DNA from: Streptomyces sp. NBC_00582
Lineage (GTDB): Bacteria; Actinomycetota; Actinomycetes; Streptomycetales; Streptomycetaceae
Direction: 5' to 3'
Length of the DNA: 64,000 nucleotides
Assembly (NCBI RefSeq): GCF_036345155.1
Contig: NZ_CP107772.1
Location: 2,604,001-2,668,000 of the forward strand
The notes beneath the pieces are model-generated. The model did no database searches. It was not told the origin of the DNA and saw only the letters and a program-made list of their open reading frames with translations. The position numbers were made by a program, and so were the translations under genes. This document shows positions 1 to 64,000 of the stretch, piece after piece. The stretch's first letter is position 1, and the number at the start of each line of letters is the position of its first letter.

Positions 1-1
1 C

Positions 2-514
2 GGGCGCCTACCGGTGCTCGAAGAGGTTCAGGTCAAGCGGTGGAAGCGCCAGCTCAAGGCCCGCACCTCGAGCGCGCCGCGTCGTGCCGCACCGCGCGCG
101 GCGGACCCGGTCAAGGCCGTCCCCGGTCCCAAGGCCACCGCACCGTCTCCCCCGGACCGTCTGCCGATCGAGACCATCGACAAGCTGGCCGCCATCGCCC
201 GGGACGTCCTCAAAGACGCGGCGCGCAGCGGCGGCTCACTTCTGACGTGGGGTGACCTGCGGCTGCGGATGGCGGGCGGGCTGCCGCACCTGCACCCGGA
301 CGACCAAGGTGAACTCCTGGTCGCCGTCGACCGGGAGACACCGGTTGGTGAACCGCTGCTGTCCACACTCGTCGCGAGCTCGGACGCCTCGTTGCACTGG
401 CTCTACCGCCACGTCCGCTTCAGCCTCGGCCGCGAACGCATACCCGAACCAGACCTTCCCGCCCACTGGGCCACCGAAGTCCTGCGCCTGCGCCAAACCT
501 GGCGCCACCGCTGA
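2..514 (+). CDS. C-terminal part of an unknown protein, cut by the window edge
   Basis: The frame is open to the left edge, so this is probably the tail of a longer gene; a GTG at 14 would give 166 residues. The first 50 residues are basic and rich in Ala/Pro (linker-like). The rest reads as a compact folded region with a Trp-Gly-Asp-Leu stretch near residue 80 and a closing Arg-rich helix. I recognise no family. The next gene is convergent, ending at 626. The reading frame looks real from third-position G+C, but no function can be given. Confidence 0.55.
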   Translation, partial: GRLPVLEEVQVKRWKRQLKARTSSAPRRAAPRAADPVKAVPGPKATAPSPPDRLPIETIDKLAAIARDVLKDAARSGGSLLTWGDLRLRMAGGLPHLHPDDQGELLVAVDRETPVGEPLLSTLVASSDASLHWLYRHVRFSLGRERIPEPDLPAHWATEVLRLRQTWRHR

Positions 515-625
515 CCTGCCGCACTCAGTGAACGGCGTCCGGGCCCAGCCGGCCCGCCGTTCAGCTCGGTCGCGGACATCCGCCGGCCCCGGCTCGCTGC
601 ACTGGTACGCCACGACTGCACGCGG

Positions 626-2755
626 CTACGGGTAGACACCGAGCTCGTAGTGGGACACCCCGGCGAACACGGTCACGGTGCCGTCGTCGTGCATCTCGCC
701 CCAGGGGCGCTCCGGGAGTGAGATGTCCAGGAAGCTGCCGGAGCAGCCCTCGCAGCAGTCGAAATGGTCCTGCCACGCTGTCACGTCCGCTTCGGTGCTT
801 GGGTTGCGCATCGTATGGACGTCGTGACCGCTGCACTCGTCGTTCGGGCACGGTGCGCCGTGGCCACAGTCCGCGGTGCCGCACGGGCAGGGACGGTCGC
901 ACCCGGCCGGTTCCCAGTCCTGGGTGATCACGGCGCGTTCTCGGGGTGACTTCCGATCCGCTGTCAGGGCTGCCACGACGTCCTGCCGGGACGCCCCGGT
1001 CGCTTTCTGCACGGCGTCCGTGAGCGCGACCACGTTGCCGAGGTCGGGATCAGTGCCCGAAAGCCATACGGTCGGTGAGCCGGACGAGTCGGCCTCGTTG
1101 CGGTACAGCCTCGCGAAGAACGAACGCGTCCCCGTGTCGTATCCCCAGTCGCTGCCCCGCTCCCAGCCGCGAAGCGGCAGAGCGAGGGTGAAGTCCTCGA
1201 CGATTCGCTGCCCTTGTGGCACGTAGAGCGCGGTCATACGGTGCCAGCGGCAATGCGCCAGATCGCCGTGGGCGATGGCGGTGCAGGCGTCGTTGAGGGC
1301 CGGATTCCCTCGGCAGCGCCGCTTGGTGCGATGGTCACGGCAATACGTCTGCGTCGCCTCGATGAGCTGGTCGCACTGCCGTCCCCCCGTGTCGCTGGGT
1401 GCCATACAGCGCTGGCGGTGCGCGGCGGCGGGGTGGCGATTGGCCGGCGTGCCGTCGGCCCGCTGCTGTTCGATCTCGCGGTGGATCCGGGCCACGCTCT
1501 CATTGCGCGCCGCGCCCTGCATCGGGTAGACGGTGCCTTTCGTCGTCAGCAGGTTCGTGAGGGTGTCCGGGGCGAGTTGCGGCTCCAGCAGCAGCCGCAG
1601 ACCGTCCTCGCTGACCGGGTACTCCACCGCTTCACCCGACGGGAGGACGCTGCGCAGGCGCCGGCTGGTGACCAGTTCGAGCCACAGCTCCAGCATCAGT
1701 TCGCAGTCATCAGAAATGGGCTGGAAGAACCAGCGCTCCTCCGCGTCATGGATGGCGCGGATGCCGCGGTGGGCCTCGGTCCGGGACGCTGTCTTCGCCC
1801 GTTTCCGCAGTCCCTGGGCGCCCGCCAAGGTGGTGAGGTCCAGACGCGCCGCACGAGATGCGCCGCCGCCGACCACATGACGGGCGGCATACAGCGTGTC
1901 CACCGTCTTCGCGGCCAGCACGCCGACGTCCACCACGTCGCCGTAGGTCCGCAGGCATCGGTAGTCGCCGTCGAAGAGATTGTGGCCGATGATCAGGTCG
2001 ACGTCTCCGGCCGCGGCACGGAGGTCCGACAGATTCTGATCTCGGAAGGTGTGAAAGGCTACTTGCTGCCAGAATTCCTGTCCCGGCATGTCGGCGGCGT
2101 CCTGTCTCTCCATCACCAAGAAGCCGACGACGTCGATATCCCAGCGCTCGGGCAGGCTCCGGCCCGCTACCCGCGCATAGTCCACATCCAGCACTCCCAC
2201 CGTGCGGGGAGATCCTGAGGGCAGCCGCCGTACCGCAGGCGTGCGATAAACGGGCGCGTGGCCATACCTGTCGGCGTCCACGACGCTCGGGTCCGGCGCC
2301 ACAATCGGAGTCCATGCCTCCAAGTCCTCCGCGCTGGCATAAGCGCCGTCACTTCCTCCGGGCGTACACACCGAGTGCGCCACATAGGAGGCGAACCCCC
2401 GTCGCCGCAGATCCAACGCACCTGGGTCATCGGCGAGTTGGCTCTCGGAAAACACCCACAGGTAGACCGGAACGGCCAGGTCGGACCGCAGGTACCACCC
2501 CGCTTGGAGCGGCGCCCGAGGGAAATCGACCTGCGGGACGAAATCGGATGAGTATCCGTCGGGAGGCTGCGCCCTGAACTCCAAGAGTGGCTGGCCAGAC
2601 TCCCGCCCTGCGTCGATCAACGCCTGAAAGGTCCACCCGCGCGACGGCACTCGCGGGCCACCGAGCTTGATCACGGAGGGCAGTTGCTCGTGCGGGGCAA
2701 CCTCCCCGGTGCGCCGGGCCCGCGACGACGGCTTCTTCTTCCTCTTCTTCGGCAT
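626..2755 (-). CDS. RNase H-fold (DEDD exonuclease-like) protein with C-terminal cysteine clusters
   Basis: The start is the ATG at 2755 (MPKKRKKK, very basic); the open frame runs 86 codons further upstream but that part looks non-coding. The product is 709 residues. Residues 185-365 resemble a DEDD 3'-5' exonuclease: an acidic LDVDY at 189-193 in the Exo I position, GHNLFD at 257-262 as Exo II, a VDTLY segment at 285-289, and DDCELMLELW at 349-358 as Exo III. The classical DIET of Exo I is absent. Two Cys/His clusters follow (C450 to H505 and C619 to C671), suggesting zinc sites for nucleic-acid contact. The family assignment is inference from motif order; the real substrate is unknown. It stands alone, convergent with the gene at 2-514. 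Confidence 0.6.
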   Translation of the reverse strand: MPKKRKKKPSSRARRTGEVAPHEQLPSVIKLGGPRVPSRGWTFQALIDAGRESGQPLLEFRAQPPDGYSSDFVPQVDFPRAPLQAGWYLRSDLAVPVYLWVFSESQLADDPGALDLRRRGFASYVAHSVCTPGGSDGAYASAEDLEAWTPIVAPDPSVVDADRYGHAPVYRTPAVRRLPSGSPRTVGVLDVDYARVAGRSLPERWDIDVVGFLVMERQDAADMPGQEFWQQVAFHTFRDQNLSDLRAAAGDVDLIIGHNLFDGDYRCLRTYGDVVDVGVLAAKTVDTLYAARHVVGGGASRAARLDLTTLAGAQGLRKRAKTASRTEAHRGIRAIHDAEERWFFQPISDDCELMLELWLELVTSRRLRSVLPSGEAVEYPVSEDGLRLLLEPQLAPDTLTNLLTTKGTVYPMQGAARNESVARIHREIEQQRADGTPANRHPAAAHRQRCMAPSDTGGRQCDQLIEATQTYCRDHRTKRRCRGNPALNDACTAIAHGDLAHCRWHRMTALYVPQGQRIVEDFTLALPLRGWERGSDWGYDTGTRSFFARLYRNEADSSGSPTVWLSGTDPDLGNVVALTDAVQKATGASRQDVVAALTADRKSPRERAVITQDWEPAGCDRPCPCGTADCGHGAPCPNDECSGHDVHTMRNPSTEADVTAWQDHFDCCEGCSGSFLDISLPERPWGEMHDDGTVTVFAGVSHYELGVYP

Positions 2756-3531
2756 GCGCCGGACAGTAGCCACCCCCTCTGACAACGGCCGCGCCCCAAG
2801 GCGACCTATCCGACGGCCCGTTGATCTTCCCGGCGTCGGACGAGGACCGCGATCATCGCGGTGACGGCTTTCGGTAGCCCGGTGAGCCGAGTACGCAGGC
2901 GTGTCATAGAAAACATCGTCGGGGCATGGCGCGGCCGGGGCATGAGTCGCGGTACTCAGCTGTGGTACGCAGGAAACCCATGGGCCGGTGGGTTCCGCGT
3001 CCCGGCCGCGCACCGGTCAGACGACCCGGTGCAGGGCCTGTCCGCCCCGGAACTCGACACCGGCGTAGGTCTCCCGGGCCGGGACCTTCGCCGCGAACCA
3101 CGCGCCCGGCAGCCGGTAGCGCTGGCTGTCCCAGTCCGACGCCTTCGGGCTGGCATCCGTGCCACCAACAGGATCCGGAAAGGCTGTGTGACGCCGCCTC
3201 CAGTTGCTTACAGCAGCACGACCGACCCTGGCGAGCCGTGCAATGCCTGCAGGGCTGAGCGTGACCGGCTCGTCGTGCTGCTGCTTGGTCTCTCGCCTTA
3301 AAGATCGCCTGGCAAGTGACCTGTTCTAGCCACGATGCCACGCAAGGGTCCCCTGCTGTGGGGTTGTTGCGGCACTTGGGCAATCTCACGGGGCCAGACT
3401 CCACGAGACTGCGAGCGAATCGCAGACGCTCCACCAGGGTTGGGCACATGACCTGCGTCATCTCTGCTTCTGAGACCGCGTCCCACGGTACGAGGTGTCG
3501 GCCCGTGCCGTGGGACGCATCCAGCGGCCGG
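2756..3531. other. Intergenic stretch with a decayed reading frame
   Basis: There is no intact gene. On the minus strand 3017-3190 reads well as the tail of a protein (SDWDSQRYRLPGAWFAAKV, then a stop at 3017), but upstream the frame is lost. A second minus-strand stretch, about 3220-3461, starts at an ATG and has several Cys residues (PKCRNNPTAGDPCVASW). I recognise neither. Together they look like the remains of one or two small genes between the nuclease-like gene and aspS. Confidence 0.35.
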
Positions 3532-4842
3532 TTACGGGGTGAGCCGGTTTGGCCCACGGAAGAGGAAGCTGGCCTCGCGGATGGACTCCAGGCCGAGCAT
3601 CACCATCAGCACCCGTCCGAGGCCCATGCCCAGGCCGCCGTGCGGCGGGCACCCGTACCGGAACGCGTTCAGGTAGTCCTGCATCGGCTCGGGGCTCATG
3701 CCCTTCTCGGCGGCCTGCTTCAGCAGCACCTCGTAGCGGTGCTCGCGCTGCGCGCCGGTGGTGACCTCCAGGCCCTTCCACAGTAGGTCGAAGCTCAGGG
3801 TCACGCTCGGGTCGTCGACCGGCCGCATGTGGTAAAAGGGCCGGATACTCACCGGATAGTGCGTGATGAACACGAACTCGTGCCCCGTGGCCTCCTGGAT
3901 ATGGGCGCTGATGCTCCGCTCGCCCTCCGGGTCCAGGTCCTCCTTGATTCCCTCCGGGTCCCAGCCGCCCTTGCGCAGGATGTCGTGCGCCTCGGCCATG
4001 GTGATGCGGGGGAACGGCGTCTCGGGGACAGTGATCTCCACGCCGAACTGTTCCTGGACGGCCTCGCCGTGGGCGTCGGCGACCTTGGCGATCGCGTGGG
4101 CGAGCATCCGCTCCTCGAACACCATGACGTCCTCGACACCGTCGATCCACGCCAGCTCGACGTCGACGCCAGTGAACTCGGTGGAGTGCCGGGAGGTGAA
4201 CGACGGCTCGGCACGGAAAACGGGGCCGATCTCGAAGACCTTGTCGATCCCGGCCGCGATCGCCATCTGCTTGTAGAACTGGGGCGACTGCGCCAGGTAG
4301 GCGCTGCGGCCGAAGTAGCCGAGCTTGAAGACTTCAGCGCCGGACTCCGAGGCGGTGCCCATGAGCTTGGGGGTGTGCATCTCGGTGGCGCCCTGCGCGT
4401 AGGCGTACTCGCGCATCCCCTGCTCCAGGGTGGTCTGCACGGCGAACATCAGCTGGGTGGCGGGACGGCGGCGCACGTCCAGGAAGCGCCAGTCCAGCCG
4501 GTGCTCGATCCCGGTGTGCTCGTCGATCGGCAGCGGTGTGGCGGCCTGGTTCAGCACCTGGATCGTCTCAGGGACAACTTCGAGGCCGCCGAGCTTGACC
4601 TGGGCGGCGTCCACGACGCGGCCGGTGATCTTGACGGCGGACTCGGGGGTGAGGGCTTCGAGCTGGGCCTCCAGCGGCCCACTGTCACGCCTGTGGGTGA
4701 CTTGCACCAGACCGGTGCTGTCCCGTACGACGACGAACTGCATCTTGCTCTGCAGGCGAAGGGTGTTTACCCATCCGCAGACGGTTACGGTGCGGCCGAC
4801 GTGTTCTCGCAGGTCGGAGACGTGTACGTGGCTTTGGATCAT
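3532..4842 (-). CDS. aspS2: Archaeal-type aspartyl-tRNA synthetase (probable second AspRS)
   Basis: Class II aminoacyl-tRNA synthetase, 436 residues, charging tRNA with aspartate in the cytoplasm. Residues 1-100 form the OB-fold anticodon-binding domain (VCGWVNTLR at 21-29). The catalytic domain follows: QSPQFYKQ at 185-192, which is typical of AspRS rather than AsnRS, FRAE motif 2 at 209-212, and motif 3 GLGMGLGR at 403-410 with RLTP at the C-terminus. It lacks the bacterial GAD insertion, as expected for the archaeal or short type. The start at 4842 is supported by GGAGG at 4849-4853; a longer frame to 4929 would run through the leader. A T-box leader lies upstream. Streptomycetes normally have a bacterial-type AspRS elsewhere, so this is probably an extra copy, possibly non-discriminating or a self-protection enzyme (inference). 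Confidence 0.88.
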   Translation of the reverse strand: MIQSHVHVSDLREHVGRTVTVCGWVNTLRLQSKMQFVVVRDSTGLVQVTHRRDSGPLEAQLEALTPESAVKITGRVVDAAQVKLGGLEVVPETIQVLNQAATPLPIDEHTGIEHRLDWRFLDVRRRPATQLMFAVQTTLEQGMREYAYAQGATEMHTPKLMGTASESGAEVFKLGYFGRSAYLAQSPQFYKQMAIAAGIDKVFEIGPVFRAEPSFTSRHSTEFTGVDVELAWIDGVEDVMVFEERMLAHAIAKVADAHGEAVQEQFGVEITVPETPFPRITMAEAHDILRKGGWDPEGIKEDLDPEGERSISAHIQEATGHEFVFITHYPVSIRPFYHMRPVDDPSVTLSFDLLWKGLEVTTGAQREHRYEVLLKQAAEKGMSPEPMQDYLNAFRYGCPPHGGLGMGLGRVLMVMLGLESIREASFLFRGPNRLTP

Positions 4843-4846
4843 TGCG

Positions 4847-4860
4847 GTCCTCCGAAGGAC
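4847..4860 (-). promoter_or_regulatory. Shine-Dalgarno hairpin of aspS2
   Basis: On the minus strand the sequence GTCCT-TCGG-AGGAC folds into a 5-bp stem with a TCGG loop and holds the GGAGG ribosome-binding site of aspS2. This fits a translational output for the T-box leader, the usual mode in Actinobacteria; the coupling is inferred. Confidence 0.45.
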
Positions 4861-4900
4861 ATCGTCATGATCCCTTGGGAGTGCGGGCGAGAAGGGCAAC

Positions 4901-5105
4901 TCGCGGTACCACCGCACTTTCGCCGCCACCTGCCGGTGACAGCCTCATTCGGGCCCGGTGACGGGGGCCGGCCGGCGGGGCATTGGGACACCCAGGGGCG
5001 CCGTTTCTCCCCGCGCTCGGGAGGGTCTTCACCTTGGGGCGCGAGACCGCCTTCACAGCTTCCGGCGGCTCTCTCGGCTCGCGAGATCCCTGGCTACTCG
5101 TCTCC
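4901..5105 (-). promoter_or_regulatory. T-box riboswitch of aspS2
   Basis: The minus strand carries the T-box core GTGCGGTGGTACCGCGA (4917-4901), which binds the NCCA end of uncharged tRNA. About 150 nt upstream is a stem I-like arm: AGTA at 5098-5095, AGAGAGCC at 5074-5067, and a GCCGCC/GGCGGT stem around AAGCTGTGAA. After the arm, GAA-GAC lies at 5030-5025; GAC (5027-5025) is the best specifier candidate and would read tRNA-Asp, matching the downstream enzyme. I see no terminator with a U-run, and the Shine-Dalgarno is in a hairpin, so control is probably at translation. The T-box core is seen directly; the specifier is inferred. Confidence 0.82.
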
Positions 5106-5396
5106 GTCAACGCGTTGCCCGGAAGGATATGGATCTCACGGGTGCCGCCGCAACCAAGAACGGCGACCCCCCGCAATGGGAACTGGCCCTGTCTCGGGGA
5201 AGTCCAGTGAGCAACCAACCCCAAAAGGAGCGGCACTGAAGATGCGGTGGATCTCGATCTATTTGACCACCGGCGTGATCTTTCCCGTCCACCGTCCCAG
5301 CCGCGGAGCCCCGCGCTCACTGAGCAGAAACGTCAGAAGCTCCCTGGTCATCTTCGCCACCCCTAACGCCTCATCAAGAATCCCGTAAGGCGTGCG

Positions 5397-5522
5397 TCAC
5401 GTGCGTCCCTCCGACACCCACGCCGCAGCCGCCCGTCGCTGCACCGCACGGGCATAGGCCGCTGGCGTCGGAGCACACGCGACATAGCCTGCAGCGACCC
5501 CTGCGACCACGAATCCGATCAA
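5397..5522 (-). CDS. Possible small membrane peptide
   Basis: A TTG-started frame of 41 residues preceded closely by a stop. It has a hydrophobic Gly/Ala/Val-rich first half (LIGFVVAGVAAGYVA) followed by a basic Arg/Gln/Ala tail. The composition fits a one-span membrane peptide, but there is no clear ribosome-binding site. It is divergent from the gene at 5660. It could equally be a remnant. Confidence 0.25.
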   Translation of the reverse strand: MIGFVVAGVAAGYVACAPTPAAYARAVQRRAAAAWVSEGRT

Positions 5523-5659
5523 CCAACCACGACTCTATGGAGGCCAGCCCCCTGGGCCAGTACGCACCCCTGCGGTCACTCATGGGCAGAATCCGCAAGT
5601 TGGTTGACAAGACCATTCTTCTCCATGGCCGCGTGGACACCGCTTCTACGCTGGCGGTC

Positions 5660-6184
5660 ATGCGCGAAGTCGAATACCGAAGCAGTGGCGTTCCGCTGGA
5701 AGAATATGAACTCACCCGCGGGGACCACCGCCGTCAGAAGCAGAGCGAGGAGATCAGCGAGTCGGTTCGGCGTCAGGTCGAGGAGGACAACGCCAAATGC
5801 CGGGCGGACCCGGCGAGGGCGGAGCGTCGCCGCCAGGCGTTCGAGAATGCCGCGAAGCTGATGCAGTCCTTCAAGAAGGAAGACCACGAGATCATGCGGT
5901 GGCGTGTCCGGTTGTACTGCGGCCACATCATCGAGACCGAGGCGCACTACACGTACACCGACCCCATCTCCGCCGGGTCATACGGCAGGCAATGCTCTGA
6001 GTGCGGGGAAGACCGGCAAACAATCGTGGCCTTCGAACCCATCGGACTGCGTTGCGAGCCACCGGAAGCAACACAACCTCCACCTCCGCCGCCCCCGAAG
6101 AAGCCGACACGAGCCGACCTCGAACGACGCGTTAAGACCCTGGAGAAGGAGAACGAACGCTTGCGCGCGAAGCTCAGTGGCTGA
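5660..6184 (+). CDS. Unknown protein with a CxH/CxxC zinc-finger pattern and C-terminal coiled coil
   Basis: 174 residues from ATG 5660. Residues 1-75 are charged and helical. C87-x-H89 and C112-x-x-C115 form a probable zinc site. A proline tract lies at 138-147, and residues 150-173 (LERRVKTLEKENERLRAKL) are a short leucine-zipper-like coiled coil. No Shine-Dalgarno is visible, but a TACGCT (5647-5652) lies seven bases before the ATG, as expected for a -10 box of a leaderless mRNA, which is common in Streptomyces. The frame remains open to 5537 upstream, but that part is unlikely to be coding. I do not recognise the family. It is followed on the same strand by the gene at 6483. Confidence 0.55.
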   Translation: MREVEYRSSGVPLEEYELTRGDHRRQKQSEEISESVRRQVEEDNAKCRADPARAERRRQAFENAAKLMQSFKKEDHEIMRWRVRLYCGHIIETEAHYTYTDPISAGSYGRQCSECGEDRQTIVAFEPIGLRCEPPEATQPPPPPPPKKPTRADLERRVKTLEKENERLRAKLSG

Positions 6185-6390
6185 AAGCTGCGACTGCAGG
6201 GACCGGGCTGACTCGCCAGCAGCTCACGGAGGCTGAGCTGACGGCAACAGCGAAGATCGCCGCCCGCACGGGCACCCAGTTCGCCCGTACCGTGGCGGCT
6301 CATCGCTCCCTTCGGCAAAGACTCCACCGCGCACCGGTCAGTGTTGCGCGCCATCGCCGCGTAGACACGGTTGCCTTCAGCCCCTGCTCG

Positions 6391-6410
6391 TTCGAGCGAA
6401 TTGTTTCGAA
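6391..6410 (+). promoter_or_regulatory. Inverted repeat upstream of the 6483 gene
   Basis: TTCGAGCGAATTGTTTCGAA has TTCGA/TCGAA arms. The same arrangement (TTCGGACGAATCGACTCGAA) is kept at 10277-10296 ahead of the truncated paralogue, although the surrounding bases differ. Conservation of the arms suggests an operator or an att-like core; which one is unknown. Confidence 0.4.
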
Positions 6411-6441
6411 CCACCCGTCGCTGACAAACGGAACTGACAAC

Positions 6442-6486
6442 ATGCCGCGGTGGTACGTCAACCTCGAGTCGAAGGCGGGTCATTGA
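6442..6486 (+). CDS. Possible 14-residue leader peptide
   Basis: ATG at 6442 opens a short frame (MPRWYVNLESKAGH) whose TGA (6484-6486) overlaps the TTG start of the next gene at 6483, a layout that allows translational coupling. In the truncated copy near 10328 the same ATG is followed by a stop after three codons, so the peptide sequence itself is not conserved there. Confidence 0.3.
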   Translation: MPRWYVNLESKAGH

Positions 6487-7889
6487 AACGACGGGTCAAT
6501 GAGCGGCAGCTGTCGGTGTTGCAGTGGGTGGGAGCCGGGTGCCCTGCCGCCGTCTGGGAGACCAGCTCCTACAAGACCACTTGCCAGGCACTGCAGAACC
6601 GGGGCCTGGTCACGATCTCCCGGAAGGGCGGGCAGTGGAGTGTCGCCCTGACAAGCGTCGGCCAGCACTATCTGGCGCACGGCACGTACCCTCCCCGCGG
6701 TTCACGCTCTCAGACGACCCAGGCCGCCACTCCGCAACCCCCGTCTATCCGCGCGAAGGAAGCTCCGGCCTCCGTGCGAAAGCCAAGCTCTCCCCCGCAG
6801 CCTCGCGTGACGTTCACGGAGCAGCTGCTGCAAGAGCTCGCGGAGGCGGGCGGCCGGATCGTCAAGAACGGAAGCGGGCCGGATTCCGTAAACTGGCCGT
6901 CCCGTATCGCCGCTGCCCGCAGGTCCGGAAGGATCCCGGAGACGAAGGAGCTGTACGGGGGCTGGTGCCGTGACGGGTACGAGATCAAGCTCGTCGACAT
7001 CCCCGCCTGGCGTCTTGCCGTCCTCGAACCCGTCCCCGTGCCATCGCGGCTGGTGCGGCCGCACCCCGTGGTCCGGTCCATGCAGAACGAACGTCAGCCG
7101 CTGGGCCTGACCAAGCCCGTCCAAGGGCGTGCTCTCCGACTCATCCAGGCGCTGATCGCCGCCGCCGAGAACGACGGACACTCCAGTTCGGCAGGACAGA
7201 CTGGCTTCGCACCCCCGTCTCATCGCCGGCGCAGGGCATCTCCCCACTTCACCATCACCGCACAGGGACAGACCGTGGGGTTCCTCGTCCTCCAGGAGCA
7301 GGACCGGACGGAGCACGTCGCCACCGAGAAGGAACTCACCGAGGCGAAGAAGTACTCCTGGGTCAGGATCCCCCGCTTCGACTACACCCCGTCCGAGCGT
7401 CTCCGCTTCGTCCTTAGCGGTGGCCAACCGCACCGGGCGAGCGAATGGGCCGACACTCTCGGACGCTCCCTCGAAGAGCAGCTCGCCGAGATCGCCCAGG
7501 AGGTCACCCTCCGCGGCGAAGCCGCAGAACGCAGACGTCTCGACGAGATCGAAGCGGCACGCCAGAAGCGCGTGCGCTGGGAAGCTGCCATGGAGGGGGC
7601 TCGCGTCCGGTACGCGGAGGCGTACCGCGTCAGGCGCCTCGAAGCCCAGGAAGCGGCATGGCGCCATGCCACCCGACTGACCGAATATTTGAGCGCCGTG
7701 CGCACGCGAATCGAGGCCATGCCGCCGGGGGAGGCGAGAACCGAAGCCGCAGCATGGATCAGCTGGGCAGCGGACACCGTGGAGCGTCTCGACCCCCTGG
7801 AAACTCCGCCCCAGTTGCCCGATATCCCCGAGCCGCGAGCCGACGACCTGAAGCCCTTCCTCGGGCACTGGAGCCCCTACGGCCCCTGA
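6483..7889 (+). CDS. Unknown protein, winged-helix-like N-terminus and helical C-terminus
   Basis: 468 residues from a TTG at 6483, chosen because homology with the truncated copy at 10230-10452 and the coding pattern both begin here; an AAGG lies about 8 nt upstream. Residues 1-65 (NERQLSVLQWV...NRGLVTISRKG) look like a winged-helix module. A Pro/Ser-rich linker spans about 70-115. A second module with a Trp-rich patch follows (about 120-190). Residues 320-430 are strongly charged and helical (coiled coil). I do not recognise the family. Truncated duplication nearby and adjacent HTH and IS sequences place it in mobile DNA. Confidence 0.6.
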   Translation: MKRRVNERQLSVLQWVGAGCPAAVWETSSYKTTCQALQNRGLVTISRKGGQWSVALTSVGQHYLAHGTYPPRGSRSQTTQAATPQPPSIRAKEAPASVRKPSSPPQPRVTFTEQLLQELAEAGGRIVKNGSGPDSVNWPSRIAAARRSGRIPETKELYGGWCRDGYEIKLVDIPAWRLAVLEPVPVPSRLVRPHPVVRSMQNERQPLGLTKPVQGRALRLIQALIAAAENDGHSSSAGQTGFAPPSHRRRRASPHFTITAQGQTVGFLVLQEQDRTEHVATEKELTEAKKYSWVRIPRFDYTPSERLRFVLSGGQPHRASEWADTLGRSLEEQLAEIAQEVTLRGEAAERRRLDEIEAARQKRVRWEAAMEGARVRYAEAYRVRRLEAQEAAWRHATRLTEYLSAVRTRIEAMPPGEARTEAAAWISWAADTVERLDPLETPPQLPDIPEPRADDLKPFLGHWSPYGP

Positions 7890-7931
7890 CGCGCCGCCCG
7901 CCCGACGGCCCGCCCGGCGTCACAGCGAATT

Positions 7932-8160
7932 GCAGGCGAGGCGTTCAGCCCCGAGCGCATCCGTGTCACCTGGAACGGTCCCGCGAGCGTCCAGGACGTC
8001 GCCCGGGTGTTCGGCATGCCGAGATCAAAGGGCTACGACCTTGTGCGTCGCGGGGAGTTCCCCTGCAGTGTGCTGCCGATCGGCCGCACAGCCCGTGCCG
8101 TCGCCGCCTCGCTCCTCCGCGTCCTCGAGAGCGGCGAGCCGACAGCCCCGCCGGACCAGA
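7932..8160 (+). pseudogene. Excisionase-like helix-turn-helix gene, start lost
   Basis: In frame and directly after the stop at 7887 the sequence reads RIRVTWNGPASVQDVARVFG, then MPRSKGYDLVRRGEFPCSVL and a LLRVLE end. This is the MerR/Xis-type HTH of small DNA-binding proteins in actinobacterial integrative elements. No ATG, GTG or TTG precedes the conserved part in this frame, and the frame runs on past the usual end, so it is probably a remnant. It is the best preserved of four related copies (others at about 26290, 37110 and 41850). A hairpin-like GCCCCGCC...GGGG sequence follows at about 8145-8175. Confidence 0.55.
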
Positions 8161-8290
8161 CCGACGGGGATTCGTCGTGCTGTCAGGTGTCACGCGCGAA
8201 TCACAGACCCCGTGGACACCCTCCGGCACAGGATCCCGAAACTGGACATACATGTCCGCATAGGACTGGATGGACGGCCCTGGACAGCTT

Positions 8291-8398
8291 CTACGACATG
8301 TGCCATGTGGTACCCAGTGAGGGACCCAAGATCAGGACCGGAGCGTCTTCTGGCCCGTCAAAGCGGTATTGCAGGGTGTTCGGGGGTGTCTCACTCAC
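8291..8398 (-). pseudogene. 5' fragment of a 3-oxoadipate enol-lactonase-like gene (copy A)
   Basis: From a GTG at 8398 the 35-residue frame contains QYRFDGPEDAPVLILGPSLG and TTWH, matching the first strands of PcaD-type alpha/beta hydrolases, then stops. The catalytic part is missing. The same fragment, with the stop at the same codon, lies beside the second IS110 copy (42181-42288). Confidence 0.6.
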
Positions 8399-8426
8399 GC
8401 CCCAGACCCTCTCACGTCTCACGGAC

Positions 8427-9631
8427 GCCCCTATAACGCGGGTGTGCGGGCAACCGGTCTGACCAGGTTGAACACCTCGCGGGCGGCATATCGCTTGAGG
8501 CATCGGATGATCTCGCGTCGGGTCTTGCCTTCCTGGGTGCGGCGTTCGTAGTACGCCTGGGTGCGCGGGTCGTGACGCAGGCGGGTGAAGACGATGCGGT
8601 GCAGGGCCGCGTTCGCCTGGCGGTCGCCGCCGTAGTTGAGCCGGCGTGTGCTCCGCCGACCCGAGGAGTACTCGATGGGGCTGACTCCGCAAAGGGCAGC
8701 AAAGGACGCCTCGGTGTTCAGCCGGTCGGGGTTGTCTCCCATGGTGATCAGGAGCGTGACAGCGCTGTCCGGGCCGATGCCCACGGGTTCGAGTAACTGT
8801 GGGGCGTGGCGTTCCACGAGCCGGGTCAGACGTTGGTTCAGCTCGTCGATCTGAGCGGTGAGCTGTTCGATGCGCTCGGCGAGCATGCGCAACGTCAGGT
8901 GGGTGGCCTGGGCCACCGGGTCCTCGTCTCCCCCACCGTCGGGTAGGCCGAGGCGCGCGCAGGTGCGGAACAGCTCGGCATTGCCGAGGCTCGACAGCCG
9001 TTCCCGCAGGGCGGGATCGGCTATGACCAGGACGGCCTTGAGCTGGTTGATCGCCTGGGTGCGGGCCTTGACCGCGGAGTCCTTGGCGAGCTTGAACAAC
9101 CGGGCACTATGCACCGGACCGTCGCCGGACTTGGCCCGGGCCCCGGCCCGGCCACTGAGCACAGCCCGCGCGGCGGCCTGCGCATCGAGCGGGTCCGACT
9201 TTCCCAACAGACGGCGGGCCGAGCGGTCGGGCCGGTTCACCTCGTACACCTCGACCTGCTGCGCCAGCAGGTAGCGGGACAGGCCCGCTCCGAAGGTGCC
9301 GGTGCCCTCCACACCGGCCCGACGCACCGTCCCCCGCTTACGGGCCCAGGTGAGCAGCTGCCGGTAGCCGGCCGCCGTCGCCGGAAAGGACTCAGTCCCC
9401 AAGATCTTCCCGAGCGGGGAGATCGCAGCGGCGACATGCACATCGCCGTGCGTGTCCACGCCCAGGACGACCTCGCGCCGAACGGGAGGGTCTGTGCTCG
9501 AGGAGGTGCTGCGCTTTCTGGTCGTCATGATGGTTCGCCTCCCACGTGATGACGTGCTGCTGGATGGATGGCACCGGCCCGCTCGGACGGTCTGAACCGT
9601 GATGGCGCCTGGTACGCGGCAAGGCCCCTAT
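8427..9631 (-). mobile_element. IS110-family element, copy A
   Basis: The transposase gene is bounded by direct repeats GCCCCTAT at 8427-8434 and 9624-9631, about 1.2 kb apart, with no terminal inverted repeat. This fits the IS110 group. The stop codon of the transposase lies inside the left repeat. About 100 nt of non-coding DNA sit upstream of the transposase, where IS110 elements may encode a bridge RNA. Similarity with copy B (42317-43517) continues outside both repeats, so the exact ends are uncertain. Confidence 0.65.
8431..9528 (-). CDS. IS110-family transposase (copy A)
   Basis: 365 residues, DEDD RuvC-like recombinase. The N-terminal domain shows GVDTH (about residue 23), an EGTGTFG segment near 90-96 and KSDPLDA near 127. 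The C-terminal transposase-20 domain has GIGPDSAVTLLITMGD and the serine-bearing AALCGVSPIEYSSGRR. Length is close to the usual 350-400. Start ATG 9528. It is nearly the same as the second copy at 42302-43417, and with an intact frame it is the better candidate for an active enzyme. Confidence 0.93.
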   Translation of the reverse strand: MTTRKRSTSSSTDPPVRREVVLGVDTHGDVHVAAAISPLGKILGTESFPATAAGYRQLLTWARKRGTVRRAGVEGTGTFGAGLSRYLLAQQVEVYEVNRPDRSARRLLGKSDPLDAQAAARAVLSGRAGARAKSGDGPVHSARLFKLAKDSAVKARTQAINQLKAVLVIADPALRERLSSLGNAELFRTCARLGLPDGGGDEDPVAQATHLTLRMLAERIEQLTAQIDELNQRLTRLVERHAPQLLEPVGIGPDSAVTLLITMGDNPDRLNTEASFAALCGVSPIEYSSGRRSTRRLNYGGDRQANAALHRIVFTRLRHDPRTQAYYERRTQEGKTRREIIRCLKRYAAREVFNLVRPVARTPAL

Positions 9632-10229
9632 TGGGACACGTCCTGTGGCTCGGTACCGGCAGCGCCATCCCGCATCGGCAGTCGACAAGCCTGTGACTGG
9701 ACACTTCGGTCATAGATCTCATGAGTCAGACCCCCGCCCGGGACGGCGTCGCGCAACCGTCCCATCGACCCCGGCGCATCGGCACCTCCCGACCACAGCC
9801 GGAAAGCTTCGCCCGAACCAGTGCCAAACGCGGCCGAAGCAGGCTGAGAACGAGTCGACTCCCCGCCCAGTCATGACCGGCAATGACTGACCGCCCGGTC
9901 CTTGCCGGACAGTCTCGACCGGGTGGCCATGTCCGTCGGAGGAGGGCGGCAAATCCGTCGACGGTTCCGGGTCCATGCCGTTGGTATAGCCGCTGGTTGC
10001 AAGGTGCGTCTGCAAGGTGGTGTGGGTGTCGCGCAGCCACGTGAGTCTGCGGTCGACGGGGGTGGGGTCGGTCAACTGGTGCCAGCAGAAGCGGTGCTGC
10101 ACGACGCCGACGGCAGCCCGGTGGGAGAAGGTGGTCACGCCCGGGGCCGGTCGTTGGCAGCGCCGCCGAGGACGTCGATGAGCAGTCCGCTGGCCCCGCT
10201 CGGAAACCCCCGCCGCAGGACAGCACCTG
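9632..10229. other. Flank of IS110 copy A; no confident gene
   Basis: To about 9700 the sequence is still similar to the flank of copy B (43518-43582, ending GTGACTGG). Beyond that a minus-strand frame 9719-10138 (139 residues, including TWLRDTHTTLQTHL) has moderate coding character but no recognised family and no good ribosome-binding site. I treat it as unassigned. Confidence 0.3.
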
Positions 10230-10452
10230 CCTACTGTTCTCCGTCTAATCGACTTCCAGCCACGTCAGCCCCCTCGTTCGGACGAATCGACTCGAAGCGC
10301 CCGTCGCCGACGAAAAGAACTGACACCATGCCGCCGCCGTAAGTCACTTCAAGTCGAAGGCGGACCATTGGAACGGCGGGTCAATGAGCGGCAGCTCTCG
10401 GTGTTGCAGTGGGTGCAAGCCGGGTGCCCTGCCGGTTTATGGGAGACCAGCT
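10230..10452 (+). pseudogene. Truncated paralogue of the 6483 gene (5' end only)
   Basis: Upstream region and first about 25 codons match 6360-6570: the inverted repeat at 10277-10296, then an in-frame ERRVNERQLSVLQWVQAGCP from about 10368. Similarity stops abruptly at GGGAGACCAGCT (10441-10452), where the sequence becomes the antisense of a DNA-ligase fragment. So this is a broken duplicate joined to unrelated DNA by recombination. Confidence 0.7.
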
Positions 10453-10933
10453 GGCTTCCACGGATAATCAGGCCCTCAATGCCGGGGACCGCGGCCCAGG
10501 ACATCAGCCATTCCCGGGCGAGGGTCACATCGCCGGTTTCCGGGCACAGCGTCCGCGGGTCGGCCAGGTGGTGTTGGGCGAACACCGTATCCAATCGCGC
10601 CCGGCACTCGGCGTATTGCCTCAGCAACAGTTCGTGACCGTCGATCTGGAGGGCATCGAACACGACGAAGTGGGCCGGCATCTGCTCAGCAAGCCGGGCG
10701 GCAGTCCGGCCGTGGGAGGCCGCGCGTCGTTGCAGGGCCTCGAAGGACAGGTGCTCACCGGCCCACACCAGCAGTTCTCCACCGAGGATCAGGCCGCTGG
10801 GAAGCTCGGCCGCGGCGTGCACGAGGTCGGGGAATCGGACCTGGATCAGTGCCCCGCGCCGGGACTGGATCAGGACGGGTCCAGGCGCCGGGCCGGGGGT
10901 GAACACGAGGGCTCTGCAGCCGTCCTTCTCCAG
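10453..10933 (-). pseudogene. Internal fragment of an ATP-dependent DNA ligase
   Basis: Minus-strand frame with IQSRRGALIQVRFPDLVHAA, GLILGGELLVWAG, LSFEALQRRAASHGRTAARL and EGLIIRGS, typical of the nucleotidyltransferase domain of LigC/LigD-like ligases. The start of the fragment reads LEKDGCRALVF, which corresponds to the KxDG adenylation motif but lacks the residue between Lys and Asp. The N-terminus is missing (a stop lies 4 codons upstream) and the C-terminus, including the OB fold, is replaced at 10452 by the 6483-paralogue fragment. Non-functional. Confidence 0.75.
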
Positions 10934-11102
10934 ACTTTGCCGTGCTCATGAGACATGGGCCCGTTGAAACGACTGGGGCTGCGAGTACGGCGGTGGGAGT
11001 GGATACGGCAGGGCCTCGTCGAGTCCCGGGACCAGACGGCAGCGCCGCGAGGCGGACGCCGGGTCGATTCGTCTCTGTGTACGTAGAGCTTGACCACCGC
11101 GC

Positions 11103-12410
11103 ATGACCTCGCGCAGATTGACGCCTTCTGTGACAGTTCCCAAGCTGGAGACGGGGCCGGTGGAAGGAGCCGTGATCGTGAGCGGTGGGCAGAGTGGACT
11201 TCCCCGGCTGCTGACCGCAGCGGAGAGGGCGGCACCGGTGGACGCCGTCGCGGTGGTCGCTGAGGACCTGCGGCGGCGGTTCGGGGCCACGCAGGTGTCC
11301 TTCCTCATCGTGGACCTGACGGGAAAGGCGGTGGCACGCCTGACCACGGCCGCCGGCGCGGAGGGTGGGCGGGAAGCGGAGCGGATTCCCATGTTCGGCA
11401 GCGTCTACGAGCAGGTGATCCGTACCCAGCGGCTGTATCAGGAGGCGACCGGCCAGGGACAGCGGGTGATCGTGCCGGTCACCAACCGGGGCGACGCCAT
11501 CGGGCTGCTGGAACTGCTCCTGCCCGCCGGCCCCGGCGACGACGTCCTTGACGAGGTCGGTGAAGCCGCCCACATCCTGGCCTACGTCGTGATCGCCAAC
11601 GGACGCTTCACCGACCTCTACACCTGGGGCAAACGCTCCAGGCCCCCCACGTTGGCGGCTGAAATCCAGTACCAGCTGCTGCCCCCGTCACTGTCGTGCG
11701 AGGCTGCGCAGTTCACCTTGTGCGGGAGCTTGGAGCCCTCGGAAGACCTCAGCGGCGACACCTTCGACTACGCGCTGGACCGCGACACCCTGCACGTGTC
11801 GGTGACCGACCCCATGGGCCACGACATCGATTCCGCCCTGGCCGCCACCGTACTGGTGGGCGCCCTGCGCGGCGCCCGTCGTGCAGGTGTCGGCCTGGCC
11901 GAGCAGGCCCAGCGGGCCGACCAGGCCCTGGCCGATCACGGCCACGGTCACGCCACCGGGCAACTGCTGCGCATCAACCTCCACACCGGTCGCGCCCAGC
12001 TCGTCAACGCCGGCCACCCCTGGCCACTACGCATGCGCGACGGGACTGCGGAAGCGATCACCTGCGAGGTGGACCACCCCTTCGGGCTGCCCGTGTCCGT
12101 GCCCCACCCCTACCGTGTTCAGGACCTCGATCTGCGCCCCGGTGACCGTCTGCTCATGGTGACCGATGGCATGCTCGAACGTCATGGGGAGAAGGTCGAC
12201 CTGCTCGCCCTGCTGAAGCGCACCCGGGATCTGCACCCGCGGGAGGCGGCGCTGACGCTGACGTCCGCGGTCCGGGATGCCGCCGGGGGCCGGCTCGCAG
12301 ATGATGCCACCGTGATGTGCCTGGACTGGCACGGCCCCCAGGAGACCCTGCGACACGTCAGCTCCGGCGCGGACACTGAGCAGGCTTCAGCCGGCCGCAC
12401 GAAGCAGTAG
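11103..12410 (+). CDS. GAF-domain PP2C (SpoIIE-type) serine phosphatase
   Basis: 435 residues from ATG 11103 (an in-frame GTG at 11173 is possible). Residues 40-170 resemble a GAF sensor domain. Residues 195-410 form the PP2C/SpoIIE fold: DLSGDTFDY replaces the usual GGDxYD, then [27 protein letters not shown] and DDATVMC, which carry the metal-binding aspartates. Such enzymes dephosphorylate anti-sigma-factor antagonists in Streptomyces stress signalling. The substrate here is inferred only, since no anti-sigma gene is adjacent. A second relative with an extra PAS domain lies at 35132. Confidence 0.85.
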
Positions 12411-12559
12411 CCGTTGACCAGGGCGCTGTGCTGGACGGTCCCACTCGGCCAGTGCATGGCTCTCGCGCCTCGCCCCTTCATGCGCAAGCCTGAGTTCTCA
12501 TATTGCTTAGGGGCTGTAGGCGGCTCCGGCGGCCGTCGTTCTTCAGACTTCGACATGTC
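12411..12559. promoter_or_regulatory. Intergenic region ending in a 14-bp perfect palindrome
   Basis: TGTCTCATGAGACA (12556-12569) is a perfect palindrome at the 3' end of the phosphatase gene and the tail of a broken LysR gene. Most of it (CTCATGAGACA) recurs at 10945-10955. It could be an operator of a dimeric regulator or a recombination scar. Confidence 0.3.
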
Positions 12560-13330
12560 TCATGAGACACATAGCACCCCGAGAGAGGGCCCCCATCCGT
12601 CAGGCAAGGTGACGCTTCCCCGGTGCCGGTAGCGAAGATGCCGTGAGCCCCGAATGGTCCCAGAGAATGCCCTGGGCGACTCCAACGACGGAATCGGCCG
12701 ACGGGCGTGTGGTCGCAAGGTGGCGGTGGTGAGGAAGGCGTCTTTGGCGGGGCTGGTGGTCCGTGGGGAGTACCGGGCCTGCAGGGGTGCGTAAAGAGGT
12801 GGGTCGAGGGCGACGATGCGTACGGCGCCGCCGGGGGCGGGGCCTGGGGGTGTGGTGACGAAGGCGAGACGGTCGGTGCCGATGACGGCGGTGACCGGTG
12901 GGGTGCCCTGGAGGGGGGTGCGTTCGGTACGGGGTTCGAAGCCGGCCGCGCGGCAGTGGCCGATGAGCAGGTCGGTGTAGCCGGAGTGGCCAGGCTGGCC
13001 CCAGACGATGAAGTGCTGGTCGGCGAGATCGGACAGAGACACTGACGTGCGTGCGGCGAGGGGGTGGTCCGCGGCGACCGCGATGTTGAAGGGCTGGTGG
13101 CCCAGGGTGGTGCGGGCCAGGCCGTGCGGCGGGGTCAGTGCACGGCACAGTCCGATGTCGAGGTCTCCAGCCAAAAGGGCATCGGTCAGCTCGGCCGGCT
13201 AGCGCTGGTTGACCTCGGTAGCCAGGTGGGGGTGGACGGCACCTACTTGCCGCAGCAGAGCAATGACCTCCTCCCCGGTGACGGCCGGGGTGTGGCCCAG
13301 GCGCAGCATCTCCTTCTCGCCGCGGCCGAT
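12560..13330 (-). pseudogene. LysR-family regulator, truncated and with an in-frame stop
   Basis: The effector-binding half is clear: MLRLGHTPAVTGEEVIALLR, LAGDLDIGLCRAL, FNIAVAADHPLA and AFVTTPPGPAPGG. A TAG at about 13200 breaks the frame between VNQR and PAELTDALL, and the whole N-terminal winged-helix domain is missing: at about 13330 the reading changes to unrelated DNA. No functional product is expected. Confidence 0.7.
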
Positions 13331-13401
13331 GCGGCGGGCACGCACCTCCCACACCGCGTCCCCACGGACGATGAACTGATGCTCCCCAACGACCCTTTCG
13401 T

Positions 13402-13683
13402 GCACTCGACCGACAGGCGTGCCTGCGCCTGCTCGCCAAGGTGCCGGTCGGCCGCGTGGTCTACACCCGCCAGGCACTGCCCGCGGTCCTGCCCATCAAC
13501 TTCTCCCTGGACATGGACGCCTCCATCCTGCTGCGCACCTCACCGGACTCGGACCTGGTACGCGCCATCGACGGCGTCGTGGTCGCCTTCGAAGCGGACG
13601 AGTTCGATGCAACGGCCCGGTCCGGCCAGAGGGATAGTGGACAGGCGCGCGCCGAAGGTCCCGTGTGTCGTCAGCACTTGTGA
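13402..13683 (+). pseudogene. PPOX-type flavin/pyridoxamine oxidase-like fragment
   Basis: Reads LRLLAKVPVGRVVYTRQALP, INFSLDMDASILLRTSP and VVAFEADEFDA, the core barrel of the Pyridox_ox_2/NimA-like family. There is no proper start upstream, and the second half, which normally continues with a Trp/Val-rich strand, is lost after DEFDA. It is joined back to back with the truncated LysR gene, so one deletion or inversion may have removed both N-termini. Confidence 0.6.
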
Positions 13684-13698
13684 CACACGGGCCGGAGG

Positions 13699-14595
13699 TC
13701 AACCGTCAGAGCTGCGTGCCCGGTCGCGCGGTTCGGTCGTTGCGTCCCGGTCGGTTGTCGCGGTCCAGCTGGAGAGGAGGTTGAGGGCGTCGTGTCCGGG
13801 GGTTCCGGGTTCGGCGCTGAAGGCGGTGAGGGTCAGGCCGGGGTCTGCGGGCAGGGGCATCGCTTCGAAGGGGAGGGTGAGGTCGCCGACGACGGGGTGG
13901 TGGAAGTTCTTGGTGCCGGTGTGGTGGAGGCGGACGTTGTGCGCGGCCCACAGGGTGCGGAACTCCTCGCTGCGGGTGGCGAGTTCACCGACGAGTTCGG
14001 TCAAGGCCCGGTCGTAGGGGTCCCGGCCTGCCTCGGTACGCAGCAGGGCCACCGTGGTGTGGGCGGACTCTTCCCAGTCGGGGTAGAAGTCGCGGGCGCG
14101 GGGGTTGAGGAAGCGGAAGCGGGCCAGGTTGACCGGCCGGGTGGGGCCGTCGAAGACGGGTGCGTACAGGGCCCGGCCGAGCCGGTTGGAGGCGACGATG
14201 TCCAGTCGGCCGTTGCGTACGTAGGCGGCCGCGTCGGTCATGGAGTCCAGCAGGTGCTGGATGCCGGGCCGGATCTGTTGGCGGGCGGGGCGGCGGCGGG
14301 TGCGGGGGCCGGTGTTCGCGGTGCGGGCCAGGTCGAACAGGTGGGCGCGTTCGGCCTCGTCGAGCTGCAGGGCGCGGGCGAGGGCTTCCAGGACGCTCTC
14401 TGAGACGCCGGAGAGGTTGCCGCGTTCCAGGCGGGCGTAGTACTCGACGCTGACGCCGGCAAGCAGGGCGACCTCCTCGCGGCGCAGTCCGGCGACGCGC
14501 CGGTGGCCGCTATGGGCGGGCAGCCCGGCCTGCTGCGGAGTGATCTTGGCTCGCCGCGAGATCAGGAACTCGCGGACCTCGCTGCGGTTGTCCAT
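13699..14595 (-). CDS. XRE-family regulator with MmyB-like ligand-binding domain
   Basis: 298 residues; start ATG 14595. The N-terminus (residues 1-75) is an HTH_31-type DNA-binding domain with HRRVAGLRREEVALLAGVS and YYARLERG. The rest is the MmyB-like PAS-type pocket (residues 100-280; DIVASNRLGRALY, FYPDWEESAH, HHPVVGDLTLPFE). Such regulators usually control the adjacent divergent redox genes, here the operon starting at 14759. An imperfect dyad CTGT-N11-ACAG at 14637-14655 in the 163-nt shared promoter region is a possible operator (inference). Confidence 0.9.
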   Translation of the reverse strand: MDNRSEVREFLISRRAKITPQQAGLPAHSGHRRVAGLRREEVALLAGVSVEYYARLERGNLSGVSESVLEALARALQLDEAERAHLFDLARTANTGPRTRRRPARQQIRPGIQHLLDSMTDAAAYVRNGRLDIVASNRLGRALYAPVFDGPTRPVNLARFRFLNPRARDFYPDWEESAHTTVALLRTEAGRDPYDRALTELVGELATRSEEFRTLWAAHNVRLHHTGTKNFHHPVVGDLTLPFEAMPLPADPGLTLTAFSAEPGTPGHDALNLLSSWTATTDRDATTEPRDRARSSDG

Positions 14596-14758
14596 GTTTT
14601 CCAAGGCTAGGCCGGGCGGGGACGGCGTGGGGTGCCCTGTCAGTACACGGAACAGCGTGCACTCCCTCACCGTGTCGATGAGCTGTTTCCTGGTGGGTGT
14701 CGAGGGACCGCAGGCGTGTGCGGTCCTCAGCTCCTAGCGCGGCACGAAGGCAGGAACG

Positions 14759-15106
14759 ATGACTCAGGAGACGCAGAGCAAGCAGCCGTCGGGCGCCCGG
14801 GCACTGCTCGGTGACGTCGCACCGAAGCTGGTGGAGCTGACCGATGAGGTCCTGTTCGGGGACGTGTGGGAGCGTGCGGAGCTGTCCCCGCGCGACCGCA
14901 GCCTGGTGACCGTCACGGCCCTGGCGGCGCTGTACCGCACCGACCAGCTCGGTTTCCATCTGCGCCGGGCTCTGGAGAACGGGCTCAGCCAGGAGGAGCT
15001 GGCCGAGGCACTGACCCACCTGGCGTTCTACGCCGGCTGGCCCACTGCGATGAGCGCCGTCTCCCAGCTGAAGACCATCGTCGAAGAAGCCGGTCCGGCC
15101 GCCTGA
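14759..15106 (+). CDS. Carboxymuconolactone decarboxylase family protein
   Basis: 115 residues. Contains the CMD/AhpD-like helical fold: SPRDRSLVTVTALAALYRTD, then HLRRALENGLSQEELAEALT and HLAFYAGWPTAMSA. The CxxC of peroxidase-type AhpD is absent, so a decarboxylase-like or unknown role is more likely than peroxide reduction. First gene of the operon divergent from the MmyB regulator; the cupin gene follows 82 bp downstream, a pairing often seen in actinomycetes. Confidence 0.88.
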   Translation: MTQETQSKQPSGARALLGDVAPKLVELTDEVLFGDVWERAELSPRDRSLVTVTALAALYRTDQLGFHLRRALENGLSQEELAEALTHLAFYAGWPTAMSAVSQLKTIVEEAGPAA

Positions 15107-15188
15107 CACACGTACCCCACCCCTTTCGCCCACCGGGCGGGCCGCGCCCGTGACCTGCGCGGCATGTACACCGACATGGGAGATGCAG

Positions 15189-15584
15189 ATGGAGATCGTG
15201 AAGCAGCCCTCGACCATGAAGCTGCCCGATCAGTGGTTCACCGGCGACGCCTGGGCGGATGTGATCTACCGGGGCGAGGGAGAGTCCCGGGCGAGGGCGA
15301 ACATGGTCCGCTTCGCGCCCGGCGCCCGCACCGCCTGGCACAGCCACGGCCTGGGGCAGGCCCTGTACATCGTCGAGGGCATCGCGCTGATCCAGTCCCG
15401 TGGCGGGCAGATCATCGAGGCGCACCCCGGGGAGGTCGTGTGGACCCCGGCCGGGGAGGAGCACTGGCACGGCGCTGCCCCCGACCGGTTCATGGCCCAC
15501 GTCGCGCTGTGGGAGGGCGACGACGTGGACTGGCTGGAGCACGTCACCGACGCCGAATACTCCGGTCCGCGCATCCGTCCCTGA
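15189..15584 (+). CDS. Cupin-domain protein
   Basis: 131 residues. The start at 15189 (MEIVKQPS) has GGGAG 7 nt upstream; an earlier in-frame ATG at 15183 is less well placed. Single cupin barrel with metal-ligand motifs: TAWHSHGLGQALYIVEG (motif 1, His-x-His and the following Glu) and PAGEEHWHGA (motif 2 His). Resembles the small cupins found with CMD-family proteins and MmyB regulators. Probably a metal-dependent isomerase or dioxygenase-like enzyme; substrate unknown. Confidence 0.88.
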   Translation: MEIVKQPSTMKLPDQWFTGDAWADVIYRGEGESRARANMVRFAPGARTAWHSHGLGQALYIVEGIALIQSRGGQIIEAHPGEVVWTPAGEEHWHGAAPDRFMAHVALWEGDDVDWLEHVTDAEYSGPRIRP

Positions 15585-15684
15585 CCCACGGCCGCGCGAC
15601 ACCCCGGTCTGGTCGGGAGCCGGTCCGCCACCACGGCCCTGTGGCTGCCGGACCAGCCAGAATGCTGAAGGGGAAACCCGCATC

Positions 15685-16581
15685 ATGACCCAGCACAACC
15701 CCACGCTCACCCTGAACAACGGCGTCGAGATGCCGGCCCTGGGCCTGGGCGTGTACCAGAGTTCGCCCGAGGAGACCGCCGAGGCGGTGCACACCGCCCT
15801 GCGCACCGGATACCGGCTCATCGACACCGCCGCGGCCTACTTCAACGAGGAGCAGGTCGGCGAGGGCATCCGCCGCTCGGGCGTGGACCGCGAAGAAGCG
15901 TTCGTCACGACCAAGCTGTGGATCAGTGACTACGGATACGAGCCGGCCCTGCGCGCCTTCGATGCCAGCCTGCGCCGTCTCGGCCTGGACTACATCGATC
16001 TGTACCTGCTGCACTGGCCGGTGCCCTCGGACCTCGATGCCGCCGTCGCCTCCTACCAGGCGGCGCAGAAGCTGCTGGCCGAGGGGCGGGCGCGCGCCAT
16101 CGGTGTGTGCAACCACAGTCCGCAGCACCTGGCCACCCTCGTGGAGCGCACCGAGGTGGTGCCGGCCGTCAACCAGGTCGAGCTGCACCCGTACTTCACC
16201 CAGCGAGCCGTCCGTGAAGCCGGCGCCCGGCACGGCACCATCACCCAGTCCTGGTCTCCGATTGGCGGCGTGAACGTGTACGCCACCACCGACGCGGAGA
16301 AAGCCAGGAACGTGCTTCAGGACCCGGTCATCCGTGACCTCGTCGAAACGCACGGCAGGACTGCCGCGCAAATCGTGCTGCGTTGGCACCTGCAGAACGG
16401 CCTGTCCGCCATCCTCAAGTCGGTTCACGCCAACCGGATCAAGGAGAACTTCGACGTCTTCGACTTCTCCCTCTCCGCATCTGAGATGGCAGCGATCGAC
16501 GGCCTCGACACCGGCGTGCGCGGCGGCCCCGACCCCGAACAGGTCGACACCGAGATGTTCCCCCTCACCGTCGAGAACTGA
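15685..16581 (+). CDS. Aldo/keto reductase
   Basis: 298 residues. Start ATG 15685 with GAAGGGG 12 nt upstream. NADPH-dependent (alpha/beta)8 barrel reductase: YRLIDTAAAYFNEEQVGEGI carries the catalytic Asp and Tyr, VTTKLW the Lys, and LYLLHWPVP the His. The C-terminal cofactor segment has SAILKSVHANRIKENFDVFD. Close to the 2,5-diketo-D-gluconate reductase branch. Part of the redox operon, probably reducing aldehydes or ketones made or met by its neighbours. Confidence 0.92.
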   Translation: MTQHNPTLTLNNGVEMPALGLGVYQSSPEETAEAVHTALRTGYRLIDTAAAYFNEEQVGEGIRRSGVDREEAFVTTKLWISDYGYEPALRAFDASLRRLGLDYIDLYLLHWPVPSDLDAAVASYQAAQKLLAEGRARAIGVCNHSPQHLATLVERTEVVPAVNQVELHPYFTQRAVREAGARHGTITQSWSPIGGVNVYATTDAEKARNVLQDPVIRDLVETHGRTAAQIVLRWHLQNGLSAILKSVHANRIKENFDVFDFSLSASEMAAIDGLDTGVRGGPDPEQVDTEMFPLTVEN

Positions 16582-16722
16582 CAGTCGCCCGTGGCCGTAT
16601 ACGGGCTGGCACCCGGAAAGAACCCGCTTCCCCCTGACCAGCAGCCTCCTGGATGGCGCCGCCGAGGCCCGCGCCTGCGGCACCTTCCATGGCCCGAGCA
16701 CCCCGCCTGGAAACTCCACACC

Positions 16723-18111
16723 ATGACCACCAGTCCAAGCGTGTCGCCGATCATCGCCGGTGCCGCACGGTCGCGCGCCCAGGCCGGCGCAACGCTCGCC
16801 GCCGCCGTGCTCGCCTTCTTCGTGATCACTTTCGACGCCGTGGTCGTCAACGTCGCGCTGCCTTCGATCCGGGGCGACCTCGGCGGCGGCATCACCGGCC
16901 TGCAGTGGGTGGTGGACGGGTACACCCTGATGTTCGCCGCGTTGCTGCTGTCCGCCGGCTCGCTGACCGACCGTATCGGTGCGCGCCGCGCGCTCGCCAC
17001 CGGGGTCGCTGTGTTCGCGGTCGCCTCGGCGGCCTGCGGGCTCGCCCCCGGCCTGGGCGTGCTGGTGGCTGCCCGATTCGTCCAGGGCTCGGCGGCCGCG
17101 GTGATGATGCCGGCCTCCATGGCTCTGATCGGCCAGGCTTACCCGGATGAACGGCGGCGGGCGCACGCGGTGGCGATCTGGGCGATGGGCGGTGCGGTGG
17201 CGTCCTCCTCCGGCCCGGTCCTGGGCGGGCTGCTGACCGGGCTGTCGTGGCGTTGGATCTTCTTCATCAACCTGCCCGTCGGGGCGGTGGCGCTGGTGCT
17301 GCTCGCCCGCGCAGCCCGCTCGCCGCACCGGCGCGTCCCCTTCGACTGGACCGGCCAGGTCACCGCGGTCGCGGCGATGGGCGGCCTGACCTACGGGGAG
17401 ATCGAGGCCGGTGCCGACGGCTTCGGCGCCCCCCGGGTCATGACCGCCTTCGCGGTGGCCGTCGTGGCGCTCGCCGCGTTCCTGGCGGCCCAAGCGCGCG
17501 GCAGTCATCCGATGATGCCGCTGGACCTGTTCCGCTCGCGCACGGTGACCATCAGCGTCGGGGTCGGTTTCGCGTTCATCGTCGGCTACTACGGGCTGCC
17601 GTTCGTGATCAGCCTGTACCTGCAGCAGATGCGGGGCCTGTCCGCCCTGGCCACCGGTGCGGCCTTCCTGCCCATGATGCTGATCGGTGCCGTGCTCACC
17701 CCGTTCAGCGCACGCCTCGCGGAGCGGATCGGTGCGCGCACTCTCGTCACCGCGGGCCTGGCCCTGATGAGCGCCGGGCTGGTGATCCTCGCCCTCACCC
17801 CCGCCTCCACACCCGTGTGGGCGATCGCCGCGCTGATGGTTCTGATCGGACTGGCCGGACCGCTGGTGATGCCCCCGGTCACCGCCGTGCTGCTCAACGC
17901 CGTACCGGCCCACCGCGCGGGGGTCGCCAGCGGCGTGTTCAACACCAGCCGGCAGATCGGCGGCGCCCTGGCTGTCGCCGTCTTCGGCGCTCTCCTGGCT
18001 CAACCGGCCGGCTTCCACACCGGCATGCGCGTCAGCCTGCTCATCGCCGCGGCCGTAGCCCTCGCGGCCGCGACCATCAGCCCGGCCCTGACGCCGGCGT
18101 CACGTCCGTGA
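16723..18111 (+). CDS. MFS transporter, DHA2 (14-helix) type
   Basis: 462 residues from ATG 16723. Drug:proton antiporter of the EmrB/QacA type. Helix 1 ends in FDAVVVNVALPSI (motif D1), GSLTDRIGARRAL is motif A, and helix 5 has ASSSGPVLGGLLTGLSWRWI (motif C). Many Ala/Val/Leu-rich spans follow to the C-terminus. It lies in the same direction as the aldo/keto reductase, 141 bp downstream, and may share its transcript. Likely exports the compound handled by the cluster (inference). Confidence 0.9.
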   Translation: MTTSPSVSPIIAGAARSRAQAGATLAAAVLAFFVITFDAVVVNVALPSIRGDLGGGITGLQWVVDGYTLMFAALLLSAGSLTDRIGARRALATGVAVFAVASAACGLAPGLGVLVAARFVQGSAAAVMMPASMALIGQAYPDERRRAHAVAIWAMGGAVASSSGPVLGGLLTGLSWRWIFFINLPVGAVALVLLARAARSPHRRVPFDWTGQVTAVAAMGGLTYGEIEAGADGFGAPRVMTAFAVAVVALAAFLAAQARGSHPMMPLDLFRSRTVTISVGVGFAFIVGYYGLPFVISLYLQQMRGLSALATGAAFLPMMLIGAVLTPFSARLAERIGARTLVTAGLALMSAGLVILALTPASTPVWAIAALMVLIGLAGPLVMPPVTAVLLNAVPAHRAGVASGVFNTSRQIGGALAVAVFGALLAQPAGFHTGMRVSLLIAAAVALAAATISPALTPASRP

Positions 18112-18155
18112 ATCCCGCGGCCCCTCACCGGCACCTACCAGAAGGGAGACCACCC

Positions 18156-18533
18156 ATGACCACGTGGACCAGCGACGAACTGGACAGGATCGCCGCCGCG
18201 GACGAACTGCGGATCGCACCGCTGCGCGGCGACGGCAGCCCGCGCCCGCCTGTACCCATCTGGGTCGTCAGGGACGGCGACAGCCTGTATGTGCGCTCCT
18301 ACCGGGGCCCGGACGGCGCGTGGTACCGGGCCGCCCGAGCCAGCCACCGCGCCCGCATCACCGCCGGAGGTGTCGGGAAGGACGTCACCCTGTCCGAGGA
18401 GAGCGATCCCGGCGTCAACGACCGGCTCGACGCGGCCTACCGCACCAAGTACGGCCGCTACGGCGGCACCTACGTGACCCCCATGGTCGCCGGCCCGGCC
18501 CGGGCCACCACTCTCCAGCTCCTGCCGAGATGA
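18156..18533 (+). CDS. DUF2255 family protein
   Basis: 125 residues from ATG 18156, with GAAGGGAG 8 nt upstream. Flavin-reductase/PPOX-like split-barrel signature: PIWVVRDGDSLYVRSYRG, DGAWYRAARASHRARI and a TPMVAGPARATTLQLLPR end. Such proteins are common partners of MmyB regulators and SDRs in Streptomyces. Probably a cofactor-binding accessory enzyme; no reaction is known to me. Last gene of the plus-strand series. Confidence 0.82.
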   Translation: MTTWTSDELDRIAAADELRIAPLRGDGSPRPPVPIWVVRDGDSLYVRSYRGPDGAWYRAARASHRARITAGGVGKDVTLSEESDPGVNDRLDAAYRTKYGRYGGTYVTPMVAGPARATTLQLLPR

Positions 18534-18559
18534 GGAAGGCGCTGGTTGCCCGGCCGGAT

Positions 18560-18905
18560 CTCGGGCAACGCCGTCTCGGCGTACCGACACCGTGAGCGAG
18601 AAGTGCACCTCCCATTGGTGCGCCATGGAGCGGTGGATGTGGTGGAGAACCGCGGCTATTCGCGGATCTGCCAGCGCGACGGCGGTTTTCCGGGCCTCCT
18701 CCCGGACGTCCGGAACAGGCGGGGTGGCAGAACGGCGGCACCCGAGCCGGGTCGCGGCTCACTCCGTGCATGGCGCCGTGCGGCGCGAAGGCGACGTCTT
18801 CCGCGGTCAACGGCTCGCGGACCCGCCGGGCGGGAGAAACCGGCAGCGGCCCCGTCGCACGGTGTGAAAGCCCTCGCCCGCGTAGGCCCCGAACCGGTTG
18901 CCCCA
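18560..18905 (-). pseudogene. AraC-family regulator remnant
   Basis: Read across frames, the minus strand gives a cupin-like sensor part (FGAYAGEGFHTVRRGRCRFL, then TAEDVAFAPHGAMHG) and a linker plus start of the first HTH (VALADPRIAAVLHHIHRS). At least two frameshifts separate these pieces and the DNA-binding domain is missing. It fills most of the 444-bp gap between the DUF2255 and SDR genes and is probably the lost local regulator. Confidence 0.5.
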
Positions 18906-18977
18906 CTCACCGTCTCGCCGGATCTGGCCGGGCCGCGCCCGACCAGGCCACACCGTGCGGGCTGGCCGGCCCGCTTG

Positions 18978-19745
18978 CTAACGGGCGACGTAGCCGCCGT
19001 CCACCGGCAGCGCGACGCCGACGACGAAGCCGGCGCCGGGGCTGCACAGCCACAGGACGGCTGGGGCGATCTCCTCGGCGGTGCCGAGGCGGTTGATGGG
19101 CTGGTTCGCTTCGGCCTCGGCGCGGTCGAGTTCCCCCTTGGCGATCATGTCGCTGACCATGGGGGTGTCGATGGTGCCGGGGCAGACGGCGTTGATCCGG
19201 ATGCCGCGCGGGGCGTACTCGAGGGCGGCGCTGGTGGTCAGGCCGATGACCCCGTGCTTGGAGGCGTGGTAGGAGGCGCGCCCGGGCAGGCCGACCAGCC
19301 CCCCGAGCGAAGAGCAGTTCACGATGGCGCCGCTGCCCTGCGTGCGCATGTGCCGCAGCTCGTGCTTCATGCAGGCCCACACGCCGCGCAGGTTGATGGC
19401 ATTGACGCGGTCGAACCGTTCGGCGGGCTCGTCGGCCGCGTCGCTCGGCGGGATCTGGATGCCGGCGTTGTTGTAGGCCATGTCCAGGCGGCCGAAGGTC
19501 TCCACAGTACGGTCGACCGCGGCGGCGACCTGGTCCTCGTCGGTGACGTCGCAGGGCAGGCCGAGAACCTGGTGCCCGGCTGCGGCGAGTTCGTCTGTCG
19601 CTGTCTTCAGCGCGCCCGCGTCGAGGTCGGTGAGGGTGACCGCGGCACCGGAGGCGGCGAAGGCACGGGCCGCGGCCAGGCCCATTCCGGAGGCGGCGCC
19701 GGTGACGAAGGCGACCTGGCCGGTGAAGTCGTAGGTGGGATTCAT
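18978..19745 (-). CDS. Short-chain dehydrogenase/reductase (classical SDR)
   Basis: 255 residues; ATG 19745 with AAGGAG just upstream. Rossmann NAD(P) site TGAASGMG (residues 15-22), structural NNAG, catalytic Ser in NCSSLGG and YHASK (Tyr/Lys), then PGTIDTPM. Asp after the second strand (LTDLDAG) favours NAD. Length is normal. Downstream of the MFS gene at 19987 by 241 bp on the same strand, so it may have its own promoter. Confidence 0.93.
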   Translation of the reverse strand: MNPTYDFTGQVAFVTGAASGMGLAAARAFAASGAAVTLTDLDAGALKTATDELAAAGHQVLGLPCDVTDEDQVAAAVDRTVETFGRLDMAYNNAGIQIPPSDAADEPAERFDRVNAINLRGVWACMKHELRHMRTQGSGAIVNCSSLGGLVGLPGRASYHASKHGVIGLTTSAALEYAPRGIRINAVCPGTIDTPMVSDMIAKGELDRAEAEANQPINRLGTAEEIAPAVLWLCSPGAGFVVGVALPVDGGYVAR

Positions 19746-19986
19746 CGGAACTCCTTGCGGGGTGAAGTGCGCATCGAGCGGTGTGACCGCTGAACGACGA
19801 GTGCCTACCTGGTGGTGACGGCGGCGGCGTGTCCAACGGCCAGAGCACCGCGGTGACAACCCAGAAACGAGCTGAGCGCCATTCCACGAATGAAGGGGGA
19901 AGCCGGGCTGCCTTCGGCTGCCCGCACCCTGCTGCGCCGCTGGTCTCCGGGGTGGGACTTTGCGGCCGGCAAGACGCGGATGGGGA

Positions 19987-21243
19987 TCAGCACCGGGACG
20001 GCACCTGTGCGGTGTCGGCTGCGTCTGCGGAGGCGGGGGCGGTGCTCTGGGCCACGATCCGTGCCGGGTTGCGGGGGCCGCTGAGGGCCAGGGCGATGAG
20101 CGGCATGAGGGTGAGGGCGGCGGAGACGGTGCCGACCAGGGCCGGGCCGGTCAGGCCGAGGGAGGTGTCGAGGGCCTGGCCCGCCAGGGCTGAGCCGGCG
20201 GCGATGCCGGTGTTGTAGGCGGAGGTGGTCAACGCCGAGGTGAGGGTGGGGGCGTCGCCTGCGAAGCGGACGGCGAGGGAGGTGACGACGGGGTTGACGG
20301 TGAACCCGGCCAGAGCCATGACGAAGACCAGGGAGACGGCGGTGACGGGCCTCGTCGACAGAGGGATCATCAGGAGCAGCGCCAGGGCGGTGACCGCCGC
20401 CGCGGTGATGGTGGTGGCCATCGGGCGGCGGTCGCCGAGCCGGCCGCCGATGGCGGTGCCGCCCAGGGCGCCGAGGCCGAAGACGATCAGGACGAGCGGG
20501 ACGGCCCCGGCGGGAATGCCGACGCGGTCGGTCAACAGCGGGGTGATGTAGGTGTAGGTCGCCAGGACACCGCCCATGATCAGGACGGCGGCGGCCAGGG
20601 CCAGCCACAGCCGCCCCTGCCGCAGGGCACGGACCTCGGCCCGCACCGACACCTCGGCCCGCTGCTCCGTCCGGGGAATGAACCGGCCGACGAACACGGC
20701 GGCCAGGGTGGCGAGGACGGCCAGCGCCCAGTAGGGGCCCCGCCAGCCGGTGTAGTGGCCGACGAAGGAACCGATCGGCACGCCGACGACGTTGGCCAGG
20801 GTCAGGCCGCCCATCATGACGCCGACCGCCCAGGTGGCCCGCGCGGGCCCCGCGGCAGCGGTGGCGATGACGAACCCGACGGCCCAGAACGCGCCGGTGG
20901 CCAGCGCGGTCACGAACCGGGCGGCCAGGACGATCGTGAAGGAGGAGCTCACGGCCGCGACGACGTGACCGAGGGCGAAGACCCCCAGGGCCAGGACGAG
21001 GGTCAGGCGCCTGGGCAGGCGCAGTGTGGCCAGGGCCATGGCCGGCCCGCCGACGATCATGCCGACGGCGAAGGTGGTGATCAGCAGACCGGCGTGGGAG
21101 ACGCCGACGCCGAGGTCACCGGCGATCTGCGGCAGGAGCCCGGCGACGACGAACTCGGTGGTGCCCATCAGGAATGTGCCGGCGGCGAGCACCCAGACGA
21201 CGAAGGGCAGCTTGCTCATGGGGGTGTCGGCTGCGGAAGGCAT
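19987..21243 (-). CDS. MFS transporter, DHA1 (12-helix) type
   Basis: 418 residues. Helix 1 carries the AGTFLMGTTEFVVAGLLPQI signature of the sugar-efflux/chloramphenicol-exporter branch (AraJ/CmlR-like). Motif A is partly degenerate (ATLRLPRRL) and GVPIGSFVGHYTGWRGPY matches motif C. Starts 32 bp after the lipoprotein gene, so it belongs to the minus-strand operon running from the SDR at 22486. Likely an efflux pump for a small hydrophobic or quinone-like substrate (inference). Confidence 0.9.
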   Translation of the reverse strand: MPSAADTPMSKLPFVVWVLAAGTFLMGTTEFVVAGLLPQIAGDLGVGVSHAGLLITTFAVGMIVGGPAMALATLRLPRRLTLVLALGVFALGHVVAAVSSSFTIVLAARFVTALATGAFWAVGFVIATAAAGPARATWAVGVMMGGLTLANVVGVPIGSFVGHYTGWRGPYWALAVLATLAAVFVGRFIPRTEQRAEVSVRAEVRALRQGRLWLALAAAVLIMGGVLATYTYITPLLTDRVGIPAGAVPLVLIVFGLGALGGTAIGGRLGDRRPMATTITAAAVTALALLLMIPLSTRPVTAVSLVFVMALAGFTVNPVVTSLAVRFAGDAPTLTSALTTSAYNTGIAAGSALAGQALDTSLGLTGPALVGTVSAALTLMPLIALALSGPRNPARIVAQSTAPASADAADTAQVPSRC

Positions 21244-21275
21244 GCAGGTACTTCTCTTCTTCTCAGGTGTCGAGC

Positions 21276-21803
21276 TCAGGAGTCGGCTTCGATGGTGATG
21301 CGGTCGGCGCCGCCGAGCTGATCGGCGCTGACGTCGAGGTGGCCGAGGATGAGCAGGTCGGCGGAGGGGGCAGGACCGTTGCGGTAGAAGAGGGCCAGGT
21401 TGCCCCAGGGCGCGTAGTGGGCGATGTCGCCGACCTTGGCCGCGGCCGGTGCGGGAGCGCCGGAGGTGTCCAGCTTGCGCGGCAGGTCGGCGATCCGCTC
21501 CGTGCTGTGGAAGTCCTCCAGGTCCAGGGTCAGCGGGAGCAGCCTGGCGAAGTCGCGGGCGGCGGGGCTGTCGTTCAAGGTGGCATCGACGCGGTGGCCG
21601 TCGAGGGTGACCCGGATGTTCATGGCGCTGCTCCTGTCGGAGGGGGATGATGCGGCCGAGGGTGCCGCCTCATGCCGCCCCGGGGAGGAAGCGGCGGAGG
21701 TGGGCGTGGCGTGGGGGGAGCCGCTGGAGCAGGCGGTCAGGGCCAGCAGCACCGTGGCCGCCGGAGCGACGCGGATGAGCCGGCGGCGGATGGCGGAGTT
21801 CAT
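21276..21803 (-). CDS. Cyclophilin-like lipoprotein
   Basis: 175 residues from ATG 21803. N-terminal lipoprotein signal RRRLIRVAPAATVLLALTAC, with the lipobox LTAC giving Cys at residue 25. A Ser/Ala/Pro-rich linker is followed by a cyclophilin_like domain (residues 62-175): IRVTLDGHRVDATLNDSPAA, FARLLPLTLDLEDF and YAPWGNLALFYRN. These lack the isomerase active-site residues and are of unknown role. A plain intracellular version would start at the internal Met 61. Spacing of 17 bp to the SDR upstream and 32 bp to the MFS gene downstream indicates an operon. Confidence 0.85.
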   Translation of the reverse strand: MNSAIRRRLIRVAPAATVLLALTACSSGSPHATPTSAASSPGRHEAAPSAASSPSDRSSAMNIRVTLDGHRVDATLNDSPAARDFARLLPLTLDLEDFHSTERIADLPRKLDTSGAPAPAAAKVGDIAHYAPWGNLALFYRNGPAPSADLLILGHLDVSADQLGGADRITIEADS

Positions 21804-21820
21804 ACGAGTCTTCGGTGTCG

Positions 21821-22486
21821 TTACGTCGGCATGGGCTCGGAGTAGTGCCGGAAGGCGCCGCGCTCGGCGTGGAGGGCGTACAGGCGCTTGGCCAGGGCCT
21901 GGGGGCTGGAGTGTTCGGCGTCGGGCCTGATCGCACCGGGGACGATCAGCTGCGCGACGTGGATGTTCTCGCCGGCGAGGGCGTCGTGGAGCATCGCGGC
22001 GTAGGCGCTCTCGGCGGCGAACGCGATCGAGGTGCCCGCGCGCTCGGGGTGCGGCCGTACGGCGCTGCCGCCGTTGACGAACAGCAGCGTGCCCCAGCCC
22101 AGAGCTCGCATGCCGGGCAGGACGGCGTTCACGGCCGTGACCGGGCCCTTGACGGAGAAGGCCAGCGGGTCGTCGAGGTCGGTGGCAGTGGTGTCGAGGA
22201 CCGGCCTCATGAAGTCGCCTCGGGGCACCGGGCTGTACTGGAGGATCTCGATGGGCCCCAGCGTGTCGGCGGCTGCGTGCAGGGCCGCGGTGAGGGAGGC
22301 GGGATCGAGGACGTCGGCGGCGAAGCCCCGGGCCTTGATGCCGTCGCGGGCCAGCTCGGCCGTGAGGCCATCCAGATGTTCGGTGCTGCGCGCGATCAGG
22401 GCGACGGTGTGGCCGGCGGTCCCGAAGCGGCGTGCGGCGGCCACACCGAGGCCGGGACCGGCGCCTATGAGAGCGAAGGTGGTCAC
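21821..22486 (-). CDS. SDR-family oxidoreductase (atypical)
   Basis: 221 residues from a GTG at 22486 (VTTFALIGAGPGLGVAAARR); the frame is open further upstream but the glycine motif fixes the start. NAD(P) motif GAGPGLG. The usual YxxxK is not clear: the region reads AFAAESAYAAMLHDALAG, so catalysis may be altered. This matches the short SDRs with GAGPGLGxA seen beside MmyB regulators in Streptomyces. Its leader contains a tandem repeat (see 22487-22530). Confidence 0.8.
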   Translation of the reverse strand: MTTFALIGAGPGLGVAAARRFGTAGHTVALIARSTEHLDGLTAELARDGIKARGFAADVLDPASLTAALHAAADTLGPIEILQYSPVPRGDFMRPVLDTTATDLDDPLAFSVKGPVTAVNAVLPGMRALGWGTLLFVNGGSAVRPHPERAGTSIAFAAESAYAAMLHDALAGENIHVAQLIVPGAIRPDAEHSSPQALAKRLYALHAERGAFRHYSEPMPT

Positions 22487-22530
22487 AGTGAGTCCTTGAA
22501 AGGGGACGGTGAGTCCTTGAAAGGGGGTGG
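22487..22530 (-). repeat. Tandem 21-22 bp repeat in the SDR leader
   Basis: GTGAGTCCTTGAAAGGGG occurs twice in a row on the plus strand (about 22488-22505 and 22510-22527). Read on the minus strand, each unit contains AAGGACTCAC, so the ribosome-binding site of the SDR gene has been duplicated. It may be a slippage product or a paired operator. Confidence 0.6.
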
Positions 22531-22631
22531 TTCTGACTTGCGGGCCCGGAGGAAGGGGGGCCGGTCCTGCTCGTGCTGACCGGGACGGGGTCACCGTCCA
22601 CGCCGGCTCGCTCAGGGCAGGACGTGCGTGG

Positions 22632-23648
22632 TCACGGCTTGAGCAGGGCCTTGATGGCGCGGCGTTCGTCCATGGCCTTGTAGCCCTCGGCGACCTGCTC
22701 CAGGGGCAGCGTGAGGTCGAAGACCCTGCCCGGGTTGATGCGGCCGTCGAAGACGCGCTGGATGAGGTCGGGCAGGTAGCCGCGCACGGGGGCCGGGCCG
22801 CCGCGCAGGCCGACGTGGGAGAAGAACAGCTCCTGGCCGTCGATCTCCACGCCGTGCGGGACGCCGACGAAGCCGACGTTGCCGCCCGGGCGGGTGGAGT
22901 GCAGGGCCTGCCGCATGGCCTCGGGGGTGCCGACGCACTCCAGCACGCTGTCGGCGCCGACGCCGCCGGTCAGGTCCTTGATGCGGGCCACGCCTTCCTC
23001 GCCGCGCTCGGTGACGATGTCGGTGGCGCCGAACTCCCGGGCGAGATTCTGCCGGGACTCGTGGCGGCTCATGGTGATGATCCGCTCGGCGCCCATCTCC
23101 TTGGCGGCGATGACGCCGCACAGCCCGACCGCGCCGTCACCGACCACTACAGCGGTGGAGCCGGGCTTGACCTCGGCGGCCCGGGCCGCGTACCAGCCGG
23201 TGCCCATGACGTCGGACAGGGTGAGCAGACTGGGCAGGAACTCCTCAGCCGGGTTCTCGTCAGTGGCGACGAGGGTGCCCTGGGCGTTGGGGATGCGGAC
23301 GTAGTCGGCCTGGCAGGTCGACATGAACTCGCGGTGCACACAGCTGGACTGGTAGCCCGCCCGGCAGTTCGCACAAGTGTTGTCAGAGGTGGCGAAGGAT
23401 CCGATGACGAACTGGCACGGCTTGACGGCGGTGACCTCGGCTCCGACCTCCTCGACGATGCCGACGTACTCGTGGCCCATCGGATGGGGCTCGTCGACGG
23501 GCTCCGCACCGCGGTACGGCCACAGGTCCGAGCCGCACACGCAGGTGACGACGGTGCGGATGATCGCGTCGGTGGGACGGATGATCTTCGGGTCGTCCAG
23601 CGTTTCGAAGCGGATGTCGCCGGGGGCATGGATGACTGCTCCGCGCAT
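22632..23648 (-). CDS. Zinc-dependent alcohol dehydrogenase (MDR family)
   Basis: 338 residues from ATG 23648. Catalytic zinc ligands: CVCGSDLWPYRG (Cys), GHEYVG (His-Glu). A structural-zinc-like cysteine group follows (CANCRAGYQSSC). NAD(P) motif VVVGDGAVGLCGV. Resembles the group often annotated as formaldehyde or threonine-type dehydrogenases. First gene of the minus-strand operon and divergent from the MmyB regulator at 23852, which probably controls it. Confidence 0.92.
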   Translation of the reverse strand: MRGAVIHAPGDIRFETLDDPKIIRPTDAIIRTVVTCVCGSDLWPYRGAEPVDEPHPMGHEYVGIVEEVGAEVTAVKPCQFVIGSFATSDNTCANCRAGYQSSCVHREFMSTCQADYVRIPNAQGTLVATDENPAEEFLPSLLTLSDVMGTGWYAARAAEVKPGSTAVVVGDGAVGLCGVIAAKEMGAERIITMSRHESRQNLAREFGATDIVTERGEEGVARIKDLTGGVGADSVLECVGTPEAMRQALHSTRPGGNVGFVGVPHGVEIDGQELFFSHVGLRGGPAPVRGYLPDLIQRVFDGRINPGRVFDLTLPLEQVAEGYKAMDERRAIKALLKP

Positions 23649-23851
23649 GATGATCCTTCTTTCGCTACCAGGAGTGACTGTCGGCCGGTCCCGGACGGCA
23701 GACGGGTGACATGCTCCGTCCGGGTGCCTGGCATCGAGAGTCACACGCGTGGGTGGGTGCGAAAAGCGGAGAAATCCATCCGGGGAGAGCCACATCCTGG
23801 GAGGAAACTCTCCCCCCTTGCCGAGGTGCGATCGGTGTCATCCTGGGCAGC

Positions 23852-24721
23852 ATGACCAGCAACGCACCCCTCAACGAGCTGGGCGAATTTCTCAAGAAGC
23901 GCCGGTCCGAGCTGAGCCCGCGCACGGTCGGGCTGCCCGAGACGGGCGGCCCCCGCCGGGTCGCGGGGCTGCGCCGGGAGGAGGTCGCCCAGCTGGCCTC
24001 GATCAGCACCGACTACTACACCCGGCTGGAGCAGGGCCGCATGCAGGCGTCCGCGCCCGTGCTCGAGACCCTCGCACGGGTGCTGCACCTGGACGACGAC
24101 GAGCGGGGCTACCTCTTCCGTCTCGCGGGCAAGCCCACCACCCGCACGCGCCGCCGCGGCCGGCAGACGGTCCAGCCGCAGCTGCAGCGCGTCCTGGACG
24201 ACCTCACCGCCACGCCGGCCATCGTGCAGGGCCGGCGCGGGGACGTCCTCGCCTGGAACGCGCTGGCCTCCGCGATGGTCACCGATTTCGCCGCCATTCC
24301 GGAGAAGCACCGCAACTATCCGCGGCTCATCTTCACCGAGCCGGCCATGCGCACCTTGTACGCGGACTGGGAGAACGCCGCGCGTACCGCCGTGGCGCAG
24401 CTGCGAATGGAGGCCGCCAACTATCCCGAGGACTCCCGGCTGAGCACGCTGGTCGGGGAACTCTCCACCCGTGACCAGCAGTTCGCGCGATGGTGGGGAG
24501 ATCACCGGGTGGCCGCCCGGACCGTCGGCACGAAGACCCTCAATCATCCGGTCGTGGGCGAGCTGGTCCTCGACTGGGACACGTACACCGCCAACACGGA
24601 CCCCGACCAGCACCTGACCGTCTGGACCGCAGAGCCCGGTTCCCCCACCCACGAGCGCCTGCGCATCCTCGCCTCCTGGGCCGCCGACCAGGACCTGGCC
24701 CCCTCCTCCGCCCTCGCCTGA
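23852..24721 (+). CDS. XRE-family regulator with MmyB-like ligand-binding domain
   Basis: 289 residues from ATG 23852 (MTSNAPLNELG). HTH region PRRVAGLRREEVAQLASIS and YYTRLEQGR; MmyB pocket with DVLAWNALASAMV, FTEPAMRTLYADWENAARTA and LNHPVVGELVLDWD. Distinct from its relative at 13699 but with the same layout. Divergent from the alcohol dehydrogenase across a 203-bp promoter region, so it probably regulates that operon. The two MmyB genes bracket the whole redox cluster. Confidence 0.92.
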   Translation: MTSNAPLNELGEFLKKRRSELSPRTVGLPETGGPRRVAGLRREEVAQLASISTDYYTRLEQGRMQASAPVLETLARVLHLDDDERGYLFRLAGKPTTRTRRRGRQTVQPQLQRVLDDLTATPAIVQGRRGDVLAWNALASAMVTDFAAIPEKHRNYPRLIFTEPAMRTLYADWENAARTAVAQLRMEAANYPEDSRLSTLVGELSTRDQQFARWWGDHRVAARTVGTKTLNHPVVGELVLDWDTYTANTDPDQHLTVWTAEPGSPTHERLRILASWAADQDLAPSSALA

Positions 24722-24778
24722 ACCCCGGGCGGCCGGACAGAGCCTCCAGCCACGCGCGACGTCCGTGGCCGCGCCCGC

Positions 24779-25429
24779 TCAGACGGCGGTCCGCAGCGCA
24801 GGCGCACGGTCTCGGTGGATCGGACCGGACAGCCCGGACAAGGGGCGACCGGTGGCGTGGTTGCCGGCGGCGATGATCTCCGCGGTGATGGAGACCGCCG
24901 TCTCCTCGGGGGTACGGGCACCGAGGTCCAGGCCGATCGGGGAGCACAACCGGGCCAGTTGCTCCTGCGGCACGCCTGCCTCGGTCAGCAGGCGCAGCCG
25001 CTCCTCGTGGGTGCGCCGGGAGCCCATCGCTCCTACGTAGGCCACGGGCAGGGTGAGTGCGTGGCGCAACAGCGGGATGTCGAACTTGGCGTCGTGGGTG
25101 AGGACGCAGACGACCGTCCGTGCGTCCACCCGTGTGCGCTGCAGGTAGCGGTGGGGCCAGTCGACGACGACCTCGTCGGCGTGCGGGAAACGGGCCCGGG
25201 CGGCGAAGACGGGCCGTGCGTCGCACACCGTGACCCGGTATCCCAGGAAGGCCCCGGCCCGGCTGAGAGCGGCGGCGAAGTCGACCGCGCCGAAGATCAG
25301 CATGCGTGGACGGGACGCGTGGACGTGGACGAGCACATTCAGTGGCTGCGGACAGCCCTCGCCGGTGCCGCCGATCGTGACGCGGCTCGTGCGTCCCGCC
25401 CGCAGCAAAGCCCGGGCTTCCTCCGCCAC
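24779..25429 (-). CDS. XdhC-family protein, N-terminal domain missing
   Basis: 216 residues from a GTG at 25429. The sequence is the C-terminal Rossmann-like half of XdhC/CoxI proteins, which serve in molybdenum cofactor sulfuration and insertion: PRMLIFGAVDFAAALSRAG, VTVCDARPVFAARARFP, VLTHDAKFDIPLLRHAL, YVGAMGSRRTH and PIGLDLGARTPEETAVSI. Full-length family members have an additional N-terminal domain of about 100-150 residues. Here the frame upstream of 25429 loses resemblance within 25-30 codons, beside IS-scar DNA, so it is probably truncated. No xanthine dehydrogenase genes are adjacent. Confidence 0.75.
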   Translation of the reverse strand: MAEEARALLRAGRTSRVTIGGTGEGCPQPLNVLVHVHASRPRMLIFGAVDFAAALSRAGAFLGYRVTVCDARPVFAARARFPHADEVVVDWPHRYLQRTRVDARTVVCVLTHDAKFDIPLLRHALTLPVAYVGAMGSRRTHEERLRLLTEAGVPQEQLARLCSPIGLDLGARTPEETAVSITAEIIAAGNHATGRPLSGLSGPIHRDRAPALRTAV

Positions 25430-26070
25430 CAGCCGGTCCCTCGCTCCTCCGTCCAGGACAGACTTTTCTCCCTGGATGTCGTTCCCCCTCCAAGATCTGC
25501 ACGAACGCGACCCATGATCAGAATCATCAGCCTTTACGCTCGCTTTAAGTTGGAATATTGGTGCTTATTGCCCACCTGCTATGCCAGGCGGCGCCGAGAG
25601 GGGATCGGGCGACTGGGTGGTCCACTACGAAAGGAGCGGGAGACATCGCGCGACGGCGTACCTACTTCCGGTGTTACCAGGTGAGTACCTCCGCCTTCGA
25701 CTGCTTGGCACTACTTGCCTATTCGACTCCCGCTCGAAGCAACACGTCTCCATTCATCAACGGCACGACGGCACGGAATCCCGGTCCCGGCCCGGTACAA
25801 GACAGCGGTGCGCGATTTTTGACGATCAACCCCAAGGACGAGTGAACCTGCCCCAGGCAACGATTGCTCCGTTCCCTGACTGCCATGCGATCAGGACCCG
25901 CAGCACTGAGACCGCCGAGGTTTGCCAACTGCTGCGCAAGCGGCTGCGGCTCCACGAGGAGCAGCACTTGCCATACCCCGTGCCACTCCTGGGTCGTCTC
26001 CGCGAGAGTGCACCGGTCGCGGTAGACCGTCGCGTCTCCTCGCAGGATTGAGCCCTCTCACAGCCGCCGA
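25430..26070. other. Low-coding stretch without a confident gene
   Basis: Locally AT-richer than its surroundings (around 25515-25580). Two overlapping plus-strand frames (25558-25845 and 25581-26051) exist but have poor third-position G+C and no recognised motif. I see nothing I can support. Confidence 0.4.
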
Positions 26071-26100
26071 AGCCAGGGCGTCTCGCAAGACGCCCTGGCT
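26071..26100. terminator. Perfect 13-bp hairpin
   Basis: AGCCAGGGCGTCT and its exact complement are separated by a 4-nt loop (CGCA). A strong intrinsic terminator-like hairpin without a U-run, as is usual in Streptomyces. Confidence 0.7.
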
Positions 26101-26287
26101 CCCCGGCCAGGATCCGGGTTGCGGGCAGCATCCGGCAGCGAGCGGCTTGTAGCGATACCACCCGCCCACCAGACCAGCAAAGGAATGCGGCCGCGTGATA
26201 AAGAGGCAGAGGTCCTCCGTGGTAACGCGTGAAAGGCTGACGACCATCGTCTCCGGGCATGCCGCGGTGGGCGGTCCAATGCTGCGG

Positions 26288-26440
26288 GCATCTCCAAAGG
26301 CGTTGAGATTTGCAAGGGTGAAGGATACGGCCTGGTTGGTCGAGAGAGCGCCGGGCCGCATGCTGCACATCGGCCATAACACGTGCGTCGTCTCCGTGGC
26401 CTTGCTTCGGGTGCTCGAGAGAGAAGGAACCGAGTGCAAC
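26288..26440 (+). pseudogene. Decayed excisionase-like HTH gene (scar A)
   Basis: In frame the sequence reads ALRFARVKDTAWLVERAPGR, then MLHIGHN and VALLRVLEREGTE. This follows the pattern of small Xis-type HTH proteins (helix, turn at ARxxAW/Y, wing, LLRVLE end) but with key positions changed. Related copies are at 7932, 37108 and 41845. A hairpin and an IS110-end-like octamer follow. Confidence 0.5.
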
Positions 26441-26474
26441 GGCGCTCACGGCGGCCACGGAAACCCACCTACTC

Positions 26475-26508
26475 AGAAGCCCCGCCGGACCGCATCTGCG
26501 GGGCTTCT
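26475..26508 (+). terminator. Terminator hairpin after HTH scar A
   Basis: AGAAGCCCCGC and GCGGGGCTTCT form an 11-bp perfect stem around CGGACCGCATCT. A related hairpin follows scar B at 37296-37329 and degenerate versions follow the other two copies. The octamer GCCCCTAT, identical to the direct repeats at the ends of the IS110 copies, occurs 12 nt further on (26521-26528). Confidence 0.75.
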
Positions 26509-26559
26509 CGTCGCACTGACGCCCCTATACGTACTGGTGACCGGGGTTCAGGTCTGACG

Positions 26560-26870
26560 GGCGACGGCTCGGGCCGCAGGCGGCGCCCCTTGAGTGCCGG
26601 AAGCTCCGCCTTCAGGTCGGGGGAACCGGGCCACCAGGCATCGGCGATCAGAGCGTCCGCGGCGTCGTAATCCCCAGGACACTCCTCGCCGACGCCCGGC
26701 GGGCTGATGGGGAGCGGCGGGCTGGACGGAACACGAGGAACACGTCCCACAGCCAAGGAGCGCTGGGCCAGGACACGCCAGCCGTCGTGCGTGAGACCGG
26801 TCCGGTGGCCGGCATGCGACGTGCCCCAGCGCCCTCGGCCTTCTCCCGCCGGTGTCGACAGCCGCTCCAC
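26560..26870 (-). pseudogene. Remnant with a DUF5994-like Trp-Trp-Pro motif
   Basis: Minus-strand frame containing ADAWWPGSPDLKAELPAL, which copies the DUF5994 signature GAWWPRSRDLxxELPAL of the neighbouring genes. An upstream part reads TGLTHDGWRVLAQ, similar in style to the TLTHQGIRQ end of the 31015 protein. The frame runs into the terminator hairpin at 26475-26508 and has no proper end, so it looks like a recombined leftover of a DUF5994 module. Confidence 0.4.
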
Positions 26871-26905
26871 GGAATGCGGCGTCGCCTCCGCAACCGCCCC
26901 GGCGT

Positions 26906-26919
26906 GTGCGGAGTACGGT
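26906..26919 (+). promoter_or_regulatory. 14-mer shared upstream of DUF5994 genes
   Basis: GTGCGGAGTACGGT lies 107 bp before the start of the DUF5994 gene at 27026. The same 14 bases occur on the minus strand at 30813-30800 ahead of the DUF5994 gene starting at 30732, and the core GCGGAGTA occurs at 32200-32193 ahead of the one starting at 32085. Probably a common promoter or operator element (inference). Confidence 0.45.
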
Positions 26920-27025
26920 TGACAACACCGAGGGCATTTCGCACACCGGCTTCCACGCCGGGTCGTGCTCGGCGAGAGATGAAACCCGGGTCGCCGCGAA
27001 GGCGGCCCGGAGACGGGTCCGCATC

Positions 27026-27607
27026 ATGTCGGCGACCTTGCACCAACCCCTGCCGCACCACGAGCCCGCCGCCGCCCCGGCCGCGCGTCTCGCGCTGAAG
27101 ACCGACGGCACGTCGCGCGGCCTCCTGGACGGAGCCTGGTGGCCCCGCTCCCGGGACCTGCCGAGCGAGCTGCCCGCACTGACCGACGTGCTGGACCCCC
27201 TGTGGGGCCGCATCACCCGCATCGCCGTCAACCCGAAGTACTGGCCGGTCATCCCGCACGACATCCCCGTGGGCGGTCACGTCGTCAAGGTCGGCTGGTT
27301 CACGCCGGAGATCGACCCGCACAAGCTGCTGCTGCTCTCCTACGGCACCGGCCGCTGGGATCTGCTGGTCATCCCACCCGAGACCGGGGCGGAGTCGGCG
27401 GCCCACCTGATGGCGGCCGCGTCCGACTACGACGGTCCGCCGCTGACCGCAAGCGCTCTCATCGCCGCGGACGAGACCCGGCGTGCCGTCTCCGCTGCCG
27501 ACCGGCCGCTCGAACCGGACGAGCCAGGGAAGTACGAGAGCGGCCCCTCCTCTGCGGCCGATCCGGCACAGACCGGTCGCGTCAGTCGCCTGATCATCGG
27601 CATGTGA
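27026..27607 (+). CDS. DUF5994 family protein (copy 1)
   Basis: 193 residues from ATG 27026. Core signature GLLDGAWWPRSRDLPSELPA, then WGRITRIAVNPKYWP, HVVKVGWFTPEIDPHKLLLL and LLVIPPETGAESAAHLMAAA. Cytoplasmic, no signal or membrane segment. Function of the family is unknown to me. A small membrane protein gene follows 3 bp after the stop and a slipin gene after that, all on the same strand, so it heads an operon. The paralogue at 31549 is likewise followed by a related membrane protein gene. Confidence 0.85.
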   Translation: MSATLHQPLPHHEPAAAPAARLALKTDGTSRGLLDGAWWPRSRDLPSELPALTDVLDPLWGRITRIAVNPKYWPVIPHDIPVGGHVVKVGWFTPEIDPHKLLLLSYGTGRWDLLVIPPETGAESAAHLMAAASDYDGPPLTASALIAADETRRAVSAADRPLEPDEPGKYESGPSSAADPAQTGRVSRLIIGM

Positions 27608-27610
27608 GAC

Positions 27611-27934
27611 ATGAGCACCTTTTTGACGACCAGCGTCTTCCTGGTCCTCATCGCAACGGCGGCGTCCGTGATCCACCGGCTCGACTTCGAGCACGCGGAA
27701 AGGATCGCCGCGCACCGGTACAGTCGCGCGCTGCCCGGCGGCCCGCGCCGCAGCACCGATACGGCACAACCCCCTGCGACCAGCACCGTCCAGGTCGCCG
27801 GCCGTCGGCGCGGTTCGTACCGACGGGTTTCGGCGCTGTCTCACGAACCGACGCAGGCCCATGCAGAGGTCTCGACCCGCGGGTCCCCGCCCCAGGTGGT
27901 CCTCGTCCCGAGGAGCAGCACATGCAAGTCGTGA
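27611..27934 (+). CDS. Small single-span membrane protein paired with DUF5994
   Basis: 107 residues. N-terminal span STFLTTSVFLVLIATAASVI, then IHRLDFEHAERIAAHRYSRA-LPGG, which matches IHQLNGQHDERIAAFHYSDV-LPG in the protein at 31015-31542. The remaining half is low-complexity Ser/Arg/Pro sequence. Start ATG 27611 lies 3 bp after the DUF5994 stop, and the end overlaps the slipin start by 13 bp, so the three genes are co-translated. Role unknown. Confidence 0.65.
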   Translation: MSTFLTTSVFLVLIATAASVIHRLDFEHAERIAAHRYSRALPGGPRRSTDTAQPPATSTVQVAGRRRGSYRRVSALSHEPTQAHAEVSTRGSPPQVVLVPRSSTCKS

Positions 27935-28785
27935 TCGTTCTCATCGTCGTGATCGGCCTCCTGGCCGTCCTGGCTCTCGCCCTGTCCGTGAAGGTCGTCA
28001 AGCAGTACGAGAGGGGAGTGCTGTTCCGCTTCGGCCGACTCGTCGGAACACGCTCCCCAGGACTGCGGTTCATCATCCCGTTCGTCGACACCCTGCACCG
28101 GGTGTCGCTGCGGGTCGTCACCATGCCGATCCAGTCCCAGGGCATCATCACCCGGGACAACGTGAGCGTCGACGTGTCGGCGGTCGCCTACTTCCGCGTC
28201 GTCGACGCCGTGAAGTCGGTCGTCGCCGTCGAGAACGTCAACGCGGCGATCAACCAGATCGCCCAGACCACCCTGCGGAAGGTCGTCGGCCGGCACACAC
28301 TCGACGAGACGCTGTCGGAGACGGACCGTATCAACCTGGACATCCGCCAGATCCTCGACGTCACCACCGTCGACTGGGGTGTGCAGGTCACCCTGGTCGA
28401 GCTCAAGGACATCCAACTGCCCGACACCATGAAGCGCGCCATGGCCCGCCAGGCCGAGGCCGAGCGGGAGAAGCGAGCGAAGATCATCAACGCGGAGGGC
28501 GAGTCCCTGGCCGCAGCCGCGCTCGGCGACGCCTCGGACACCATGATGGCCCACCCCCTGGCGCTCCAACTGCGCAATCTCCAGAGCCTGGTGGAGATCG
28601 GTGTCGACCAGAACACCACCGTCGTCTTCCCGGCCCCCCTCATGAGCACGATCGGCGAGCTCGGCTCCTTCCTCGCCCGGGAAACCGCTGCCGCCGCACC
28701 CGCCGCGGCAGCACCACTGGCCGGCAACGGCCGCACCGACAAGCCTCTCAGTCCGGCCGGCACCGCGCCCGGCACCACAGCATGA
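27922..28785 (+). CDS. Slipin (SPFH/Band 7 membrane protein)
   Basis: 287 residues from ATG 27922 with AGGAG at 27911-27915. One N-terminal membrane span (VVIVLIVVIGLLAVLALALS), then the Band 7 domain: QYERGVLFRFGRLVG, GLRFIIPFVDTLHRVSLR, QSQGIITRDNVSVDVSAVAY, and TLDETLSETDRINLDIRQIL. A helical region rich in Ala/Glu (MARQAEAEREKRAKIINAEG) and an Ala/Pro tail follow. Slipins scaffold membrane microdomains. The usual NfeD partner protease is not adjacent; here the partners are DUF5994 and a small membrane protein. Confidence 0.92.
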   Translation: MQVVIVLIVVIGLLAVLALALSVKVVKQYERGVLFRFGRLVGTRSPGLRFIIPFVDTLHRVSLRVVTMPIQSQGIITRDNVSVDVSAVAYFRVVDAVKSVVAVENVNAAINQIAQTTLRKVVGRHTLDETLSETDRINLDIRQILDVTTVDWGVQVTLVELKDIQLPDTMKRAMARQAEAEREKRAKIINAEGESLAAAALGDASDTMMAHPLALQLRNLQSLVEIGVDQNTTVVFPAPLMSTIGELGSFLARETAAAAPAAAAPLAGNGRTDKPLSPAGTAPGTTA

Positions 28786-28938
28786 CCCGACTCCGGCCCG
28801 CACCAACACCGCGTACCGCGGTGGTGGTGCGGCCGAGCGATCCGTGCCACCAGAGCGGACTCGCGGCCGACGCCAGTCGCGCGCGTCCTCCGGGTATCGG
28901 CTGATGATGGGACTACGGCCGAACACGCGGAGCTGATC

Positions 28939-30205
28939 ATGACGGGTTGGCGGGTCAGGGACTACACCCAGGACGATCTCGAAGCGCTGATCCGCGTCGA
29001 CTTGGAAAGCGGCACGACCGAGGTGCCGCCGCTCTTCCCTCTCTCGGACGCCGTGACGGCTCTCCAGGCCCGCCACCCGGCTGTGGTGGCCACGGCCGAC
29101 GACGTGCTGATCGGCGCCGCGGTGAGCAGGGTGGAGGGCGAACGGGCATGGATCCTGCGCATCTGCATGGCGCCCGGCTGGCGGCAACGCGGGCTCGGCA
29201 GTGCCCTGGTCACCGCCCTTGAGCAACGGCTCTTCGCCGCCGGCGTCCGAGCGGTGCACGCCGCCCTGCCCGAGGGCGAGACCGGTGCCACCGCCTGCGC
29301 AACTGCGACTTCGGCGCCCGCCCCGGGCTGGTCTTCTTCGAAAAGCGCGGGCCGGTGACCCCGCAGTCGGCCGGCACACTGTCCTCGCTCGGCGCGGAGC
29401 TGCCACCGGGGGGACTGTGGCAGAAGGTCGCGGGCATGCAACGGGAGAAGCGGCTCATCGAGCGACGCCTGGTCCTGCCACTGGCCCATCCCGAACTGGC
29501 CGCCCAGCACGGAGTGGAACTGCCACGGGCGGTGATGCTGTTCGGCCCGCCCGGGACCGGCAAGAGCACGTTCGCGCACGCGATCGCCAGCCGCCTGGGA
29601 TGGCCCTTCCTCGAACTGTTCCCCGCCCGTCTGGCCGCCGAGTACGGCCTGGCGACCGGGCTGAACCGGCGCTTCGACGAGATCGCCCGGCTCGACCACG
29701 TCCTCGTCTTCATCGACGAGGTCGAGGAGATCGCCGGCCAACGCGGCGGCGCGGACGCGACCGCTGTGGGCGTCGTCAACGAACTGCTCAAGGCGATCGT
29801 CCGGTTCCGTAGCCAGGACGGGCGGCTGCTCGTCTGTGCCACGAACAACGTGACCACGCTCGACTCCGCGTTCCTGCGGCACGGCCGCTTCGACTACGTG
29901 CTGCCGATCGGCCCTCCCGACCACACCGCCAGGACCGCACTGTGGGAGAGCTACCTGGCCCGAGCGGGGGCGCAGGCCGACAGCGCGGCACTCGCGGCCG
30001 CCAGCGAGGGGTTCACCCCCGCCGACATCGCCCACGCGGCGCGAACCGTCTCCCAGGCCAGTTCGAGCGCACCTTCGACACCGGAACCCGGACCACCCCC
30101 ACCACCGACGACTATCTGGACACGATCCGCGACACCAAGCCCACGGTCAGCGCCGCCATGGCTCAGGAATTCGCCCAGCAGACCGAGAAGTTCGCTCGCA
30201 TCTAG
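28939..30205 (+). pseudogene. GNAT acetyltransferase-AAA ATPase fusion, broken by two single-base shifts
   Basis: The first frame (28939 to about 29285) is a GNAT domain: WILRICMAPGWRQRGLGSAL with the acetyl-CoA loop. At about 29285 the correct continuation (RLRNCDFGARPGLVFFEKRG) is one base out of frame and leads straight into an AAA ATPase: LFGPPGTGKSTFAHAIASRL (Walker A), VLVFIDEVEEIAG (Walker B), CATNN (sensor 1) and HGRFDYVLPIG. At about 30055 a second one-base shift is needed for the end, QFERTFDTGTRTTPTTDDYL to KFARI (stop 30205). Both shifts have the sign of a lost base. If these are sequencing errors, the gene encodes one protein of about 420 residues; as written, only separate GNAT and AAA pieces can be made. 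Confidence 0.75.
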
Positions 30206-30243
30206 CGTCCAGGCCGACGGGGAGTCGATCCGCGACGGACGTG

Positions 30244-30732
30244 TCAGGCCGGCGTAGGCGGCGTGTCGCTGCCCGTTTCGATGAGGATCTGCCTGGCCTC
30301 GGTGACGCTGTCGGCCCGTACGGCCCTGGCCATCGCGGCGCGTGCCGCGTCGGGCGACGTGTCCGGAGGGACCAGCATCAAGGAGAAGTGGTCCCGGTCG
30401 CCCCGGGTGACGAGGACGGTGTCGTCACCGACCGGGAAGGAGTCGATGTGGACGACTCGGCCGTCGACCATCACCCGGGTCGGCAATCCGTCCCAGGCGC
30501 TGCCGTCCAGACCGACACGGGTGATGGGCCCGAGATGCTCGGTCAACGCGGAGATCAGCGAGGGGAGCTCGGCAGCTATGTCCCGGGACCGCGGCCACCA
30601 TGCGCCGTCCAGGATTCCCTCGCGCGCGTGCGTCGTCTCCAGCCGCAGCAGGGCCGTCCCCGGTCTCACGGACCGGTGAACGGCGTCCGGCAGAAGCCGG
30701 GGGAGATGATCGGACGTGTCCGAGTCGGCCAT
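30244..30732 (-). CDS. DUF5994 family protein (copy 2)
   Basis: 162 residues; ATG 30732. Signature GILDGAWWPRSRDIAAELPS, then LGPITRVGLDGSAWD, VHIDSFPVGDDTVLVTRGDR and LMLVPPDTSPDAARAAMARA. Shares the 14-mer GTGCGGAGTACGGT upstream (30813-30800) with copy 1. Convergent with the GNAT-AAA gene. Function unknown. Confidence 0.83.
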   Translation of the reverse strand: MADSDTSDHLPRLLPDAVHRSVRPGTALLRLETTHAREGILDGAWWPRSRDIAAELPSLISALTEHLGPITRVGLDGSAWDGLPTRVMVDGRVVHIDSFPVGDDTVLVTRGDRDHFSLMLVPPDTSPDAARAAMARAVRADSVTEARQILIETGSDTPPTPA

Positions 30733-30799
30733 GATGCCCGCCCGTCGTAAAGGCCAGTGCGACCGCAGAGCATGCGACCGCGTACGACCCTGCTCGCTC

Positions 30800-30813
30800 A
30801 CCGTACTCCGCAC
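30800..30813 (-). promoter_or_regulatory. 14-mer shared upstream of DUF5994 genes
   Basis: On the minus strand GTGCGGAGTACGGT, identical to 26906-26919, lies 67 bp before the start of the DUF5994 gene at 30732. Confidence 0.45.
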
Positions 30814-30864
30814 GACGCTCGCGCGAGCACCTCACCGCACGGCACGTTTACGGAAACAGGCAAC

Positions 30865-30890
30865 GGCTCCGGCGTATACCCGCCGGAGCC
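30865..30890. terminator. Perfect 10-bp hairpin after the 31015 gene
   Basis: GGCTCCGGCG-TATACC-CGCCGGAGCC. Lies downstream of the minus-strand pair ending at 31015 and upstream of DUF5994 copy 2, so it probably ends the former transcript. No other gene is visible in 30733-31014. Confidence 0.75.
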
Positions 30891-31014
30891 GCCCTTCCGG
30901 GTCATTGCACGTGAGCGTGCGCCGACCCGCTTTCCACGTTGCGCCAAAGGGATTAATCCGACATGAACAAGCCTTGTGGAGGTTCGCTTCGGTCCGAGAA
31001 GCCGACACGGCGGC

Positions 31015-31542
31015 TCAGCCACGCCCTTCCTCTTCCGTCTCCATCTGCCGGATCCCCTGGTGCGTCAGCGTGATCATCGCGGGCGTGTTGCCCCTCCCCC
31101 AGTCCACGACGACCCAGCCTTCGCCCGCCAGGTACATGCAGGCAGCGGCCATGTCCTGCTCAGGGATGCCGAGGTCGGTGCGGAGCTTCGCCCCATCGAC
31201 GCCCAGGAGGCGATTGCCCTCGGCGGCTTGGTATAGAGCCTGCATGATCCTCTCGCGGTACGTCTTCCGGTCTCGCAATATCGCCATGACGCGCCTTCCT
31301 CTGCTGCCCACGGTCGGGCCGAAGTCGATGTCATCCGCGGCCGCCGTCGCGGTGGGGCGCGTCGGAACGCTCGCGTCTACCGTCGACCGACGGTGCCTCC
31401 GGGGCCGACGCCCGATCCCCGGCAGAACATCGCTGTAGTGGAAGGCAGCGATCCGTTCGTCGTGCTGACCGTTGAGCTGGTGGATCAGAACGACTCCGAC
31501 GGCGATCAGGACGAGCAGCACGGCCACGGCGATGACAAGCAT
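31015..31542 (-). CDS. Membrane-anchored protein with a winged-helix-like C-terminus, paired with DUF5994
   Basis: 175 residues from ATG 31542. N-terminal span LVIAVAVLLVLIAVGVVLIH, then QLNGQHDERIAAFHYSDVLP, homologous to the protein at 27611. The C-terminal 85 residues (KTYRERIMQALYQAAEGNRL, LRTDLGIPEQDMAAACMYL, GEGWVVVDW, ITLTHQGIRQME) look like a winged-helix domain. It begins 6 bp after the DUF5994 stop at 31549, with its GGAGG site inside that gene. Role unknown; the paralogue at 27611 lacks the C-terminal domain. Confidence 0.75.
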   Translation of the reverse strand: MLVIAVAVLLVLIAVGVVLIHQLNGQHDERIAAFHYSDVLPGIGRRPRRHRRSTVDASVPTRPTATAAADDIDFGPTVGSRGRRVMAILRDRKTYRERIMQALYQAAEGNRLLGVDGAKLRTDLGIPEQDMAAACMYLAGEGWVVVDWGRGNTPAMITLTHQGIRQMETEEEGRG

Positions 31543-31548
31543 CGGATC

Positions 31549-32085
31549 TCACCTCCGCCGACCGCCGGGCGAAGGCCCCGCCGAGCCGATGGTCCGGGGC
31601 AGGGACGACGGCCGACCTGCCCCGCCGTCGGTCTCCCAGGCTTCTTCCCTGCTTCGGGCATCGATCCTGTCAGCTGCTTGCTGCCGGGCCGGGGCATCGA
31701 TGCCGTCGCCGGCCATCAGCTGCGCGGCGGCTTCCGCACCGGTTTCCGGCGGAATCACCAGCACGTCCCGGCGGCCGCCAGCGGAGAAGAGAGTGAGTCT
31801 GTGCGGATCCTGATCCTCGGTGGACCAGTCCACCTGCACGGTGCGCCCGGCGTCGGACACCCAGTGCGGCAGGACGGGCCAGTAGGCCGGGTGCACGGTG
31901 ACACCCGTGATACGACCCCAGAGATCGCCCAGTGCGGCCGTCAGGGTGGGCAGCTCACGGGTGAGGGCACGGGAGCGAGGCCACCACATGCCGTCCAGCC
32001 CGCCCGGCGCGGGTCTCAGGGACAGCCGGGCCGCCGGCGGCGGCGTGCGCCTGCTCGATGTCGTACGGTCAATGGTCACGGCCAT
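31549..32085 (-). CDS. DUF5994 family protein (copy 3)
   Basis: 178 residues from ATG 32085 (MAVTIDRTTSSRR). Signature GLDGMWWPRSRALTRELPTL, WGRITGVTVHPAYWPVLPHW, VQVDWSTEDQDPHRLTLFSA and LVIPPETGAEAAAQLMAG. The last 40 residues are a Ser/Arg/Gly-rich tail. Closest in layout to copy 1, including the membrane protein gene directly downstream. The motif GCGGAGTA lies at 32200-32193 in its leader. Confidence 0.83.
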   Translation of the reverse strand: MAVTIDRTTSSRRTPPPAARLSLRPAPGGLDGMWWPRSRALTRELPTLTAALGDLWGRITGVTVHPAYWPVLPHWVSDAGRTVQVDWSTEDQDPHRLTLFSAGGRRDVLVIPPETGAEAAAQLMAGDGIDAPARQQAADRIDARSREEAWETDGGAGRPSSLPRTIGSAGPSPGGRRR

Positions 32086-32273
32086 GGCGCGGACCTGTCC
32101 CCGGGCTCGTGGGTGCGGCCCGGCGCTGTCGATCACCGGAAACGGCACCCGCAGCGGAGCCGGTGCGCGAAAAACTCCCGGTGTCTTCACACTACTCCGC
32201 TCACCGGCCCGAAAAGCGCGGGTGACCAGGTAGTTTCCTGCCTTCGGGACCTGGTCGCCGGTGCCGATGCCGG

Positions 32274-33251
32274 TCAGAGCCAGTCCTTGCGCTTGAACGT
32301 CAGATACAGCAATGCGGACAGGAGCACGATGACGGCGGCGGAGGTGATGAATCCCGACTCGCGGCCGAAACCGGGATAGGGGAGATTCTGGCCGTAGTAG
32401 CCGGTGATCGCGGTGGGAACGGCGATGATCGCGGCCCAGCTCGTCACCTTCTTCATGATCAGGTTCATGCTGTTGGCCTGGACCGAGAGGTTCGTCTCCA
32501 TGACCGAGGCCACCAGGTCCCGCAGTGATTCCGTCCACTCGGTAGCGCGCAGCACGTGGTCGTAGACGTCCTGGTAGTACGGGACGAGAGGGTCGGTGAT
32601 CAGGTGCAGGCCGGGGCGCATGAGCCCGTTGACCACCTCGCGCATCGGAAGCACGACGCGGCGCAGCTGGACGAGCGACTTACGCAGTGCGAAGACCCGG
32701 CGCTGCACGGCTTCGATCTCGCGGCGCCCGGCCGCGAAGAGCAGGCCCTCCAGCTCCTCGATGCTGTCGTCCAGTTGCCGGACGCCGGCGAAGTGTCCGT
32801 CCACGAGATGGTCGAGCAGGCCGTGCAGCAGGAATCCGACGCCGTGGCCGGCCAGGTCCGGGCTCTCGTCCCAGCGGGCGACGACGTCCTCGATGTCGAG
32901 GCCGTCGTCCTTGCGGACGGTGATCATGGCCTGACTGGTGAGGAATACGGCGATCTCGCTGTACGTCAGCTGCGCACCGTCCGGGCTGACGGTCACGGCA
33001 TAGGCGCTGAGGAACTCGTGGGTGCGATAGCGGTCGAGTTTCGGCCGCTGTCCACGCTGGGCGGCATCCTCCAGAGCCAGTTCGTGGATGCCGAACTCCT
33101 GACCGAGCATGGTGAGTTCAGCGGCTCCGGGCCGGTGCAGGTCCAGCCACAGGACCGACGCCGGATCAGCGAGATGCGCAGGGACGTCACCGACGGGAAA
33201 GTCCTCCAGGACCAGAGTGCCGTCGTGATACAGCCGGGTACGCGTCACCAT
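32274..33251 (-). CDS. corA: CorA-family Mg2+/Co2+ transporter
   Basis: 325 residues from ATG 33251. The large N-terminal cytoplasmic alpha/beta domain is followed by long helices (residues 150-260) and two C-terminal membrane spans (about 270-290 and 300-318). The pore signature is YYGQN, a variant of the usual YGMN. A basic RKDWL tail closes the protein, as in other CorA proteins. It is a single gene; neighbours do not suggest a special role. Confidence 0.92.
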   Translation of the reverse strand: MVTRTRLYHDGTLVLEDFPVGDVPAHLADPASVLWLDLHRPGAAELTMLGQEFGIHELALEDAAQRGQRPKLDRYRTHEFLSAYAVTVSPDGAQLTYSEIAVFLTSQAMITVRKDDGLDIEDVVARWDESPDLAGHGVGFLLHGLLDHLVDGHFAGVRQLDDSIEELEGLLFAAGRREIEAVQRRVFALRKSLVQLRRVVLPMREVVNGLMRPGLHLITDPLVPYYQDVYDHVLRATEWTESLRDLVASVMETNLSVQANSMNLIMKKVTSWAAIIAVPTAITGYYGQNLPYPGFGRESGFITSAAVIVLLSALLYLTFKRKDWL

Positions 33252-33506
33252 GGCCCGAGGCTAGTGTCTTATATCCCTTCCATGCCGCTTCACCCCGATT
33301 GCCAGCGCGGCAGGTTCATCGACAGCGGCCGCCCTCCGGGGAGGATCTCACGACGTCAAAGCCCGGCGACATCCGCAGGCTCCGGCCGACGAGCACCAGG
33401 GTGCCGGTCCGAAGGCAGGAATGCGGGTACCCGGCTACGGCATCGCATCCGGCGTGCACCGCCCGACCGGATGCGGCCCGTCAGCCAGGAAGGACACGCC
33501 GACGGC

Positions 33507-34559
33507 ATGACCGCGCACACCCCTCCCCGTCGCCCGCCTCCCCCCGCAGGCGGCAGTGATTTCGCCCGCCTGTCCAAGAAGATCGCCGAGGCCGGCCTGA
33601 TGAACCGGCGCCCCGGCTACTACACCGTCCGGTCCATCGCCGTGGCCGTCGCCTACGCCGGGGGCTGGAGCGCGTTCGTCGTCATCGGCGCCGGCTGGTG
33701 GACCCTGGCGCTCGCCGCGTTCCTCGCCATGATGTTCGGCCAGGTGGCTCTGCTCGCCCACGACGTCGCGCACGGCCAGGTCTTCCGCCGGCGCCGGCCC
33801 AGCGAGACGGCAGGCCGCATCGCAGGGGCCGCGATCGGGATGGGCTACGGATGGTGGCAGGACAAACACACCCGCCACCACGCCAACCCCAACCACGAGG
33901 ACCTCGACCCCGACATCGCCCCCGACCTGCTCGTGTGGTCCCAGGACCAGGCCCGCGCCGCGACCGGACTGCCGAGGCTCCTCGGCCGCTGGCAGGCGTT
34001 CCTCTTCTTTCCCCTGCTCCTGCTCGAAGGGGTCAACCTTCATGTCTCCAGCGCGCGGGCACTGGGCAACCGCGCCCTGAAGAACCGCGCCCTGGACGGC
34101 ACGCTGCTCTACGGCCACATCGCCGCCTACCTGACCGCAGTGTTCCTCATTCTCCCGCCCGGCATGGCGATCGCGTTCCTGGCCGTCCACCAGTGCCTGT
34201 TCGGCCTGTACCTCGGTTGTCTGTTCGCCCCCAACCACAAGGGCATGCCGATCCTGACCGGCAACGACCGCCCCGACTTCCTGCGCCGCCAGGTCCTCAC
34301 CGCACGCAACGTACGCGGCAGCTGGTTCACCGACCTCGCCCTGGGCGGCCTGAACCACCAGATCGAACACCACCTGTTCCCCAGCATGCCCAGCCCGCAC
34401 CTGCGCAGGGCCCGGCCCCTCGTCCGCCGCTACTGCCAGGACCTCGGAGTCGACTATCTGGAAACCGGACTGATCGCCTCCTACCGGCAAGCACTCGCCA
34501 GTCTCCACCGAGCAGGAGCCCCACTGCGGCGAGCCCGTATCGGCAGCGCCCCAGCATGA
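33507..34559 (+). CDS. Membrane fatty acid desaturase
   Basis: 350 residues from ATG 33507, with AGGAAGGA about 14 nt upstream. Di-iron histidine boxes HDVAHG (near residue 83), HTRHHA (near 119) and QIEHHLFP (near 288), plus four to six hydrophobic spans. The last box with Gln in front is typical of acyl-lipid front-end/delta-type desaturases. Introduces a double bond into membrane acyl chains using O2 and ferredoxin. Proximity to the slipin and CorA genes hints at membrane stress adaptation (inference). Confidence 0.92.
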   Translation: MTAHTPPRRPPPPAGGSDFARLSKKIAEAGLMNRRPGYYTVRSIAVAVAYAGGWSAFVVIGAGWWTLALAAFLAMMFGQVALLAHDVAHGQVFRRRRPSETAGRIAGAAIGMGYGWWQDKHTRHHANPNHEDLDPDIAPDLLVWSQDQARAATGLPRLLGRWQAFLFFPLLLLEGVNLHVSSARALGNRALKNRALDGTLLYGHIAAYLTAVFLILPPGMAIAFLAVHQCLFGLYLGCLFAPNHKGMPILTGNDRPDFLRRQVLTARNVRGSWFTDLALGGLNHQIEHHLFPSMPSPHLRRARPLVRRYCQDLGVDYLETGLIASYRQALASLHRAGAPLRRARIGSAPA

Positions 34560-34689
34560 CGCACCGGCGCCAGCGGCGTACTCCAGAGCCCTGTCCCGGT
34601 GCCCGGCTGCAGTGATCCGGTGAAACGCAACTGCCGGAACAGCCCCGTCGGCCCCGGCGGGGCTGCGCCGCCTCACGGCTCCCCTTGAG

Positions 34690-34832
34690 GTGGCCGCTAA
34701 CGCGGTCGCGCGACCGCGGCCACCAGGCGCCGTCCAGCAGGGCCGTTGCGGAACCGGTGGGAGCGAGCGTGAGGCGAGAGACGGGGGCGAGCCGCCTTCG
34801 GGTGAAGCCGGGCGGGAGATGGTCGCAGTCAT
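34690..34832 (-). pseudogene. DUF5994 remnant (frameshifted, 3' end lost)
   Basis: From ATG 34832 (MTATISRPASPEG) the reading shifts by one base to RLAPVSRLTLAPTGSATALL, then DGAWWPRSRDR, and ends in unrelated sequence at about 34690. So it is a fourth DUF5994 N-terminus with a frameshift and a deletion. The remaining DNA to 35131 holds no gene I can support. Confidence 0.7.
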
Positions 34833-35131
34833 GACGCGAACCCTGCCTCAGGCCGACCGGACCGGCCCGGCGTATCGGATCACCGAGAACGACACAGACA
34901 TGAGGCCGACGTTCGACCGGTGTTCGAAGGATCCTCGGTAACTCCGGCGTACTCCTGGGCAGTACGACTTGGACCGGTCGAGACGAGCCCGTTCCCTGCC
35001 GTTCAGGCATAGCGTTGATGCAGGTCGTACCGATCGTTGTCAACTCCGCAGTCGTCGATCCGCTGGTGTGTCGGCCTGTCAAGGCGTCCGCGGTTTCCGG
35101 CGAGGGTTTGCATGACTGGAAAGGCGGCATC

Positions 35132-36844
35132 GTGGAGGACATGGGAGATGAGGGGCGGTGCCGGTCGGCGGCCGAGCCGGATTTCTGGCGGCAGGTCGTC
35201 CGACGGCTGGGCACAGCTCTCATCGTGGTGGACTCCACCGGACGGATTCTCGCGGCCAACCCGGCCGCCGAGCGCCTGCTGGGCCGTGCCGCTGCCGCCA
35301 TGCGGGGTGAGGACGCACACGACCTGCTGCACCGGGACGCGGCCGGCCGCCCCGTCCCCCGGGAGCAGTGCCCGCTACTGCGGTCCCTGGCCGAGAGAGC
35401 CGAGGCACGGGCGGAGGGTGAGATCTGTCTGCGCGGTGACGGCCGTCTGACCGCGATCTCCTGGTCCGCTTCCCCCCTGACGGACGACAGCGCCTTCCAG
35501 GGCATGGCCGTGCTGTTGACCGACGCCGCCGGCGACCGCAGCACGCGTCGGGAGCGTGCGGCCTACACGCGGGCTCTGGAGGACCGCACCGAGCGGCTGA
35601 TGCTGGTGGCGGAGATCACCGACGTGCTGGGTCAGACACTCGAGATCGACGAGGCCCTCGCCCGGCTGGGCCGCCTGCTGGTTCCCCGCCTGGCCGACTG
35701 GGCGGCGGTGGACCTGCGGGTCGGTACCGGACAGGTCCACCGTGTGGCGGTGACGGGTCCCGGGGGCCGCGACGCCGCGCAGGAGGACTGGCACGAGTGC
35801 CTGCCCCAGGCGGAGGTGGGAGCCCGCTCTCCGCTGGTCCAGGTGCTGAACGGCGGTGATCCCGTCCTGCAGCGCGAAGCTGACGTCGCCGCTCCGGCCG
35901 GCTCTGCCCTGGCCGCCGTCCACAGCGGCTTCCTGCGGACGGTGGGCGCGACGTCCGCCATCACCGTGCCGCTGGGCTCCGCCCGTCAGGTCACCGGCGC
36001 CCTGACTCTGGTGCGCACCGCCCCGGAGTCCCCCTTCGACACCGACGACCTGAAAGTGGTGGGCGACATCGGCCGCCGGGTCGGCCTGGTCATCGACAAC
36101 GCCCGCCGGTTCGGCCGCCAGCGTGCCGTCGCCGAGGCCATGCAACGCAACCTGCTCGCCCCGCTGCCCCGGCTCGGCCGCCTACAACTGGCCGCCCGCT
36201 ACCAGCCCGCCCCGGCCGGCTCCCAGGTCGGTGGCGACTGGTACGACGCCTTCGAGCTGAAGGACGGCACGCTCGCGCTGGTCATCGGCGACGTCGTGGG
36301 TCACGATCTCACCGCCGCAGCCGGCATGGCACAACTGCACGGCATCTTGCGGTCACTGGCCTGGGACCGCCCCGGCCCACCCGGTGCTGTCGTGGACCGC
36401 CTCGACGACGCCCTGCCCGCCATCACCACCGTCCCCACGGCCACCCTCGTCCTCGCCCTGCTCGAAGGCAGCCCGCACACCGGCCCATGGACGCTGCGGT
36501 GGACCAGCGCCGGGCATCCGCCGCCCCTCCTGCTGACCCAGGACGGACAGGCGCAGTACCTCGAAGCCGGGCAGGGGCTCCTCCTCGGCGCCGGTTCGAG
36601 CACCGTCGGCAGCCGACCGAACGCCGCGCAGTCGCTGCCGCCGGGTTCCACCCTGCTGCTCTACACCGACGGCCTGATCGAAATCCCCGGCAGCGACCTC
36701 GACACCGGCCTCACCCGACTGCGCCACCACGCCCTCGCTTTCTCCCACGAACCGCTCGACACCCTGTGCGATCAGCTACTCGACCGCATGCCGCCCGGCA
36801 ACACCGACGACGTGGCCCTGCTCGCCCTGCGGATGCCGTCCTGA
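35132..36844 (+). CDS. PAS-GAF-PP2C (SpoIIE-type) serine phosphatase
   Basis: 570 residues from a GTG at 35132 (GGAAAGGCGG upstream); ATGs at 35015 and 35141 are alternatives. Residues 15-130 form a PAS domain (GTALIVVDSTGRILAANPAA), 160-330 a GAF domain, and 345-568 the PP2C/SpoIIE phosphatase with VGGDWYDAF, IGDVVGHDLTAAAGM, TSAGHPPPLLL, YTDGLIE and DDVALLALRMP; all metal-binding Asp positions are kept. A typical Streptomyces stress-signalling phosphatase acting on anti-sigma antagonists. Unlike its relative at 11103 the catalytic motifs are canonical. Confidence 0.92.
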   Translation: MEDMGDEGRCRSAAEPDFWRQVVRRLGTALIVVDSTGRILAANPAAERLLGRAAAAMRGEDAHDLLHRDAAGRPVPREQCPLLRSLAERAEARAEGEICLRGDGRLTAISWSASPLTDDSAFQGMAVLLTDAAGDRSTRRERAAYTRALEDRTERLMLVAEITDVLGQTLEIDEALARLGRLLVPRLADWAAVDLRVGTGQVHRVAVTGPGGRDAAQEDWHECLPQAEVGARSPLVQVLNGGDPVLQREADVAAPAGSALAAVHSGFLRTVGATSAITVPLGSARQVTGALTLVRTAPESPFDTDDLKVVGDIGRRVGLVIDNARRFGRQRAVAEAMQRNLLAPLPRLGRLQLAARYQPAPAGSQVGGDWYDAFELKDGTLALVIGDVVGHDLTAAAGMAQLHGILRSLAWDRPGPPGAVVDRLDDALPAITTVPTATLVLALLEGSPHTGPWTLRWTSAGHPPPLLLTQDGQAQYLEAGQGLLLGAGSSTVGSRPNAAQSLPPGSTLLLYTDGLIEIPGSDLDTGLTRLRHHALAFSHEPLDTLCDQLLDRMPPGNTDDVALLALRMPS

Positions 36845-37107
36845 ACCATGACGTGTGCAACTGCAGGCGTGGACATTTATTTTGAGGAGCGGTCGCGGAG
36901 CGTTACCCCCTGGTCGATGACGAGGAGACGGGTCCGCGTGAGACCCGCACGCCTGCCCTTCTTGGTGGAAGGGATCTGGTGTGCCGTGGACGCGACCGCT
37001 TCCAGTATGTCGGCCGCACGACCACGCACCGAGTTCACCGACGCCGGGTCGGTCGCGTGGATCGGTTGCGATCCGCCCGGCATCGGAGAGACATGCCGTA
37101 CCGTAGA
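36845..37107. other. No confident gene
   Basis: A short minus-strand frame (36877-37110, including GRAADILEAVASTAHQIP) exists but resembles no family known to me and has no ribosome-binding site. Treated as unassigned. Confidence 0.35.
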
Positions 37108-37250
37108 CACTCCTCAAAGGCGGTGGGATTTGCAGGAGCGAGGGATGCCTCTCGGTTGGGCGCGGAGAGTCCCGGGGTGACAGACTGTGCCTCGGCCGTC
37201 AGAGCGGCGGCGTCGCCCCCTCCTTGCTTCGGGTGCTCAGGAGGGGAGAA
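37108..37250 (+). pseudogene. Decayed excisionase-like HTH gene (scar B)
   Basis: GGCGGTGGGATTTGCAGGAG and the later CCTTGCTTCGGGTGCTC align with scar A (GGCGTTGAGATTTGCAAGGG and CCTTGCTTCGGGTGCTC). Frames must be switched to follow the HTH pattern, so the gene is dead. The whole copy with its hairpin is about 250 bp. Confidence 0.5.
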
Positions 37251-37295
37251 GCCGGGCGCAACGATGCCCTCGACGGCGTTGCACGCACCTATTTG

Positions 37296-37329
37296 AGAAG
37301 CCCCGTCGGACCGCACCGGTCCGGCTTCT
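37296..37329 (+). terminator. Hairpin after HTH scar B
   Basis: AGAAGC/GCTTCT outer and CGGACCG-CAC-CGGTCCG inner stems. Corresponds in position and sequence to the terminator after scar A. Confidence 0.6.
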
Positions 37330-37345
37330 CGTCGAACACCGCTAT

Positions 37346-37400
37346 CACAGACGCCCCTGTAACGGGGGATCGGTTGATGCCGTCCTGACCAGGTTCCCGG
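37346..37400 (-). mobile_element. IS110 end remnant
   Basis: GACGCCCCTGTAACGGGGGA, then CTGACCAGGTT, resembles the transposase-stop end of the IS110 copies (GACGCCCCTATAACGCGGG... then TCTGACCAGGTT at 8425-8468). Only about 55 bp are recognisable. The DNA from here to 37574 holds no gene I can support. Confidence 0.45.
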
Positions 37401-37574
37401 GAGCGGTCCCGGATGACGTCGACGATTTTGCGGACGTGCGTGACGTGAAACCGTCGTCCGTCACCTTCTACGACAGCATCGGCGACCCCACTGGGCGAAC
37501 ATCGGCAGGGGCACCTTCACAGCACGGTGAGACCAGGCGCGTAGCTGTGCCCATGGTGTCCGCAGCGCAGTTCA

Positions 37575-38300
37575 TCAGGGCCGGCAGGACGGCCGGACGC
37601 TGAGCAGTTCGGTCCTCAGTACGGGCGTGCCGTCGACAGGCGCCGGGTCCTGCGTAGTTGGCTCGATTCCGCCAGCAGCGATCTTGTCGAGCGTCTTCAA
37701 GCCGGCGGCACCGACCGTGCCGAACACCGTGTAGTTCGGTCGCAGCGCGGAGTCGCCGTAGACGACGAAGAACTGCGAACCATTCGTGTTCGGCCCGGCG
37801 TTGGCCATCGCCAACAGACCGCGCCCGTAAAGGCGACGGGTGCCGGTCGGATCGCTCGGTGCCGGCGGTAGGTCCACCGGCAGCTCGTCCTTGTACGCGT
37901 ACCCCGGCCCACCCTCGCCGGTGCCGGTCGGGTCGCCACACTGCAGGACCTTCAGCGTCGGATACGCCGTCAGCCGATGGCACACCGTACGATCGTAGAA
38001 CCGGTGGCGTGCCAGGTGCATGAAGCTCTGGACCGTGCACGGCGCCTTCGCCCGGTCCAGACGCAGCGGGAGCGGGCCCTGGCTCGTCCGAACAGCCATG
38101 TCGACCGTGCCGTGACTGGGGGTGTGCCGCGGGTCGGGCGGCAGGGGAACCGGCCGCGCCGCCGGCTCGTTCGGTGTCTGGGTGTACTGGCAGGGACCGT
38201 GCGTGGTTCGCGGCGGGGCATCGTGAGCGGAGGCGGTGGTGCTCCCCCCGGACACGACCAACGCTGCTGCCGCCAGCGCGGTTATGAGAACTCGGTTCAT
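37575..38300 (-). CDS. Secreted cyclophilin-type peptidyl-prolyl isomerase
   Basis: 241 residues from ATG 38300. Sec signal peptide MNRVLITALAAAALVVSGGS with an Ala-x-Ala cleavage site near residue 25. Cyclophilin domain: SFMHLARHRFYDRTVCHRLT, LQCGDPTGTGEGGPGYAYKD, LLAMANAGPNTNGSQFFVVY and NYTVFGTV. The catalytic Arg lies in CHRLT as in bacterial enzymes. Acts on prolyl bonds of exported proteins. It lies beside IS-scar DNA and the candidate defence pair, with which it has no evident functional link. Confidence 0.9.
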   Translation of the reverse strand: MNRVLITALAAAALVVSGGSTTASAHDAPPRTTHGPCQYTQTPNEPAARPVPLPPDPRHTPSHGTVDMAVRTSQGPLPLRLDRAKAPCTVQSFMHLARHRFYDRTVCHRLTAYPTLKVLQCGDPTGTGEGGPGYAYKDELPVDLPPAPSDPTGTRRLYGRGLLAMANAGPNTNGSQFFVVYGDSALRPNYTVFGTVGAAGLKTLDKIAAGGIEPTTQDPAPVDGTPVLRTELLSVRPSCRP

Positions 38301-38586
38301 CCCGCACACCCTCCAGAAGATCGCCAGATTTCGGAGCGGTCGCAGCCTAAAGCGCGGCCCGGCGGGCGAGAACCCGTCCGCAAGCCACATCCGCCTCCCA
38401 GCCTTCGGCCCGCGGCCGCAGGCCACTTCGTTCGGGTGCGGCACAGCGTCGGCTGGCCGATCAGGACGTCGGCCCGGTGTACGGCGGATGCTCCCCGAAC
38501 CCGGTCGAGCGGCCTCCCCAGTCCACAGAAGCCCCCACCGAACGCTGCCGTGCACATGAAGTGATCTCACCGGGGTGCCGCTGCCG

Positions 38587-39759
38587 TCATCTCGGGTCAC
38601 TCCGGGGGAAGGCGTCGCCGGTCGGCCAGTGTTCCGGCAGACCGAGAGCGGTGTGGACGGAGCGAATCGCGGGCTGGCGCTCGACCTGGATCCCAGCCAG
38701 TTGCGCGGTTGCCCAAGTAGGGAAGATGGGGGCAGGAAGCGAGGCGGGATCCGGGCTTTGCCAGAGAACGGGAGTGTTTTTCGTCCAGGTCCAGGGTGCT
38801 GGGTTGTTCACGACGAGTACGCCGCTCACACGGCTGTGAGCATGGTCGTAGGTGGCAGTCCAGTAGCCATCGGGCTTTCGACTGAAGGTCGATCCGCTGT
38901 CGTAGGCGTACTCAACCGTACTCCCGTACAGCGCTCTTTCGATGTCCTGATCTTGGGGGAAGTCGGCTGCATGGCCTAGCGCCACGATGAATGGCAGCTC
39001 CAGGTCACCATACTTCCCACCCTTGTGTGTGACGGCGTCGAGCACTCGCTCCGATCCGTCCTCGACCGCCCATGCCGAGGGGTAGACGCCGATTGTCCTG
39101 CTGGATGGATTGCCACGTTTGCCTGGGCTGCGGGGGATCGCTTGAAAGGTGAGGCACCAGCCAGCCTCTTGCCAAGTATGACTGGGAAGCGGCACCTTGC
39201 GCTCATGGTCGGCGATGACCTGGTCGGGGTCCAAGCTTGCAAGCCATCGCATCAGCCCGGACTTCAACCGTCTCTGCGGCGGCGTTGCCGTACCGGCACT
39301 GTGCAGTTCGCACGATACGAAGAAGTTCGGACTCGGCAAGCGATCGATAGCATCGCTCAACTGCGGTGGGAGCGAGTAAGACCCAGCGTCGCGCTTCTGG
39401 GCCTTCCAGATCGCCTCGACGACGAACTGCTCGTTGCCGCGAGTAACCAGAAAGTCGGGGTTGTAGCCACCTGTTCCCGTCTGCTGCTCAACCTCCACGC
39501 TGCAACCGGAACCGCGCAACATCTCGTGCAGGTACAACTCCCACAGCGCAGAGTAGACGTTCGTGTCGGAGTTTCGGTCCCGCAGCCGGCTGAGCAGGCC
39601 GGGCTGAGCCCTGTCCGGGAAGCGCGACCACCATCCGTTGATCACATCCCGAACCTGGTCCCAGAACGGACCGGCGACCCTCTCGAAGAACTCGGCCTGA
39701 GGCTCGGCCGCCCGCTTCGGCGCCGCATCCGTCCGATTCCGGCTCGCGTAAACACCCAT
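38587..39759 (-). CDS. Unknown protein with a PD-(D/E)xK-like pattern; candidate AIPR partner
   Basis: 390 residues from ATG 39759. Residues 80-115 read LHEMLRGSGCSVEVEQQTGT, then YNPDFLV and QFVVEAIWK, that is helix, strand, P-D, strand, E-x-x-x-K, the order of the PD-(D/E)xK nuclease core with a slightly long last spacing. The C-terminal half has many aromatic residues and no known domain. Codon usage is less GC-biased than the surroundings, suggesting transfer. It lies 223 bp downstream of the AIPR gene on the same strand, so they are probably one transcript. Nuclease role is inference. Confidence 0.6.
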   Translation of the reverse strand: MGVYASRNRTDAAPKRAAEPQAEFFERVAGPFWDQVRDVINGWWSRFPDRAQPGLLSRLRDRNSDTNVYSALWELYLHEMLRGSGCSVEVEQQTGTGGYNPDFLVTRGNEQFVVEAIWKAQKRDAGSYSLPPQLSDAIDRLPSPNFFVSCELHSAGTATPPQRRLKSGLMRWLASLDPDQVIADHERKVPLPSHTWQEAGWCLTFQAIPRSPGKRGNPSSRTIGVYPSAWAVEDGSERVLDAVTHKGGKYGDLELPFIVALGHAADFPQDQDIERALYGSTVEYAYDSGSTFSRKPDGYWTATYDHAHSRVSGVLVVNNPAPWTWTKNTPVLWQSPDPASLPAPIFPTWATAQLAGIQVERQPAIRSVHTALGLPEHWPTGDAFPRSDPR

Positions 39760-39982
39760 GACAGACGATCGTATGTCGCTCCGCGAGCCATTCTCATTCC
39801 ATTTCCACTGCGTCCCGACGACCGCAGCGCTCAACCGAGTCAACCGTTCTTACCCCTTCCGGTCCCCTGCTGAAGTGGCCGACCCGAGGAAGCGCACCGG
39901 CCGGTCCAGCCTCAAACGGGGGCACAGGCGCGAGACGCGCGAGGCTCGGACAAGACCAGCCGGAGGGAGATCGCCAGAACGC

Positions 39983-41722
39983 TCAGCCCTCGATGTGATA
40001 GCGGCTCTGGGACACGACGGCTTGGCGGATCTTGGTGGTGAAGTCGGTGGTGCGGGCGATCCGGTCAACTCCGCCGGCCTTGTTGCGGCGCAGGACGCTC
40101 TTGAAGCTCTGTTCCAGAGTTCCTGTCATGCGGAACATCAAGTCGTCGCTGAGATGGTCGAGGTCGATGTTGAGAAGGTCCCGCGGCGACGGCTGCCGTA
40201 GCCGTGTGAGGGTGTAGGCGGAAATGGCCGCCAGCGGGTAGAGCCAGTTCTCGAGCGAATCCCCCAGCAAGGGACGGTCTTCGGCGTACCGAGTGAGAAA
40301 CGCGCGCAGCCTGGTGTGCACGTCGAGGCACAGCCGGTAGATGTCCAGATCGTGCCGCGGCGAGAAGATCTGCGCATAATGCTGGTCGTCGAGCAGCAGC
40401 GCGTCGGAGTGCCGCAGCGCGGTGTGCGGTTCGCGCAGCACAAAGGCGGTGAACTCGCGGGCGAGCCGGGCCATGCTGACGACCCGGTCCAGAGGGAACC
40501 CGAGGTTGCGGTAGTAGCTGGCCCGGCGCTCGTAGTAGTAACCGCCCGCGTGACCGAGGCTCTCCTCGATGTCCTTCTGGATGGACTCTGTGGCGCGCAA
40601 CGCTCCGGCGGGCAGCTGGGTCTGGCTGTTGGTCGCCCGGATGATGCGGTCGCGAGCCGTGCCGTTCTCCGGAGCAACCACGATCTTCACCAGGAGGGAC
40701 CGGTCACGGTGCTGGCCGCCGTTCTGGAAGTAGCTGTAGATCTCATGGCTGGTCTGTAGCCCGTTGACGATCTGAGGCTCCCTGACCACGATCTTCTTGC
40801 CGGCGATCTGGGCGGCGTCCGCGACAACGGTGACACCGTTGTTGAACCACCAGAAGTCCTCGCCGGTACCGGACCTCAGGGTCTCACCGATGGCGTTGTT
40901 CACGGCGGTGGATCCCGCGTAGTCGCGCACGTTCGACTCGAACAACTCCAGGCGCAACGCCTCGTTGTCGGACGTGATGAAGCGGTAGTACTCGTCCAGC
41001 CGCGCCAGACATACGTATCCCTCGCCGAGCGACGTGCTCATCGGCGTTTCGGTGAACACCAACTGCGCGACGGCTTTCGCTCCCCGGGCAGTCCGCTCTC
41101 GCAGGTCAGCAGCATTGAGGTACTCCAAGTCAGCCCGCGTATCGGACGTGATCTTCGCAAGTTCCCGCCTGAGCCGGTCACCCTTGGCCTTCACGTTCGG
41201 GTGCGGCGTCTCAGCCGACTTGTTCGCGTAGATCACCTTGATGTGAACCTGCGGGAAGGAAGACGCTAGTTCCTCGAGAATGTGCAGGAAGCGGCGCGTA
41301 CGCTCCAGCAGTTTGGCGTTGGTGTGCGCGACCAGACCCTCCTCCTCCCGGCCCATATCCAGCAGAGTCGGCAGATGGAAGTGAAGCTTCTCGATCACAG
41401 ACTCCTGGTAACCCGACGAGTTCTTCGCCTGCAGAACGACCAGTTCGATCTTGCCAGCACGTGACGGAAGGAACTGATGCGCGTCAGCGGTGATGTAGCG
41501 CTCGTCCACGAACGTCCAGATACCGTCAATTCCGCAGTCGTGTGCACCGTCGACGATGCCGTCCATGATCTCGTCGTTGTCCAGGTCCCAGTCCTGAAGG
41601 GCCTTGTCCGCGGCGAAGAACGTGAAGAAGTCGTCCCGGCTCTTGTCCGGCGCGAGCTTACGATGCTGGTCCTCCAAGATGCGCTCCAGCAGCCGCTGAT
41701 CATTGCTCTGCACCGACACCAC
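39983..41722 (-). CDS. AIPR family protein (abortive-infection phage-resistance type)
   Basis: 579 residues from a GTG at 41722 (adjacent GTGs at 41719 and 41713 are equally possible; GGGG upstream). The AIPR domain covers about residues 230-540: NNAIGETLRSGTGEDFWWFN-NGVT, VREPQIVNGLQTSHEIY, LLVKIVVAPENGTARDRIIR and ATNSQTQL. The N-terminal part (KIELVVLQAKNSSGYQESV) resembles a PD-(D/E)xK-type QxK nuclease site. AIPR proteins occur in phage-defence loci. The gene and its partner at 38587 are flanked by HTH/IS110 scars, and their lower codon bias fits recent acquisition. Confidence 0.85.
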   Translation of the reverse strand: MVSVQSNDQRLLERILEDQHRKLAPDKSRDDFFTFFAADKALQDWDLDNDEIMDGIVDGAHDCGIDGIWTFVDERYITADAHQFLPSRAGKIELVVLQAKNSSGYQESVIEKLHFHLPTLLDMGREEEGLVAHTNAKLLERTRRFLHILEELASSFPQVHIKVIYANKSAETPHPNVKAKGDRLRRELAKITSDTRADLEYLNAADLRERTARGAKAVAQLVFTETPMSTSLGEGYVCLARLDEYYRFITSDNEALRLELFESNVRDYAGSTAVNNAIGETLRSGTGEDFWWFNNGVTVVADAAQIAGKKIVVREPQIVNGLQTSHEIYSYFQNGGQHRDRSLLVKIVVAPENGTARDRIIRATNSQTQLPAGALRATESIQKDIEESLGHAGGYYYERRASYYRNLGFPLDRVVSMARLAREFTAFVLREPHTALRHSDALLLDDQHYAQIFSPRHDLDIYRLCLDVHTRLRAFLTRYAEDRPLLGDSLENWLYPLAAISAYTLTRLRQPSPRDLLNIDLDHLSDDLMFRMTGTLEQSFKSVLRRNKAGGVDRIARTTDFTTKIRQAVVSQSRYHIEG

Positions 41723-41844
41723 GCGAGACCCCCAATCTCCGCAACCGGAACAAAGAGATGTTGGCAGGCTTGCGCGACCATGAACAGCCCGCGGACGAGA
41801 AGCCCGTACGCCCCTCGGCGGTGGCAAGCACCGCCTCAGACACC

Positions 41845-42060
41845 TCCCAGAGGCGTTCGACTTTGCAGAAGCGAAGGCTATGACCTGTTGGTCGCCAAGG
41901 ACTCCGGGCCGCATCTACCGCAGGCGTCTGTCATCACTACGCCCTCGCGTCAAGTGCTCGGTGGAGCAGAACCCAGGGGGTACGGTGCCACCGCCGGCGC
42001 TGCAGCACACCCGCTCGGAAGGCCCCGCCGGCCGCGTCTGCTGGGGCTTGCCCTCGAACG
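41845..42060 (+). pseudogene. Decayed excisionase-like HTH gene (scar C)
   Basis: GAGGCGTTCGACTTTGCAGA, then GAAGGCTATGACCTGTTGGTC and CCGGGCCGCATCTACCG, align with scar A (GGCGTTGAGATTTGC, GAAGGATACGGCCTGGTTGG, CCGGGCCGCATG). The hairpin GGCCCCGCCGGCCGCGTCTG-CTGGGGCTT at about 42018-42048 is degenerate. It separates the AIPR gene from IS110 copy B. Confidence 0.5.
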
Positions 42061-42180
42061 CCTCTCTCACAGGCGCTGTCACACGTCTGTCACCAACTAC
42101 GCCGACTCCCCCGAACTGCGATGCCCTGACCTGCCACTACGCACCCGCCCTGGACTGGCGTGGACGCCCATAGACGGTCT

Positions 42181-42288
42181 CTACAACCTGTGCCAGGTGG
42201 TGCCCAGGGAGGGACCCAGGATCAGGACGGGAGCCTCTTCTGGCCCGTCAAAGCGGTATTGCAGGGTGTTCGACGGTGTCTCACTCAC
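42181..42288 (-). pseudogene. 5' fragment of a 3-oxoadipate enol-lactonase-like gene (copy B)
   Basis: Same 35-residue frame as at 8291-8398 (GTG start, QYRFDGPEEAPVLILGPSLG, TTWH, stop) with a few substitutions. Its presence beside both IS110 copies shows that element and flank share a history. Confidence 0.6.
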
Positions 42289-42301
42289 GCCTCAGACCCT
42301 C

Positions 42302-43417
42302 TCACGTATCACGGACGCCCCTATAACGCAGGGGTGCGGGCAACCGGTCTGACCAGTTGAAGACCTCGCGGGCCGCATATCGCTTGAGGCATCGGACGAT
42401 CTCACGTCGGGTCTTGCCCTCCTGCGTGCGGCGTTCGTAGTACGCCTGGGTGCGCGGATCGTGGCGCAGCCGGGTGAAGACGATGCGGTGCAGAGCGGCG
42501 TTGGCCTGCCGGTCGCCGCCGTAGTTGAGCCGGCGCGTGCACCGACGGCCCGACGAATACTCGATGGGGCTGACTCCGCAAAGGGCAGCAAAGGACGCCT
42601 CGGTGTTCAGCCGCTCGGGGTTGTCCCCCATGGTGATCAGGAGAGTGACGGCGCTGTCCGGACCGATGCCCACCGGTACGAGCAGCTGTGGGGCGTGACG
42701 TTCGACGAGCCGGGTCAGGCGTTGGTTCAGCTCATTGATCTGTCCGGTGAGCTGTTCGATGCGTTCGGCGAGCATGCGCAACGTCATGTGGGTGGCCTGG
42801 GCCACCGCGTCCTCGTCTCCCCCACCATCGGGCGGGCTGAGGGTCGCGCAGGTGCGGAACAGCTCGGCATTGCCCAAGCTCGACAACCGCTCGCGCAGGG
42901 CGGGGTCGGCGATGACCAGGACGGCCTTGAGCTGGTTGATCGCCTGGGTACGGGCCTTGACCGCGGAGTCCTTGGCGAGTTTGTAGATCCGGGCGCTGTG
43001 TACCGGACCGTCGCCGGATTTGGCCCGGGCCCGGGCACGACCGCTGAGCACGGCCCGCGCGGCGGCCTGAGCGTCGAGCGGGTCCGACTTCCCCAGCAGT
43101 CGGCGGGCCGAGCGGTCGGGCCGGTTCACTTCGAACACCTGAATCTGCTGGGCCAGCAGGTAGCGGGACAGGCCCGCGCCGAAGGTGCCGGTGCACTCCA
43201 CACCGGCCCGGCGCACCGTACCCCGCTTGCGGGCCCACATGAGCAACTGTCGGTAGCCGGCCACCGTCGCGGGAAAGGACTCCGTTCCGAGGATCTTCCC
43301 GAGCGGGGAGATCACGGCGGCAACATGCACCTCGCCGTGCGTGTCCACGCCCAAGACGACCTCGCGCCGAACGGGCGGATCCGCGCTCGATGAGGTGCTG
43401 CGCTGTCGGGTCGTCAT
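42302..43417 (-). CDS. IS110-family transposase (copy B, altered C-terminus)
   Basis: 371 residues from ATG 43417. Nearly the same as copy A (GVDTH, KSDPLDA, GIGPDSAVTLLITMGD, CGVSPIEYSSGRR). One base is missing near 42355 (CCAGTTG against CCAGGTTG in copy A), so the last residues change from FNLVRPVARTPAL to FNWSDRLPAPLRYRGVRDT and the stop moves outside the GCCCCTAT repeat. Activity is uncertain. Confidence 0.88.
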   Translation of the reverse strand: MTTRQRSTSSSADPPVRREVVLGVDTHGEVHVAAVISPLGKILGTESFPATVAGYRQLLMWARKRGTVRRAGVECTGTFGAGLSRYLLAQQIQVFEVNRPDRSARRLLGKSDPLDAQAAARAVLSGRARARAKSGDGPVHSARIYKLAKDSAVKARTQAINQLKAVLVIADPALRERLSSLGNAELFRTCATLSPPDGGGDEDAVAQATHMTLRMLAERIEQLTGQINELNQRLTRLVERHAPQLLVPVGIGPDSAVTLLITMGDNPERLNTEASFAALCGVSPIEYSSGRRCTRRLNYGGDRQANAALHRIVFTRLRHDPRTQAYYERRTQEGKTRREIVRCLKRYAAREVFNWSDRLPAPLRYRGVRDT

Positions 43418-43517
43418 GATGGTGTGCCTCCCACAGGCTGACGTACTGGGTGATGGCACCGGCCTGCTTGGGGCGGTCTGAACCGTGATGGCGCCTGAAA
43501 CTCGGCAAGGCCCCTAT
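42317..43517 (-). mobile_element. IS110-family element, copy B
   Basis: Bounded by direct repeats GCCCCTAT at 42317-42324 and 43510-43517. Similarity with copy A extends past both repeats (left to about 42150, right to about 43582), so the duplicated unit is larger than the presumed IS. Confidence 0.65.
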
Positions 43518-43620
43518 AGGGACACGCCCTGTGGCTCGGTGGCAGGCAGCATCCCGCAACAGCAGTCGACGGGTCCGTGACTGGGGGGCCTCCCCCTGAG
43601 GGCTCGGCCCGTCACCCAAG

Positions 43621-43988
43621 GTGGAGTCGTTCAACCGGTTCTCCCAGTGGATCGGCTTCGACAACCGCGGCGTCATCGCCGACAACGACCCCACCGAGCA
43701 GGAGAAGGCGATGAAGTTCAGCGCCCTGCTCACGAACGCGGTGATCTTCCACAATGCCCTGGACATCGCGGAGTCGCCCGTCAGCTACTGGAGGAAGGGT
43801 GGGAGATCGCCCCGGAGGACCTGGCCCACATCTCGCCGTACCTGACCGAGCACATCAACCCGTTCGGCGAGTACTCCACGCACGAACTAGGCATCCAGCC
43901 CGACGCATACGACCCGAAACTCGACGTCGACTTCACCCCGCTGCGCGAGCAGGACCCGACCGCCGTCGGCCTCGACCAGGCCGTCTGA
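43621..43988 (+). pseudogene. C-terminal fragment of a Tn3-family transposase
   Basis: FNRFSQWIGFDNRGVIADND, then QEKAMKFSALLTNAVIFHNA, then, after a one-base shift near 43776, VARQLLEEGWEIAPEDLAHI and LTEHINPFGEYSTHELG to the stop at 43988. This is the conserved end of the Tn3 DDE transposase. The catalytic core is missing, so it is a relic, cut close to the flank of IS110 copy B. Confidence 0.8.
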
Positions 43989-44061
43989 CGGTGACGTGCC
44001 TTCAGCGACGCAGGACGCTGACGCCTCCCTGCCCAGGATCGGGGCGTCCTCGCATCCTGAG

Positions 44062-44087
44062 CCTCCGGCGCCCGCCGGCGCCGGAGG
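44062..44087 (-). terminator. Terminator of the multicopper oxidase gene
   Basis: Perfect 11-bp stem CCTCCGGCGCC/GGCGCCGGAGG with loop CGCC, 5 bp beyond the stop at 44093. Confidence 0.8.
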
Positions 44088-44092
44088 GTTGG

Positions 44093-45781
44093 TCATCCAG
44101 CAGCGATGACGTTCAGGTAGCCCATCATTCCGGTGTCCTCGTGTCCGGTGATGTGGCAGTGGAAGAACCATTTACCGGTGAAGTCGGCGAAGCGTATCCG
44201 GATCACCACTTTTCCGGGCTTTCCCTTGACTGCGTGGGGCACGCTCATCACGTCCATGTAGTCGGCACGGGGCTGGGCGACACCGTTCACGCTGAGGATT
44301 TGGAACGGCGCGACATGGAGATGGAACGGATGATCGTGGCCACTCGTGTTGGTGAGCGTCCATTCTTCGACGGTTCCGAGGGTGGCCGGTTTCTTGAAAG
44401 TCGGCTTCGTGTGGTCGAACAGCTTGCCGTTGATCCAGAAGTTGTTGCCGCCGTCGTCGTTCAGGACGATGCTTCGGGATCGCGCGATGGGTTCTTTGGA
44501 CAGATCCGGGTGGGATCCGGGAAGCGGCCCGGCGATCTGGGGCGAAGTGGCCATGCCCGGCCGTCCTGCGGTGGCGGCCGGCCCCGCATTCCCGCTGTCC
44601 TTCTGGACGTTGACCTTCATGAGGGCGGTTTCGGGATATTCGTCGCCGGCGCCGTTGTCGGGGTCGGGCCCGGTCTTGTGGGCAAGGGTTCTGAGCCAGG
44701 TCGATCCGGTGGCTCCGGCGGTCACCAGGACGTCGAAGCGTCTGCCGGGCGGCATCAGAAGGTGTTTGGCCCGGGCCGGCGCCGCGGCGGGAATCCCGTC
44801 CTGGTTGACCACGGTGAAGGTGCCGCCGTCGAGCTGGAGGTCGTAGGTGATGGCGTAGCCTTCGTTGGCGATGCGCCACAGCTGGGTTTCCCCGGCTTTC
44901 ATGGTCAGCGTGGGCTGGTATTGGCCGTTGACCAGCCGGACCGTCGGCGATGCGGGCTCGAGGACCCCGTCGGGGTAGACGATCGAGCTGGATGAGTTGA
45001 TCTGGGTGTCCTTGAGCGCCAAGGTGTGAGCGGTGATCCCGCGGTAGGCCGGTGGCAGAGTTTCGCGGCTGTCCCCGACGATGATGGTTCCCGACAGCCC
45101 CGCCCCGATCTGGCTCTCAGTTCCATTGCAGCGAACGTTCGCGGGTGCGGGGCTCATCGTCATCCCCGGCATCGGATGGCCGTTCCCGTCGCACATCTCG
45201 TGGTCGTGGTACCAGTACGTTCCGGGTTCCTGGTTGGCGGGAATGTCGAGGTGGTAGGTCTGAATCTGCCCCGGCTTAACGGACAGGTCGATGTTGTCCG
45301 CGCTTCCCTCCGGGGACAGGTGCATCCCGTGGTAATGCAGGTTGGTGGACGTGCCAAGATGATTGGCCAGTTTCAAGGTGACACGCTGGCCTGGAACCAC
45401 ATGGAGGGTCGGCCCGACGAGACTCCCGTTGTAGGTTTCCGCGAGGACCTTCTTGCCCGAGATCATCACCTCTTGCTGAACCGCCGTCAGCTGGACGTTG
45501 AGATCCTTCGGGGTCGCCGGGTTGAGGTCGGACGGTTCCACCAGCGCAGCGCCGGGAGCCATGCCGGCCGCCTGCTCTTTGGTCGTCCGCAGCAACTTTC
45601 CCTTGGGCGGCGCGGGCGGCAGTCCGGCAAACGCCGGATCTGGCGCTTTGGTAGCCGCCGGGTGCGAGTGCGGCTCTGCGCTCTGGCAGCCTGCGAGGCA
45701 GACGGACAAGAGAGCAGCCGCGACAGCGACTGCTCCGAGGCGGGTGACGCGCGATCGAGGCGCGGTCGAGCGTGCGGACAA
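44093..45781 (-). CDS. Multicopper oxidase lipoprotein (three-domain, laccase/CueO-like)
   Basis: 562 residues from ATG 45781. Lipoprotein signal with lipobox LAGC (Cys near residue 32), so it is anchored outside the membrane. Copper sites: NLHYHGMHL and TYWYHDHE in domain 1, HPFHLHVAPF and HCHITGHEDTGMM in domain 3, giving the type 1 and trinuclear centres. Oxidises phenols or Cu(I) with O2. Length and layout agree with the family. The gene has its own terminator and is 302 bp from the next gene, so it stands alone. Confidence 0.92.
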   Translation of the reverse strand: MSARSTAPRSRVTRLGAVAVAAALLSVCLAGCQSAEPHSHPAATKAPDPAFAGLPPAPPKGKLLRTTKEQAAGMAPGAALVEPSDLNPATPKDLNVQLTAVQQEVMISGKKVLAETYNGSLVGPTLHVVPGQRVTLKLANHLGTSTNLHYHGMHLSPEGSADNIDLSVKPGQIQTYHLDIPANQEPGTYWYHDHEMCDGNGHPMPGMTMSPAPANVRCNGTESQIGAGLSGTIIVGDSRETLPPAYRGITAHTLALKDTQINSSSSIVYPDGVLEPASPTVRLVNGQYQPTLTMKAGETQLWRIANEGYAITYDLQLDGGTFTVVNQDGIPAAAPARAKHLLMPPGRRFDVLVTAGATGSTWLRTLAHKTGPDPDNGAGDEYPETALMKVNVQKDSGNAGPAATAGRPGMATSPQIAGPLPGSHPDLSKEPIARSRSIVLNDDGGNNFWINGKLFDHTKPTFKKPATLGTVEEWTLTNTSGHDHPFHLHVAPFQILSVNGVAQPRADYMDVMSVPHAVKGKPGKVVIRIRFADFTGKWFFHCHITGHEDTGMMGYLNVIAAG

Positions 45782-46083
45782 AGGCTTTCCTCACTGGGCG
45801 GCGGAGCAGATGCGCTCCTCGTGAACGGGAAGAACATTGAGACCCCGAATCGGGCGCCGGACGGGGCAAGCGGCTGAGGCCGATCAGGGCCGGCAGGGGG
45901 CAGTGTGACCGGGAAGGGCTGCCCCCGGTTCCTGCACGGGGACGACGGTGAGGAGCCGCTGCGGGCCGAGAGCCACTCCAGGGGCGCCCGCTACATCCCC
46001 GCGAAGGGGGACCATGCCACCTGCCTGGTCCATGGGCGGTGCAGGCCGGGGTGGGACATGGGGTGTCCCACCCCTACCGGGTG
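45782..46083. other. Intergenic region with a terminator
   Basis: No gene seen. Contains the hairpin at 46048-46074 close to the end of the next minus-strand gene and presumably the promoter of the multicopper oxidase. Confidence 0.5.
46048..46074 (-). terminator. Terminator of the 46084 gene
   Basis: Perfect 11-bp stem GGGGTGGGACA/TGTCCCACCCC with a 5-nt loop, 9 bp beyond the stop. Confidence 0.8.
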
Positions 46084-47343
46084 TCATCGGATGTGCCTCG
46101 CGGGCTTGGTGGCGGCGTTGAGGAGGTATTCCAGGGGGCCGCGGCGGAAGAAGCGGGACCAGGTTCCGGCGAACACGATCGCCCCGAGGATGAACATGAG
46201 CACCGGCACCCAGGACTGCTGGGTGACGTGCCCGGTCACGAGCGCGGGCCCGGGCAGCAGTGACTGTACGACGAAGTGGCCGACGTAGGCGGTCAGGGAC
46301 ATGGTGCCCACGGCGATGACGGGTGCCGCGAGGCGGCGCAGTCGCGGCAGGCGGTCCATCGCCACCGTCGCGCCCACGATCACGAGGATCGCGACTCCGA
46401 TGCTGCCGATGATGTCGAACGTGGTGCCGCTGTGCGGCCCGCCCGTCAGGAGCAACGAGGCCGGAAAACGGGGCTCGAGGGACCCGCTGTCGGGGGGCAT
46501 CGACCCGGAGTCGCCGGACGACGGCCCGCCTTCCGCGAGGCTCGCCAGCGCGTACTTGCCGGCCAACAGCAGGGACGTGCCGTAGGCGGCCACGGTGAGG
46601 GCGGCTCCGAGCGCGGCCAGGCGCCGCTGGACCCTGCCGGAGGACAGGTCGAGGCGGCCCAGCGCCATACCGGCGATCACGAACGGCATCCAGGTGATCA
46701 CCGGGTAGAAGCCGGTGAACAGCAGGTCGAGCACGCCGACCTCGCTGAGCCGGTGGAGCGGGTCGTAGGCGTTGATGCTCTGCTGGACCGGCTCGGTCAG
46801 CAGCCCGTTGAGGGCGAAGGCGAGCTGGGGTGTGACCAGGGCGAGGCCGGCCGCGGTGATCGCGAGGGTCCTGGCGCGCAGTCGCACCAGGGGCAGGGCG
46901 AGGAGGAAGTAGAGGCCGTAGAAGTTGAGAATGATCACCGGCCCGTAGACCGCCGCCAACGCGGTGCCCAGCGCCAGCAGGACCACGGCGCGGATGACGA
47001 TGCGGGCCTTCGCCTGACGGCCGGCCAGACCGGTCTTCGGTTCCCGGCGGCCGGAGATCAGCATCAGTGAGAACCCGGCGAGGGTGGCGAACAGCACCGA
47101 CGAGTGCCCCTCCGCCATGTACCGCACCCAGCTGGCGGCGCCGTGTGTGGCCGACAGCGGGGGGCCGATGTGCACGACGTACATGCCGAACACGGCCAGC
47201 GCGCGGGCCAGGTCCACCCCGACGAGGCGTCCCGTCGAGGGGCCGGACGAGGCCGGCGCGGCGGACTCGGGCGAGGTCCGGTGCTGCGGAGGCGAGTTCT
47301 CCTGCGGAGCTGACGTCTCCTGCAGCGGCTGCATCTCTGTCAT
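46084..47343 (-). CDS. Polytopic membrane protein, heparan-glucosaminide acetyltransferase/DUF418 type
   Basis: 419 residues from ATG 47343. After a Pro/Ser-rich cytoplasmic start come GRLVGVDLARALAVFGMYVV and an HIGPP segment, typical of the first helix of DUF1624/HGSNAT-like membrane acyltransferases. About ten hydrophobic spans follow, ending in a DUF418-like region (VIAVGTMSLTAYVGHFVVQS, FFRRGPLEYLLNA). Probably modifies a surface or exported sugar, but substrate is unknown. Transcribed away from the small gene at 47636. Confidence 0.83.
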   Translation of the reverse strand: MTEMQPLQETSAPQENSPPQHRTSPESAAPASSGPSTGRLVGVDLARALAVFGMYVVHIGPPLSATHGAASWVRYMAEGHSSVLFATLAGFSLMLISGRREPKTGLAGRQAKARIVIRAVVLLALGTALAAVYGPVIILNFYGLYFLLALPLVRLRARTLAITAAGLALVTPQLAFALNGLLTEPVQQSINAYDPLHRLSEVGVLDLLFTGFYPVITWMPFVIAGMALGRLDLSSGRVQRRLAALGAALTVAAYGTSLLLAGKYALASLAEGGPSSGDSGSMPPDSGSLEPRFPASLLLTGGPHSGTTFDIIGSIGVAILVIVGATVAMDRLPRLRRLAAPVIAVGTMSLTAYVGHFVVQSLLPGPALVTGHVTQQSWVPVLMFILGAIVFAGTWSRFFRRGPLEYLLNAATKPARHIR

Positions 47344-47635
47344 GCGGAAAACCTCGCGCGGACGTCAGGAGGCGGACCATCCGGCGATCTTCGGTAACGG
47401 CCCCGCCGTTCGGCGGGTACTGCCCTGCCGACCGGCGGAGTGTTCTCCCGGCGACCGGGTCCGGCGCGACCGGAGGGCGGTCTTCGTCAGCCACTCGGCG
47501 GGGGTGTACCCGACGGTTGCCGGATGGGCGTGAGCCAACGGGCTTTGCAGGCTTGAGGCATGACACAAACGTGCGCGATACAAGGAGACCGACACCTCGT
47601 CCGCGGCACCGCCTGAAACGCGGGGCCGCGACGTC

Positions 47636-47776
47636 ATGCCTCGCAAGGGCGACTTCCGGGAGCTTCTTGGCCTCGCTCTGGCGGCGGGCGCCTTCGTCCT
47701 GTTCGTCGCTCGCCCTGAGCTCCCCGAAGCCCTGGTGCACACCTTCGTCACCGGGGCAGCCGGATTCACTCCCTGA
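47636..47776 (+). CDS. Small membrane protein upstream of the ABC exporter
   Basis: 46 residues: a basic start MPRKGDFRELLG, a hydrophobic span LALAAGAFVLFVA and a short tail ending GAAGFTP. Good third-position G+C. No clear Shine-Dalgarno. The ABC transporter gene starts 72 bp later on the same strand, so it may be a small subunit or a leader gene. Confidence 0.45.
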   Translation: MPRKGDFRELLGLALAAGAFVLFVARPELPEALVHTFVTGAAGFTP

Positions 47777-47847
47777 GCCGACACGTGATCATGCCTGGCA
47801 TGCCGGAGCGCTGATGCAGTGGCCGGCACACAGAAGAAAGGAAGTTC

Positions 47848-49635
47848 GTGAACACCGCATCCGCCCCGACGACGGATGAAACATCCCTGTCCGGCCGAGA
47901 GACGGTCAAAGCGCTGAGCGCATATGTCCGCCCGCACCGGTGGGCCGTCGCCCTCGGCCTGCTGTGCGCCCTGGTCGGGACTGCGGGGGGACTGCTGCAG
48001 CCGCTGGCTACGAAGGCGCTGGTGGACCGGCTCGCCTCCGGTGAGACCATCACGGGGATCCTGGTCGCGCTCACCGCTCTGGTGGTGGTGGGCACTGCGG
48101 TCGAGGCGTTCGGCGCGTATGTGCTGGAGCGGACGGCGGAGACGGTGGTGCTGGCCGCGCGGCGCACCCTTGTGGGGCGGTTGCTGCGGCTGCGGATCGC
48201 GGAGTGGGAGCGGATCGCGCCGGGTGACCTGATGTCCCGCATCACCTCGGACACGACGCTGCTGCGCGCGGTCAGCACCCAGGCGGTCGTCTCCGCGGCC
48301 ACGGGCGCGGTGGCCTTCGTGGCGGCGATCGTGATGATGGCGTTTCTGGACGTCGCGCTGCTGGGTGTGACGCTCGGCGTGGTCGCGCTGACCGGTGGGG
48401 CCGCCGCCCTGGTGATGCCGAGGATCGCGCATGCCACCGAGCGTGCGCAGAAGGCGGTCGGTGAGATCTCCACCGCGTTGGAACGGGCTCTCGGGGCGTT
48501 CCGTACGGTGAAGGCGTCAGGTGCGGAGGAGCGGGAGACCGCGCGGGTGGAGGCGGCGGCACGGCGGGCGTGGCGGCACGGAGTGAAGAGTGCCAAGTGG
48601 CAGTCCGTGGCCGGCTCGGCGGACGAACTCGCCGTCCAGTTGGCATTTGTCGCGGTGCTCGCGGTCGGCGGGGCGCGGGTGGCGTCCGGGGCGATTCACG
48701 TGTCCACGCTCATCGCCTTCCTGCTGTACCTCTTCTACCTGATCGAGCCGGTGTCCAAGCTGGTCGACGCCATTTCCCACTACCAGGAGGGGGCGGCAGC
48801 GATCTCCCGGATCGCGCAGGTGGAACGCCTGTCGACAGAGCCGACATCCCGGCGAATGAGTGTCCTGCCCAGGCAGGCAGCGGGAGTGTCGGGTCCGGCG
48901 TCGGTCCGCTTCGAGGACGTGTCCTTCCGCTACCGCCCGGGCCTGCCGCACGTCCACCGGCAGATGAGTTTCGAGGTACCGGGCACCGGGCTGACGGCCT
49001 TCGTGGGCCCCTCGGGTGCGGGCAAGTCGACCATCTTCGCGCTCATCGAGCGATTCCACGAGGCCACCGGCGGCCGGGTCCTGGTCGACGGCAAGAACGT
49101 ACAGGACTGGCCCCTGACCGAGCTGCGGTCCGCCATCGGCTATGTGGAGCAGGACGCTCCGGTGCTCGCCGGCACGCTCAGGGAGAACCTTGTCTTCGCC
49201 GCGCCCGGCACGACGGACGACGACCTCCGCGACGTCCTGGCCCGGACGGGGCTCGACACCCTCGTCGAGCGCCTGCCCCACGGCCTGGACACCCAGCTCG
49301 GACACCGTGGCTCGAAGCTGTCGGGATGCGAGCGGCAGCGCATCGCCATCGCCCGCGCCCTGCTGCGGCGGCCCCGGCTGTTGCTCCTTGACGAGGCGAC
49401 CTCGCAGCTCGACGCCGTCAACGAGCTGGCGCTGCGGGATGTCATCGCGGAGGTGGCCCGCGAGACCACGGTGTTGGTGGTGGCCCACCGCCTGTCGACG
49501 GTGACAGGCGCCGACCGGATCGTCGTGATGGACGCCGGCCGGGTTCGGGCCGTGGGCACCCATGAGGAACTGGTGGCCCAGGACCGGCTGTACGCGCAGC
49601 TGGCGGCCACTCAGCTCCTGGCCCCTGCGCGATGA
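47848..49635 (+). CDS. ABC exporter, fused membrane and ATPase domains
   Basis: 595 residues from a GTG at 47848 with GAAAGGAAG upstream. Residues 30-320 contain six membrane helices (ABC_membrane); the rest is the ATPase: FVGPSGAGKSTIFALIERF (Walker A), YVEQDAPVLAGTLRENLVF (Q-loop), LSGCERQRIAIARALL (C-loop), LLLLDEATSQLD (Walker B), VLVVAHRLSTV (His switch). The C-loop has Cys where Gly is normal in LSGG, which could weaken ATP hydrolysis. Half-transporter, probably homodimeric, of the multidrug/lipid type. The 49632 ATG overlaps its stop (ATGA). Confidence 0.92.
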   Translation: MNTASAPTTDETSLSGRETVKALSAYVRPHRWAVALGLLCALVGTAGGLLQPLATKALVDRLASGETITGILVALTALVVVGTAVEAFGAYVLERTAETVVLAARRTLVGRLLRLRIAEWERIAPGDLMSRITSDTTLLRAVSTQAVVSAATGAVAFVAAIVMMAFLDVALLGVTLGVVALTGGAAALVMPRIAHATERAQKAVGEISTALERALGAFRTVKASGAEERETARVEAAARRAWRHGVKSAKWQSVAGSADELAVQLAFVAVLAVGGARVASGAIHVSTLIAFLLYLFYLIEPVSKLVDAISHYQEGAAAISRIAQVERLSTEPTSRRMSVLPRQAAGVSGPASVRFEDVSFRYRPGLPHVHRQMSFEVPGTGLTAFVGPSGAGKSTIFALIERFHEATGGRVLVDGKNVQDWPLTELRSAIGYVEQDAPVLAGTLRENLVFAAPGTTDDDLRDVLARTGLDTLVERLPHGLDTQLGHRGSKLSGCERQRIAIARALLRRPRLLLLDEATSQLDAVNELALRDVIAEVARETTVLVVAHRLSTVTGADRIVVMDAGRVRAVGTHEELVAQDRLYAQLAATQLLAPAR

Positions 49636-49724
49636 CCCCTCACACGCCGGGTTGTCCGGCCGCCCACGGCTGCGTTCCCGGCCGGACGACCACGCGCGTC
49701 GACACTTACGGAAACCAAGACCCG

Positions 49725-50087
49725 ATGAGGCCGTTTATGTATGCCGAGTCCGCCATCCGCTGCAGGCGTGCTGTGTGGGGCTGGCTGGCGCAGCCGACTG
49801 CGCTGTTCGGCGGTGTGTACGGGCTCCTGGTGTCGAGTTCGGCCGTTGCCGCGCTGACGCAGTTCGGCGAGGTGACTCGGGCGGCGCGTATGGACGACGC
49901 TGTGTGGGTGCTGTTCACCGCCCTCGCCTCGGCCCTGGCCCATGGTTATGCCCACCAGATCGCGCACCGAGATGCCCAGGGCCATCCCGGCGTACGCGGT
50001 GTGGTGCGTGCCGTGCTCGCCGAATGGCCGCTGGTAGTGGCGGCGTTGCCCACCGCACTGCTGCTATGGGGGGCCGGTCTTGGCTAG
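49725..50087 (+). CDS. Membrane protein, 3' end cut off by the IS701 insertion
   Basis: 120 residues from ATG 49725 (MRPFMYAESAIRCRR); an ATG at 49632 overlapping the ABC stop is the alternative start. Hydrophobic spans AQPTALFGGVYGLLVSSSAV and AVWVLFTALASALAHGYAH, then EWPLVVAALPTALLLWGAGLG and a TAG made by the target duplication CTAG (50084-50087) of the IS. The natural C-terminus is therefore lost. Family not recognised. Confidence 0.6.
   Translation: MRPFMYAESAIRCRRAVWGWLAQPTALFGGVYGLLVSSSAVAALTQFGEVTRAARMDDAVWVLFTALASALAHGYAHQIAHRDAQGHPGVRGVVRAVLAEWPLVVAALPTALLLWGAGLG
50084..50087. repeat. Target-site duplication (left) of the IS701 element
   Basis: CTAG, repeated at 53804-53807 at the other end of the element. 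Four-base YTAR-type duplications are usual for IS701. Confidence 0.7.
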
Positions 50088-50262
50088 TACTCCAGCAGTA
50101 CTTCGTGGCTTGACCTGGGGAAACGTCGAGCGGTGGGAGTGTAGCGGGCGGGGTGCCGTCACGGACGGCTTCTGCCCGCACGCCCCTCGAAAGAGTGCCC
50201 ACGACGGCGGTAGTGGCAGCGGCGGGCCACCGCTTGGCGCCGTCGGCGCCAGTGCGACCAGC

Positions 50263-51188
50263 TCAACGCATGGGTGAGGGGGTGATGGTCTCGGGGTATG
50301 TGAGCTGCCAGGAGTCGCCGCACTTCCGCCACGGTGAGCTCGATGACCACGTCATCCTCACCGGCGGATCCCCCTTTTCGGCTGCTCGCGCACTCATCGC
50401 CGCGAGGAAGGCGTGGGCGACCATGGCCAGGGTGATGTGCCGGTACCAGCCGACATAGCGGCGGACCTCGTACTCGTCCAGGCCGCACTCGTTCTTCGCC
50501 GCCTGGAAACACTCCTCGATCGCCCACCGGGCGCCGGCGACGCGCACCAGTTCCTCCACTGCGACATCCAGCGGTGCGTATGCGAGGTAGTAGGCGATCT
50601 CGTCCGGCCGGCTCAGGCTGCGCCGTGCCAGCGCCCACCGCCGACGGATCAGCACGCCGTCCTGATGGTCGTACTCGGCCACGGGCCTCAACTGGAGGGC
50701 CGCCCAGTCGTATTCGCGCTGCCCCTTTGCACCCGCGCCGCAGGAACGGCGTTCCCATGCCTGGTCGGGGGCCTGCTCGAAGACCCTGTCGATGCGTGGA
50801 CCGGCCAGGGAGAACTGGGACTTGGGGACGGCCAGGACATAGCCGACGCCGGATGTTTCCAGCATCCGGCGGAAGCGGTTGTCCTGTCCGTAAGCGGCGT
50901 CCGCCGCGACCCAGGCGACCGGCAGCGGCGAGGCCAGCGCCCTGCTGACGATCGTGGCCGCGAGGGTGTTCTTGGTGGCGAACTCCCGCTGGTCGGGGAC
51001 CTTGGCCGCGCGGCAGCGGTCGCGGTCGTCGGTCCAGGACTTGGGCAGGTAGAGCTCGCGGTCCACCAGGGCGCGGCCAGCAGTGCTGGCGTAGGCGGCG
51101 AAGACGCCGATCTGGCAGTTCTCGGTGCGGCCGGCGGTGCCGGAGTACTGCCTTTGGACGCCGGCGGAGGTGGTGCCTTTCTTCAGGA
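50263..51188 (-). CDS. IS701 transposase, exon 2 (C-terminal two-thirds)
   Basis: Starts in frame after the intron with FLKKGTTSAGVQRQYSGTAG, followed by QIGVFAAYASTAGRALVDRE, WVAADAAYGQDNRFRRMLE (a catalytic DDE acidic region), YVLAVPKSQFS, and ARWAIEECFQAAKNECGLDE (the last acidic residue). Joined to exon 1 (53750-53435) at the predicted splice sites it gives 413 residues without a break, the normal family length. Confidence 0.9.
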
Positions 51189-51251
51189 GTTGGGTCGGGG
51201 ACGGGACGCCATGCACCCTCTCGGGTGTCGGTTTTCCCATCCCCGCCCGCC

Positions 51252-51286
51252 GAACCGGACGTGCCCGTTGGCCGAGCATCCGGCTC
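51252..51286 (-). ncRNA. Domain V of the group II intron
   Basis: GAGCCGGATGCTCGG, then CCAACGGGCACGTCCGGTTC, matches the bacterial domain V pattern GAGCCGUAUGC...GCACGUACGGUUC, with the catalytic AGC triad at the 5' strand and paired GAGCCGG/CCGGTTC arms. This is the catalytic core of the ribozyme. Confidence 0.85.
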
Positions 51287-51304
51287 TCCACGTGATCCGA
51301 TGGA

Positions 51305-52831
51305 TCAGGCGAGGTATTCACTGACCTGACCGACGAAGGCCACATCGTCGTGGCTGGTCCGGCGGAAGCGAGCCCCGCGTGGATCGACCTCGTCGATGTT
51401 GTAGGGCGTGCTGATCTGCGCTCCGCGGAAGCGGTAGCGTTCGACCTTCATCTTCGCCGGGTTGTAGAGAACGATCCCGCCCTCTGCGATGCTGTCCGCT
51501 GGGAAATATCGGCGTCGCATCTGTTTCCAGGTCATGCGGGGGTGCTTGCGGCGAATCCAGAGATTCATTCTCCGCCACGCGTACCAGCCGAGGTACGAGA
51601 ACGTCTTCTTCGAGACGCCGTAGCGGAAATAGGCTGCCCAGCCCCGAAGAACCGGGTTGACCGCCCGCAGCACCTCCTCCAACGAGAGCGAGGTCATACC
51701 ACGCCCCGTCAACTTCTTGATCTTGTGCATCACCGATGCCAAAGCCTGCTTGGCCGGAATGGTGAGCACAACACGACGACCTCCGCCCCAGGGCCTGCGC
51801 TGGATGTGGAAGCCCAGGAAGACGAACCCGTCGTCGATGTGTGTGATGTGGGTCTTCTCGTCCGAAAGGGTCATCTTCAGCCTGTTGGCCAGCAGCACAC
51901 CGATCTCCGTCTTCAGTGCTTCAGCCTCTTCCCTCGTGCCGTGCACAAGCACTACGAAGTCATCGGCGTAACGCACCAGCCGGAAGTTCGGCAGCCCCTT
52001 GCGACGCCGATGCTGCCGACGCCAGGCCGGGGTCATCTCGATGTCCCAGATCCGCGAGAAATGCCGGTCCAGGACGGAGAGATAGATGTTCGCCAACAGC
52101 GGTGAGACGCCTCCTCCTTGCGGAGTTCCGGTGAGGGACTCCGCGAATCCACCCTGCAATTCGACAACTCCGGTCCGCAGAAACGCGCTGACCAGCCGCA
52201 GAACCTTGCGGTCCTTGACGCGCTCGGCCACCAGGTCCATTAGGACGTGGTGATCGACGTTGTCGAAGCAAGCCTTGATGTCGCCCTCGATGACCCACTC
52301 GTAGTTCGACGGCTTACTGGTGAAGTGGTGGATCTCGGCGATGGCATCCTGAGCCCGACGTCCAGGCCGGTATCCGTAACTGGATGGATAGAAATCGACC
52401 TCGAAGATCGGTTCCAGGACCAACTTGAGAGCCATCTGCGCCACCCGGTCGCGCAGAGTCGGGATACCCAAGTAACGAACCTTTCCGTTCTTCTTGGGAA
52501 TCACCGCCTGCTTGACCGGAAGCTCCGTGAAGGACCCGTCCTTGAGCGAAGAGCGAAGCTCCTCCAGGAACGGAATCAATCCATGACGTTCCTCGACGTG
52601 ATAACGGGTGACCCCCACGCCCGCTGTCCTGGCACCCCGGTTGCCAGAGACCCGTTCCCAGGCCACCAATAATGTGGCCTGATCACAGATCAAGTTGAAT
52701 ACATCATCGAACCGGCGATCCGGTTCGGTCCTTGCCCATCGGTGCAGCTTGATCTGCTGATCGAGTACCCGTCGCTCAGCCGTCATACTGCCCGGCCAAG
52801 TTGTTGTCGACGGCACGTCGTTATTCAACAA
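51305..52831 (-). CDS. ltrA: Group II intron reverse transcriptase/maturase
   Basis: 508 residues from a TTG at 52831. RT motifs: PKKNGKVRYLGIPTLRDRVA (RT2), YGYRPGRRAQDAI, WVIEGDIKACFDNVDHHVL (RT3), TPQGGGVSPLLANIYLSVLD (RT4), LVRYADDFVVLVHG (RT5, YADD). The maturase/X domain follows (RGWAAYFRYGVSKKTF). The C-terminal part lacks the Cys/His pattern of the HNH endonuclease domain, so it is an En-minus type. It catalyses splicing and mobility of the host intron. Confidence 0.92.
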   Translation of the reverse strand: MLNNDVPSTTTWPGSMTAERRVLDQQIKLHRWARTEPDRRFDDVFNLICDQATLLVAWERVSGNRGARTAGVGVTRYHVEERHGLIPFLEELRSSLKDGSFTELPVKQAVIPKKNGKVRYLGIPTLRDRVAQMALKLVLEPIFEVDFYPSSYGYRPGRRAQDAIAEIHHFTSKPSNYEWVIEGDIKACFDNVDHHVLMDLVAERVKDRKVLRLVSAFLRTGVVELQGGFAESLTGTPQGGGVSPLLANIYLSVLDRHFSRIWDIEMTPAWRRQHRRRKGLPNFRLVRYADDFVVLVHGTREEAEALKTEIGVLLANRLKMTLSDEKTHITHIDDGFVFLGFHIQRRPWGGGRRVVLTIPAKQALASVMHKIKKLTGRGMTSLSLEEVLRAVNPVLRGWAAYFRYGVSKKTFSYLGWYAWRRMNLWIRRKHPRMTWKQMRRRYFPADSIAEGGIVLYNPAKMKVERYRFRGAQISTPYNIDEVDPRGARFRRTSHDDVAFVGQVSEYLA

Positions 52832-53434
52832 CGTTCCTCCCCGACAGCAGTCCTGCTGCTATCACGCTGCCGCCCTTTCCCGTGTGACCGGCTTTCCCGG
52901 CCTCTGAGTACTACGGCGACTCCGCCACGATCTGGCGTCATCAGCGGTCATTGCGCCTGCCCGCCGCCCGGCCGGCTGCCGGACGGGGAGGGCGATGCCA
53001 GATCGCTTCCCACGTTCACTGAGAATCTTTGCGACGGCTTCGGTGCCCGGCTTTACCCCGGCAGCATCGCCACGGACCGCATATCGCAGGATTGGTCCGG
53101 GCCTCCCGACGTGCCACAAGCTAAGGACGTCAGGAGAGGAGAGGCCACCGGATAGAGCACTCTCCAGCACTGCAGCGCGGTCCATCCACCAGATTTGGCA
53201 GACCGCTGACGACTCACGGGGCTTCAACCACCGGTTCAGTTTCCTTGCACCCATTCCGTCTTCGCTTGCGGGCACGAACCATCTGGTGGTCTCGGTTCGC
53301 CCCTACGTTGTCGAGGCCGCTTCCAGCTTCACCCCCAACCCAGGGTTCCGCCTGCCTCCAGCTTCAGCCAGTCACTGCGATGACCAGCGGCGGGTTCTCC
53401 CTCCCGCTCGATTCCTCAGCGCCTCGTGGCGCAC

Positions 53435-53750
53435 AACCGGTGTCGTCGACGATGAGCACCGCCTCGCGGTCACCGAGGTTGTCGACCACGTAGCGGCGCA
53501 CATCGCCGAGGACCTCGTCGGCGTCCCACTCGATCCGGTTCAGCATCCGCTGGATACGGTCCGGCCCGCCATGGGCCGCCTCCTCGGCCAGCGTCCAGCC
53601 GTTCTTACGCTCCAGCGGAGCGATCAGCCCCCGCATATAGGCCAGCGCCGACTCCCGCGGCTCCGACCGGCTGAACCGATGCACGAACCGCCCATGCACC
53701 GCATCCAGTTCACTCGCCCACACACGCACATCAACAAGGTCCCCACCCAT
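53435..53750 (-). CDS. IS701 transposase, exon 1 (N-terminal third)
   Basis: From ATG 53750 (MGGDLVDVRVWASELDAVHG); GTGs at 53756 and 53753 are alternatives. Contains ENGWTLAEEAAHGGPD-type sequence (KNGWTLAEEAAH) and DREAVLIVDDTG, which holds the first catalytic Asp and stops at the intron. Reading on without splicing gives a short dead-end tail. Confidence 0.85.
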
Positions 53751-53803
53751 AACCACACCAACGACGAACCTGGCCAGCAGTCACGACAGGCACCGTTGCA
53801 GTA

Positions 53804-53807
53804 CTAG
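53804..53807. repeat. Target-site duplication (right) of the IS701 element
   Basis: CTAG, matching 50084-50087. Confidence 0.7.
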
Positions 53808-53820
53808 GTTCTAAAAGATC

Positions 53821-53914
53821 CCGAGTCGGCTGCAGATCCTGGACTCCTTCCCCCATGACCGTGTCCGGGAAGGTGCGGAAGGTGGAGTTGCGGCAGAAGT
53901 ACGCGGCGGACTGA
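53821..53914 (+). pseudogene. 3' fragment of an acyl-CoA synthetase gene
   Basis: SGKVRKVELRQKYAAD and stop, preceded after a one-base shift by LDSFP. This is the usual C-terminal lysine loop of AMP-forming acyl-CoA ligases. Only about 30 codons remain, directly next to the IS701 end. The DNA from 53915 to 54284 shows no gene I can support; it should hold the promoter of the repeat protein. Confidence 0.55.
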
Positions 53915-54284
53915 GCATCGGCAGGCATGCTCAGACGGCGGCCGGGCCGGGTACCAACCGGCCTTCGGTAGATCCTAGACCGGCGCATTCTCTTCACTGT
54001 GCGCGACCGCCCGGCGCTCGGTGATGGTTGCGCGCCGGTGTCGTAGGTGGTTTCGCGCCGCTTGCGCGGCTTGTGCGCTCGGCTGTTCGGGGGATTCGGC
54101 GTCATGGTTCTGGCGTGGTGGAGCCGGTCGGGCGCGTACTGATGGCACCGACCGGGGCCGCCCATCTTCCAGTCGGGAACGACGATTCGTGATGCCCGGC
54201 ATCCGTCATCGTCGGCCGCGGCCCCCGGTAGAGGGGGCGTGGTGCAGCTTCCGACCACCCTGGACCCCCATTGGAGGGCCATCC

Positions 54285-57200
54285 ATGGCTGCCACAGTAA
54301 CTCTAGTCTCCTCCTCCCCAGATCCTTCGGTCGTCGGTCAGCCGGTGACCCTGACCGCGACCGTCATCCCGATCGGGGCGGGATCTCCGACGGGAACGGT
54401 CACCTTCGTCGTGAGCGGCGGGCCGACCGTGACGGCGCCCGTCGTGGGCGGTACCGCAACGGCGACGGTCAACAACCTATCCGTCGGAAACCACACGGTC
54501 ACCGCCACCTACAGCGGTGACACCCACTTCACCTCATCGACGGGCTCCACGGTCCAGGTGGTCATCCAGGCGTCCACCACGACGACGGTGACCTCATCGC
54601 CGGATCCGTCGACCTTCGGGCAGACGGTGAATATCACCGCGACGGTGGCGCCGGTCGCGCCGGGCGCGGGCACGCCGACAGGCACTGTCACGTTCTACAT
54701 CACCGGAGGGCCGACACTGACGGCACCGCTGGTGGGGGGAACAGCGACCGTCAGCACGAACACCCTGAGCGTCGGCTCACACACCATCACCGCGGTCTAC
54801 GGCGGGAGTGCCAACTACTTGGCCTCGTCGGGCACGGACACGCACACGGTGCAGGGCCTGGGAAGCACCACGACGACGGTGACTTCGTCGCCGGATCCGT
54901 CGGTCGTGGGTCAGCCGGTGACGTTCACCGCGACGGTGGCGCCGGTCGCACCGGGCGCGGGCACGCCCACCGGAACGGTCACCTTCAACTTCGGGGACGG
55001 GTCGCCGCCGGTGACGGTGGCACTGTCCGGTGGCACAGCGACGACAACGCACGTCTACACCTCCACGACGGGCAGTCCGTTCACGGTGACGGCCACCTAC
55101 AGCGGGAACGTCAATTTCGCCGGCTCTACGGGGACGGACACGCAGACGGTGACTCAGGCGGCGACGAGTACGCCGGTGGTGTCTTCGCCGGATCCGTCGG
55201 TAGTGGGGCAGTCGGTGACGTTCACGGCGACGGTGGTCCCGGTGGCTCCGGGGGCCGGGTCTCCGTCGGGCACGGTCACCTTCAACTTCGGTGACGGATC
55301 GCCGACGCAGAGCGGAACGCTGGTGGGTGGCACGGCGACGGTGACGCACGCCTACACCTCCACGACGGGCAGCCCATTCACGGTGACGGCCACCTACAGC
55401 GGGAACGCCAACTTCGCCGGCTCTACAGGGACGGACACGCAGACGGTGAACCAGGCGGCGACGACCACGACGGTCTCGTCCTCGCCCGATCCGTCGGTAG
55501 TGGGCCAGCCGGTGACCATCACCGCGACGGTGGCGCCGATGGCACCCGGTGCGGGCACTCCCACGGGCACGGTCACCTTCAACTTCGGTGACGGCAGCCC
55601 GTCCCAGGTGGCGAACCTGGTGGGTGGCACGGCGACGGTGACGCACGCGTACACCTCCACGACGGGCAGTCCGTTCACGGTGACGGCCACCTACGGTGGG
55701 AACGTCAATTTCGCCGGCTCTTCGGGGACGGACACGCAGACGGTGAACCAGGCGGCGACGACCACGACGGTCTCGTCCTCGCCCGATCCGTCGGTGGTGG
55801 GCCAGCCGGTGACCATCACCGCGACGGTGGCGCCGATGGCACCGGGCGCGGGCACTCCCACGGGCCTGGCCACCGTCAGCTTCGGTGACGGCAGCCCATC
55901 CCAGGTCGTGAACGTGGTGGGCGGCACGGCGACGGTCACGCACACCTACACCAGCACCACGGGCAGCCCGTACACCATCACCGCCTCCTACAGCGGTAAC
56001 AGCAATTTCCTCCCCTCGTTCGGCATCGACACGCAGACGGTGAACCAGGCGGCGACCAGTACGACGGTCTCGTCCTCGCCCGATCCGTCGGTGGTGGGGC
56101 AGCCGGTGACGTTCACCGCGACGGTGGCGCCGGTGGCACCGGGAGCCGGGTCTCCGTCGGGCACGGTCACCTTCAACTTCGGTGACGGATCGCCGACGCA
56201 GAGCGGAACGCTGGTGGGTGGCACCGCGACAGTCACTCACGCGTACACGACCACGACGGGCAGCCCGTTCGCTGTCACTGCCACCTACAGCGGGAACGCC
56301 AACTTCGCCGGCTCTACAGGTTCGGACACGCAGACGGTGAACCAGGCGGTGACGACCACGACGGTCTCGTCCTCGCCGGATCCGTCGGTGGTGGGGCAGT
56401 CGGTGACGTTCACCGCGACGGTGTTGCCGGTGGCTCCGGGGGCCGGGTCTCCGTCGGGCACGGTCACCTTCAACTTCGGTGACGGATCGCCGACGCAGAG
56501 CGGAACGCTGGTGGGTGGCACGGCGACGGTGACGCACGCCTACACCTCCACGACGGGCAGCCCATTCACGGTGACGGCCACCTACAGCGGGAACGCCAAC
56601 TTCGCCGGCTCTACAGGTTCGGACACGCAGACGGTGAACCAGGCGGTGACGACCACGACGGTCTCGTCCTCGCCGGATCCGTCGGTGGTGGGGCAGTCGG
56701 TGACGTTCACCGCGACGGTGTTGCCGGTGGCTCCGGGGGCCGGGTCTCCGTCGGGCACGGTCACCTTCAACTTCGGTGACGGATCGCCGACGCAGAGCGG
56801 AACGCTGGTGGGTGGCACGGCGACGGTGACGCACGCCTACACCTCCACGACGGGCAGCCCATTCACGGTGACGGCCACCTACAGCGGGAACGCCAACTTC
56901 GCCGGCTCTACAGGTTCGGACACGCAGACGGTGAACCAGGCGGCGACGACCACGACGGTCTCGTCCTCGCCCGATCCGTCGGTAGTGGGCCAGCCGGTGA
57001 CCATCACCGCGACGGTGGCGCCGATGGCACCGGGCGCGGGCACTCCCACGGGCCTGGCCACCGTCAGCTTCGGTGACGGCAGCCCATCCCAGGTCGTGAA
57101 CGTGGTGGGCGGCACGGCGACGGTCACGCACACCTACACCAGCACCACGGGCAGCCCGTTCACGGTGACGGCCACCTACAGTGGGGACGCCAACTTCGCC

Positions 57201-60200
57201 GGCTCTTCGGGTTCGGACACGCAGACGGTGAGCCAGGCGGCGACGAGTACGTCGGTGGTGTCTTCGCCGGATCCGTCGGTGGTGGGGCAGTCGGTGACGT
57301 TCACCGCCACCGTCGCCCCCGTGGCACCGGGGGCCGGGGCTCCGTCGGGCACGGTCACCTTCGACTTCGGGGACGGCAGTCCGGTCCAGACGGTGGCGTT
57401 GGTGGGTGGCACAGCGACGGTCACCCACGCGTACACCAGCACCACGGGCAGCCCGTTCGCTGTCACTGCCACCTACAGCGGGAACGCCAACTTCGCCGGC
57501 TCTTCGGGTTCGGACACGCAGACGGTGACTCAGGCGGCGACGAGTACGTCGGTGGTGTCTTCGCCGGATCCGTCGGTGGTGGGGCAGTCGGTGACGTTCA
57601 CCGCGACGGTGTTGCCGGTGGCTCCGGGGGCCGGGTCTCCGTCGGGTACGGTCACCTTCAACTTCGGTGACGGATCGCCGACGCAGAGCGGAACGCTGGT
57701 GGGTGGCACGGCGACGGTCACGCACGCGTACACGACCACGACGGGCAGCCCGTTCGCTGTCACTGCCACCTACAGTGGGGACGCCAACTTCGCCGGCTCT
57801 TCGGGTTCGGACACGCAGACGGTGAACCAGTCGGTGACCAGTACGACGGTCTCGTCCTCGCCGGATCCGTCGGTGGTGGGCCAGCCGGTGACGTTCACCG
57901 CCACCGTCGCCCCCGTGGCACCGGGGGCCGGGGCTCCGTCGGGCACGGTCACCTTCGACTTCGGGGACGGCAGTCCGGTCCAGACGGTGGCGTTGGTGGG
58001 TGGCACAGCGACGGTCACCCACGCGTACACGACCACGACGGGCAGCCCGTTCGCTGTCACTGCCACCTACAGTGGGGACGCCAACTTCGCCGGCTCTTCG
58101 GGTTCGGACACGCAGACGGTGAACCAGTCGGTGACCAGTACGACGGTCTTGTCCTCGCCGGATCCGTCGGTGGTGGGCCAGCCGGTGACGTTCACCGCCA
58201 CCGTCGCCCCCGTGGCACCGGGGGCCGGGGCTCCGTCGGGCACGGTCACCTTCGACTTCGGGGACGGCAGTCCGGTCCAGACGGTGGCGTTGGTGGGTGG
58301 CACAGCGACGGTCACCCACGCGTACACCTCCACGACGGGCAGCCCGTTCACGGTGACGGCCACCTACGGTGGGGACGCCAATTTCGCCGGCTCTTCGGGG
58401 ACGGACACGCAGACGGTGAACCAGGCGGCGACGACCACGGCGGTGGTGTCTTCGCCGGATCCGTCGGTGGTGGGGCAGTCAGTGACGTTCACCGCGACGG
58501 TGGCGCCGGTGGCTCCGGGGGCCGGGTCTCCGTCGGGCACGGTCAACTTCAACTTCGGGGACGGCAGCCCGTCCCAGGTGGCGAACCTGGTGGGTGGCAC
58601 GGCGACGGTGACGCACGCCTACACGACCACGACGGGCAGCCCGTTCGCTGTCACTGCCACCTACAGTGGGGACGCCAACTTCGCCGGCTCTTCGGGGACG
58701 GACACGCAGACGGTGACTCAGGCGGCGACGAGTACGTCGGTGGTGTCTTCGCCGGATCCGTCGGTGGTGGGGCAGCCGGTGACGTTCACCGCCACCGTCG
58801 CCCCCGTGGCACCGGGGGCCGGGGCTCCGTCGGGCACGGTCACCTTCGACTTCGGGGACGGCAGTCCGGTCCAGACGGTGGCGTTGGTGGGTGGCACAGC
58901 GACGGACACCCACGCGTACACGACCACGACGGGCAGTCCGTTCACGGTGACGGCCACCTACGGTGGAGACGCCAACTTCGCCGGCTCTTCGGGGACGGAC
59001 ACGCAGACGGTGACTCAGGCGGCGACGAGTACGTCGGTGGTGTCTTCGCCGGATCCGTCGGTGGTGGGGCAGCCGGTGACGTTCACCGCCACCGTCGCCC
59101 CCGTGGCACCGGGAGCCGGGTCTCCGTCGGGCACGGTCACCTTCAACTTCGGTGACGGATCGCCGACGCAGAGCGGAACGCTGGTGGGTGGCACGGCGAC
59201 GGTCACTCACGCGTACACGACCACGACGGGCAGCCCGTTCGCTGTCACTGCCACCTACAGCGGGGACGCCAACTTCGCCGGCTCCTCGGGTGCGGACACG
59301 CAGATGGTGAATCCGGCAGCGACGACCACGGCTCTGGCCGATACGCCGGATCCGTCAGTCGTCGGTCAGCCGGTGACGTTCACGGCGACGGTGACGCCGA
59401 CCGCACCGGGTGCGGGAACGCCGTCAGGATCGGTGGTCTTCGACTTCGGTGACGGGAACGTCTCGGCTCCGGTGGCCGTGAGCGGTGGTGTCGCCACCAC
59501 CACGCACGCCTACACGACGACCACGGGCTCTCCGTTCACCGTCACCGTTACATACGGTGGTGACGGCAACTTCACCGGGTCCGTGGCTGCGGGCAGCCAC
59601 ACCGTCAACGCGGCGGCGACCACCACCAGCGTCTTCGACGACCTGCCCGACCCCTCCGTGGCGGGTCAGCCGGTGACCTTCGTCGCCCACGTCACTCCGG
59701 TGGCGCCTGGAGCCGGGTCTCCGTCGGGGTCGGTGGTCTTCGACTTCGGTGACGGGAACGTCTCCGCTCCGGTGGCCGTGAGCGGTGGTGTCGCCACCAC
59801 CACGCACGCCTACACGACGACCACGGGCTCTCCGTTCACCGTCACCGTTACATACGGTGGTGACGGCAACTTCACCGGGTCCACGGGCGCGGGCGGCCAC
59901 ACCGTGAACCCCGCGGCAACGAGCGTCGCTCTGACGGATGCGCCGGACCCGTCAGTAGTCGCTGAGTCGGTGACCTTCACGGCGACGGTCACGCCGGTGT
60001 CTCCGGGGGCCGGGACTCCGTCGGGGTCGGTAGTCTTCGACTTCGGTGACGGCAGCCCAGTCCAGACAGTGGCCGTGAGCGGTGGTGTCGCCACCACCAC
60101 GCACGCCTACACGACGACCTCGGGGTCGCCGTTCACGGTCACTGCCACCTACAGCGGTGACGGCAACTTCACCGGGGACGCCGCGACGGACACCCACCAG

Positions 60201-60209
60201 GTTGTCTAG
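54285..60209 (+). CDS. Giant Ig/PKD-like tandem-repeat protein (20 repeats)
   Basis: 1974 residues from ATG 54285 with GGAGGG at 54273-54278. It consists of 20 repeats of about 98 residues, each starting [20 protein letters not shown]. Repeats 1-2 are Ig-like (bacterial Ig-like Big_3 type: GTVTF...[25 protein letters not shown]). Repeats 3-20 have a PKD-like FNFGDGSP and [20 protein letters not shown]. Repeats 18-20 are the most divergent. No signal peptide, lipobox, membrane span or LPxTG is present; the protein starts and ends in repeat sequence. Likely an elongated structural or adhesion filament, but how or whether it leaves the cell is not visible. Confidence 0.85.
54300..60200 (+). repeat. 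Tandem 297-bp repeat array within the Ig/PKD gene
   Basis: About 20 units of 291-300 bp; units 3-17 are very similar. Units 8 and 9 (about 56344-56640 and 56641-56937) appear identical base for base, showing recent duplication or gene conversion. Such arrays are prone to copy-number change and assembly collapse. Confidence 0.85.
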
Positions 60210-60241
60210 CAGCAGTCACAGCAGCCGACTCGAGCTCGACG

Positions 60242-60282
60242 GGTGTGACGCCCGGCCGGGAAGACCGGCCGGGCGTCACACC
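60242..60282 (+). terminator. Terminator of the Ig/PKD gene
   Basis: Perfect 18-bp stem GGTGTGACGCCCGGCCGG/complement with a 5-nt loop (GAAGA), 33 bp after the stop codon. Confidence 0.9.
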
Positions 60283-60299
60283 CCAGGCCCGGGTGGCGG

Positions 60300-61080
60300 G
60301 CGGCAGGCGTGACAGAAGAAGCCCTCGGGCCGGTGAGCGGGATCTCTCGGATCTCGACTCGCGGCCAGGGGGCTTCGTCGTGCCGGGCCCGGGGCGACCG
60401 AGGGCGGCGTGTGCCCGTCTGACGACGGCACGGGTGCGGCGGCCCGCCGACGCGCAACCGGCAGAGGCCGGGGACGGGCTCCAGCGGTTTGGGCCGCATC
60501 GGCACGACATGCCCCGTCGTTGGGCAGTGCGTGCACGCTCGCGATGACAGGAAGCCCTTCGGGGCGCGAAGGTGACGTTGTCGGGTATTCCGGCGGTCCG
60601 GCAGCGGGCTGCGTCCTCGGTCCATGAACGCGGGACATACAGCTCCCGGTCTATCGCTGCGTGCCCGAGTGGAGTCGAGTAGGCAAGGTAGACGGCGACC
60701 TGGGAGTTCTCGATGCGCCCGGCAGTGCCGGTGTACTGGCGCTGCACCCCCACCGTGCCGTGCCTTTCTTCAGGTCGCCGGTTTCATCCACGACCAGCAC
60801 CGCATCCTCGTGGTGCAGGTGCTCGACGACGAAGCCGCGGAGGTCATCGCGTACCGCGTCGGCATCCCACTTGGCCCTAGACAGCAGGTGCTGCAGGCCG
60901 TATGGGTTCGCGTCCCCGCCATGCTCCGCAAGTGTCCAGCAGTTCTTGCGCGGCAGGTCCGACAACAACCCGAGCACGAACGCCCGTGCCCGGCGCCGGG
61001 GTTCCACCCGGACGAACCGTCACGCGATACGGCCCATCAGGACCTCAAACCTTCCTGCCAGCGGGCAGGATCTATGCTGT
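60300..61080 (-). pseudogene. IS701-family transposase, degenerate
   Basis: Minus strand: [55 protein letters not shown], then a shift, [40 protein letters not shown] and [20 protein letters not shown], after which the frame is lost. A TGA also breaks the N-terminus (GRIA-stop-RFVRVEP). The catalytic C-terminal half is missing. It belongs to a different IS701 subgroup from the element at 50088, but with it flanks the Ig/PKD gene in the same orientation. 61081-61354 holds no gene. Confidence 0.75.
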
Positions 61081-61321
61081 GACCTGCGGCCACCGCCTGA
61101 TCTTCTGTCTTCACACACCGATGATCACCGGTGGCCGCAACCGTTCCCGGACCATCCCCTCCCAGCAAGATCGGGATCTGGACCCGAGCATCAACTCTGG
61201 AGTTGAATCAGCTGATGGATATGTCCTCCCGAGAGATCCGCATGTCCCTCAGCGAGGTCGTCGCAGTACTGCAGGACCTGAACGAGTCGTCGTGAGCAAT
61301 TGTCAAGATCTGTGGATGGGG

Positions 61322-61348
61322 TTGTCCGCTGGGGTGCGCCGGTATGGT
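61322..61348 (+). promoter_or_regulatory. Probable folD promoter
   Basis: TTGTCC (61322-61327) and TATGGT (61343-61348), spaced 15 bp, would start transcription a few bases before the riboswitch. Confidence 0.4.
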
Positions 61349-61354
61349 GAGTGC

Positions 61355-61430
61355 GGGCCGTGACTGGCGCTGAGGTGGAGTACCACCGGGGAGCGGCCTG
61401 ACGTCTCGTCGATGCCGTGCGCCTGGGCAC
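61355..61430 (+). promoter_or_regulatory. ZTP riboswitch (pfl motif) of folD
   Basis: GGGCCGTGACTGGCGCTGAG, then GTGGAGTACCACCGGGGAGC and GGCC, followed after a short linker by the CCGTGCGCCTGGGCAC hairpin. These are the conserved P1 (GGCCG 61356-61360/CGGCC 61394-61398), P2 (GGTGG/CCACC) and pseudoknot hairpin P3 (GTGC/GCAC) of the pfl motif. It senses ZTP/ZMP, the signal of 10-formyl-tetrahydrofolate shortage, and activates the next gene, folD, which makes that cofactor. Confidence 0.92.
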
Positions 61431-61459
61431 CTCACCGTGGAGCTCAGGAGTGGCACGTG

Positions 61460-62317
61460 ATGGAGACGCAGCAGGCACGGCTGATGGACGGTACGGACCT
61501 CGCCCGCCGAATGACCGAGACCAGCGCGGCAGCAGCCGAGGACATCCGTCGGCGCACCGGGGTGTCCCCCTGTCTGGCGACTGTGCTGGTGGGAGAGGAC
61601 CCGGCCTCGGTCACCTATGTCCGGATGAAGCAGGCCAGGTGCGCGAAGGCCGGCATTCACTCGAGGCACGTGGCCCTGCCCGCCTCGGTGAGCACCAGCG
61701 GCCTGGTGGAGGCCGTCACCGCGCTGTCCGAGGATCCGCATGTGCACGGCATCCTGCTCCAGCACCCGGTGGGACCGCACATCGATGAGCGCGCGGCGTT
61801 CGAGGCGATCGCCCCAGACAAGGATGTCGACGGGGTCACCATGCACTCCTTCGCGGCGATGGGGTTCGGCCTGCCCGGCTTCGTCTCCTGCACGCCCGGA
61901 GGGATCATGCGCCTGCTGGACGAGTACGAGGTCGACCTCACGGGAAAGCACGCCGTCGTGGTGGGACGCAGCCCTATCCTCGGCAAGCCCGTCGGCATGC
62001 TCCTGCTCGGGCGGGACGCCACGGTGACCTACAGTCATTCCCGCACCGTTGACCTGCCCTCGATCGTGCGCGAGGCGGACGTCCTGGTCGCTGCGGTCGG
62101 CCAGCCGCGCTTCATCAACGGGGCGGACATCAAGCACGGAGCCGTGGTGATCGACGCGGGCTACAACCCAGGCAACGTCGGGGACGTTGACTTCGACACG
62201 GCCCGGCAGCGGGCGAGCCTGATCACTCCCGTGCCCGGCGGTGTCGGTCCCATGACCATCGCTGTCCTCCTTGCGCAGACCGTCGACGCGGCAGCACGTC
62301 AGCTCATCGGGTCCTGA
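61460..62317 (+). CDS. folD: Bifunctional methylenetetrahydrofolate dehydrogenase/cyclohydrolase
   Basis: 285 residues from ATG 61460 with CAGGAG 9 nt upstream. Converts 5,10-methylene-THF to 10-formyl-THF in the cytoplasm. Catalytic Y53-x-x-x-K57, QHPVG at 101-105 (a variant of QLPLP), PDKDVDGV at 119-126, the Rossmann motif GRSPILGKP at 169-177, and PGGVGPMT at 259-266. Length is normal. It stands behind a ZTP riboswitch. Streptomycetes usually keep a housekeeping folD elsewhere, so this may be a conditional second copy (inference). Confidence 0.93.
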   Translation: METQQARLMDGTDLARRMTETSAAAAEDIRRRTGVSPCLATVLVGEDPASVTYVRMKQARCAKAGIHSRHVALPASVSTSGLVEAVTALSEDPHVHGILLQHPVGPHIDERAAFEAIAPDKDVDGVTMHSFAAMGFGLPGFVSCTPGGIMRLLDEYEVDLTGKHAVVVGRSPILGKPVGMLLLGRDATVTYSHSRTVDLPSIVREADVLVAAVGQPRFINGADIKHGAVVIDAGYNPGNVGDVDFDTARQRASLITPVPGGVGPMTIAVLLAQTVDAAARQLIGS

Positions 62318-62349
62318 CCGAGGAGGAGCTGGCGGCCGGGGCCGGTCGG

Positions 62350-63580
62350 CCGCTCAGGCTGCCAGTTCCTCTCGCTCGACCAGGACACCGTTCTCGAACT
62401 TCGCTCCGGCCCGGACCAGGGGAACCAGGTGGGCACCGGTGATCGCGCGCCAGCGTGCCTGAGCGGACTCGACGAGCTTGAACACCATCGCCAGGGCCGC
62501 CGCGGGGCTGCCCGCACCGCGGGTGACCTTCGTCCGCAGCTTCACCGTGGAGAACGTCGACTCGATCGGGTTCGTCGTCCGCAGATGGACCCAGTGCTCC
62601 GCCGGGAAGTCGTAGAACGCGAGCAGTTAGTTCGTCCCTGTCGTCGGTGATCTTCGCGACCGCCTTCGGCCACTTGGTCCCGTAGGAGCGGGCGAAGGCC
62701 TCGATCACCCGCTCTGCGTGGGCCCTGTCCTCGGCGTTGTAGATCTCCTGCATCGCCTTCGTCGCGCCGGGCTGGGCCGACTTCGGCAGGCAGTTGATGA
62801 CATTACGAGACTTATGAACCCAGCACCTCTGCGGTCGAGCGGCGGGGAACACCTCGGCCAACGCCCGCCACAGGCCCATCGCGCCGTCGCCGCGACCAGC
62901 TCGGGGTCACGCATGCCCCGGCAACGGCAGTCTCGTAGCAGGTCCGCCCACGACTCGGTGGACTCGCGCAGCCCCTCGGCCAGCGCGATCAGCTCCTTCG
63001 TGCCGTCCAGGCGGACGCCGAGCAGGACCAGGACGCACGAATGGGCCTGCCCGAGCCGGACCTTCGGGTGAACCCCGTCGGCCCAGACATAGACGAAGTA
63101 GGCGGCGTGGTCGTCGCTCCATTGCTTGGTCAGCCGGGTCACGGTCGCCGGCGACAGGCCAGCCGTGCCGCCGAGGAACTGCTCCAGCGCGGGCACGAAG
63201 TCCCCGGATGACAGTCCGTGCAGGTAGAGGAGCGGAAGCACCTCGGAGATCTTCGGGGACTTACGGCACCACGGAGCCAGGATCTTCGAGGAGAACCGCT
63301 TCCGCTCGCCGGTGGCCTCGTCGACGCGGCGATCGTTCACCCGCGGGGCCCTCACCTCGACGGGCCCGGCGGCGGTGACCACGGTGCGTGGCCGGTGGTG
63401 GCCGTTACGAACCACCAGGCGGTGCCCGCGCTCGTCGGTCTCGGCAGTCAACTCGGCTATGTACTGGTTGACTTCCGCCTCCAGCGCGGCGGCGAGCATG
63501 CGCCGGGCGCCCTCACGCACGATTTCGTCGATCAAGGAGCCGGACTGGGTGGAACCCTCGTCAGTGACTACGCTGAGCAC
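62350..63580 (-). pseudogene. IS256-family (mutator) transposase, two frameshifts
   Basis: From a GTG at 63580: GSLIDEIVREGARRMLAAAL, VVRNGHHRPRTVVTAAGPVE, LSSGDFVPALEQFLG, VYVWADGVHPKVRLGQAHSC (first catalytic Asp), then a shift near 62885 into LWRALAEVFPAARPQRCWVH-KSRNV, and another near 62635 into FPAEHWVHLRTTNPIESTFS (catalytic Glu) and VREELAA end at about 62354. Apart from the shifts it is complete, so decay is recent or two sequencing errors exist. Confidence 0.85.
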
Positions 63581-64000
63581 GGCGTGCCTTCCCGACCCGC
63601 GCTGCAACGCAGGCCTACTCGGTGACCATCAAAGGGATCAGTCGGGAAGGTACGCCTTCCGCGTCCCTCCCGGGGCTGATCCACAAGTCCCGAGCATTGC
63701 TCGTCGGCCATGACACAAACGGCACGAGACACCGTCCACGGGGGGCCTCGCGCAACCCTGCGAAGGACTCCTGCCGAGGCGTCTCGGGTCGTACCCTTCG
63801 AGCAGCTGCCGGCGTGGCGTTCACCGAGTCGGGCCAGTCGGCCTTCACTTCCTGCCTGAGTTGCCTGCTTCGCCTGGTCAGCCGGCACGAGGTGATACGG
63901 GTGTCCTGCAACACCGCCTCTTCACGGTCTTGGTCGTTCTTGCTGTCCTCGGTGAGCCGTGTGCAGAAACGAAATGCTTGCGGTGTCCGAGGCTCCCTGG
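63581..64000. other. Right end of the window, no confident gene
   Basis: The first 60-80 bp probably belong to the IS256 terminus. A minus-strand frame 63615-63914 exists but has weak coding character and no family match by eye. I see nothing else I can support up to the edge. Confidence 0.4.

Follow-up and report, generated by a model that had tools for sequence, protein, structure and literature searches.

Predicted tRNA-Asp-responsive T-box control of an accessory archaeal-type aspartyl-tRNA synthetase gene in Streptomyces sp. NBC_00582

The window analysed here is a 64,000-nucleotide stretch of the Streptomyces sp. NBC_00582 genome (NZ_CP107772.1, positions 2,604,001 to 2,668,000). Near its start, on the minus strand, lies aspS2 (3532..4842), which encodes a second, archaeal-type aspartyl-tRNA synthetase (AspRS2) of 436 aa and begins with an ATG at 4842. 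The gene is preceded by a leader on the same strand (4843..5119) that begins with Stem I of a T-box and ends immediately before the start codon. The T-box covariance model RF00230 matches 5119-4880 (minus strand) over all 219 model positions with 64.4 bits (E = 1.4e-13 in a search of 801 b), and in a search of the whole 11.1 Mb genome the aspS2 leader is the best of three T-box matches (E = 4.7e-13). The other two lie upstream of a second seryl-tRNA synthetase gene (SerRS2, locus L002) and of ileS (locus L003), the latter gene being recognised by eye. The score is lower than the RF00230 gathering score of 93; T-box matches are present in all 121 genus genomes and none of these genomes has one above 93, so the gathering cut-off excludes this kind of T-box. 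Folding energy was dropped as uninformative, since dinucleotide shuffles reach free energies as low as that of the leader (z = −0.13), which is weak evidence at this G+C. Judged by sequence and comparison, the leader is almost certainly a T-box, as originally predicted. The span first given for it, 4843..5105, does hold the T-box, but the model match begins at 5119, 14 nt beyond 5105. Two further RNA elements were matched in the window, a ZMP/ZTP riboswitch (61350-61435, plus strand, 59.6 bits) and a Group II intron domain (51189-51288, minus strand, 45.1 bits).

In the distal part of Stem I, a AGAGAGCC arm (5067..5074) aligns to the RF00230 consensus AGAGA and is conserved in the leader alignment; we take it to be the part that contacts the tRNA elbow in T-boxes with a long Stem I. 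The specifier codon GAC (Asp; 5025..5027), located by the covariance-model alignment and by relatives, is followed by the Stem II and Stem IIA/B region (4954..5014; covariance-model and leader alignments), Stem III (4922..4946; covariance-model alignment and computed fold) and the antisequestrator (4880..4918), all on the minus strand. Helix A1 of the antisequestrator pairs 4918-4912 with 4886-4880 and helix A2 pairs 4904-4900 with 4891-4887. The T-box core GGUGGUACCGCG occupies 4913-4902, and the bulge for the tRNA 3' end, of the NCCA-pairing form UGGN, reads UGGU (4911-4908); A1 covaries. The A2 loop, CCCUU (4892..4896), is complementary to AAGGG at 4876-4872. Stem II and Stem IIA/B are wholly or largely absent from six leaders (L052, L054, L055, L057, L072 and L078), in which GACA replaces the usual GACC at the specifier, as it also does in L041 and L045.

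That GAC is the specifier, as had been proposed, is borne out by the covariance-model alignment, by relatives and by a paralogous leader. GAC occupies this position in 51 of the 52 T-box leaders found among the best 80 of 280 relatives from titled genomes; in the exception, L035, the 3' half is retained and no specifier region can be recognised. An independent check comes from the SerRS2 leader (L002) of the same genome, which is 80% identical to the aspS2 leader over 265 columns and has UCC at the same place (GAA-UCC-CCUCCCGAG versus GAA-GAC-CCUCCCGAG). We are therefore highly confident in predicting tRNA-Asp as the ligand of the aspS2 leader. Three tRNA-Asp(GUC) genes were found in the stretches fetched, which cover part of the 76 tRNA genes, and all three have G73, opposite which the UGGU bulge can form only a wobble pair. 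The bulge is UGGC or UGGU in most relatives and UGGA, which would mismatch G73, in five loci (L036, L037, L038, L066 and L135). The third tRNA-Asp(GUC) gene (L168, 4088-4160, minus strand; C1:2015088 in its own genome) is divergent and sits beside other lower-scoring tRNAs; it is possibly an accessory partner.

No terminator-like site was found at 4700-5400. The Shine-Dalgarno sequence GGAGG (4849..4853) and the start codon lie in a hairpin at 4836..4873 (minus strand), which appears both in the MFE fold and in an alignment of 30 leaders. Its outer helix pairs GGAUCAU (4873-4867) with AUGAUCC (4842-4836), which contains the start codon, and its inner helix pairs GUCCU (4860-4856) with AGGAC (4851-4847) across a UCGG loop and holds most of the Shine-Dalgarno sequence, which had indeed been predicted to sit in a hairpin of its own. 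Covariation of this platform was computed on 30 chosen leaders, with 500 shuffles and slid structures as controls. Pairing was possible in 97% of cells, compared with 36-53% in slid structures. In A1 of the antisequestrator, 100% of cells were paired and three of seven pairs had changed on both sides. The start-codon helix (six pairs counted) was invariant in all 30 leaders, and in the Shine-Dalgarno helix one pair had changed on both sides (a UA/CG exchange) and the innermost pair failed in 15 of 30. Double-change cells numbered 40, against a shuffled mean of 13.3, and both this count and the covariation score were above all 500 shuffles; but 225 of 500 shuffles had at least as many double-change pairs as the leaders (4), and 396 of 500 at least as many pair types.

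The sequence AUGAUCC is kept at the start of the AspRS2 gene in L120, though the protein encoded there is only 39% identical to that of the window, and it is found at none of the candidate starts listed for 26 of 28 T-box-free loci, the other two having no candidate. This pattern, together with the conservation of the helix, suggests selection on the RNA and hence translational control. With the Shine-Dalgarno sequence sequestered and no intrinsic terminator, control of aspS2 is most probably translational, in agreement with the mode of action first proposed.

How the two halves of the leader communicate is less evident from folding. The antisequestrator and the Shine-Dalgarno/start hairpin coexist in computed folds of the window leader, and forcing the antisequestrator leaves the hairpin closed in these folds. 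In all 30 leaders the loop CCCUU can pair with the linker AAGGG, and one of them (L072) has a double change; four SerRS2 leaders (L113, L115, L116 and L118) have CCCUC/GAGGG, the fifth base of which also lies within A2, and the SerRS2 leader L002 retains only four such pairs. We rejected this pairing as a default nested OFF helix, since forcing it costs about 3 to 12 kcal/mol relative to the antisequestrator (34 sequences folded); an A2 pseudoknot formed by these bases is possible. A release helix, CCAAGGG:CCUUGG, was likewise set aside, as it fits some leaders by eye (L039, L051 and L141) and not all. In five deep relatives (L189, L190, L192, L194 and L195), a plain anti-Shine-Dalgarno CCUCC adjoins or overlaps the A1 3' strand (by eye), which looks like the classic arrangement, and the window form seems to be derived from it. 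We infer that uncharged tRNA-Asp binds the leader and opens the Shine-Dalgarno/start hairpin.

Translational T-boxes on actinobacterial ileS are known from the accessible portions of PMC1262725 and PMC7583486. Like the class II ileS T-boxes described there, the aspS2 leader has a T-box core, an antisequestrator and a hairpin that sequesters the Shine-Dalgarno sequence, and lacks a terminator. It differs in having a long Stem I with AGAGAG and a Stem II and in reading Asp; moreover, its sequestrator holds both the Shine-Dalgarno sequence and the start codon and does not plainly share a strand of A1, whereas in the ileS-type leaders L121, L128 and L129 the A1 3' strand can pair with the Shine-Dalgarno sequence (by eye).

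The protein encoded by aspS2 passes the cut-offs of two NCBIfam models, NF003483 (aspartate--tRNA(Asn) ligase; 480.1 bits versus 353) and TIGR00458 (aspS_nondisc; 392.9 bits versus 368.4), and contains PF00152 and PF01336 domains. Its closest solved structures are those of AspRS (3nel/1b8a) and Thermus AspRS-2 (1n9w, E = 1.2e-84). The genome also encodes the main bacterial AspRS (589 aa, 35-38% identical to AspRS2 where aligned), and the description of aspS2 as a second, archaeal-type AspRS gene therefore holds. A bacterial AspRS scoring above the cut-off is present in 13 of the 14 genomes with AspRS2 relatives that were searched (the L058 genome is not part of this set), and the sole genome without one is a 2.8 Mb MAG. 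GatB is encoded away from aspS2, and no AsnRS match was found in the genome at E ≤ 1e-3; a 353-aa class II frame was rejected as an AsnRS because it resembles asparagine synthetase A, with a score below the cut-off.

The name of the first NCBIfam model, the presence of GatB and the lack of an AsnRS match would all fit a non-discriminating AspRS2 that makes Asp-tRNA-Asn for GatCAB, with the T-box tuning asparagine supply; an extra archaeal AspRS does so in Deinococcus and Thermus (PMC4206432, available part). The specifier, however, is GAC rather than AAC, and a genome without AsnRS would already require its main AspRS to charge tRNA-Asn. In addition, a His and a Pro in the anticodon-binding domain, which we take to be markers of non-discriminating, tRNA-Asn-charging AspRS, are present in L120, in the aligned proteins of a second AspRS2 lineage (lineage b) and in Thermus 1n9w. 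Although AspRS2 of the window belongs to the same family as the archaeal-type AspRS2 of Thermus and Deinococcus, an alignment with 1n9w shows that the window clade has N in place of the His (GWVNTLR) and K-L in place of the Pro (QVKLGGLE). Because these presumed markers are missing, we predict that AspRS2 of the window is Asp-specific. The mischarging of tRNA-Asn that was raised in the original prediction is not supported, in view of the missing markers and the GAC found in 51 of 52 leaders, and we consider a role in asparagine supply very improbable.

Within the genus, AspRS2 was found in 14 of 121 genomes (15 genes), and an RF00230 match lies directly upstream of every one of the 15 genes. 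An order-level sample yielded AspRS2 in 23 of 293 genomes (E ≤ 1e-60), 13 of which carry 39-41% homologues and come from one other family; the T-box core is upstream in 19 of 20 newly fetched loci from this sample, and the miss is a partial gene (L137). At the class level, a search with the lineage b protein returned 16 of 296 genomes (E ≤ 1e-100), in 12 of 114 genera, and 15 of these 16 loci match a 3'-domain covariance model upstream. Among the best 80 of 280 relatives from titled genomes, the T-box core is present at 52 loci, and the 3'-domain model matched none of the 28 T-box-free loci at E ≤ 0.01; in three of the latter (L056, L081 and L086) the gene is incomplete or interrupted. Accessory AspRS genes with a T-box are thus widely scattered in the class. 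The AspRS2 homologues in L136 and L137 are shortened or have in-frame stops, a decay that we read as a sign of accessory gene gain and loss. One genome (G006) has two T-box AspRS2 copies, the second of which (L123) is near glycosyltransferase, HD domain and radical SAM genes.

A convergent gene set follows AspRS2 in 24 of the 52 T-box loci and in none of the 28 T-box-free loci, some loci ending early. The set encodes a 260-aa protein that matches cupins weakly and two radical-SAM proteins of 320 aa and 433 aa; in longer stretches a 119-aa protein lies beyond it. The 433-aa protein resembles PapB peptide maturases, though far below the cut-off (106 versus 340 bits). Of the 121 genus genomes, 10 carry a homologue of it with at least 76% identity; all 10 are among the 14 that have AspRS2, and in each the radical-SAM gene adjoins AspRS2 on the same contig (10 of 15 genus AspRS2 genes); the other four AspRS2 genomes have no close homologue. 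Weaker homologues (50-53%) number three, and the genomes that carry them lack AspRS2. The linkage gives a Fisher p of 7.9e-12, or 2.0e-9 with the weak homologues counted, values that are both too small owing to shared descent. An anti-phage role was set aside, the radical-SAM proteins having just viperin-like matches of at most 50 bits. The 119-aa protein has 58 relatives, none with a functional name; it was discarded as a peptide precursor, being conserved over nearly its full length in seven copies with no apparent variable core. In the window genome there is no homologue of the 433-aa radical-SAM protein at E ≤ 1e-40, and the 14 kb at the start of the window contain none of the cluster genes. 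An IS110-type transposase gene near aspS2 (8431-9528, minus strand) suggests a mobile region.

These distributions bear on whether the T-box serves ordinary amino-acid homeostasis, with AspRS2 boosting charging at low aspartate and no link to an inhibitor. T-boxes classically respond to amino-acid limitation (PMC7583486, as far as its accessible text goes), and the window genome has no close radical-SAM homologue. On the other hand, AspRS2 is accessory (14 of 121 genus genomes) while T-boxes are present in all 121, the main AspRS, for which such control would have been expected, lies near none of the three T-boxes of the genome, and AspRS2 clusters with radical-SAM genes in relatives. Homeostasis alone is thus an unlikely explanation, and AspRS2 probably serves as a backup rather than in a routine function. 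The GAC T-box on a second AspRS gene, in a genome that has its main bacterial AspRS, supports the earlier suggestion of an inducible backup enzyme.

The leader may have a history of its own. SerRS2 of the window genome (L002, 1501-3068; C1:2395396 onward in its own genome; TIGR00414, 386.4 bits versus a cut-off of 301.65) has an APH-like kinase gene as its neighbour and is located about 0.2 Mb outside the window. Four other T-box loci, L036, L037, L038 and L066, also have SerRS2 upstream of AspRS2, again accompanied by an APH-like kinase gene; in L111 and L112 the distance between SerRS2, upstream, and AspRS2 is about 3 kb. The leaders of the window and of L120, a lineage b locus, share 79% identity over 253 columns, against only 39% for the proteins, and the leaders beside the lineage b genes of L182 and L193 are 85-86% identical to the window leader over about 200 columns; those of the deep lineage b loci L189, L192 and L194 are only 51% identical to it. 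A quick protein tree (62 chosen rows, midpoint root) groups those members of the window lineage that have a T-box in a single clade, nested among T-box-free relatives; the proteins of these members, like that of L120 and in contrast to those of the T-box-free relatives, start with MI.

Such similarity of leaders across divergent proteins, extending to the 80% identity with the SerRS2 leader, would be expected if the leader were a cassette exchanged by recombination among AspRS2 lineage a, lineage b and SerRS2, with the specifier changed, and both the single T-box clade and the shared MI start point the same way. Nevertheless, the leader tree (43 chosen rows) is poorly resolved, neither grouping all lineage a leaders (p-AU 0.077) nor grouping all lineage b leaders (0.18) is rejected, and strong constraint on the RNA could keep leaders similar. 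We regard the odds for and against cassette exchange as about even; it is compatible with a backup AspRS, and as a lead we note that the window lineage may have captured a lineage b leader together with its start codons. The lineage b T-box AspRS2 of L120 lies near agmatinase-, SbnB-, SbnA- and carbamoyltransferase-like genes (8130-14899; mostly below cut-offs), a neighbourhood that looks like a diaminopropionate-type cluster.

The explanation that we favour, and hold to be fairly probable, is that aspS2 encodes a tRNA-Asp-induced backup AspRS under a translational T-box, acting as target-replacement resistance, the marker gene of the cluster being absent from this genome. The leader would act as a long Stem I translational T-box in which the GAC specifier reads the tRNA-Asp anticodon and, when this tRNA is uncharged, the UGGU bulge reads its free 3' end. 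As long as tRNA-Asp is charged, the hairpin holding the Shine-Dalgarno sequence and start codon would stay closed. Uncharged tRNA-Asp would build up when aspartate is short or, more likely, when the housekeeping bacterial AspRS is inhibited; it would then stabilise the antisequestrator and allow the spare AspRS to be translated. At 35-38% identity, this enzyme might be divergent enough to be spared by an inhibitor of the main AspRS, giving a resistance whose inducer is the tRNA and not the drug. The product of the radical-SAM cluster in many relatives may be such an AspRS inhibitor, and it is possible, though we would put it at somewhat under even, that AspRS2 is the self-resistance gene of that cluster in relatives.

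A more tentative reading joins these elements. The T-box and AspRS2 would together form a self-resistance module against an undiscovered AspRS-inhibiting natural product, made by the two radical-SAM enzymes with the cupin-like and small conserved proteins; strains like that of the window would have acquired the module for resistance without the rest of the cluster; the leader would be a portable cassette, placed on two AspRS2 lineages and on SerRS2, its specifier adapted as needed; and the start-codon-pairing platform with CCCUU/AAGGG would be a new coupling of T-box to translation. We regard this combination as doubtful when all its parts are taken together.

Known systems resemble this one in part. 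Saad et al. reportedly described in 2013 a two-codon T-box in Clostridium acetobutylicum whose transamidation operon has an extra AspRS gene among its members. Both T-boxes would thus act on an extra AspRS, but two tRNAs are read there, whereas the leader studied here has one specifier, GAC, and belongs to the Actinobacteria, with GatB elsewhere in the genome. A second parallel is SerRS2 that confers albomycin resistance (PMC9437257, in its accessible part); like it, AspRS2 is a divergent second copy of a housekeeping synthetase, but it is an AspRS with a T-box leader, and it is linked to no known inhibitor. Extra AspRS genes in Actinomycetales are known from the available sections of PMC4206432, and TBDB, as described in the accessible part of PMC7778990, scanned Actinobacteria for class II T-boxes, so single aspS2-type leaders may be listed there. 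Our literature searches, within the text open to them, found no published report of a T-box on an actinobacterial AspRS2 or of its link to radical-SAM genes.

Accessible papers treat actinobacterial T-boxes in connection with ileS; the present survey places them on accessory AspRS genes scattered over the class. The occurrence of Asp and Ser specifiers and of two AspRS lineages on one leader type amounts to a natural specifier-swap experiment. In the search for new AspRS inhibitors, the radical-SAM cluster linked to AspRS2 gives a concrete lead that can be tested. Having the very tRNA that a failing main synthetase leaves uncharged induce a backup synthetase may be a general way of building resistance.
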